Of a stretch of DNA of 39,705 bases, positions 1-39,705 are shown one piece after another. The translations under genes were made by a program, and so were the position numbers. Origin of the DNA: Verrucomicrobiota bacterium (GTDB lineage Bacteria; Verrucomicrobiota; Verrucomicrobiia; Limisphaerales; UBA8199); the NCBI GenBank assembly GCA_029974925.1, contig JARKQH010000082.1, positions 1 to 39,705 on the forward strand, given 5' to 3'. Below the pieces are notes generated by a model. The model had not been told where the DNA came from, did not search any database, and saw only the letters and a program-made list of their open reading frames with translations. Position 1 is the first letter of the stretch, and each line of letters starts with the position of its first letter.

Positions 1-1476
1 GCCGTCCCCGTTGCCCAGCAGGATGCTCAGACTGTCGCTGCCATAGTTGGCCACCGCCAGGTCGGGCACCGCATCGTTGTTGAACAGGCCGGCCAGGACA
101 AAGTAGGGATTGCTGCCCGCGGAATACGACGGCCCCACCCAAAATGACCCGTCCGGCGCATTGCTCACGTTCAAACTCAACACCGTCGCCGCCCCAGCCG
201 TGTCGTTGCTCCGGTTTTCAAATTGAAACAGGCCCAGGCGTTCGATCGTGAAGTTGCGGACAAAAGCCGGATTGATGGGGTTGCCGGCGCGATCCGTTAC
301 CGTGCTGGCAATGTTGAAGCGGGTCGGACCGGGCTGAATCGGCCCGTCCACCAAGGCAAAAGTCGCGGTGTTGCCCGAGCTGTAAGCGGGCGAGACCAAG
401 GGATAAAGGATGTCGTCGCCGGTCCCAAACTCCGTGTCGGGCCCCGGCTGACGAAGGGTGAAGTTTGCCGTGTTGGTGACGGTGGGCGGCAGCATGGGTT
501 CCGAAAAGGTCACCGTGAACGCGTTGATGATGTCCGAACTCGAGGTTCCCTCGGCCGGCAGGCTTGCGGTTTGGACCGAAGGGGGGACATCATCCGTCAG
601 GGTGAGAGTAAGAAAATATCGGGCAAAAAGGTCGCGGTTGGTACTGCTGGTGATCCGGACCACATAGTCCCCCCGCTGCGGGATGAGGAACGAGAAGTTG
701 GTGCCGGCCGTGAACACCGCGTTGGCTTCGCCCAGACGGAACAAGTCCAGCACGGCATTTCCGGGTTGCAGGGTGCTGTAAGGCCCTGTGACCAGTTCGG
801 CGGCCAGCGTGTTGCCTGTGTCCAGTGTCCCCAGTGAAAAAAAGTCCCCGGCGGAATCGGTGCCGGGGAGGGTGGCGCCAATCCGAAATCGGAAACTGCC
901 CGCGAGGAAGATCGGCGGCACCACATTGGCCGTATTGGTCGAATCGTTGGGTTCGGCCTCAAGGGCGGCCCCGCGTCCAACGTCCACGCGCAGCCGATAA
1001 TCGGAGACCTGGTTGTCGGTATAAACGCGCACGCGGTAGGCCCCCGGCACCGGCAAGAGCACATTGTAGAATTCCGCAACGCCGGTGGTGCCGCCATCCA
1101 CGGTGGCGATGGTCTGGCCCGAGGGATTGAGCAAGCGCAAGCGCGGGCGGGAGTTGCCAACGGTGGCCTCAATTCGAGCCGTCAGCCGGTCGCCCCCCTC
1201 GGCCTCCAAGGTCCAGTCGTCCACCGCGCCGGTCCCAATCCCGTCAAAGGTATTGGTTACTGAAGCCGAGAAGAAGGAACTTCCGGCCGGGATTTCGACC
1301 AGCGACAGCGGTTCCGTGCCGGCCCGGGCGGGCAACGCCGCCCAGAGCAGAAGCGCCAGGAGCAAAGAGCTCTGGAACAACCAGGGGAGCAGGGGGCCGG
1401 GAGTGTGGGGGGGGCGGGTGTTGAAAGAAGGAGGGGAAAAGACCCGGCCGCGTACAGTAATACTCAGAGCTTTCAT
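1..1476 (-). CDS. Secreted surface protein with prepeptidase-like, Ig-like and FG-GAP/VCBS domains (3' end outside window)
   Basis: The minus frame is open for 492 codons from ATG at 1476 to the window edge, so the C-terminus is missing. The N-terminus has a long leader with a hydrophobic stretch at about residues 32-48 ending in LPARAG, a likely signal peptide. Two beta-rich prepeptidase-C-like segments follow at about 60-165 and 185-300 (for example GDYVVRI, AYRVRVYTD). Next is a bacterial Ig-like domain at about 310-410 (PAEGTSSSDIINAFTVTFSE). The last visible residues read DAVPDLAVANYGSDSLSILL, an FG-GAP/VCBS propeller repeat. Such proteins are exported and act in adhesion or as surface scaffolds; the exact role here is unknown. 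The divergent neighbour is a secreted subtilase, 69 bp away. The domain assignment is by motif, and I am confident the frame is coding. Confidence 0.8.
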   Translation of the reverse strand, partial: MKALSITVRGRVFSPPSFNTRPPHTPGPLLPWLFQSSLLLALLLWAALPARAGTEPLSLVEIPAGSSFFSASVTNTFDGIGTGAVDDWTLEAEGGDRLTARIEATVGNSRPRLRLLNPSGQTIATVDGGTTGVAEFYNVLLPVPGAYRVRVYTDNQVSDYRLRVDVGRGAALEAEPNDSTNTANVVPPIFLAGSFRFRIGATLPGTDSAGDFFSLGTLDTGNTLAAELVTGPYSTLQPGNAVLDLFRLGEANAVFTAGTNFSFLIPQRGDYVVRITSSTNRDLFARYFLTLTLTDDVPPSVQTASLPAEGTSSSDIINAFTVTFSEPMLPPTVTNTANFTLRQPGPDTEFGTGDDILYPLVSPAYSSGNTATFALVDGPIQPGPTRFNIASTVTDRAGNPINPAFVRNFTIERLGLFQFENRSNDTAGAATVLSLNVSNAPDGSFWVGPSYSAGSNPYFVLAGLFNNDAVPDLAVANYGSDSLSILLGNGDG

Positions 1477-1545
1477 AAAGTCTTCTGTTGGTCTAAGTGC
1501 GAACCTTCGCTCATTCTTGAACGGTGTCAAGGATTTGAGGAATAA
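1477..1545. promoter_or_regulatory. Divergent promoter interval between surface protein and subtilase
   Basis: These 69 bp separate two divergent starts and must hold both promoters or a shared control region. On the plus strand GAGG at 1537-1540 lies 5 nt before ATG 1546, a usable Shine-Dalgarno site. No convincing -35/-10 pair stands out. Confidence 0.35.
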
Positions 1546-3135
1546 ATGACAATGGAAAATGAGCCCGCTTCCCGCCCTGCCGTTTTGCTTTTGGGGAAGG
1601 TCGCGGTTATGGTTTGGGCGAAAGACTTGAAAACGCGCTGCCTCCAAATACACCGGAAAGCCGTCGGTGGCCTTGCTTGGAGGTGGTTTGCCTGGATGCT
1701 GGCGGTGGCCATGACCGGGGTGGCAGGCGCCGGCGCCCCAGCGGCGCCTCGGGGTGTGGACTTCCATCCCTCGCGCATTCTGGTCATGCCGCTTGGCGGT
1801 CAATTTTTGCCGGAGCTGGAGGCCCTTCAGCGGTTGCGCGGACGAACGGTAACACACGTGTTTCCCCGGCTGCGGAACCTGCATATTGTTCGGCTGGCGG
1901 AGGGGGAGAAAGTGGCTGAGGCTGTGGCGCAGGTCCGCTCCCTGACCGGCGTTGCCTGGGCGGAGCCGGACTGGCTGGTGAGCGCTGCGGGGCTGTTTCC
2001 CAATGATCCCTACTTTCAGAACGGCACCCAATGGGCTTTGAACAATTACGGTCAAAACGGCGGGGTGGCGGACGCGGATTTGGATGCGCCGGAGGGGTGG
2101 GATGTCGTTACCGCGGCGAGTGAGGTCATTGTGGCGGTGGTGGACAGTGGAATCCGTGCCACGCACGAGGACCTGGTTGAAAACCTGTGGCGCAATCCGC
2201 TGGACGGGACGCCCGGTTTCAATGCGCTCAGCGGCCAGCATGATCCCTGGGACGAAAATGGGCATGGGACGCACCTGGCGGGGATCATTGCCGCGGTGGC
2301 GAACAACCAGCGGGGCGTGGCCGGCGTGGCCTGGAGAGCCCGCTTGATGGCCTGCAAGTTTCTCGACGGGTCAGGCAACGGGTACACGGCGGATGCCATC
2401 AGTTGTGTGGAGTTCGCCCGAAGCCACGGCGCGCACCTCATCAACTTGAGCTGGGGTGGCGCCGCCTTGTCGCTGTCGTTGTCCAATGCGCTGTGGAGCG
2501 CCCAGGCCGAAGGGATGCTGCTCGTCGCCGCAGCGGGCAACAACGCCGCGAATAACGATTTGGCCCCGTACTATCCGGCCAGCCTGCCCTTGGAAAACCT
2601 GGTGGCGGTGGCGGCTTCAACGCGGACGGACGACCGGTGGGCGTTCTCGAACTACGGCGCGGCGAGCGTGGATTTGTTCGCGCCGGGCATGGCGATTTAC
2701 TCGACCGCCAGCTCGGGCGACAGCGCCTACGAGAGCCGGAATGGCAGCTCGATGGCCGCGGCGCACGTCAGCGGGGCGCTGGCGTTGATGCGGCAACAAA
2801 GCCCCGGCTCGAGCCCTGTCGAAATCGTTGCCGCCTTGCGCCGCGCCGTGGATTTTAAGCCCGCCTTCGCGGGTTTATGCCTGAGTGGAGGACGTTTGAA
2901 TCTGCGCAAGGCGCTCGACTGGCCGGGCCTCAGTGTCAGCTCCAGCAACGGCATGGCTCAGGTCCGGGTGAGTGGAGCAGCGGGGCATTCCTACGTGGTT
3001 GCGGGGTCAACGAATCTGACGGATTGGACGGCCCTGCAGACCAACGTAGCCGCCGCCAATGGCCAATGGGTGTTTACCGATTCCGAATCCACGAACCGCC
3101 CCAGCCGTTTCTACCGTGCCCTCCCGGGTCCTTGA
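1546..3135 (+). CDS. Secreted S8 family serine peptidase (subtilase)
   Basis: Endopeptidase of the subtilisin family, 529 aa, probably exported. A hydrophobic segment at about residues 42-62 ending in GAGAPAA is a signal sequence, although the N-terminus before it is unusually long and a later start is possible. Residues about 75-145 look like an inhibitor-type propeptide. The catalytic triad is intact: Asp200 in VVDSGI, His240 in NGHGTHLAG, Ser402 in NGSSMAAAHVSG, with oxyanion Asn332 in AAGNN. The last ~65 residues (TNLTDWTALQTN ... SRFYRA) form the C-terminal beta module common on verrucomicrobial secreted proteins, possibly a sorting or binding module. The start is ATG 1546 with GAGG upstream; ATG 1552 is an alternative. 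A broken relative lies at 13225-13509. Confidence 0.93.
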   Translation: MTMENEPASRPAVLLLGKVAVMVWAKDLKTRCLQIHRKAVGGLAWRWFAWMLAVAMTGVAGAGAPAAPRGVDFHPSRILVMPLGGQFLPELEALQRLRGRTVTHVFPRLRNLHIVRLAEGEKVAEAVAQVRSLTGVAWAEPDWLVSAAGLFPNDPYFQNGTQWALNNYGQNGGVADADLDAPEGWDVVTAASEVIVAVVDSGIRATHEDLVENLWRNPLDGTPGFNALSGQHDPWDENGHGTHLAGIIAAVANNQRGVAGVAWRARLMACKFLDGSGNGYTADAISCVEFARSHGAHLINLSWGGAALSLSLSNALWSAQAEGMLLVAAAGNNAANNDLAPYYPASLPLENLVAVAASTRTDDRWAFSNYGAASVDLFAPGMAIYSTASSGDSAYESRNGSSMAAAHVSGALALMRQQSPGSSPVEIVAALRRAVDFKPAFAGLCLSGGRLNLRKALDWPGLSVSSSNGMAQVRVSGAAGHSYVVAGSTNLTDWTALQTNVAAANGQWVFTDSESTNRPSRFYRALPGP

Positions 3136-3142
3136 GACCCGC

Positions 3143-3158
3143 CGCGCCGGCCGGCGCG
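3143..3158. other. 16-bp perfect GC palindrome between convergent genes
   Basis: CGCGCCGGCCGGCGCG is self-complementary and sits between the stop codons of the subtilase and the lipoprotein gene. It could form a hairpin serving both transcripts, but no T-tract follows on either strand, so a terminator role is weakly supported. Confidence 0.3.
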
Positions 3159-3183
3159 CCCCGAGCCAGACCAGAGCCGCGGC

Positions 3184-4221
3184 TCAGAAACGGGCCGGGA
3201 GTCGGAGTCGCATTTCCAAGGGGGCGTCGTAACCAGTCCTGCACGAGTCGGCGGCGCTTTTGTTTTGCGATGCGAATGCATCGGACATGGGCGGCGGCGG
3301 CAGCAGGGGGAGGGGACGGTCCACAAGCTGGTAATAGGAGGTGCATACGAGGTTGGCGGCTTGAGCCGGCATGCACCGGCAAATCAGAGTCAGGATGGTC
3401 CCGCCGTCGGCTGACAGATACAGAATCGGCCCCATGGGCACCGGCCCATCGTCAATCAATCGCGCGACAACCGTGTTCGGGGAGTTGCTCGGCGCGGTTT
3501 CGATCGCGAACCGCCGCCCGGGAAGCGGCCGCCCAAACTCCTTTTCCGCGGCCTGCTCGAGGCTGCGTGCCACGAAGATGACATCGGCGCCGCTGGGATC
3601 AGCCAGCACCTCCCAGATCACGGGCGCACCGCTGGAGTCGAGCGTAATCCGAACGCCTTGAATCGCGGACCGGTCGGGGTGCGGGCGGCCGCCAGAGGGG
3701 GAGGGCCACCAATAGGTGAAGCGGGGGTGAAAATGCCCGCGGATCTGAATCACGTCCGACGCGAAATGGACGTTGGGAGGCGGAGGGTTTGTCCGGGGGC
3801 CGGGCGCTTGCGGCGTCGTTGACCCGAAGGGCGAGACGGGGTGGTTGTCGCCACTCGCCTCCTGGACAATCAATGGCGCGAGCGTCCAAGCCAGGTCCGC
3901 CGGTTCCTGCGGGACGGGTTTGAAGAGCAAGGCGTTGGCAAACCAAGTGGCCACCCGGGCAAGGATGAGGGCCGTGTCTTGTTCCGTCAGCGCCGCGCCG
4001 GGCGCCGGTCCAGGGTCTTTTTCAAGCCGGGCATTCGTCCCGGCGATTGGTGGTGGGCGGTCGGCGTGCCTGCCGCGCGAGCCGCAACCGCTCGGGAAAA
4101 GGACCAGGACGAGGGCGAGGAAGACCGGCGGGCAGCCTGGCAGCGAACAGGCCGCGGCACACCGCCGGGTTGCGGCGGTGGCCATCCTGAACGCGCGCAT
4201 GGTCTTGGGCGGAAGTGGCAT
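3184..4221 (-). CDS. Conserved uncharacterised lipoprotein
   Basis: The frame is open upstream to 4431, but that would overlap the divergent TPR gene, so I place the start at ATG 4221; ATG 4200 and 4185 are alternatives. None has a clear Shine-Dalgarno site. The N-terminus has Arg residues, a hydrophobic run (VFLALVLVLF) and then FPSGC, a lipobox-like Cys at residue 46, so the protein is probably lipid-anchored. The mature part is Pro-rich up to about residue 150. A conserved-looking core follows with HFHPRFTYWW, GVRITLDSSGAPVIWEVL, ARLIDDGPVPMGPILYLS and CRCMPAQ. The Cys pair and His/Trp cluster could bind a ligand or metal. I do not recognise a characterised family. It converges on the subtilase gene. 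Confidence 0.72.
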   Translation of the reverse strand: MPLPPKTMRAFRMATAATRRCAAACSLPGCPPVFLALVLVLFPSGCGSRGRHADRPPPIAGTNARLEKDPGPAPGAALTEQDTALILARVATWFANALLFKPVPQEPADLAWTLAPLIVQEASGDNHPVSPFGSTTPQAPGPRTNPPPPNVHFASDVIQIRGHFHPRFTYWWPSPSGGRPHPDRSAIQGVRITLDSSGAPVIWEVLADPSGADVIFVARSLEQAAEKEFGRPLPGRRFAIETAPSNSPNTVVARLIDDGPVPMGPILYLSADGGTILTLICRCMPAQAANLVCTSYYQLVDRPLPLLPPPPMSDAFASQNKSAADSCRTGYDAPLEMRLRLPARF

Positions 4222-4288
4222 CGGCGACTGAACATAGCGGGCCCCTGCGCTGGGCTCAACCAAAGTTCCCGGGGAGCTTGACTCGGCG

Positions 4289-4738
4289 GTGGCAATGGCA
4301 AAGAATGGCAGGCGTCGTATGCCGCGAAAGAGTAGTGCCCGTAACAAGTCGCTGAGCCGGTTGGAGAAGCGTGAGCTGGATGTGAAGATCAGTTTCCTGG
4401 AGGGGATTGTTCGTCGCGATCCCGCCTTCATCGAAGCGCTGCAACTTCTGGGAGATTGTCTGGCCCAGCGCGGTCGTTACGCCGAAAGCCTCAAGGTGGA
4501 CCAGCGTCTTGTGGAATTGGAGCCGGACAACCCGATGGCGTTTTACAATCTGGCATGCAGTTATGCCTTGTGTTCCGAGCTGGACCGGGCGGCGGCGGCG
4601 CTCCAACAGGCCATTAACCTCGGCTACCGCGATTTCAAATGGCTGGCCCGGGACCCCGACCTTCGTCCCTTGCGAAAGCATCCGCTTTACCGCCCGATCC
4701 AGGACCGTATTCGCAGGATGAAGGTGCGAATTGCCTGA
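4289..4738 (+). CDS. Small TPR-repeat protein
   Basis: 149-aa cytoplasmic protein with a basic N-terminal tail (residues 4-28), then about two tetratricopeptide repeats between residues 33 and 115: ALQLLGDCLAQRGRYAESLK and AFYNLACSYALCSELDRAAA. The C-terminus carries LARDPDLRPLRKHPLYRPI, a segment often found after TPRs where the last helix covers the groove. It has no signal peptide or catalytic motif, so a protein-binding adaptor role is inferred. The start is GTG 4289, with GGGGAG 13 nt upstream; ATG 4295 is also possible. It ends 9 bp before mtnA and is likely co-transcribed with it. Any functional link to methionine salvage is unproven. Confidence 0.82.
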   Translation: MAMAKNGRRRMPRKSSARNKSLSRLEKRELDVKISFLEGIVRRDPAFIEALQLLGDCLAQRGRYAESLKVDQRLVELEPDNPMAFYNLACSYALCSELDRAAAALQQAINLGYRDFKWLARDPDLRPLRKHPLYRPIQDRIRRMKVRIA

Positions 4739-4747
4739 CCGTTTGGA

Positions 4748-5908
4748 ATGAAGGTCATCCTCGACGGCCGCGCCGCGCATTACCGCACCGTGTGGTTCGA
4801 GGCCGCGGCCAACCAGGTGCGGATGATTGATCAGCGGTTGCTGCCGCATGAGTTCGCCGTGCTATCCACGCGCACTTTCCACGAAACCGCGGCGGCCATT
4901 CGGGACATGGCCGTGCGCGGCGCCGGTGCGATTGGCGCCGCGGCCGCCTATGGCCTGGCGCAGGGGGCCTGCGCGTTTCGAGGCCGTGACCTTGGGCGAT
5001 TCTCGGGCCACGTCGAGAAGGTGATCCAAACTTTGAAAGCGGCCCGCCCGACGGCCGTTGACCCGGTCAACGCCATGCGGCGTGTGAGAGCCGCGATGGA
5101 AACGGGAGAGACGGTTGAAGAACAACAGCGGCTGGCCCTGGCCGCCGCCGAGGACTTTGCCAACGAGGATGTGCGTCACTGCGAGGCGATTGGAAGGCAG
5201 GGCGCGCGGTTGATCCGGGCGGGGATGAACGTTCTGACTCACTGCAACGCCGGCTGGCTCGCGTTTGTGGATGTGGGCAGTGCCACCGCTCCGCTTTATG
5301 CCGCCCATGCGGCCGGCAAGCGGTTTCATGTGTATTGCGACGAAACCCGCCCCCGTTGCCAGGGCGCCACGCTCACCGCCTGGGAGCTTGCCCAACAAGG
5401 CATCTCGCACGAGGTCATCGCCGACAACGCGGCGGGGCATCTCATGCAGCGCGGCCGGATTGACCTCGTGATTGTGGGCAGTGACCGCACCTTGGGCCGC
5501 ACGGGCGAGGTGGCCAACAAAATCGGCACCTACACCAAGGCGGTTCTCGCGCGCCGCCATCGAATTCCCTTTTACGTCGCCATACCGCTCTCCACCCTTG
5601 ATTGGAATCTCACCTCCGGTTCGGAAATTCCCATCGAGGAGCGTGACCCGGCGGAGGTGCTGGGGGCCTGGGGGGTGCCGGCGGCCTGGGCGGGCGCCAC
5701 GCGCGGGAAAAGCCCTCAGCGGGGAAGGGCCGGCTTGAAAACGGGGCGCGCCGTTTATGTCCGGGTGGCCAACCCGGGCAGTCCGGCGTATAACCCGGGG
5801 TTTGACGTGACTCCTCCCGACTTGATCACCGGTCTCATCACCCCGGCCGGCATCTTCAAACCGCACGAACTCTGGAAGCACCGCCGGCGGCTTGGCTTTG
5901 AGGGCTGA
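4748..5908 (+). CDS. mtnA: S-methyl-5-thioribose-1-phosphate isomerase (MtnA family)
   Basis: Isomerises 5-methylthioribose-1-phosphate to methylthioribulose-1-phosphate in the methionine salvage pathway. At 386 aa it is longer than the usual ~345-350. Family motifs are all present: VRGAGAIGAAAAYG (57-70), THCNAG with the catalytic Cys166, DETRP, GSDRTLGRTGEVANKIGTY with the catalytic Asp246, and FDVTPPDLITGLITPAG near the end. The extra length lies at about 305-348, ending GSPAYNPGFDVTPP. I read this as the longer GSPA-containing MtnA clade rather than a recent insertion. No other salvage genes (mtnK, mtnB, mtnD) are in the window, so a related role such as 5-deoxyribose-1-phosphate disposal is possible. 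It follows the TPR gene and converges on the SpeE-like gene. Confidence 0.93.
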   Translation: MKVILDGRAAHYRTVWFEAAANQVRMIDQRLLPHEFAVLSTRTFHETAAAIRDMAVRGAGAIGAAAAYGLAQGACAFRGRDLGRFSGHVEKVIQTLKAARPTAVDPVNAMRRVRAAMETGETVEEQQRLALAAAEDFANEDVRHCEAIGRQGARLIRAGMNVLTHCNAGWLAFVDVGSATAPLYAAHAAGKRFHVYCDETRPRCQGATLTAWELAQQGISHEVIADNAAGHLMQRGRIDLVIVGSDRTLGRTGEVANKIGTYTKAVLARRHRIPFYVAIPLSTLDWNLTSGSEIPIEERDPAEVLGAWGVPAAWAGATRGKSPQRGRAGLKTGRAVYVRVANPGSPAYNPGFDVTPPDLITGLITPAGIFKPHELWKHRRRLGFEG

Positions 5909-5934
5909 CCTCCGGCCCCGGTCTTGGCAAGACA

Positions 5935-5956
5935 ACCCTGCCCGGTCGCGCAGGGT
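5935..5956. terminator. Hairpin between convergent mtnA and SpeE-like gene
   Basis: ACCCTGC at 5935-5941 pairs with GCAGGGT at 5950-5956 around an 8-nt loop. It lies 26 bp after the mtnA stop and 63 bp from the end of the convergent gene. There is no T-tract, so its role as a terminator is tentative. Confidence 0.3.
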
Positions 5957-6018
5957 GGCGGCTTGCCGGGGCGGTCTTCGTGAATCTGCGTTGCCCGCTC
6001 CCCGACTCCTGAGGGGAT

Positions 6019-6993
6019 TCACGGCTGGGAGGCCAGGCCTTCGACGGGAGCGTAATCATCCGTGAGCACAGGACTGCGGGCGACGCTGGCCGGCGCAGCC
6101 AGCACCACCGATTCCAAGTGCTGCCGGAAGGAGGGCAGCGTCACCTGGCGGGACTGGACCAGGACCGTGGCGCGTCGCCGCAGTTCGGCCATGTCGGTTC
6201 GAGCGGGCGAGCGGGTGGCAATCAGGACGAGATTCTGGCTGGTCCGGGCGCGGAAGAGATAGACCTGCGGAAAGACACTTTGGAGGGTGCGGTAAACGGC
6301 GCCGACGAGGTTGGCCTGGAAGCCGGCGGTGGTGCCGATGAGGTTGCAGGCCAGGACGCCGTTGGTGGTGAGGCGGTCGCGGACCAGTTCGAAGAACTCG
6401 CGGGTGGCCAAATGCTGGGGGATGGAGGAGCCGTAACGGCTGCGCACGTAGGCGTCCAGCACGACCAGGTCGTAAACGGCCTGGGACCGCCGGAGGTGCA
6501 TCCGCCCATCGGCTACGGTCACTCGTTGCCGGTCCGACTCGCGAAACTCGAAGAACCGCCGGGCAACCGACACGACGGTCGGGTCAATTTCCGCCGTTTG
6601 AATGCGCACGTGGGGATAATAATGCTCGAAGGAGCGCTGGGCGCTGCCTCCGCCCAAGCCAATCATCAACACGTTGGTGATGCGCGGGTTCCAAAGCCAG
6701 GCGGCATGAAACAGTTCGGTGTATTCAAAATGCCCCTGCAACGGATTGGCGACGGCCATCTGCGTTTGCGGGGCGTCATCGAAGTAAAGCGTGCGGATGC
6801 CGGCCGCGTCCACGACGCGAATGTGATGATAGGCGGAGGTGACTTCGTAAAGCGTGGCAGCTCCCAGCGGCGCCCCCATGAGCCAGGGCGCCAGCAGCAG
6901 GGGTGCGCTTCGGGCCAGCATTCGTTCGGCCTTTGAGGGAAGGCGGCGGCGAGGGAGGCGTGGGGCGGGGGTGGACAAGGCGAGAGGGCGCAT
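6019..6993 (-). CDS. Spermidine-synthase-like SAM-dependent protein (C-terminal half of split fused MFS/SpeE)
   Basis: 324 aa with a Rossmann methyltransferase/aminopropyltransferase fold. A hydrophobic segment at about 25-46 (APLLLAPWLMGAP) precedes a beta entry domain (TLYEVTSAYHHIRVV). The SAM-site motifs follow: IGLGGGSAQRSF (111-122), AEIDPTVV with acidic Glu135/Asp137, VADGRMHL (160-166) and YDLVVLDAY (174-182). The C-terminus TDDYAPVE is typical of the family. The usual spermidine-synthase DxxDP context after VVLD is not kept, so true polyamine synthesis is doubtful. It lies in the same reading frame as the upstream membrane protein, separated only by a TGA at 7000-7002 and two codons. 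This matches the domain order of fused MFS/spermidine-synthase proteins. Confidence 0.85.
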   Translation of the reverse strand: MRPLALSTPAPRLPRRRLPSKAERMLARSAPLLLAPWLMGAPLGAATLYEVTSAYHHIRVVDAAGIRTLYFDDAPQTQMAVANPLQGHFEYTELFHAAWLWNPRITNVLMIGLGGGSAQRSFEHYYPHVRIQTAEIDPTVVSVARRFFEFRESDRQRVTVADGRMHLRRSQAVYDLVVLDAYVRSRYGSSIPQHLATREFFELVRDRLTTNGVLACNLIGTTAGFQANLVGAVYRTLQSVFPQVYLFRARTSQNLVLIATRSPARTDMAELRRRATVLVQSRQVTLPSFRQHLESVVLAAPASVARSPVLTDDYAPVEGLASQP

Positions 6994-6999
6994 AACAAA

Positions 7000-7653
7000 T
7001 CAAGCTCCGCGAGGACTGCTGGTGGCTGGTGCGGCACAGGGTCTCGAACGGTCGAGGAAAAGGCAGAGACAGCCCAAACCGATGGTCAGCGCCCCCATGA
7101 GCCGGAAGATGGCCGAGAGCCGCAGGTGGTCAATCAGAATGAAGCCGGAAACGAACACGCCGGCGATGCTGCCCAGGGTGCTGATGGCGATGATCATTCC
7201 GCTGGAACGCCCCAACTGGGCGAGGTCGCGGGTTGCCAGCCGGATCATGTAAGGCGAGAGCATCGCCAGCACGACACAGGGCATGAGGAAGACCAGGGCG
7301 CTGCCAAACACCGGGTCGAGTTTCTGCCAGAGGGGCGGCACGGGCTGGTCTGGCGGGTGGCGCGAGATGATGGCCTCGAGCAGCCAGCCGGCGGTTTCGG
7401 GAATGACCAGCAGCAGAACCCCCGCGGGGGCGAGCAAGAGCACGAGCAACCCCGGCCGTTGCCAGCGGTCCGCCAAAGCGCCGCCGAGGTAATAGCCCGC
7501 CGCCAGGGCGATGAGCACGACGCCGATCTGGCTGACCCAAACATGGAAGGAACTGCCGAAATCCTTCGCCAGGAACCGCGCGCCGACGATCTCGAGGACC
7601 ATGATGATGAAGCCGCCGAGAAACACCAGAACCGCCGCGGTTGCGCTTTTCAT
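7000..7653 (-). CDS. Integral membrane protein, MFS-like half of a split fused MFS/spermidine-synthase protein
   Basis: About 217 aa from ATG 7653 (MKSATAAVLVFL); the frame opens further to 7689 but the Met at 7653 begins the first membrane helix. About six to seven hydrophobic helices are visible: VLVFLGGFIIMVLEIVGARF, VSQIGVVLIALAAGYYLGG, LLVLLLAPAGVLLLV, ALVFLMPCVVLAML, IIAISTLGSIAGVFVSGFI and LMGALTIGLGCLCLFL. MVLEIVGARFLA and LSPYMIRLATRD are characteristic of the membrane half of fused MFS/SpeE proteins. Substrate and function are unknown. The protein ends in a Pro/Ser/Arg linker at an in-frame TGA. The SpeE-like ORF resumes in the same frame two codons later, so the two are co-expressed and may act as one unit. 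Confidence 0.85.
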   Translation of the reverse strand: MKSATAAVLVFLGGFIIMVLEIVGARFLAKDFGSSFHVWVSQIGVVLIALAAGYYLGGALADRWQRPGLLVLLLAPAGVLLLVIPETAGWLLEAIISRHPPDQPVPPLWQKLDPVFGSALVFLMPCVVLAMLSPYMIRLATRDLAQLGRSSGMIIAISTLGSIAGVFVSGFILIDHLRLSAIFRLMGALTIGLGCLCLFLDRSRPCAAPATSSPRGA

Positions 7654-7707
7654 GCCCCGCACCTTACGCCCCGGCTGCCGGGGAGTCAAAGCGAGCCGGG
7701 AGAACGG

Positions 7708-10410
7708 CTACTCGTCGTCGTCCTCTAGGAGTTTGACCGCCCAATCGGGGTAGGGGGTGTCCGGACCTTTCATGGCGCGCCACAGAATGCGGTTGAAGAG
7801 GTCTTCGGGGCAGCGGTCCACCTCGTCGAGGGGAAGCCGGCTCGAAACGATCGCGTCGTGCCGCAGGACGGGATGGGAGACGTTCTTCGGTTCGGGATTG
7901 AGCTGGTCGAGGGGGACGCGGTTGGGGACGGCAGTGTAGGGGGTGAAGTCGGGCTGATCGGTAAAACAATCGGTCATGGGGGTGGCCGTGGCGTCGAGCT
8001 GGTTCATCGGCGGCAGGCCGAGGATCAGTTCGATGGTGCGGATGAGGCTGGTTTGATTGTATTGGGTGGAGATGGTTTGGCGGCGTTTGGTGTAAGGGCT
8101 GACGACGAAGCAAGTGGTGCGGTAGCCGCTCACGTGGTCCCAGCCGGCCTGGGGATCGTCTTCGATTACAAAAAGGCAGGTTTCCGGCCAGAAGCGGCTG
8201 CGAGAGACGGCCTCGACCACCTGGCCCAGGGCGAGGTCATTGTCGGCGACCTGGGCGCCGGGGGTGGGGTATTGACCGCGGGTGCCGCCACTGTGGTCGT
8301 TGGGCAGGAAAAGCATCACCAGGTTGGGAAAGGCGCCCCGGGTTTCAAACTCGCGGAGTTCGCGGATGAACTCGGCGGCGCGCAGGACGTCGGGGACCTT
8401 GAGGTCCCAGCCGACGGTGTTGGTGTTGCTATGGGGACGGAGGGAGGCGATGGCGGGGCGGCTGCGAAGCTGAACGCGGCCTTCGCCGGTTTGGTGCTCG
8501 CGCCAGAAATCGCTCCAGGTGACACGCTCCTTGCGTTTGGGGTCTTTCCAGCCGGCCTCGGAAAGCATCCATTCGCCGTAATTGCGAAAGCTTTTGCCGT
8601 GCGCCAGCGCGTTATCCCACAGGAAACCGGACGAGGCCCAGGCCAGCGCATCGGCGCCATCCTCGCTTTTGCCGCCGGGATAACTGCGGGGAGTGTCGGA
8701 GGTGATTTGACGTTCCATGTATTCGTTGGCAATGGCGCTGTCGGTCCACTGGTGGCCGTCGGCGCTCTGGACCCCGGCGCAGTAGGTGTTGTCCAGCAGG
8801 ACAAACTCCCGGGCGATCCGGTGCTGGTTGGGCGTGAATTGTTCGCCGAAGATGCAGAGGCTGGCGTCACCGTTGCCTTCGGGCATGTCGCCGAGAATCT
8901 GGTCGTAGGTGCGGTTTTCCTTGATGATGTAGATGACGTGTTGGAACACGCTGGGCTCGCCTGCGCGCTCGGGAACGGGGCGCGGGGGCTGGTTCGGGCG
9001 CGGGGGGAGCAGCGCTTCGGCGAGCCTTGGGTAACGGATGTTGCGCAGGGCGGTTTGGGTTTGCACGGCGAGCTGGCGCCGGGTGGGGACGGGAATGAGC
9101 GAGAGCGTGCCGAAAAAGTCCTTGGTGTTGAGTTTGGCGGGTTCGCCGGGAGCGAAGCGTTTGGCCGAGCCGATGCCGCGCATGTTGGCGACGCAGAGAC
9201 GCCGCCGCCGGGCGTCGAATTGAAGGGCGGCGGGGAACCAGCCGGCCGGGATCAAGCCAATAACCTTCGAGGCATTTTGGGAGGGCGTGAATTCAACGAC
9301 CGCCACGGCGTTTTGGGTGCCGTTGCAGACGTAGAGCCGGTGTCCGGACGGGTCGAAACCCAGAGCGGCGGGCTGGGCTCCGAAAAGGTCGGCGGGCGTT
9401 TGGCGCGTCCAGATTTTCTCCACCACCCGGTCGGTGCGGGTTTCGATGACACTCAGCGTATCGCTGCCGGTGTTGGCGGCGACGAGAAACCGGCCGTCGG
9501 GTGAGAGCGCCAGCGCCGACGCATGCAGGCCCACGGGGATTTCGCCCTTGACGAGGCCTGACTCGAGGTCAATCACCGTCAGCGAGCCTTCCGTGGCGAT
9601 GTGGCGCACGGGGTCCACGCGGACCGCCGTGCCTTTGCCGGCCGGCGCCGTGAGGTCGCCCGCGGCGGGGCGGCGTCCGCCCCGGTTGCTCACATAAACC
9701 TTGTTTCCGGCCAGGAGGACATCGGAGGGGGCGACACCGGTGTCCCACGAGCGCAGGCATTTGCCCGTTGCGGCGTCCAGCTCATGGAGGCGGTTGCCCA
9801 GATTGCCGGCGACATACAAGCGGCGGCCGTCGGGCGAGAGGGCCAGACCGGTGGGCAACTCGTGGTTTTGCCGGGGGACTCTCGCGTCGGGGACGGGCAA
9901 AACGCGCGGCTGGCCGGCGCGGCGCCGCTCATCCAGCGGGAACATCCAGACGTTTCCGCTGGTGTTCGACAGATAGAGGCGCCGGCCATCGGGCGAGAAC
10001 ACCAGGCCGGCGAAACTCATCTGGGCGGTCAGGGTCTCGGCGCCAGCGCCGGCGGTCGGGGAATCGCTGTCGGGCAGGGCGTTGGTTCTTGAAGTGGAAA
10101 GGGCGATGGTCTGGAGGATTGAACCCGAGTCGGGGTCAATCAGGACCAGCGTGTGGTTTTTGCCGGCGGTGGCCAGGAGGCTGCCGTCGGGGGACAGAGC
10201 CAGCGACTGCGGCCGCATGCCGGGCAACTCGACCTGCATGCCGGCCGGGGTCAGAAGCTGGCCGGTGGGCGTCTGGTACACGTTTTCCGCCAGCCGCCCA
10301 ACGGGTTGCGTCGAGGCCGGATGAATTGTGTGGCGCGCACATCCCGGGCCGAGAATCACCAGGCCCAGCGCAAAAAGCCACAAGCCGCATATCACTTTAA
10401 GTCTCCGCAT
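7708..10410 (-). CDS. YncE-type beta-propeller fused to an alkaline-phosphatase-superfamily phosphoesterase, probable lipoprotein
   Basis: About 900 aa with two domains. An N-terminal hydrophobic segment ends LGPGC, a loose lipobox, suggesting membrane anchoring outside the cytoplasm. From ATG 10410, residues about 35-430 are a YVTN/YncE-like seven-bladed propeller with repeated SLALSPDGS, GLALSPDGRRLYVAG, ALALSPDGRFLVAANTGSD and ALGFDPSGHRLYVCNG. Residues about 485-880 are a phosphoesterase domain of the AcpA/phospholipase C type: VIYIIKENRTYDQILGD, then AGVQSADGHQW, LVMLFLPNDHSGGTRGQYP and EDDPQAGWDHVSGYRTT carry the expected metal-binding Asp/His residues. Substrate is unknown (phosphate esters or phospholipids are likely). 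ATG 10437 is an alternative start. The frame is intact, but the gene borders the decayed island. Confidence 0.9.
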   Translation of the reverse strand: MRRLKVICGLWLFALGLVILGPGCARHTIHPASTQPVGRLAENVYQTPTGQLLTPAGMQVELPGMRPQSLALSPDGSLLATAGKNHTLVLIDPDSGSILQTIALSTSRTNALPDSDSPTAGAGAETLTAQMSFAGLVFSPDGRRLYLSNTSGNVWMFPLDERRRAGQPRVLPVPDARVPRQNHELPTGLALSPDGRRLYVAGNLGNRLHELDAATGKCLRSWDTGVAPSDVLLAGNKVYVSNRGGRRPAAGDLTAPAGKGTAVRVDPVRHIATEGSLTVIDLESGLVKGEIPVGLHASALALSPDGRFLVAANTGSDTLSVIETRTDRVVEKIWTRQTPADLFGAQPAALGFDPSGHRLYVCNGTQNAVAVVEFTPSQNASKVIGLIPAGWFPAALQFDARRRRLCVANMRGIGSAKRFAPGEPAKLNTKDFFGTLSLIPVPTRRQLAVQTQTALRNIRYPRLAEALLPPRPNQPPRPVPERAGEPSVFQHVIYIIKENRTYDQILGDMPEGNGDASLCIFGEQFTPNQHRIAREFVLLDNTYCAGVQSADGHQWTDSAIANEYMERQITSDTPRSYPGGKSEDGADALAWASSGFLWDNALAHGKSFRNYGEWMLSEAGWKDPKRKERVTWSDFWREHQTGEGRVQLRSRPAIASLRPHSNTNTVGWDLKVPDVLRAAEFIRELREFETRGAFPNLVMLFLPNDHSGGTRGQYPTPGAQVADNDLALGQVVEAVSRSRFWPETCLFVIEDDPQAGWDHVSGYRTTCFVVSPYTKRRQTISTQYNQTSLIRTIELILGLPPMNQLDATATPMTDCFTDQPDFTPYTAVPNRVPLDQLNPEPKNVSHPVLRHDAIVSSRLPLDEVDRCPEDLFNRILWRAMKGPDTPYPDWAVKLLEDDDE

Positions 10411-10570
10411 TTTGACACTGTAAGGGAAGGACGTCATGCGGCGTCAATTGGTTAATGGAATTGCGATGCTTTTTGGGAAGTGAGGCGGTTGGGCCTTTGA
10501 GGCGGGCGCAGGGTCCAGGTTTGAAGTTCCATTGGGTGGGGGCCGGCAGAAAACGGAGAGGGACGCGCCT

Positions 10571-10644
10571 GTTGCCTCATGGCAAAATGACACCATAAGG
10601 TCGGGGCAAATGCTGATACGTTGCCTCACGGTAGAATGACACCA
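10571..10644. repeat. Pair of 25-bp direct repeats, possible insertion-sequence end
   Basis: Copies at 10571-10595 and 10620-10644 share 22 of 25 bases, both starting GTTGCCTCA and ending AATGACACCA, with starts 49 bp apart. An inverted partial echo, TGTCATTT, follows at 10651-10658. Multiple ~20-bp repeats of this kind at one edge are typical transposase-binding sites of IS21-like elements, but no transposase gene remains, so this would be a solo end. Confidence 0.5.
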
Positions 10645-10693
10645 GGGGTTTGTCATTTCGTTTTTCCAGCATTCTCTTGGGTCAGGGGGGCTC

Positions 10694-10724
10694 CTGGGCG
10701 GGTTGGCGGAGCCAGCCCGCCCAG
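10694..10724. repeat. 31-nt inverted repeat (14-bp stem, 3-nt loop)
   Basis: CTGGGCGGGTTGGC (10694-10707) pairs with GCCAGCCCGCCCAG (10711-10724) around GGA, with one G-T pair. It ends exactly where WD40 homology begins (PDGRRALT from 10725). No T-tract follows, so it looks more like a recombination or repeat-element scar than a terminator. Confidence 0.6.
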
Positions 10725-12509
10725 CCGGACGGGCGGCGGGCGCTGACGATTTGTGCTGACCAGACGGTGCGCGTATGGGAAGTGGCCGGTGGCCGGATGG
10801 TGGGGACGCCGATTCGTCATCTTGCGGAGATTCGCTCCGCCGCGTTCAGCCCTGATGGCCGTTGGATTGTGACGGCCTCCGAGGACCGGACGGCGCGGGT
10901 TTGGGACGCAGAGACGGGGCAGCCGGTTTCCGATCCTCTGGTCCACGCCGCGCGGGTGGTGGCGGCGGAGTTCAGTGCGGATGGCCGGCGCGTGCTCACT
11001 GCTTCACACGACGGCACGGCCCGGCTCTGGGATGTCTCGACCGCGTTGCCCGTCAGCGCCCCCTTCCGCCACGGTGAACGGGTCAGTTCCGCGCACTTCA
11101 GCCCCGGCGGCACCCGCATCCTGACGGCCTCGTTTGATCGCACTGCCCGGATTTGGGAGGTGGTTCGGGCCGAACCGCCGGCGCCCGCGTGGTTGCCGGA
11201 CCTGGCAGAAGCCATCGCGGGCGAACGGATGGACACGCATGGCGGTTGGGAAGGCGTGTCAGTGGGCAGGTGTTTCGCGTTAAGACGCCGGCTCAACGAG
11301 CTGCCCGAGAGCGATCCGTATGCGGGGTGGGCCAGGTGGTTCTGCGCCGACCGGGCTTCCCGGCCCGTTGCGCCGTCCGCGTCTCCGAACCGGGACGAAT
11401 TCGTGGCGCAACTGGTGGCCAAGTTCAAAGCCAAACCCGACCTGCCTATGGCGCTAAAGAATCTCCGCGAGGCCCTGAAGCTGGCCCCCCTGAACGCCGA
11501 CGTTTATTGCGCCTGGGCAGACCACCTGCTGGCTGGCGGGGGCGTCCTCTCTGCAAAACAGTGGGCGCAACTGGACTGGCAAATCGGACGCATTGCGGCG
11601 CTTTCCCCTGGCCGGTACGACGCTTGCGTGCGACAAGCCCGTTACCGCTCGCTGTTGGGCGACCCCGAGGGCGCCCTCGCCTTGATGGAGGAAGCAGGCC
11701 GGTCGCTTCCGGGAGCAATGGCCACGGCCGCCTGTTGGTCGCACCGGGCCGAGCTGTTGGAACGCGCCGGGCGTCTGGCCGAGACGCTTGACGCACACGC
11801 GCGGGCGGTCGAAATCGAGGCCGCCCCAACCGGGGAAGCGCCGGCTTTCTGGCCGGCGCGCTACAGCCGCTACGATTTCCTCTGCCGCCACAAACGCTAT
11901 GCGGAAGCGCAGGCCGACTGGCTGGGTTTCATGCGAGTTCCCCGGCGCGACCCGCAGGCGCCTTCGGAACTGGTTGATCTGTCTGCATGGTACAACGCCG
12001 GCTTTGAGGACTTTTGGGCGCCGAATGAACTTTACCGGGCCGACCTGGGTGCGCTGCCGACCGGCATCGTTCCCTTGGATGGAGTCTCCTTCGATGTGCG
12101 GGGCTTGATTCAACTTCGGACGACAAACGCTTACCGGCAAATTCCCTTCGCGGGCAGCATCCCGCTGGCCCGGCAGGGCCGGCGGCTGCACTTCCTGCAC
12201 GCTGCGGACCGGCGTGACCTGCCCGGCACGCAGGTTGGCGAGTATGCAGTCCGTTTTGCCGATGGCCGGCGGGAACGCATCCCGATCATCTACGGCAAAG
12301 ACGTCTCCGCCTGGCTGTTGGAGGCGCCGGAACCCGACGCACCGGTTCCCGCCTGGCAAACCAATCGTCCTCCTGGTCTCACCCTGCAACTCTATCACAC
12401 GGTCTGGACCAATTCGCAGCCGGACCGCCTGATCGAGACCCTGGACTTTGCGGCTTCTGCCTCGGCGCGGGCCTCTCCGTTCCTGGTTGCCCTCACCGTC
12501 GAGCCGTGA
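10725..12509 (+). pseudogene. 5'-truncated WD40-repeat protein remnant
   Basis: The open frame runs from 10650 (TTG) to 12509, but homology only begins at PDGRRALT (10725). There is no credible start codon before it. Three to four WD40 repeats follow (QTVRVWEV, RTARVWDAETG, GTARLWDVST, RTARIWEV). A helical TPR-like region comes next (ALKNLREALKLAPLNADVYCAWADHLL ... RAGRLAETLDAHARAVEIEA, read in parts). The C-terminal module has SFDVRGLIQLRT and YAVRFADGRRERIPIIYGKDVSAWL. This order matches the C-terminal part of large verrucomicrobial Ser/Thr kinase-WD40 proteins; the kinase and most propeller blades are missing. The retained frame has no stops, so loss was recent, or a short protein from ATG 10800 is still made. 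It directly abuts another gene fragment at its 3' end. Confidence 0.7.
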
Positions 12510-12915
12510 AATCATCGCCGCGCCCAAGGTCCCGGGGTTCGACATGGGATTTGTCTGCGCCTTCCGGGGTTGGACGGAACTGCGGCCGGAGGACCTCGGG
12601 CGGCTCTGGAAACACTATGTCCTCAACGAACTCACGGCGCATCTGCAGACGCGGACGCTGCGTTATTGGCGGGACAAACTGGGCCACGAGGTGGATTTCA
12701 TCCGGACGCCGCCCGGTGGGACGCCCCTGGCCATCGAATGTAAATGGTCGGCCCGCGACTTTGACCCGACCAACCCGGTGGCTTTTGCCGGCGCTTATCA
12801 TAAACATGGATTGCTAATCATGACCCCCGATGCGCGACCGGCGTTCACGCGCCAAGGCGCCGGCCGGCCTGTGCGCTTCCTGACCCTTAACCTGATGGCG
12901 GAAGGATTCGCCTGA
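12505..12915 (+). pseudogene. 3' fragment of a DUF4143-type AAA ATPase
   Basis: The frame from about 12505 encodes only the C-terminal part of an ATPase of the AAA/DUF4143 family: EIIAAPKVPGFDMGFVCAF, EDLGRLWKHYVLNEL, LRYWRDKLGHEVDFI and LAIECKWSARDFDP. The last part contains the PD-(D/E)XK-like core (E-V-D-F and E-C-K) found in these proteins. The Walker A/B half that should precede it is absent. Homology starts within a few bases of the WD40 remnant's stop codon (12507-12509), so two decayed genes have been joined end to end. The nearest Met is ATG 12544, but a protein from there would lack the ATPase. Intact relatives are often stand-alone, mobile-island-associated genes. Confidence 0.75.
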
Positions 12916-13224
12916 GGGGAGACCGGCGGGTGGTGGTGGCGTCTCGTCGGGACGTCCGCCCACGGGTGGCCGGCCCGGCAGAGCGCCGTCCGCTGTCATA
13001 GCCGCAAACGTCAGTTCGCGGGCCATTGCTCCGTCCGCCTCCCCCTCGGCTGCCATCCCCGGCTTACCCCCCCCTCCAGTGTCGGCGTTCGGACTTTCCA
13101 TTCCATCCGTGTCCCTCCGCGCCATCCAGGGTTCGAAAAGCTTCAGCCACGATGAGGCATTCGGCCGCGAAAAATCGCGTAGAGGAAATGGAACGGCTGT
13201 TACAAGCGAACAAAGGCAAGAACA
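12916..13224. other. Non-coding gap in the decayed island
   Basis: No convincing gene is seen on either strand in these ~309 bp. A stretch at 13100-13127 (containing TCCGCGCCATCC) resembles dispersed 'GGATGGCGCGGA' intergenic repeat sequence that reappears inverted at 14300-14311. AAGGCAAG at about 13215-13222 may be the old ribosome-binding region of the following subtilase stub. Confidence 0.4.
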
Positions 13225-13509
13225 ATGAAAACAACCCATAGCAAGTGGATACATTCCCCGCTGGCCTGGCTGGCCGTGGCCATGCTGGGCTTCAGCGGGA
13301 CGCTCCCGGCGCAAGTCATTCCGGGACGCTACATTGCGGTGCTCAAAGCCGAGACCCGCGACACACCGGTCGCGGCCAAAGCCTTGGCCGCGCAAAACGC
13401 CAAAGGGCCAGGACGGTCCAACCCCGGCTTAATAGGAAACGTGGTTGTTCCCGGCCGGGGACAAGCAAACTGGAATCACGACAGGTCGTGCAATTCGCAG
13501 ATGCCTTGA
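13225..13509 (+). pseudogene. N-terminal stub of a second subtilase (signal peptide plus I9-like propeptide)
   Basis: A 94-codon frame starts at ATG 13225 with a clear signal peptide (hydrophobic LAWLAVAMLGFSGTLPA, cut near AQA/AQV). It is followed by VIPGRYIAVLKAETRDTPVAAK, the beginning of an inhibitor-I9-type propeptide of S8 peptidases. Similarity ends at about residue 58 (ALAAQ); the remaining residues are low-quality sequence and there is no catalytic domain anywhere downstream. It is the 5' end of a deleted secreted protease, converging on the HicAB pair that probably replaced the rest. It could still yield a short exported peptide. The intact paralogue-like subtilase is at 1546-3135, but their propeptides are not obviously alike. 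Confidence 0.6.
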
Positions 13510-13578
13510 TTCCGCACCGCGTTGGCTTCCGGCCCTTGACTACAGCGCGGCTCGGAATTCGGCCTCGTCCACGCCCGC

Positions 13579-13755
13579 CTACTTGAGCACGCCGCGCGAC
13601 GTGCCCGGGCTGATTTCCCGGTGCATCGGCACCACGCAACCGCGTTCGCCGCGCCGCAGAATGGCGTGGCTGCCGCGCTGTCGCAGAAAGACGAAGCCCA
13701 GCCGCTGGAGCGCCCGGCACGCCGCTTCCCCGGAAACCAGCGGCAGTTTAGCCAT
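13579..13755 (-). CDS. hicA: HicA-family mRNA interferase toxin, cut short by an amber codon
   Basis: Small toxin of the HicAB type, expected to cleave mRNA through a double-stranded-RNA-binding fold. From ATG 13755 the 58-residue frame has KLPLVSGEAACRALQRLGF, then RQRGSHAILRR with the catalytic His30, and VVPMHREISPGTSRGVLK. It then meets TAG at 13579-13581. The same frame continues for 12 further codons (AGVDEAEFRAAL) to a second TAG at 13540-13542, which is the expected C-terminal helix of HicA (…RGVLKQAGV…). The TAG therefore most simply replaces a CAG Gln codon. The toxin may be inactivated, trimmed, or read through. It overlaps the end of hicB by 8 nt, the usual antitoxin-first order. 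Confidence 0.85.
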   Translation of the reverse strand: MAKLPLVSGEAACRALQRLGFVFLRQRGSHAILRRGERGCVVPMHREISPGTSRGVLK

Positions 13756-13963
13756 GGGCAACTTCGACTTCGAAAGTCCTCAGCAAGGCCGGTTTACACC
13801 GTGGGAGGGGAAACTCCGAAAGATACAGCTCGGTGGCCTCCTTGAGATTGGCCAATGCTTCCTCGACCGACTTGCCTTGCGTGGTGGTCCCCGTCTCGGG
13901 ATTTTGAGCCACCAGCCAATCGCCATCGGGATCGGGATAAATGACTGCCGTCAAAGTGGTCAT
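13748..13963 (-). CDS. hicB: HicB-family antitoxin
   Basis: 71-aa protein with the partial RNase-H-like HicB fold: LTAVIYPDPDGDWLVAQNPE, then GKSVEEALANLKEATELYLSE (read in parts), the classic helix of the family. It should bind and neutralise HicA. The C-terminal tail (LPRCKPALLRTFEVEVAHG) contains no obvious ribbon-helix-helix or HTH domain, so autoregulation, if any, would need another contact. The start is ATG 13963 without a clear Shine-Dalgarno site. The gene comes first, and hicA overlaps it by 8 nt. A palindrome lies 32-47 bp upstream. The cassette lies between a subtilase stub and the 3' side of gatB, consistent with acquisition as a mobile module. Confidence 0.88.
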   Translation of the reverse strand: MTTLTAVIYPDPDGDWLVAQNPETGTTTQGKSVEEALANLKEATELYLSEFPLPRCKPALLRTFEVEVAHG

Positions 13964-13994
13964 CGGCTAAAGGGTACCACGTTCCGAGCAGCTC

Positions 13995-14010
13995 ACAAGA
14001 CAGTTCTTGT
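13995..14010. promoter_or_regulatory. Palindrome upstream of hicBA, possible operator
   Basis: ACAAGA-CAGT-TCTTGT is a perfect 6-bp inverted repeat with a 4-nt centre, 32-47 bp upstream of the hicB start, where a HicAB operator or promoter would be expected. The role is inferred from position and symmetry only. Confidence 0.4.
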
Positions 14011-14073
14011 TTGGGGGCAGCCAGTCCCAACTCCCTCCGCGGGCGGAAGGGTTGGAGTTAGGGGGGCGTGGGA

Positions 14074-14222
14074 CCCGGCGTGGCGGTCTGAGGGCCTCAC
14101 GCCGGGCTGCTGTTTGGAACCCCGTTCGGGGTTCTGAAGCGCCCCTCCCTGTGCCGGAGGGACAAGCGAGAACGGCCCGGAGTTTCAACACCGGGGGACA
14201 GGCCCGCAGACCAGGAGGCCTG
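14074..14222. other. Cluster of consecutive stem-loops
   Basis: Within 150 nt there are several inverted repeats: CCCGGCGTG/CACGCCGGG (14074-14082/14098-14106), GAACCCC-GTTC-GGGGTTC (14117-14134), CCCTCC/GGAGGG (14143-14148/14156-14161) and CAGGCC/GGCCTG (14199-14204/14217-14222). The region between hicB and gatB has no credible gene. It could be a structured RNA, a REP-like cluster, or GC-rich chance pairing. A 9-bp tandem duplication GATGGCGCG lies just beyond, at 14292-14309. Confidence 0.4.
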
Positions 14223-14291
14223 ACGCAGAACCGGGCGGGCCCGGGCCGCGCCTCAAATCGCGGCCGTTGCCGTGCAGTGGATATGACGACA

Positions 14292-14311
14292 GATGGCGCG
14301 GATGGCGCGGA
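14292..14311. repeat. Short tandem repeat, fragment of a dispersed intergenic repeat
   Basis: GATGGCGCG occurs twice in tandem (14292-14300, 14301-14309). The 12-mer GGATGGCGCGGA at 14300-14311 recurs in inverted orientation at 13116-13127, so the two copies flank the subtilase stub and hicBA. Confidence 0.45.
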
Positions 14312-14343
14312 TCAGAAAGAGCGGTAGAGCATGAGCCAAAAGC

Positions 14344-14367
14344 AAAAAAGAGGGACAAAAAGTCCTC
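14344..14367 (-). terminator. Intrinsic terminator of gatB
   Basis: Read on the minus strand: GAGGAC, loop TTTTT, GTCCCTC (one bulged C), then TTTTTT. The stem starts 31 nt after the gatB stop. It is the only hairpin in the window with a proper T-tract and is likely Rho-independent. Confidence 0.68.
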
Positions 14368-14397
14368 AAGGAGCGATTGGCGGGTGGGGAACGCCAG

Positions 14398-15822
14398 CTA
14401 AGGCTTTAATTTGCGTTCGAGGATTTGGCCGGCGAGGGCGGGGTTGGCCTTGCCTTTGCTGAGTTTCATGACCTGGCCCTTGAGGAAGTTGAGAGCGGCG
14501 GCTTTGCCGGCCTTGTAGTCGGCGACGGGGCCGGGGTTGGCGGCGATGGCCTGGTCGCAGAAGGCTTCAATGGCGGCGGTGTCGCTGACTTGGGCGAGGC
14601 CCTTCCTGTCCACGATGGCGGCGGGGGAATCGCCGGAGGCGAACATTTCGGCGAAGACCTCCTGGGCGATTTTGGTGCTGATTTTGCCGGAGTCCACGAG
14701 TTCAATGAGCTCGAGGATGGCAGTGGGGGGGAACTTGAGGTCGGGGAGGCCGGTTTGAGTTTCGGCCAGTTTGGCGCGGAGGTTGTTGATGACCCAGTTG
14801 GCGACCGCTTTGGGATTCCTGGCGTGGCGGGCGACGGATTCGAAGTAGTTGCCAAGGGGGACGTCCCAGACAAAAGTCTGGGCGTCGGCCGGGGGCAGTT
14901 GATAGTCGCGCATGAAGCGCTGTTTGCGGGCGAGGGGCAGCTCGACGACGCGCGAGGCGACCTCGGCCAGCCAGGCTTGGGAGGGCTCGAAGGGCATGAG
15001 GTCGGGCTCGGGGAAGTAGCGGTAATCATGGGCGTGTTCCTTGGAGCGCATTTCCTCGGTGACGCCGGCGAGGTCGTCCCAGCGGCGGGTGGATTGGTGG
15101 AGCCGTCCGCCGGCGCGGAGGACTTCGATCTGGCGGGGGATTTCGTATTCGAGGGCGCGGCGGACGCCACTGAAGCTGTTCATGTTTTTGATTTCGATTT
15201 TGGCGCCGAGCTGGGAGGAGCCCTTGGGCCGGACACTGACGTTGACGTCGCAGCGGACCATGCCTTTCTCCATGTCGCAATCGCTGACCCCGCCGTAAAC
15301 GAGGATGTCCTTGAGGGCGTTGAGGTATTCGTAGGCCATGTCGGCGCTGGTGATGTCCGGCTCGGAAACGATTTCGAGCAGGGGAACGCCGGCGCGGTTG
15401 AAGTCCACCCCGCTGCTGCGTTCGAAGTGGAAGCTTTTGCCGACGTCCTCCTCGAGGTGAGCGCGGGTGAGGCGGACGCGGGCGATGCGCCCTTGAAATT
15501 CGAAGTCCACGTAACCGCCGGAGGTGGAAGGCAGGTCATATTGCGTGACCTGGTAATTCTTGGGCATGTCGGGATAGAAATAGTTTTTGCGGTCGAACTT
15601 GGCGCGGGGGGCGATGGTGCAGTTTAGGAGCATGCCGGTGAGGGCGGTGAGGCGAAGGGCTTCTTCGTTGGCAACGGGCAGCACCCCGGGGAGGCCCAGG
15701 CACACGGGGCAAACGTTGGTGTTGGGCGGCGCGCCGAATTGGTTGGGGCAGCCGCACCACATCTTCGAGCGCGTTTTAAGCTGGACGTGCGTTTCGAGAC
15801 CGATGACCGCTTCGTATTCCAT
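14398..15822 (-). CDS. gatB: Asp-tRNA(Asn)/Glu-tRNA(Gln) amidotransferase subunit B
   Basis: 474 aa, the usual family length. It is the tRNA-binding and kinase-like subunit of GatCAB, which amidates misacylated Glu-tRNA(Gln) and/or Asp-tRNA(Asn) in the cytoplasm. Signature motifs are GLETHVQLKTRSKMWC at the start, the four-Cys zinc site (C23, C25, C38, C41), KNYFYPDMPKNYQVTQYD, GVPLLEIVSEPDI and DYRYFPEPDL. The C-terminal YqeY-like tail domain (about 330-474) ends GKANPALAGQILERKL. gatA and gatC are not in the window. It starts at ATG 15822, 42 bp after the S1/P1-like gene, and ends at a good terminator. It is a housekeeping gene marking the right edge of the decayed island. Confidence 0.97.
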   Translation of the reverse strand: MEYEAVIGLETHVQLKTRSKMWCGCPNQFGAPPNTNVCPVCLGLPGVLPVANEEALRLTALTGMLLNCTIAPRAKFDRKNYFYPDMPKNYQVTQYDLPSTSGGYVDFEFQGRIARVRLTRAHLEEDVGKSFHFERSSGVDFNRAGVPLLEIVSEPDITSADMAYEYLNALKDILVYGGVSDCDMEKGMVRCDVNVSVRPKGSSQLGAKIEIKNMNSFSGVRRALEYEIPRQIEVLRAGGRLHQSTRRWDDLAGVTEEMRSKEHAHDYRYFPEPDLMPFEPSQAWLAEVASRVVELPLARKQRFMRDYQLPPADAQTFVWDVPLGNYFESVARHARNPKAVANWVINNLRAKLAETQTGLPDLKFPPTAILELIELVDSGKISTKIAQEVFAEMFASGDSPAAIVDRKGLAQVSDTAAIEAFCDQAIAANPGPVADYKAGKAAALNFLKGQVMKLSKGKANPALAGQILERKLKP

Positions 15823-15864
15823 AAGGGGCAGGAGGGAGTGGGAGGCAGGCCGGGCGCTGAAGGG

Positions 15865-17097
15865 TTAGGGCGTTGGTGTGAAGGCCTCCGCGGTGTGAGC
15901 GACGGGGGACGGAAATGGGTCCGGGATTCCGACCGGTTGCGAGCCGGTGTCTGCCCTCGAACGCGCAGTGGGGCCGGGGCTGACACTCATGTCCACGCTC
16001 CGGGAGGCGGATGGTTGTTGCTGAGAGCCGGAATTGGGCAAAGGGGTTTGCGCCTGCTGCGGCCTGGCTTTGCGTTTGGCCAGCTCGCCCTTGAGGAATT
16101 TATCCGGCGGCGCCTGCTGCCAGGCGGAGAACCAAAGATCGCCCAGGAATTGGGCGGATTTGAGCAGTTGGTTCTCCAAAAAGGCCCTGCCTTCGAGCCC
16201 CTTGGGCCCGACCCCGGAGAACGCTCCGGCTTTTTCCATTTGATACAACGGCTCGACCTGCCGGTGCTGTTCCAACAGGAACGCCATGCAGGCGTGGAAG
16301 ATTTCCTCGGGCCGGGCGGTGCGTCCGTTCAGAGTGGCGAGTTGGGCGGGGCGGAGCGCGGAGCGGAGGCGGGGGAGGTCGGGGCCGCCGGTTTTTTCGA
16401 AATAGCCGGCGTCAATCCAGGCGTGGATGCCGCGGCTGGTGGAATAGCCGTTGGGATTGTCACCCACCCAGCCATGGTGATGGCGGGTCGTGTGCAGCGG
16501 CTGGCTGGCATCGCCTGCGAGGTGGCCCATGACGCCCATGATGTAGATGATGTTGGCCTGGGCGTTGGCGATTTCCTCCGGCGTCCCGCCGTCTTCCTCG
16601 AAGGCCTTGAGATAGGAAAAGGCGGACTTGAGCTTCCCGTAGTACTCGGTGAGGCCCCAAGGCAGCATGCCGACCAGTTGGCGGGTGTGGTCGGCGTCCT
16701 GGCTGGCATCGGGCGCGGGGAACCGCTCGGGGCTGGCCTTTCGCGTGATCGCCAGGTGGGCCACGAAATCGTAGCGAAACACCGGCAGGGACTCCGGCTT
16801 CAGCCCGTAAAGTTCCAGCTCCTCGACGTCGAGGTAATGGTCGGGGTTGTTAAGATGTTTGAGAGGCAGGTCGGGGGTGTTGCGCCAGCGGTCGGGCTCG
16901 CCGGAGAGGAAGGCGATCCGCTCGCCTGCGGCGGGCGTGCGGACGAACGCCGGGAAATTGGTGGGGAGGGAGGCAAGCGCCAGTTGGTTGACAACGCGGT
17001 GGACGGCGTAGTCCCACGCCAGGGCGTGGGTGGTGGCGAGCCACAGGCCCGTCAGGCCGGCGGCGACACTCGAGAGCGTTCTGTTTTGGTGCAGCAT
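15865..17097 (-). CDS. Secreted S1/P1-nuclease-like (zinc-dependent phospholipase C fold) protein
   Basis: 410 aa. The signal peptide (residues 1-27) ends THALA, leaving Trp28 as the mature N-terminus, as in S1/P1 nucleases where that Trp binds zinc. Other expected ligands are visible: His33, His87 in NNPDHYLDVE, His192/Asp196/His202 in GHLAGDASQPLHTTRHHHG, and His225/Asp229 in IHAWIDAG. This supports a trinuclear zinc enzyme acting on nucleic acids or phospholipids outside the cytoplasm. Residues from about 355 form a Pro/Ser/Gln-rich low-complexity tail with no visible fold, absent from typical S1/P1 nucleases. The start is ATG 17097 with no strong ribosome site. It lies upstream of gatB on the same strand; a functional link is not evident. 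Confidence 0.82.
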   Translation of the reverse strand: MLHQNRTLSSVAAGLTGLWLATTHALAWDYAVHRVVNQLALASLPTNFPAFVRTPAAGERIAFLSGEPDRWRNTPDLPLKHLNNPDHYLDVEELELYGLKPESLPVFRYDFVAHLAITRKASPERFPAPDASQDADHTRQLVGMLPWGLTEYYGKLKSAFSYLKAFEEDGGTPEEIANAQANIIYIMGVMGHLAGDASQPLHTTRHHHGWVGDNPNGYSTSRGIHAWIDAGYFEKTGGPDLPRLRSALRPAQLATLNGRTARPEEIFHACMAFLLEQHRQVEPLYQMEKAGAFSGVGPKGLEGRAFLENQLLKSAQFLGDLWFSAWQQAPPDKFLKGELAKRKARPQQAQTPLPNSGSQQQPSASRSVDMSVSPGPTARSRADTGSQPVGIPDPFPSPVAHTAEAFTPTP

Positions 17098-17199
17098 TTA
17101 AGGCGCCTAACATCTCCGGTTCGGGGGTGAAATGCAATCCCGGAGCAGGCTCAATCCGCGGGACGGAGGGCGGCCAGAGGGGTCCGCGCCGGGTGGGAA

Positions 17200-17967
17200 T
17201 CAGGGCGCGGGGGCGCGGAAGCCGTCGTAAAGCAGCTTGAGCGTCAGGAGCAACACGACCGAAACAAAGATGGGGCGGATAAACCGGGTGCCTTTGCGGA
17301 TGACCATGCGCGCTCCAGCCCGGGCGCCCAAGAGCTGTCCCACACCCATGGTCAGACCCGCGACGAACAGCACTTTGCCGCCCGCCAGGAACAGGGCCAA
17401 CGAACTGAGGTTGCTGGCGAAGTTCATGAATTTTGTATAGCCCGTTGCGCGGGTCAGGTTGAACCCGAGGCCGAGCACGAACGCCATCGTCCAGAACGTC
17501 CCCGTGCCCGGCCCGAAAAAGCCGTCGTAGAAGCCGATGCCCAGGCCAAAGAGCCAATCGAAGAGCCCGCGAGGCATGCGGGAATGACGGTCGGTCTCGC
17601 CCAGTTGCGGCCGGACCAGGAAATAGACGGCCACGCCGATGAGCAGCAGGGGAATCACGCGCCTGAGAAAGGCCGGGTCCATTTGCTGCACCGCCAACGC
17701 GCCCGCCGCGGCGCCGGCCAGCGACAGGAGGAACCCCCGGGCGCAGTCGCGCCAATCCACGGTTCCCGCCGCCGCGTAGTGCCAGGCGGCGCTGCCGGAG
17801 CCGAATGTGGCCTGAAGCTTGTTGGTGCCCAAAGCCTCCTGGGGCGGCAACCCGAAGCTCATCAGCACGGGCAGGGTGATCAAGCCGCCGCCCCCGGCAA
17901 TGGAGTCCACAAAGCCCGCGGCGAAAGCCGTCGCAAACAGGAGCGGCAGGTGCCAGAGTTCGATCAT
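17200..17967 (-). CDS. TSUP family (TauE/SafE) permease, YfcA-like
   Basis: 255-aa inner-membrane protein of the TSUP superfamily, thought to export sulfite or organosulfonates. It has about eight hydrophobic helices in two repeated halves. The paired family motifs are GFVDSIAGGGGLITLPVLMSFGLPP (first half, about 18-42, read in parts) with LGTNKLQATFGS, and GIGFYDGFFGPGTGTFWTM (second half) with TKFMNFASNLSSL. The length is normal and there is no added domain. The start is ATG 17967, 27 bp downstream of the GH9 gene on the same strand, so it may ride on that transcript. No sulfur-metabolism gene is adjacent, and the substrate is unassigned. Confidence 0.92.
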   Translation of the reverse strand: MIELWHLPLLFATAFAAGFVDSIAGGGGLITLPVLMSFGLPPQEALGTNKLQATFGSGSAAWHYAAAGTVDWRDCARGFLLSLAGAAAGALAVQQMDPAFLRRVIPLLLIGVAVYFLVRPQLGETDRHSRMPRGLFDWLFGLGIGFYDGFFGPGTGTFWTMAFVLGLGFNLTRATGYTKFMNFASNLSSLALFLAGGKVLFVAGLTMGVGQLLGARAGARMVIRKGTRFIRPIFVSVVLLLTLKLLYDGFRAPAP

Positions 17968-17994
17968 CCGTTGCCGGAAAAAGCCCGCTCCGAA

Positions 17995-19839
17995 TCAGCG
18001 CGCGTTGGCGCAGAGGACGCCAAGGAGAATGGCCGAGGCGGTGCCATCCATGGTGGGCTCATTGCTCGAATAATCCTGGACGTCGTCATGGTAAACCGCG
18101 GGTCCTTGGAAGGCGGCCAGCGGGTCGGGTTCGGTGATGCTGACGCCGCGGAGGGACTTGAAAATGCGCTCGTAAACCGGCCCGTCCACCAAGCCGCCGC
18201 GAATGGGGCGGCCGGTGATTTCCATGGTCATCAGATGCGGGCTTTTGGGGGAGACGGTTCCAATTCCCGTGAACATGGTGTAGCCCCAGGGGTTGCGGCC
18301 CAGAAGCCAGTCCCGTTGCCGGTCGGCAAAATCCCGGTAGCGCTTGTCCCCCGTCATCAGTTCGTAGAGGAGGCACTGGGTGGCGAGGGCGACGGTGAGA
18401 TTGTTCGAGCACCAGATGAAGGGCACGCCCACCCGGTAAGGGTTTTTCCGCCCGGCCTCGAGGCACTTCTCGATCCCTTCCCGATAATAGCCGGCCAGGA
18501 GGGCTTTGAACCGGTGGTCCACGAGGTCGTACAGGCGGAAATGGCCGATATTCATAAACGGGTAGTATTGGTAATGTTTGGTCTGCTCCTGTCCCATCCA
18601 GCCTTCGGCCCCCGCGAGCCGGGCGTAGTGTTTGGCTTCGGCAAGATAACGTTTTTCTCGGGTGGCGCGGTAGAGCTCGGCGGCGCCCCATTCCATGTCG
18701 TCGGCCCAGGTGGTTTCTTCGTAGCGATAGGGGGCTCTGTAAGAATTGCCCTGCTGCACGCCCTCCTTGGCGCGGCCCAGTTCGTAAACCTCCCTCCCCG
18801 CCTGGAGACACCGTTCGGCGAAAGGGCGGTGGCGGGGGTCGTCCTTCCAGATTTGGTAAGCGAGGGCCATGGCGGCGGCATAGCGGCCAGCCAGGTTGGC
18901 GAGGCCTGTCGAATCGCTCTGATATTGTTGGAGACCCTGGGGTTTTCCGTCGGCAAAATAAACCACGCGATAGCTGCCCTGGCCCCAGCCGTAATCCACG
19001 ATTTCATGCTGCGGGAGGCGGCGGCCGATGTGATCGCGGTCGTCGGCCACCTGGTGGTAAAGCTGGTTGGGGGCGGGGTGGAGCTTCAACATCCACTCCA
19101 GACCCCACCGTGCTTCGTCCAGGAGGTCGGGAATTCCGTTGGTGCCGGCCTGGCCCAGGTCGTTGACCTGGTCATCGGTATGAGGCGGTCCCCGGCGCGC
19201 CCCCTTGGCCACGCGCGGTTTGGGGCCCAGTTCGTAGGCCAGCAACATCTGCGCGGTGGCGTTTCCCGAGGTTAACAGATACTTCAACAGGTCGGCGGCG
19301 TCGTGCCAGCCGCCCCGGGCATCGAGATACGTGCCGTTGGTGAGCGGCCCAAACGCCGTGCGGCCGTCGTAGGGGTGACAGACCGCCTCGAGCCAGGGAT
19401 TGTAGCCGCAGCGCTGCTGCCGCATGAACTCGAGCAGTTGCGCGGGCAGCTCAAGATAAGGGCTGGTGCCGATGTGAATCGCCAGCGAGCGGGCGTTTCC
19501 CAGCTTCAAGACGTAGCGTCCCGGCGTGCGCACGGCCGAGAAATCCAGCTCGGCGTGGTGCTCGAATAGGCCCCAGGTCGCGTCCTGGATTGGCCGGGGT
19601 TTGCCCAGATGGAAAACCAGACCTTCGTTCCGTTCGGCCACCAGGCGGAACTCCGCAGGCAGCGGCTCGTGTGAAAAGGCCAGCGCGACTTTGGCCTCAT
19701 TGACATGGTATCCGAGCTGATTGGCGCGAATGAAGATGTCGGCGGCGGCCGCCGACGCGGCAAGCAGTCCGGAGACCAAGCCAAGGCAAAACAGGCGCAA
19801 GCAAGCGCCGAGGGTTATTTGAGTTTTCACAGGTTTCAT
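17995..19839 (-). CDS. Glycoside hydrolase family 9 (endoglucanase-type), secreted
   Basis: 614 aa, exported (hydrophobic segment 8-33 ending SAAAA). An N-terminal Ig-like CelD_N domain (about 34-125; IRANQLGYHVNEAKVALAF) precedes an (alpha/alpha)6 barrel. Catalytic elements are GGWHDAADLLKY, with Asp180 and Asp183 as nucleophile-water-activating pair, and the acid Glu594 in QDYSSNEPTMDG; LGRNPWGYTMFTGIG is also typical. GH9 enzymes hydrolyse beta-1,4 or mixed-linkage glucans, and some act on chitosan-type sugars. The start ATG 19839 overlaps the stop of the upstream deacetylase gene by ATGA, so translation is coupled and the two probably act together on one polysaccharide. No carbohydrate-binding module or dockerin is seen. 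Confidence 0.93.
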   Translation of the reverse strand: MKPVKTQITLGACLRLFCLGLVSGLLAASAAAADIFIRANQLGYHVNEAKVALAFSHEPLPAEFRLVAERNEGLVFHLGKPRPIQDATWGLFEHHAELDFSAVRTPGRYVLKLGNARSLAIHIGTSPYLELPAQLLEFMRQQRCGYNPWLEAVCHPYDGRTAFGPLTNGTYLDARGGWHDAADLLKYLLTSGNATAQMLLAYELGPKPRVAKGARRGPPHTDDQVNDLGQAGTNGIPDLLDEARWGLEWMLKLHPAPNQLYHQVADDRDHIGRRLPQHEIVDYGWGQGSYRVVYFADGKPQGLQQYQSDSTGLANLAGRYAAAMALAYQIWKDDPRHRPFAERCLQAGREVYELGRAKEGVQQGNSYRAPYRYEETTWADDMEWGAAELYRATREKRYLAEAKHYARLAGAEGWMGQEQTKHYQYYPFMNIGHFRLYDLVDHRFKALLAGYYREGIEKCLEAGRKNPYRVGVPFIWCSNNLTVALATQCLLYELMTGDKRYRDFADRQRDWLLGRNPWGYTMFTGIGTVSPKSPHLMTMEITGRPIRGGLVDGPVYERIFKSLRGVSITEPDPLAAFQGPAVYHDDVQDYSSNEPTMDGTASAILLGVLCANAR

Positions 19840-21821
19840 TTGGTTTGTGCGGCCATCGAGCCGCCAGTGTGGTCCGAATCGAGCAATTCGTCCACCCGAA
19901 CGAACTCGTAACCTTTGGCTGCCAGGACGTCCAGCAGGCCGCCAAACCGCGTGTGGAACTTGTCCTGCCGGCCGGGGCCGGCCCCGAGGTGGAGCAGCAA
20001 AATGAATCCATTCAGACCGTTGGGGTCCTGGCGTTCCCGGGCGAGGATGCTGTCGTAGATGACAGACGACGGCACGAAATTGCGGTCAGCCTCGCCGGTG
20101 TAATCGGCGTTGGAGCGGGTGCCCGGAGTGAAGTTGATCAGCGTCATTCCCAGTTCCCGGGTCCAGAGGGCGATTTCCTCGTTGTAATGCTCGAACGGCG
20201 GGAGAAAGAAGCGGGCCGCCTGGGGGCCGGCCGGCAGCGGGGGGATGGGTTGGGGCGCGTCGCTTTCGGTGGTGGCAGGAGAAGGCGGCGCCCCGTAGCG
20301 GCGCGCAAACAAGCCCGCGGCTTCATCAGACTTGAAGTAGTGGAGCTGGATTTTGGCCTGGTTTTCTTGGAGGTCGGCGAGGAATTGAGGGCGGGTCACC
20401 AGGAGGTTTGGGGGATGGTCCCAGGAGCAATAGAGCAGATGTTTATCGGAATGGGGCCCGAGAAAGTGGCCGGCCTTGATGAGGCGTTGGACCAGGGCGG
20501 CGTGGTTGGAGTGGCTGAGAAAATCGCCGGTGAGAAAAAACGAAGCGCGCGCCTGATGTTTTTCGAGGGCGTCCAGGATTGCGGGGCCGCCCTCCGCATA
20601 TTCGTGGCCCGTAAAGACCAGGGCGATGCGCCGGCGGTCGGTCGGGCCGCGGAGGATGGCGCCCTGGCGGGATTCAAACGGGAGTTGGGCAATGAGGGTT
20701 TCCGCTGTATGGCGCACCGGACCTTCGGTTTCCCGGGCGGCGAAGGCGAGGCCGGGCAAGCCCTCGACGCCATAGCCTGCAAGATTGGTCAGGACCAACA
20801 GTTGGTCGGAGGGGCTCAAACGCGGGATCAGTCGGGCGAGGGAGGGGACGGCGCGGCAGCTTTCCTTGGATTGATAAATGACCGATGCCATCAGCCCCGC
20901 GCGCAGGTTGTAAAGGCAGGTCAGGCGGCGGAAGCCCGACGCCTCAGGCGGGTCGGGCGGCGAGCGGACCGCTTGTTGAAACGTGTCATCCAGAGCCGCG
21001 AGGATGGCAATGCGGGCCTGGCGTTGCGCGTTGGTCAGGCCATGAACCAGGACGGGGAGGCCGTTGGACCCCAGCAACGCCAGCGCCGCGGCAGCCTGCA
21101 TGCATTGGTTGGAGTCGGTCAGCCGCTCGCGCAGCAAAGGAACGAGCCGGGTCGGCTCGGGATCAATTCGGGCCAGGACCTCGAGGGCAAGGCCGGACGC
21201 GGGGCCGGGTTCGCGGGTGATTGCCTCGACGGCGGGGACTGCCGGGCTGGCGGATGGACCCAGCTCGGCCAGGGAGAACAGGGACAGGGTTCGCACCGAG
21301 GAGCTGGCATTGGTCAGGCCTTGAATGAAACAGTCAAGAGCCACAGGCCCCATGGCGTCCAGACAGGGGGCAACCAAGGGGCAGGTGGGCTCCTGATGAT
21401 ACAGGAGCGTCAACCGGGGCAGGGCCGGGGCCGCATTGGTGCCCAGGATGCGAAGGGCTTCGGCGGCCAGCTCGGGCCAGGGCGGCTGGCGTCGCAACGG
21501 GATTCTCACCCAATCCTGCTTGCCGTTGACCCAATCAATTCCCATCCGGAGCCAGGAATCCCCCGGGGCCCGGCTGACCAGTTGCAGCAGCCTGGGCAGC
21601 GCGTTGGTCCCCATGGCGGTGAGGGCGTTGGACACCGCGGCACGGCTCCTTTCCGGCGGCGTTTCCTCCTCGCCCGGCGGAACGGAGTCGAGCATCGCCA
21701 GCCAACGCGACAGTCGCTTGCCTTGGTAAACCGGTTCCCGCGTTTGCCACGACCAGAGGCCCCAGCCGGCCAGGATCAGCATCGCGCCGGCGAGAAGATA
21801 AGCTCGGCGGCGGTGTTTCAT
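19836..21821 (-). CDS. HEAT-repeat protein with divergent polysaccharide-deacetylase (NodB-like) domain
   Basis: 661 aa. One N-terminal membrane helix (about 8-24) anchors it. Residues about 60-390 are HEAT-like alpha repeats (ALTAMGTNALPRLLQLV, ALRILGTNAAPALPRL, LFSLAELGPSASPAVPAV). Residues about 397-655 are a NodB-like barrel: RRIALVFTGHEYAEGG stands where canonical enzymes have TFDDG, FLGPHSDKH keeps the H-S-x-x-H metal motif (His457, His461), FFLPPFEHYN replaces the RxPY motif, and FILLLHLGAG the LLH motif with His611. The catalytic Asp pair is thus replaced by Thr-Gly-His-Glu, so the chemistry may differ or His/Glu may substitute. Coupled to GH9 by a 4-nt overlap. Divergent from the operon at 21901. 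Confidence 0.85.
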   Translation of the reverse strand: MKHRRRAYLLAGAMLILAGWGLWSWQTREPVYQGKRLSRWLAMLDSVPPGEEETPPERSRAAVSNALTAMGTNALPRLLQLVSRAPGDSWLRMGIDWVNGKQDWVRIPLRRQPPWPELAAEALRILGTNAAPALPRLTLLYHQEPTCPLVAPCLDAMGPVALDCFIQGLTNASSSVRTLSLFSLAELGPSASPAVPAVEAITREPGPASGLALEVLARIDPEPTRLVPLLRERLTDSNQCMQAAAALALLGSNGLPVLVHGLTNAQRQARIAILAALDDTFQQAVRSPPDPPEASGFRRLTCLYNLRAGLMASVIYQSKESCRAVPSLARLIPRLSPSDQLLVLTNLAGYGVEGLPGLAFAARETEGPVRHTAETLIAQLPFESRQGAILRGPTDRRRIALVFTGHEYAEGGPAILDALEKHQARASFFLTGDFLSHSNHAALVQRLIKAGHFLGPHSDKHLLYCSWDHPPNLLVTRPQFLADLQENQAKIQLHYFKSDEAAGLFARRYGAPPSPATTESDAPQPIPPLPAGPQAARFFLPPFEHYNEEIALWTRELGMTLINFTPGTRSNADYTGEADRNFVPSSVIYDSILARERQDPNGLNGFILLLHLGAGPGRQDKFHTRFGGLLDVLAAKGYEFVRVDELLDSDHTGGSMAAQTK

Positions 21822-21900
21822 CGGTTCAAGATTTTCCGGGTTTGCGTCCGAGGGGCGAGCAAAATCTTGTCATAAGAGGAACGTTGCATAAATTTGTGGC

Positions 21901-22530
21901 ATGGTCATTCCACGATGGCGGCCGGTGGTCTTATCCCTGCTGGCGATCCTGCTGGTCTGGGTCGTCGCCACGGTGGGCTATACCCTGGCGCGGAACACGC
22001 GGATGACCGCCGAGAAGGTGAAGGCGTATGTGGAATCGGTGGATTTGAGCAAGCTGCCGCCGGACCAGCGGGCGAAGGCGATTCGGGGGCTGGCGGACAA
22101 ACTCAATGCCTTGCCTTTGGAGGAGCGGCGGCGGGCGCGTTTCGAGCGGGCGGCGTGGGACTGGTTTGGAAAGATGACCGAGGAGGAGAAGACCGAATTT
22201 GTCGAGATGACGATGCCCACGGGCTTCAAGCAGATGTTGACGGCCTTCGAGCAACTGCCGGAGGACAAGCGCAAGCGCGCGATAGACGATTCGCTGCGGC
22301 GCCTGCGGGAGGCCCAGAGCCGGCTTCAGGCCGGCGCCGCGTTGCTGGACCCCCGGCTGGGGACGAACCCGCCGCCGCCGATCAGCCCCGAGCTGGAGGC
22401 CCGCATCCGGACGATCGGGCTGAAGGCCTTTTACAGTCAGAGTTCGGCGCAGACCAAAGCCGAACTGGCGCCCGTGCTGGAGGAGCTCCAGCGCGTCATG
22501 GAGAGCGGGCGGCCGTTCCGCGGGCGCTAG
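21901..22530 (+). CDS. Membrane-anchored protein of unknown function
   Basis: 209 aa with a single N-terminal helix ([22 protein letters not shown], read in parts, about residues 9-30) and a long charged helical domain outside or inside the membrane. The helical part repeats a short theme, LP-x-[DE]-[QED]-[RK]: LPPDQRAKA (52-60), LPLEERRRA (71-79) and LPEDKRKRA (119-127), each starting an amphipathic helix. It also has [12 protein letters not shown]. The C-terminus is Pro-rich. I do not recognise a characterised family. It is the first gene of a tight operon with a prepilin-like protein (22-bp gap), an ABC ATPase and an ABC permease, so a periplasmic accessory to that transporter is a reasonable inference. 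The start is ATG 21901 with no clear ribosome site. Confidence 0.75.
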
Positions 22531-22552
22531 TCATGGCGGCTGCCCTGGCGAT

Positions 22553-23146
22553 ATGAAACGGCGCGCGCCCTGCTTTGATTCGCTTCCGCGGCTGGCGGGT
22601 GTGTCCCGCTGGCGGCGGGCGTTCACCTTGATTGAGCTGCTGGTGGTGATTTCGATTCTGGCGGTCCTGATGGCCCTGCTGTTGCCGGCCCTGGCCCGGG
22701 CCAAGGAAGCGGGCCGGGCCACGGCTTGTTTGAGCAACCTCCGCCAGGCCGGCGTGGCCATTCAGCTTTATGTGCAGGACAACAACAACCGCCTTCCATT
22801 CATGCGGGACCGGTCCCTGACCTCGAGCAACGACCTGCCGGGGCCGGACGTGGTGCTGTCGAACTATCTGGGAAACGTGCGGGTGCTGCGCTGCCCGTCG
22901 GACAACAAGCAGCTTTTTGAAACCACGGGGTCCAGCTACTCCTGGAACAGCCTGCTCAACGGCCAGAACGCGGATCAGTTGCGGGTGATGAGCCTGGAGT
23001 TTCGGCCGCACCAGGTGCCTTTGATGTTTGACAAGGAGTCGTTTCATGTGGCGCGGGGGGAGGGGAAGGGGCAGAATTTCCTTTACGCCGACGGCCACAT
23101 CCGAAACCTGCTGGTCATCGAGGGAACCCTCCGCCGCGCCCCGTGA
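22553..23146 (+). CDS. Prepilin-like protein with N-terminal methylation motif and C-terminal H-X-DG-type domain
   Basis: 197 aa. A 23-residue leader precedes [19 protein letters not shown], a type IV prepilin/pseudopilin signal with Glu28 at mature position 5. The residue before the cleavage site is Ala rather than the preferred Gly. A helix runs to about residue 60 ([22 protein letters not shown], read in parts), then a beta-rich head with [27 protein letters not shown] and the terminal [10 protein letters not shown], typical of the large PVC-group H-X-DG family. These are processed by a prepilin peptidase and placed at the membrane, but most have no known function. The gene ends in GTGA, overlapping the start of the ABC ATPase gene, so the two are translationally coupled. 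No pilus-assembly gene is in the window. Confidence 0.9.
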
Positions 23147-24084
23147 TTCAACTGGAGCACATCAGCAAGCGGTTTGGCGGGCGCCTGGCGGTGCAGGACC
23201 TCAGCCTCGAGGTGCCGCGGGGGGAGATTTACGGGCTGCTGGGGCACAATGGGGCGGGCAAAAGCACGGCCATCGGCATCATGCTGGGCCAGGTCTGGCC
23301 GAGCGGCGGGCGGGTGCGCATCTGCGGCCACGAGGTCACGCGGGACCGCGGGCGGGCGCTGAGCAAGGTGGGGGCGATCTTTGAAAGCCCGGCGTTCTAC
23401 GATTATCTCAGCGGCTGGCGCAACCTCGAGATTCTAAGCTCCTACACGCGCCCGACGCCGCCGGGGCGGATTCGGGAGATTATCGAATGGGTCGGGCTCA
23501 GCGGGCGGGAGCACTCGAAGGTGCGGACGTATTCGCACGGGATGCGGGCGCGGCTGGCGCTGGCGCAGACCCTCCTGCCGGAACCGGAGCTGCTGATCCT
23601 GGACGAGCCGAGCGACGGGTTGGACCCGGAGGGCATCCATGAAATGCGCCAAACCATCCTGCGGCTGCATCGCGAGATGGGGCTCACCATTCTGCTGTCC
23701 TCGCATTTTTTGAACGAAGTCGAGCAACTGTGCGGGCGAATCGCCGTGCTGAGCCAGGGGAAAAAGGTGTTTGAAGGCAGCCTGGCGGAGACGCGGCACC
23801 GGGAAAGCCGGGTTCGTTTGGACACGCCGGATTTTGCGGGGGCAGCCGGGCAGTTGCGGGCGGCGGGATTGATCCGGGACGCGGTGCCGGAGGGCAACGT
23901 CTTGTTGCTTAACGGCGGGGTGGAGACGCATCAGGTGGTCCGGTTCCTGGTGGAGCGCGGCTTTGCCGTGAATGGCATCGCGCGGGAACAAAGAACCCTC
24001 GAAGACTTCTACCTGTCGCTGATGGAAACGGAGCGGGGCGGCAAACGGCCCGTGGGGGGGCCGGCCGCCTGGCCGGCGAATTGA
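23143..24084 (+). CDS. ABC transporter ATP-binding protein (ABC-2 type)
   Basis: 313 aa, cytoplasmic ATPase. Walker [10 protein letters not shown] (34-42), a signature-type loop [16 protein letters not shown] (130-145, with SHGM replacing the usual SGGQ), Walker [14 protein letters not shown] with Asp154/Glu155, and the H-loop His188 in LLSSHF. The C-terminal ~80 residues ([12 protein letters not shown] ... [12 protein letters not shown]) are the accessory domain common in ABC-2 exporters of the CcmA/NatA type. The start is GTG 23143, sharing GTGA with the prepilin-like gene. The permease follows after 3 bp. Together they form an export or membrane-remodelling unit. The substrate is unknown; the linked prepilin-like and membrane-anchored proteins are the best hints. 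Confidence 0.93.
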
Positions 24085-24087
24085 GCC

Positions 24088-24924
24088 ATGTTTTACCACC
24101 CCCTGCGCAACGAGCTCTGGAAACTCTTCGGGAAGAAGCGGACCTACATTGGTTTTGGGGCGTTCTTGCTGGGGCAGAACGCCATGCTGCTGGCGTTCCG
24201 ATTCACCCGGTGGCAGGAGCACATGGAGCGGTTGTTGAGGGGCAACGGCTACCTGGCCGAGGAGTATGTGTCGGCCCTGACGGTGGCGGTGGTTATGCTC
24301 ATTCCGCAGGTGATTCTGCTGATGCCGTTATACGCGGCGTTGGTGGGAGGCGACCTGGTGGCCAAGGAAGCCGAGGACGGAACCTTGCGGATGATCCTGG
24401 CCCGGCCGATTTCGCGGTTCCGGCTCCTGCTGGCCAAGTGGGTGGCCGGCATCATTTTTTCGGCGTCGCTGGTGTTGGTGCTGGGGGTGACCGCGCTGAT
24501 TTTTGCCCGAATTTGGTTTCCGTGGCGGGGCATGTTTGTGTTCGCCCCGGGGATGGTTTTCAATGTCTTTTCCCCCGCCGACGGCTTGAAGCTCTATGTG
24601 TGGTCGCACCTGCTGATGACCCTCAACGCCAGTGTCATCCTTGCCCTGGCGTTCATGTTCTCCTGTTTCAATATGAAACCCGCCGCGGCGACCATTCTGG
24701 CGTTGTCTTACCTGTTCGTGAACCTGGTGGTGGAGGGCATCCCGTTTTTCGAGGCCTATCACGAGTGGTTGCTGCCGTACCATTTCCGGTGCTGGCTGCT
24801 GGTCTATGCCGATCCGATCGCCTGGGACCGGATTATTGGATCGGTGGTGGTGCTGGTGGCGGCGAATCTGACCGCTTTTTTGATTGGCCAGGCTGCTTTC
24901 CAGGCGCGCGACCTCAAGTCCTGA
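24088..24924 (+). CDS. ABC-2 type transporter permease
   Basis: 278 aa with six predicted membrane helices: YIGFGAFLLGQNAMLLAF (20-37), ALTVAVVMLIPQVILLMPLYAAL (63-85, read in parts), a helix near WVAGIIFSASLVLVLGVTALIF, ILALAFMFSCF, AATILALSYLFVNLVV and SVVVLVAANLTAFLIG. The segment GGDLVAKEAEDGTLRMILARPISR is the cytosolic coupling motif of ABC-2 permeases (E-x-x-x-G-T, then RPISR). There is no large periplasmic domain. It lies 3 bp after the ATPase gene, the last of four operon genes before the gyrB leader. The substrate cannot be told from sequence. The divergent GH9/deacetylase pair is not obviously related. Confidence 0.9.
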   Translation: MFYHPLRNELWKLFGKKRTYIGFGAFLLGQNAMLLAFRFTRWQEHMERLLRGNGYLAEEYVSALTVAVVMLIPQVILLMPLYAALVGGDLVAKEAEDGTLRMILARPISRFRLLLAKWVAGIIFSASLVLVLGVTALIFARIWFPWRGMFVFAPGMVFNVFSPADGLKLYVWSHLLMTLNASVILALAFMFSCFNMKPAAATILALSYLFVNLVVEGIPFFEAYHEWLLPYHFRCWLLVYADPIAWDRIIGSVVVLVAANLTAFLIGQAAFQARDLKS

Positions 24925-27656
<2,732 letters not shown>

Positions 27657-27717
27657 CATGACCGCGACCGCCCGCGTCCCGCGCCGATTCAAATTTCTTT
27701 TACCTTTCCTTTAGACC

Positions 27718-30378
27718 ATGCCCGACGAACCCCAACCCCCCGAACCGTCCGCGACCGCTCCGGCGCCGGCCGGCGGCGAGAAGATCAGCAAGATCAACGT
27801 CGCCGACGAGATCAAGAACTCCTTTCTGGACTACTCGATGTCGGTGATCATTTCCCGCGCGCTGCCGGACGTGCGGGACGGATTGAAGCCGTCGCAGCGG
27901 CGCATCCTTTACGCGATGAACGGCCTGGGGGTGCTGCCCAACCGCAAGCACATCAAGTGCGCGAAGATCGTGGGGGAGACGATGGGCAATTATCATCCGC
28001 ATGGCGACCAGGCGATCTACCCGACGCTGGTGCACATGGCGCAGCCGTGGGCGATGCGGGAGCGGTTGGTGGATGGCCAGGGCAATTTCGGGTCGGTCGA
28101 GGGCGACCCGCCGGCTTCCATGCGATACACCGAGGCGCGGCTGGCGCCGCTGGGCGCCGTGTTGATGGAGGACATGGACAAGGACACGGTGGATTTCGTG
28201 CCGAATTATGACGAGAGCACGACCGAGCCCTCCGTGTTTCCCGCGGCCTTTCCGAATCTGCTGGTCAACGGCGGCACGGGCATCGCCGTGGGCATGGCGA
28301 CCAACATTCCGCCGCACAACCTGGGGGAAGTCATAGACGGCATTTGCGCCCAGATCGAAAACCCCAACATTTCCCTCCACCAGCTCATGGCGCTGGTCAA
28401 AGGGCCCGATTTCCCCACCGGCTGCATGGTGTGCGGGCTGGAGGGCATCCGGGATTATTTCGCCACGGGACGGGGCAGTCTGAAGGTGCGGGGCAGGGTG
28501 CAGATTGAGGAGGTCAAGGGGGGGCGGGAGCAGATCGTCATCACGGAGATTCCGTATAACGTGAACCGGGCGTTGCTGGTGGAGCGCATCGCCGAGCTGG
28601 CCAACGAGAAGGTCATTCCCGACATCACCGGCGTGCGCGACGAGTCGGATGAGAACACGCGCGTGGTGGTCGAGGTCCGCCGGGATGCGATCGCCAAGGT
28701 GGTGGTGAACAACCTTTACAAACACACGGCGCTGGAGACGAGTTTTGCGGTCAACGCCCTGGCCATTGACCATGGCCGGCCCAAAACGCTGGGGCTCAAG
28801 GAACTCATCGCCGCCTACATCGAGCACCGGCGCGAAGTGGTCGTCCGGCGGACGCGCCACGAGTTGCGCAAGGCGGAAGAGCGCGCCGAGACCCTGGAAG
28901 GCTACCTGATCGCGCTGGCGAACCTCGATGAATTCATCCGGATCATCCGGGGGTCGGCCAATCGCGACGAGGCGAAGGTCAAGCTGCTGGCGTTTGAATT
29001 TTCGCGGGCGCAGGTCGAGGCGCTGGGCATTCTGATTCGCAGCGAAGCGCGCCTGACCGGCGGGCGGTACTGTTTCAGCGAAGCGCAGGCCAATGCGATT
29101 CTGGAACTGCGGCTTTACCAGTTGACCGGGCTGGAAATTGACAAAGTGCGCGCGGAATACCGCCAGTTGCTCGAGCGCATCAAGGACTTGATGGACATCC
29201 TGGCCCGCGAGGCGCGTGTCCTCGAGATCATCAAGACGGAGCTGCGGCGCATCAAGGAAAAGTACGCGACGCCGCGGCTGACGGAGCTGGTGCCGGACGA
29301 GGGGGAGATTGCCATTGAGGATTTGATCGCCAATGAGGGAGTCATCATCACCCTCACGCACAACGGGCTGATCAAGCGGACCAACGTGAGTTCCTATCGG
29401 GCGCAGCGGCGGGGGGGCAAAGGGGTCATCGGCATGGCGACCCGCGAGGGCGCGGGCGAGGAGGACCAGGATTTTGTCGAGCACCTCTTTACGGCGAGCA
29501 CGCACGATTACCTGATGTTTTTCACGAACACGGGCCGGGTGTATGTGGAGCGCGTTCATGAGATTCCGGACATGGGGCGGGCGGCCAAGGGCCGCAATAT
29601 CGCCAACCTGCTGGAGTTGAAGCCGGGGGAGGCCATCGCCGCTTTGATCCGGATTGAAGCCCGGACCGGCGCGGACCGGGAGGACACGACCTGGCAGCAA
29701 CCCGGGTTCCTGTTCTTTGCCACGCGCCAGGGCACGGTCAAGAAAACGGCGTTGGAAGACTTCGCCAACGTGCGGAAGGGCGGGATTATCGCCATTGGGA
29801 TCGAGCCCGGCGACAGCCTGATTGACGTCAAATTCACCTCGGGGGAGGACCAGGTGGTGCTCATCACCCGCGCCGGGATGAGCATTCGTTTTTCGGAAAC
29901 CGAGGTGCGGCCGATGGGCCGTCCCGCGGCCGGCGTGCGCGGCATCAGCCTCGAGCCGGGGGATGAGGTGGTCGCGCTGGCGGTGGTGGTCAAGGACGCC
30001 ACGCTGCTGGTGGTCGGGGAGAACGGGATTGGGAAACGCACGCCCTTCGACCAGGTGCTGGAGGACGGCTCGATCGAGCCGGTCTATCGCCTGCAGGGGC
30101 GGGGTGGCAAAGGCATTATCACCATGAAAACCACGGAGAAAACCGGGGGGGTGGTGGGGGCGTTGCCGGTGCGCGAGACCGATGAAATCATGGTGATCAC
30201 TGCCGCCGGCCAGATGGTTCGCACCTTCGTCAAGGACATCCGCGAGACCGGCCGCAACGCGCAGGGGGTCAAAGTCATCGAGCTGGCGGAGGGGGACAAG
30301 TTGCAGGCCATCGCTCCCGTCATCAGCGAACAGGAAGAGGAATCGGCCGAGGCCGCCGGCGAGGCGCCGCCCGCTTGA
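27718..30378 (+). CDS. gyrA: DNA gyrase subunit A
   Basis: 886-aa breakage-reunion subunit. A Pro/Ala-rich ~20-residue N-terminal extension precedes [21 protein letters not shown]. The catalytic Tyr137 lies in [11 protein letters not shown]. The quinolone-determining region reads [11 protein letters not shown]: Gln98 aligns with E. coli Ser83 and Pro102 with Asp87. The C-terminal wrapping domain (about 540-870) has the GyrA box QRRGGKG (about 561-567), which separates gyrase from topoisomerase IV, and further blades with [11 protein letters not shown]. The end is an acidic tail. It is linked to gyrB (61-bp gap) and the stop is 11 bp from the convergent unknown gene. Cytoplasmic and essential. 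Confidence 0.97.
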
Positions 30379-30389
30379 GGGGAGGCGGG

Positions 30390-30941
30390 CTACGGCCGTG
30401 CCAGATGGGGCGCGGGGTGGTAGTGCAGAATCTCGTCCAGCACGCTGGTCATCTTGGCCGCGCGCTCGGAAAAACATTCCGGCGAATCGGGAATCTGCCA
30501 GCCCAAGGAAGGGGGCAGTTGCGTCAGGTAATCCATACCCGCACGGTGGGCGATTTGACGAAGAGATACGTGGGGCTCGGCGCCCTCGCCGCAAGCGGGC
30601 GGCTGAGTGAGCACCACCACCGCGCCCTCGGCCTCGCCCCGGGCGGCCGTCCAGTTTTCCACCCAAGCCCGGACCGGGGCGGGCAGTTCCCGTCCGGCTG
30701 TGCAGGCGAAGACGACGAAATCGGCCTGGCGGGCCACCTCACCGGCCTGCCGGGCGGAGGCCTCCTGGGCCAGCAAATCAAAGGACCACCAATTCACCTC
30801 GAATTCGCATCCGGTCCGGTATCGTTCCACCAAGTGGTCGCAAAAGTCCGCCGCCGCTTCGCGGCAGGCCGGGTTTTCATGTACGACTACCACCGAGCAG
30901 CATTGCTGCCGCTCCGGCGCTGTTCCGCGTTTTTCTTTCAT
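30390..30941 (-). CDS. Unknown cytoplasmic protein with a Rossmann/receiver-like core
   Basis: 183 aa from ATG 30941, chosen because GGGGAG stands just upstream; the frame is open to 31055 but that part looks non-coding. Alternating beta/alpha segments are seen: CCSVVVVHENPACREAAADFCDHLV (read in parts), then FEVNWWSFDLLA, ADFVVFACTAGRELPAPVRAWVENW and GAVVVLTQPPACG, ending in RAGMDYLTQLPPS. There is no signal peptide or membrane helix. The parallel strands VVVVHEN, FVVFACT and AVVVLTQ suggest a flavodoxin- or receiver-like fold, but the acidic pocket and Lys of true receivers are not evident. I do not recognise the family. It converges on gyrA and lies downstream of the YraN-family gene on the same strand. 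Confidence 0.72.
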   Translation of the reverse strand: MKEKRGTAPERQQCCSVVVVHENPACREAAADFCDHLVERYRTGCEFEVNWWSFDLLAQEASARQAGEVARQADFVVFACTAGRELPAPVRAWVENWTAARGEAEGAVVVLTQPPACGEGAEPHVSLRQIAHRAGMDYLTQLPPSLGWQIPDSPECFSERAAKMTSVLDEILHYHPAPHLARP

Positions 30942-31073
30942 AAGCTCCCCAAAATCAGTGGGAGGTTTCAGCCAGGTGATTGCTAATAATGAACTTCGCC
31001 CCGCTTGGCGGGAAATCAAGCCGAAAAAGGCGGCGGACGGGGGCGGGAGGGACAAAGACGGGGCCGACAGCGC

Positions 31074-31589
31074 TTAGCCGTAGCGATAAGGGTGCGGCAT
31101 TTCAAAGCAATTGGGGAGGTGACGAATTTCGCTCACCTGTCCGCCGGCCAGCAGCACCTCGACCACATCAAAGCGCACCTTGACGGGGGGCTGCTTGAGC
31201 AAGCGGAGGTAGTCCAAACCGGCGCGGGTCAACCGCCCCCGCCGCTCGCGGTCCACGGCGGCAGCCGGGCGGCCCCATTCCTCGGAGGAACGCGTTTTGA
31301 CCTCGATGAACACCAGACAGTCCCGGTCCCGAAACACCAGGTCAATTTCGCCCCGCGCGGACTTGAAGTTCGCGGTCAGGAACTTCATTCCCTGGCGCTG
31401 CAGATGGCGTTTGGCGGCCCGTTCCCCCAGCCGGCCGTAAAGCAGATGGCGGGGCAGGGGGGAAAACCCAAAGCGCTGTTTGAGCCGGCCCAGGATTTCC
31501 TGGATGCGGAATTTCCTCCTGCTCAGGGAAGCCGAACGACTCAACCCGGGGTCGCCGCCCTCATCCTTGACTTGCGCGTGGGTTGACAT
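31074..31589 (-). CDS. YraN family (UPF0102) putative endonuclease
   Basis: 171 aa. The conserved core begins at about residue 50: YGRLGERAAKRHLQRQGMKFL, then NFKSARGEIDLVFRD and LVFIEVKTRSSEEWGRP. These give the restriction-endonuclease-like E ... D ... E-V-K active site of the UPF0102 family. Its cellular role is undefined, although related proteins bind or process DNA. The ~48-residue N-terminal extension (Ser/Arg-rich, RKFRIQEILGRLKQRFG) is longer than usual and may be partly untranslated; no better start with a ribosome site was found. It is divergent from the methyltransferase, 59 bp away, and lies 132 bp upstream of the unknown gene at 30390-30941. Confidence 0.9.
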   Translation of the reverse strand: MSTHAQVKDEGGDPGLSRSASLSRRKFRIQEILGRLKQRFGFSPLPRHLLYGRLGERAAKRHLQRQGMKFLTANFKSARGEIDLVFRDRDCLVFIEVKTRSSEEWGRPAAAVDRERRGRLTRAGLDYLRLLKQPPVKVRFDVVEVLLAGGQVSEIRHLPNCFEMPHPYRYG

Positions 31590-31648
31590 CGTATGCTCTC
31601 TGAGCGCCGCAAATGTAAAACCGCATTTTCGGCGCGCAACCGAAATTC

Positions 31649-32602
31649 ATGTTGTCCGGCAACCCGATTCAGCGTGCCTGCCCGGTCTGCGCCGCCCGTG
31701 ACGCGGCGCCCTGCCTGGCCAAGGGGGCGCTGCGGCTGGTCCGGTGCCGGCGGTGCTTCATGGTTTACGCCGACCCGGTCCCGCCCGAATTGGTTTCCGG
31801 CGCTTATTATGACGGCTTGGGCGAATCCTATTACCTGTCGCCGGGGAAACTGGAATCCGATTATTCGCCGGTTCGTTTCGAGCGGGAGTTGCGGTGGTTT
31901 CGGCGGCATTGTGCTGGCGGACGGGTCCTGGACGTGGGCTGTTCCTCCGGGGCGTTTCTGTTCCAGCTCCAGGCGCGGTCGCCGGGAACCTACGACGTCC
32001 TCGGCACGGACGTCAGTGGCCCGGCGCTGGATTATGCCGAGTCCCGAGGCATTCCCGTCCGGCGCGGCGACTTTCTGGCGATGGATTTCGGGGGCGCCCG
32101 CTTCGATGCGGTCACCTTCTGGGCGGTGCTCGAACACGTGGCCGAACCCCGCCGTTTTCTGGAGCGAGCTGCCTCGATTCTCGAGCCGGACGGCCGATGT
32201 TTTGTGCTGGTCCCGAATTTTCAGTCCCTGGCGATGCGGCTGCTCGGCGCCCGGTACCGGTACGTTTACGAGCAACACCTGAACTACTTCACCCGCGCGA
32301 CCTTGCTCCGCCTGGTCCAGCCCCGGTTCCGGCTGGTGGCCGCCCATTCGACGCATTTCAACCCGATCGTCATCTGGCAGGATTGGCGGCGGGGGGGACG
32401 GCCGGTGTCGAATCCCCAACGCGCCGAATTGCTGCGCCGCACGACGGCTTGGAAACAAAATCGCCTCCTGACGCCGGTTCGTTGGCTTTACCGGCTGGCG
32501 GAATCGGCGCTGGGAGCCGTTGGCCTTGCAGACAACCTCCTGTTTGTCCTCCGTCCCCGCTCGGAGGTTGGGGATGAGTTCGGGCCGGGCCGGCCGGTTT
32601 GA
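31649..32602 (+). CDS. Class I SAM-dependent methyltransferase with N-terminal zinc ribbon
   Basis: 317 aa. Residues about 8-37 hold two Cys pairs (ACPVCAARDAAPC and RCRRC), a small zinc ribbon typical of sugar- or metabolite-methyltransferases such as those for nucleotide-sugar or O-antigen modification. The Rossmann core follows: RVLDVGCSSGAFLFQL (motif I, about 91-106), DVLGTDVSGPALDYA, FDAVTFWAVLEHVAEP (motif for the Methyltransf_23 group) and LEPDGRCFVLVPN. The C-terminal part (about 210-300) is helical and Arg-rich. The substrate cannot be inferred; neighbours are not glycan genes. The start is ATG 31649. The protein is cytoplasmic. Confidence 0.9.
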   Translation: MLSGNPIQRACPVCAARDAAPCLAKGALRLVRCRRCFMVYADPVPPELVSGAYYDGLGESYYLSPGKLESDYSPVRFERELRWFRRHCAGGRVLDVGCSSGAFLFQLQARSPGTYDVLGTDVSGPALDYAESRGIPVRRGDFLAMDFGGARFDAVTFWAVLEHVAEPRRFLERAASILEPDGRCFVLVPNFQSLAMRLLGARYRYVYEQHLNYFTRATLLRLVQPRFRLVAAHSTHFNPIVIWQDWRRGGRPVSNPQRAELLRRTTAWKQNRLLTPVRWLYRLAESALGAVGLADNLLFVLRPRSEVGDEFGPGRPV

Positions 32603-32680
32603 AGTTGCAGCCCCGTGTGGATTCGGGCGGTCGGATTCGAGCCGGGAAGGTTGAGGGGGGACCCGCTCGTTTGAAGAGGT

Positions 32681-33649
32681 TCAGGTCACTTGCGTCAGGA
32701 GATCGAGCTTCCCCGCGAGAAAATGCCGGACATTCGCCAAAGCGGCTTCGGCCATGCGGTAATTCGCCTCGCGCGTGTTGCTTCCCGCATGCGGCGTCAG
32801 CACCACATTGGGGAGGGTGCGAAGGTCTTTGCCGGCAGCGGCCGGCTCGTAGGGTTCGCGCTCGAAGACGTCGAGTGCGGCCCCCGCCAGGCGTCCGGCA
32901 ACCAGCGCGTCGTAGAGGGCGGCCTCGTCCACCACGGCACCGCGGGACGTGTTGACCAACAGCGCCGATGGCTTCAGCCAGCCCAGGCGCTCGGCGTTCA
33001 TAAAGTGGCGGGTCGTCTCATCTGAACGGAGATGGATGCTTAACACGTCGCACTGGCGCAACACGAGCCCGGCGTTGTCCGTGTACAGGTCCACCTCCCC
33101 GCCGGCGGGTTGGGGAGGCCGGGGGGCGCGTCCGGCCGCCAGGACACGCATTCCCAAACCCTGATGGGCCAGGTGAGCCACCCGCCGTCCAATGCCGCCC
33201 AGCCCCAGAATCCCGAGGGTTTTGCCGTGCAGCTCGCAGCCCGTGGAGCTGTGGAAGTGTCCGGCGCGCAGGCGCGCGTCCGACTGCGCCACCTGCCGGG
33301 CCAGGCAACCCATCAGCCACAGCGTGTGCTCGGCCACACTCTGATCCAACACCCCGGGCGTATTGGTGATCAGGATGCGGTGGCGGCGGGCCAGGGTCTT
33401 GTCCAGGTTATCATGCCCAACGCCAAACCGTGCGATGAGGGCTGGGCCGTGCGCGCCCAGCGCGGCGTAGAGGGGGCCTTGATACGGCGCAACGCCGACC
33501 ACGACCGCCCGGGCGCCGGACTCGGATACCCGCCGCGCCAGCTCCTCCTCGCGGCCGGGCGCAGCTTCGCATTCAAGGTCGGCGGCGGACTTGAAAATCG
33601 CGTCGGCCTTGAGGAACTCGGGTTCGGTGATCAGAACAATCCGGTTCAT
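32681..33649 (-). CDS. D-isomer-specific 2-hydroxyacid dehydrogenase (NAD-dependent)
   Basis: 322 aa from ATG 33649, which overlaps the aldolase stop as ATGA; the frame extends upstream to 33814 but only as an overlap. The NAD-binding site is GKTLGILGLGGIGRRV (142-157), with GLGGIG at 149-154. Catalytic residues are Arg236 in NTSRGAVVDE, Glu265 in FEREP and His287 in TPHAGSNTREA. Substrate-domain motifs are ARFGVGHDNLD and TNTPGVLDQSVAEHTL. This matches the phosphoglycerate/hydroxypyruvate/glyoxylate reductase branch. With the upstream aldolase and MFS carrier it would reduce a 2-oxo acid such as tartronate semialdehyde, pyruvate-related or glyoxylate product. Substrate is inferred. Confidence 0.93.
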   Translation of the reverse strand: MNRIVLITEPEFLKADAIFKSAADLECEAAPGREEELARRVSESGARAVVVGVAPYQGPLYAALGAHGPALIARFGVGHDNLDKTLARRHRILITNTPGVLDQSVAEHTLWLMGCLARQVAQSDARLRAGHFHSSTGCELHGKTLGILGLGGIGRRVAHLAHQGLGMRVLAAGRAPRPPQPAGGEVDLYTDNAGLVLRQCDVLSIHLRSDETTRHFMNAERLGWLKPSALLVNTSRGAVVDEAALYDALVAGRLAGAALDVFEREPYEPAAAGKDLRTLPNVVLTPHAGSNTREANYRMAEAALANVRHFLAGKLDLLTQVT

Positions 33650-34407
33650 GAACGGGGCTGGCAGACTTGCAGCATGCGCCGGCAGCCCTCCTGAATAAAC
33701 AGGGTGTCCAGGCTGCAGGCGAGAAAAAGAAAGCCCTCCTCGAGCCGCTGCCGGAGTTCCGCGGGTGCGGCGGCCACCACGTGCAGTCCCGGGGCGACCT
33801 GATGGCGGGTGCATGCCTGCCGAACGAGTTGTTGGGCCTCCTGGACGGCGGGATGAGTCAACTGGCCGGGCAATCCCATGGAAGCCGAGAGGTCGTAAGG
33901 GCCGATCATGGCCGCATCAATCCCCGGGGTGGCAAGGATGGCGTCGGCGCGCTCGATCGCGTCGCGATGCTCGAGCATGATCACGACCAGCACTTCGTCG
34001 TTGGCGCGCGCAAAGTAGCCGGCGAAATCCCGCCCGAAATCCGTCGCCCGGCAAAGGGAAGCACCGCGGGTGCCGGCGGGCGGAAAGCGGCTCATGGCAA
34101 CCGCCTGCGCCGCCTGTTCCGGGGTGTTAACCGAGGGGACGATGATGCCCCGGGCGCCGGTGTCCAGCACCCGCTTGGCGAGCACCGGATCGCACGATGG
34201 CAGCCGCGCGAGCAGCTCGCAGCGCGTGCCCTTGAGCGCCAGGGCGATCTGATGAACGTCCTGCAGGTCCGTGCTGGTGTGCTCGAGGTCCACCGCCACC
34301 CAGTCGAAGCCTTCGCCCGCCATGATCTCGGCGACGGCCGGGTGGGGTATCATGATCCAGCCGCCCAAGGCCGGCTGGCCTTGTCGCAATTTCTGTTTGG
34401 TTGTCAT
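33646..34407 (-). CDS. HpcH/HpaI family 2-oxo-acid aldolase
   Basis: 253-aa class II (metal-dependent) aldolase. Motifs are GFDWVAVDLEHTSTDLQ (Glu/His acid-base region), LLARLPSCDP, ARGIIVPSVNTPEQA, VIMLEHRDAIERAD and IDAAMIGPYDLSASMGLPG, which carries the metal-binding and substrate-binding Asp/Ser. The family cleaves 4-hydroxy-2-oxo acids (for example 2-keto-3-deoxy-glucarate or -rhamnonate, or 4-hydroxy-2-oxoheptanedioate) to pyruvate plus an aldehyde. The partner genes suggest a sugar-acid substrate, which fits the ACS-type transporter upstream. It begins at ATG 34407, 6 bp after the transporter stop, and ends in an ATGA overlap with the dehydrogenase, so the operon is tightly coupled. 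Confidence 0.92.
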   Translation of the reverse strand: MTTKQKLRQGQPALGGWIMIPHPAVAEIMAGEGFDWVAVDLEHTSTDLQDVHQIALALKGTRCELLARLPSCDPVLAKRVLDTGARGIIVPSVNTPEQAAQAVAMSRFPPAGTRGASLCRATDFGRDFAGYFARANDEVLVVIMLEHRDAIERADAILATPGIDAAMIGPYDLSASMGLPGQLTHPAVQEAQQLVRQACTRHQVAPGLHVVAAAPAELRQRLEEGFLFLACSLDTLFIQEGCRRMLQVCQPRS

Positions 34408-34415
34408 GGGTGTCT

Positions 34416-35698
34416 TTAGTCAAAAATGCGTTGATGCGGATTAATCAAGCCCCAGCAAATCGCGCCGGCCAGAAACAATCCGCCCATAACCAACAGCGGC
34501 AGGTTCCAATCGCCCCATTGTTTAAGCAGAAAAGCCACCAGTAGCGGGCTCAGCACGCTGCCGATCTGGCCCGAGGTGTTCATGGCGGCGCTGACGACGC
34601 CGGCGTGACTGCCGCCAATGTCGAGACAGGTGCTCCAGGACGCCCCCAGCGTGAACATGCTCGCCCCCAGCGCCAGCGCAATCAGCCAGCCCGCCAGCAC
34701 CGGCTGCCCGGCCAGCCCGGCCAAAATCATCGCGCCGCCCGCGACGGAGTAGGCTGCCGCCCCCACGCCTGCCCGCCCCAGCCGGAGGCCGAACCGCCGG
34801 GCGACGGCATCCGTGGCGACTCCTCCGAACAGGTCGCCCAAGACGCTCAAGATCAGCGGTAATCCGGCAAAGAAGCCCAGGGACATGGCATCGAAGCCGT
34901 GTTTCTCCTTCAAGTAGGCCGGCAGCCAGGTGATGCAGAAGTAGAACGCAAAACTGTTCGGGAAGTACATGAGGCAAAGCGGCAGGGTGTTGGGATGACT
35001 GAGCAGGCGCCTCCAGTAGGCCCAGCCCCGCGGGTGGGCGGCGTCCGCGCCCCGGCCGGCGATAATGTGTTCCAACTCCGCGGCGTTTACGGCGGGATGT
35101 TCGGCGGGATCGTCGCGAAACCACCAGTGCCAAAGGGCCGCCCACGCCACGCCCAGCAGCCCGAAAAGCAGAAAGATCACGCGCCAGGGGAGCAGGTGCA
35201 GGAGCGCCAAAACGAGCATGGGGGTCAGGCCGCCGGCCAGGTGGGCTCCGCTGAAGAAAATGCCCTGGACCGTTCCGCGTTCGAGTCTTGGAATCCAACG
35301 CGAGAAGGTCCGCGCCACACTGGGCCAGGCGCCGGCCTCGCCGGCGCCGAAAAGGAAACGCGTCATCACCAGGGACGCGAAATTCCACGCGGCCCCCGTC
35401 AGCATGGTGAAGCCCGACCACCAGACCACAATGCGCGTGAGGACGCGGCGGGTGCCGCGGCGGTCGGCCCACCAGGCGGTTGGGATTTCGAACGCCGCGT
35501 AGGCCAGCGCGAAGGCGCTGTAAACCACGCTCATTTGCTCCTTGCTGAGGTGCAAATCGCGCATGATCTCGGGCGCGAGGGTGGCGATGCAGGCCCGGTC
35601 AAGATAGGTGATCATCGCCACCAGCACCGCCAGGCTCACCACGAGGTAGCGCGCTCGCGTGGGGGGGCAGGGGGTGGTTGTTGGGCTGGCGTTCACAC
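34416..35698 (-). CDS. MFS transporter, ACS-like (sugar-acid/anion) family
   Basis: Twelve-helix inner-membrane carrier, about 427 aa from GTG 35698 (VNASPTTTP), which leaves a short cytoplasmic N-terminus before the first helix [19 protein letters not shown]. An in-frame TTG at 35783 is possible but less likely. The ACS-type pattern is clear: [40 protein letters not shown] (loop 2-3 DRRGTR motif), [15 protein letters not shown], and a second-half [13 protein letters not shown]. Such carriers import hexuronates, galactonate or glucarate by proton symport. It is the first gene of the operon with the aldolase and dehydrogenase. No regulator or sugar-acid dehydratase is adjacent. Confidence 0.9.
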
Positions 35699-35863
35699 GA
35701 TTGGCAGGCCCATGCGGCGCCCGAGCCGCCTGCAGGCTCGCGGGCCCGCGGCGGAGCGCGGGGACAAATCCTGAATGAACCAATGGCCGGCCATGGCCTG
35801 CTTCGGGGAGGCTGCCACATTCCGTCCTCCTCGAACAGCCCGAACTGGCTTACAAGAACCGGC

Positions 35864-38872
<3,009 letters not shown>

Positions 38873-38998
38873 CGCTGCGAATTTCCCAAATACACAATCC
38901 TTAATTCTAGCGGCTTGGCTGGCGGAAGAAAAGTCCCGGAAGCGAGCCGTGCGGATTAAGGATTTCACTGCCTGCGCGGCCGGTTTAACCTCCCGGCC

Positions 38999-39705
38999 AT
39001 GTTTGAATTGCTGAAAAAGGACGCGACCTCGCGGGCGCGGCTGGGGCGGCTGCAGACGGGGCACGGGGTGGTGGACACGCCGGTGTTCATGTCGGTTGGC
39101 ACGCAGGCCAGCGTCAAGGCGATTGACCCGCGGGAGTTGCGGGAGATGGGCACCCAGATCATTTTGGGCAACACCTACCACCTGAGCATCCGCCCCGGCC
39201 TGGAGATCCTCCGCGCCGCCGGCGGCTTGCATCGGTTCATGAACTGGCCGGGGCCGATTCTGACGGACAGCGGGGGGTTCCAGGTCTTCAGCCTGGCCAC
39301 CATTCGCAAGATTCACGCCCACGGCGTCGAGTTTCGCTCGCACTTGGACGGTTCGCTGTTGTTTCTCGGGCCGAAGGAGGCCATGGCCATCCAGCGCGAG
39401 CTGGGGTCGGACATCGCCATGGTCTTTGACGATTGCCCGCCGCACACGGCGACGCCGCGGGAGTTGCGGGCGGCAGTGGAGCGCACGATACGCTGGGCGC
39501 GGGAATGCCGCGAACAACCCCGCGCCGCGGGGCAGTTGGTGTTTGGCATTGTCCAGGGCGGCGCCAATGAAGCGCTGCGCGAGGAATGCGCCCGGGCCCT
39601 GACGGCGCTGGAGTTTGACGGGTATGCCATCGGGGGGGTGAGCGTGGGGGAGCCGGAGCCGGAAATGTTCCAGGCGGTCGAGATGACCGAGCCGTTTCTG
39701 CCGGA
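38999..39705 (+). CDS. tgt: Queuine tRNA-ribosyltransferase (3' end outside window)
   Basis: 235 residues from ATG 38999 are visible and the gene runs off the edge. Tgt exchanges guanine-34 in GUN-anticodon tRNAs for preQ1. It is a TIM barrel with [16 protein letters not shown] (27-42), [22 protein letters not shown] with Asp90 (general acid/base), [10 protein letters not shown] (Asp144/Asp145), VFGIVQGG and [11 protein letters not shown]. The nucleophile Asp and zinc Cys residues lie beyond the window. It is divergent from uvrA across 126 bp. queA and other queuosine genes are not seen here. No strong ribosome site precedes the ATG. Confidence 0.95.

Follow-up and report, generated by a model that had tools for sequence, protein, structure and literature searches.

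Analysis of a 39,705-nucleotide stretch of DNA from a Verrucomicrobiota bacterium (the window) revealed a gene pair coding for a HEAT/NodB-like protein with an altered active site (the TGHE type) and a GH9 enzyme. This pairing is not due to chance, and the presence of TGHE and GH9 domains side by side or fused across several phyla suggests an undescribed two-part machine handling decorated polysaccharide. A literature search covering passages of the publications concerned turned up no account of this pairing. A family hitherto matched only as polysaccharide deacetylases can now be linked to one particular GH9 subfamily, to which it is fused in either order. Its NodB-like domain makes it possible to study how the CE4 fold might work when the Asp base is missing, and the natural fusions are ready-made enzymes for assay; neither gene should be annotated as a plain deacetylase or cellulase.

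The gene pair and its domain architectures

All features given here and below are on the minus strand of the window. The HEAT/NodB-like gene (19836-21821; 661 aa, ATG start) comes first and lies upstream of the GH9 gene (17995-19839; 614 aa, ATG start), with the stop of the former and the start of the latter sharing a 4-nt ATGA overlap (19836-19839). The open reading frames at these positions confirm the initial annotation, which had proposed an ATGA-coupled pair of a GH9 enzyme and a membrane-anchored HEAT/NodB-like protein. Inspection of the translation of the latter showed a hydrophobic N-terminal segment (about residues 8-25; 21747-21800), which lacks a lipobox and is probably a membrane anchor; the N-termini of most TGHE members look exported. 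The segment is followed by a HEAT-repeat region (about residues 30-380; 20682-21734), recognized by a weak match to Pfam HEAT_2 (22.2 bits, under its cut-off of 27.7) and by its counterparts in 11 other host-order genes, and by the NodB-like domain (about residues 386-650; 19872-20666), which matches Polysacc_deac_1 with 46.4 bits (Pfam; cut-off 23.1).

The HEAT repeats had been singled out as odd for a deacetylase. They are indeed unusual, but prove incidental: the region is present in 12 of the 36 TGHE genes of the host order and absent from all 36 loci of the Bacteroidota survey, and the host genome has many more HEAT_2 matches outside this gene (21 stretches). The repeats are a lineage-specific addition to the TGHE domain, and their presence in just 12/36 host-order genes led us to reject them as its functional core.

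The GH9 product combines a signal-peptide-like N-terminus with a CelD_N domain (residues 37-117) and a GH9 domain (residues 128-604; PF00759, 257.5 bits in Pfam). It retains the Asp, Asp and Glu that carry the catalytic roles in this family: D180 and D183 of the DAAD motif (19291-19302) are invariant in 68/68 sequences and E594, at the position of the catalytic acid (18058-18060), in 67/67. Where cellulases such as 3x17, 5u2o and 6dht have HHR, the window protein has H535-L536-M537 (18229-18237), and its relatives are of the HLM or HSA type; PHHR is a substrate-binding motif of cellulases and does not define GH9 as a whole. An identity with the exo-glucosaminidase-type GH9 enzymes (5dgq, 6gdt) is less likely, as similarity to them is weaker than to endoglucanases, both for the window protein (4e-6 and 4e-7 versus 3.5e-31) and for a fused homologue, whose GH9 part gave Z 29 versus 35 (Z 35.4 to 3x17). 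The GH9 tree contains two clades, each with TGHE partners, and the GH9 adjoining some Bacteroidota TGHE genes falls in the Verrucomicrobial clade.

Co-occurrence, adjacency and fusion

Of 293 genomes of the host order (Limisphaerales, Verrucomicrobiota), where presence calls come from incomplete MAGs, 35 carry TGHE genes and 37 carry the window-type GH9. Both were present in 29 genomes, TGHE without that GH9 in 6, that GH9 without TGHE in 8 and neither in 250 (Fisher p 6e-27). A control comparison of genomes with only other GH9 genes (TGHE in 4/72) with those lacking GH9 (2/184) was borderline (p 0.054). Of the 36 distinct host-order TGHE genes, 14 sit immediately upstream of a GH9 gene and another 7 are TGHE-GH9 fusions; the 37 TGHE genes of the Bacteroidota survey include 20 fusions in the reverse order, GH9-TGHE, and 7 genes adjacent to GH9. 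The remaining 15/36 and 10/37 have no adjacent GH9, some being cut by contig ends. Neighborhoods truncated in this way include those of L035, L044, L056, L064, L070, L077 and L088. The neighborhood in relatives, which might have turned out to be random, is therefore non-random.

At the margins of this distribution, neither of the two Sumerlaeota genomes searched, out of three with TGHE loci, had a GH9 match. A single-query search of 387 genomes of the phylum recovered mostly ordinary NodB proteins, with strong matches only in the window's own genome and one other (G010). The locus sets overlap, with several of the 41 early-search loci recurring in the surveys (e.g., L033 is L074 and L057 is L145), and L107 and L109 were treated as a single gene. 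We considered an in-frame TGA in three Bacteroidota members as a selenocysteine codon and rejected this, as the TGA is the C-terminal stop.

No third gene hinting at a substrate recurs beside the pair. In 93 nearest flanking proteins from 49 Bacteroidota-side loci (88 second-nearest ones fell outside the scan), no Pfam family occurred more than four times, on which ground we rejected a polysaccharide-utilization locus or an exopolysaccharide-synthesis operon; SusD_RagB was found in 2/93. In Echinicola, SusC/SusD-type genes adjoin the pair (L057).

Fold and active site of the TGHE domain

An AlphaFold2 model (pLDDT 85.7) confirmed the NodB distorted-barrel fold, matching CE4 structures with Z-scores of up to 25.2 (4m1b, 1.9 A over 198 residues; 24.1 for 4l1g). 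In HMM alignments, T404 and G405 fall on the Asp pair (D-D or D-N) of MT1, L540 on the Arg of MT3 and E544 on the MT3 Gly. The residue positions and alignments thereby uphold the reading of VFTGHE (residues 402-407) for TFDD and LPPF (540-543) for RxPY, with HSDKH kept. Accordingly placed in the window are T404-G405-H406-E407 (20601-20612), the metal-binding MT2 motif HSDKH (457-461; 20439-20453) and the MT3 equivalent LPPFE (540-544; 20190-20204), with Leu for Arg and Glu544 for Gly. D573 (20103-20105) aligns with the MT4 Asp and H611 (19989-19991) with the MT5 His, the general acid in CE4; these two match the DW and LLH of 2j13/PdaA.

We counted conservation over 92 non-degenerate TGHE members, setting apart three degenerate ones and a fragment (L070). 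The MT1 Asp pair is gone from 92/92 (T/S/A at 404, G/A/S at 405), as is the MT3 Arg (L/I/V/M at 540). By contrast, 28 control loci of NodB proteins from the same phylum gave 13 alignment rows covering position 404, 12 of them with Asp, and two rows reaching position 540, both with Arg. His457, His461, Glu544 and Asp573 are invariant in 92/92, and His611 and Arg618 in all 91 members whose sequence spans them. The idea that H406 and E407 take over the Asp positions is not supported, since both vary: position 406 is His in 70/92 (His or Asp in 83/92), and 407 is Glu in only 55/92. The conserved acids are instead E544 and position 410 (20592-20594; Glu or Asp in 89/92), and Glu544, a Gly in CE4 enzymes, is the better candidate for standing in for the Asp pair. 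Judged by these patterns, the site appears rebuilt, not merely degraded. Of the suggestion that this is a distinct esterase/deacetylase type, a distinct NodB-like type with the two-His metal motif kept and the Asp pair and Arg lost holds good; an enzymatic activity is what these residues would predict.

The same patterns bear on whether the domain is catalytic at all. It had alternatively been proposed to bind polysaccharide and present it to GH9, which would make it a lectin-like module. The lack of the base Asp and the Arg in every non-degenerate member would fit this, as would the fusion to GH9, which suits an accessory module; the pseudoenzyme BA3943 is among the top structural matches, and CE4-fold proteins without deacetylase activity are known (BA0330/BA0331; PMC4505593). 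However, a binding-only protein is less likely because His457, His461, His611, Glu544 and Asp573 are strictly conserved across phyla, none of which binding needs. Moreover, members that have lost key residues are just 3/95 (L105, L106 and L108) and none adjoins a GH9, two being in genomes without any GH9 match and the third an extra copy. We regard this reading as distinctly unlikely.

It is unlikely that the domain is a conventional CE4 deacetylase, metal-dependent and changed only by drift in MT1, with for instance His/Asp406 as third ligand and activity toward N-acetyl or O-acetyl groups. Such an enzyme would explain the retention of MT2, the MT4 Asp and the MT5 His, together with His or Asp at 406 in most members, and xylan-active GH-CE4 fusions are on record (GH11-CE4; PMC6626019). 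Yet this reading has to account for the absence of both MT1 Asp residues and the Arg from all 92 non-degenerate members and for a new invariant Glu close by. In SwsB, a CE4-fold muramic-delta-lactam cyclase, loss at three positions goes with no deacetylase activity, and deacetylation was regained only with Thr, Asp and Arg (PMC12444981).

SwsB, too, lacks the Thr, the base Asp and the MT3 Arg, which leaves room for non-hydrolytic acyl chemistry, with intramolecular amide or ester formation marking the glycan for GH9. The corresponding TGHE residues are altered alike (V402 for Thr, T404 for the base Asp, L540 for Arg), and the sporulation models PdaB, PdaA and YlxY are among the best-scoring NCBIfam profiles, all far under cut-off, although such similarity is also common to ordinary CE4. 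No TGHE host group is known to form spores of the Bacillus type. Glycosidases do recognize PdaA/SwsB products, but SwsB is metal-independent (PMC12444981) while the TGHE metal motif is invariant. We consider this chemistry improbable. It is similarly improbable that TGHE enzymes represent non-hydrolytic NodB-fold chemistry in bacteria that form no spores, making or exchanging an amide or ester on a polysaccharide whose modified form is the specific target of the GH9; the two would then be a new mark-and-cut module in Verrucomicrobiota and Bacteroidota.

Proposed action and relation to known systems

Our favored reading, about as likely as not, is that of an active acyl- or amide-modifying enzyme with a rebuilt CE4-type site, acting with a divergent GH9 on a shared glycan. 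Together the two genes would specify an exported pair of enzymes that forms a module complete in itself. The TGHE enzyme would use the metal ligands His457/His461, the MT4-type Asp573 and the acid His611 in a site without the base Asp, the adjoining MT1 Asp and the MT3 Arg, with Glu544, gained at the MT3 Gly position, probably transferring protons. It would take off or rearrange an acyl or amide substituent of a beta-1,4-linked glycan, and the partner GH9, with its Asp/Asp/Glu intact and PHHR missing, would cut that same glycan. The window's TGHE enzyme would be tethered to the membrane through its TM segment and HEAT spacer.

With CE4 enzymes (NodB fold; e.g., Bc1960, PdaA and BA0150) the TGHE domain shares the fold (Z 23-25), HSxxH, the MT4-type Asp, the MT5 His and the MT3 proline; it differs in lacking the MT1 Asp pair and MT3 Arg, in the invariant or near-invariant Glu544, Arg391 and Arg618, and in its GH9 partner. 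GH9 enzymes with a CelD_N Ig domain (3x17, BoGH9A, CelD, CbhA) share with the partner the fold (Z 31-35 for the fused homologue) and the catalytic Asp/Asp/Glu, whereas the partner has HLM for PHHR (HSA-type in Bacteroidota fusions) and conserved motifs of its own (DDRDH, WCSNN, NEPTMDG). In the exopolysaccharide proteins PgaB and PelA, too, one polypeptide carries a glycoside hydrolase together with a deacetylase of the NodB type, but the hydrolases belong to other GH families; unlike in those systems, no synthase genes recur beside the TGHE/GH9 pair. GH11-CE4 xylanase-esterases likewise join a glycosidase and a NodB-fold domain, but theirs is a canonical CE4 acting on xylan, whereas the TGHE site is non-canonical and its partner a GH9. 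Finally, SwsB resembles TGHE in having lost the Thr, base Asp and MT3 Arg while retaining the acid His; TGHE is set apart by the new Glu544, the GH9 partner, hosts that are not spore formers, and different N-terminal parts, with HEAT/TM regions or signal peptides.

The gene pair and the spread of its NodB-like family

Both ORFs placed in the window by the initial annotation were confirmed on the minus strand, with the gene for a 661-aa NodB-like protein (19836-21821) preceding that for a 614-aa GH9 protein (17995-19839) across the described 4-nt ATGA overlap. The former protein matches Polysacc_deac_1 well above the Pfam cut-off and HEAT_2 below that model's own, while the latter combines the Pfam GH9 and CelD_N domains. 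The sole other Polysacc_deac_1 protein found in this genome (G000:C486, locus L159) has a canonical TFDDG; hence, the altered first CE4 deacetylase motif (MT1) of the window protein is not a genome-wide trait.

We named the family TGHE after residues T404-G405-H406-E407 of the window protein. Scanning of genome contigs yielded 40 relatives and a phylum search one more (L003), giving 41 loci. Using a profile, A1, built from the window and 39 of these (L064 and L070 were left out), and counting relatives at E 1e-30 or better, we found TGHE in 35 of the 293 genomes of the window's order (Limisphaerales) and in 36/345 genomes selected by shared phylum with an Echinicola genome (the Bacteroidota survey). 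Further members lie on contigs labelled Sumerlaeota, Phycisphaerales, Ignavibacteriae and Acidobacteria, the last label being probably wrong. The TGHE genes of L034 (contig labelled Verrucomicrobiia) and L040 (labelled Acidobacteria) are nearly identical, probably through a binning error. HEAT repeats precede the TGHE domain in 12/36 genes of the order (window, L081, L084, L085, L092, L093, L096, L098, L104-L107) and in none of 36 Bacteroidota-survey loci; elsewhere in the window's genome HEAT_2 recurs in 21 stretches. As most TGHE and fused proteins carry a hydrophobic N-terminal segment in a simple scan, they are predicted to be exported.

A CE4 fold with a probably rearranged active site

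An AlphaFold2 model computed on A1 (pLDDT 85.7) matches CE4 structures at Z 20-25. We mapped the motifs, MT1-MT5 as defined in PMC10967932, through sequence-profile alignments with 2j13, PdaA, 5o6y and same-phylum NodB proteins. These align V402 with the Thr of TFDD, T404 with the base Asp, G405 with the second residue of MT1, L540 with the Arg of MT3 (which touches the catalytic Asp in CE4, according to PMC10967932), E544 with the Gly of MT3, D573 with the Asp of MT4 and H611 with the His of MT5. After removal of three degenerate members and one fragment from 96 distinct rows, H457, H461, D483, E544 and D573 are present in 92/92 and H611 and R618 in 91/91. Across the 92 rows, position 391 is R (90) or K (2), position 404 is never Asp, position 406 is H (70), D (13), G (8) or A (1), position 407 is E in 55, and position 410 is E in 67 and D in 22. 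The degenerate members L105 (HSDKF), L106 (NGDKP) and L108 (QSDSW, H611P) have lost the metal His motif; they have no adjacent GH9, and each either is an extra copy or lies in a genome with no GH9 match at all.

A close parallel is SwsB, a CE4-fold muramic-delta-lactam cyclase. In PMC12444981 the Thr, base Asp and MT3 Arg are all absent from this enzyme, which forms muramic lactam without deacetylation, deacetylates again once all three residues are put back, and needs the acid His for cyclase activity. The same three residues are missing from TGHE, which would fit SwsB-like chemistry. TGHE, however, gains Glu544 and strictly keeps the metal motif, which favours a catalytic enzyme with a putatively relocated base over both this chemistry and the binding role also raised by the initial annotation.

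Association with a distinct GH9 subfamily

GH9 adjoins or is fused to TGHE in 26 of the first 41 loci; contig ends truncate several of the others. Among 36 distinct TGHE genes of the order, 14 have an adjacent GH9 (downstream, same strand), 7 encode TGHE-GH9 fusions and 15 have no GH9 in view; for 8 of these 15 the genome has a window-type GH9 at another site, one is an additional copy in a genome where the other is paired, and 6 are in genomes without window-type GH9. Of the 37 Bacteroidota-survey genes, 20 encode GH9-TGHE fusions; GH9 lies upstream of 5 others and downstream of 2, and the remaining 10 lack it. A related GH9 (at least 41% identity) is present in 5 of the 10 genomes behind this last group. 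Genome-level association in the order is strong (29 with both, 6 with TGHE only, 8 with window-type GH9 only, 250 with neither; Fisher p 5.6e-27), and TGHE occurs in 4/72 order genomes whose GH9s are all of other types. TGHE does not strictly need the partner, since L086, L098, L101 and L104 retain an intact TGHE site in genomes without window-type GH9. Sumerlaeota members (L047, L049, L054) have FTGG in place of FTGH; GH9 was not found at 1e-10 in the two genomes searched, those of L047 and L054.

In an alignment of 68 GH9 sequences (that of the window, those linked to TGHE and 11 others from TGHE-free stretches), positions D180, D183 and E594 do not vary, and several motifs (DDRDH, WCSNN, NEPTMDG) are near-invariant. 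The window GH9 has PHLM where 3x17, 5u2o and BoGH9A have PHHR, part of the cellulase substrate-binding site; this replacement makes a decorated or non-cellulosic glycan a plausible substrate. In a modelled fused homologue (pLDDT 83.7, pTM 0.78), the GH9 part resembles 3x17 most (Z 35.4) and the glucosaminidases 5dgq and 6gdt less (Z 29).

Apparent partner exchange, gene neighbourhoods and known systems

The GH9 partners form two clades in a FastTree phylogeny. Those of Echinicola, Phaeodactylibacter and L116 group with the Verrucomicrobial clade, which has a local support of 1.0 and often weak inner forks. Their TGHE domains, by contrast, fall among Bacteroidota; thus, the link seems to have persisted through exchange of partners. 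The nearest flanking genes are otherwise unrelated, any one family accounting for at most 4 of the 93 flanking proteins. In one genome a TGHE domain is fused to a Beta-lactamase2 serine-hydrolase domain (L131:3771-5681), and in another a separate Beta-lactamase2 gene (L113:1830-3143) lies directly upstream of a fused GH9-TGHE gene, possibly hinting at a peptidoglycan- or ester-related role. The Echinicola locus L057:822-11689, which L058 resembles in ORF layout, has SusC/SusD-type genes, the TGHE/GH9 pair and then a GH3/beta-lactamase fusion with PBP4B and NagZ-type beta-N-acetylhexosaminidase as best models. In one Verrucomicrobial genus, fused TGHE-GH9 genes (L087:7579-9360, L094:1348-3129) have a tetrapyrrole-methylase-family gene on one side and L-fucose isomerase on the other.

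We found no description of the TGHE/GH9 pair or fusion in the literature searched, including passages of PMC4928363, PMC6626019, PMC5103373 and PMC6115787. Known precedents include GH11-CE4 fusions and further GH-deacetylase proteins; the pair described here joins a separate NodB-fold family to a GH9 subfamily of its own.
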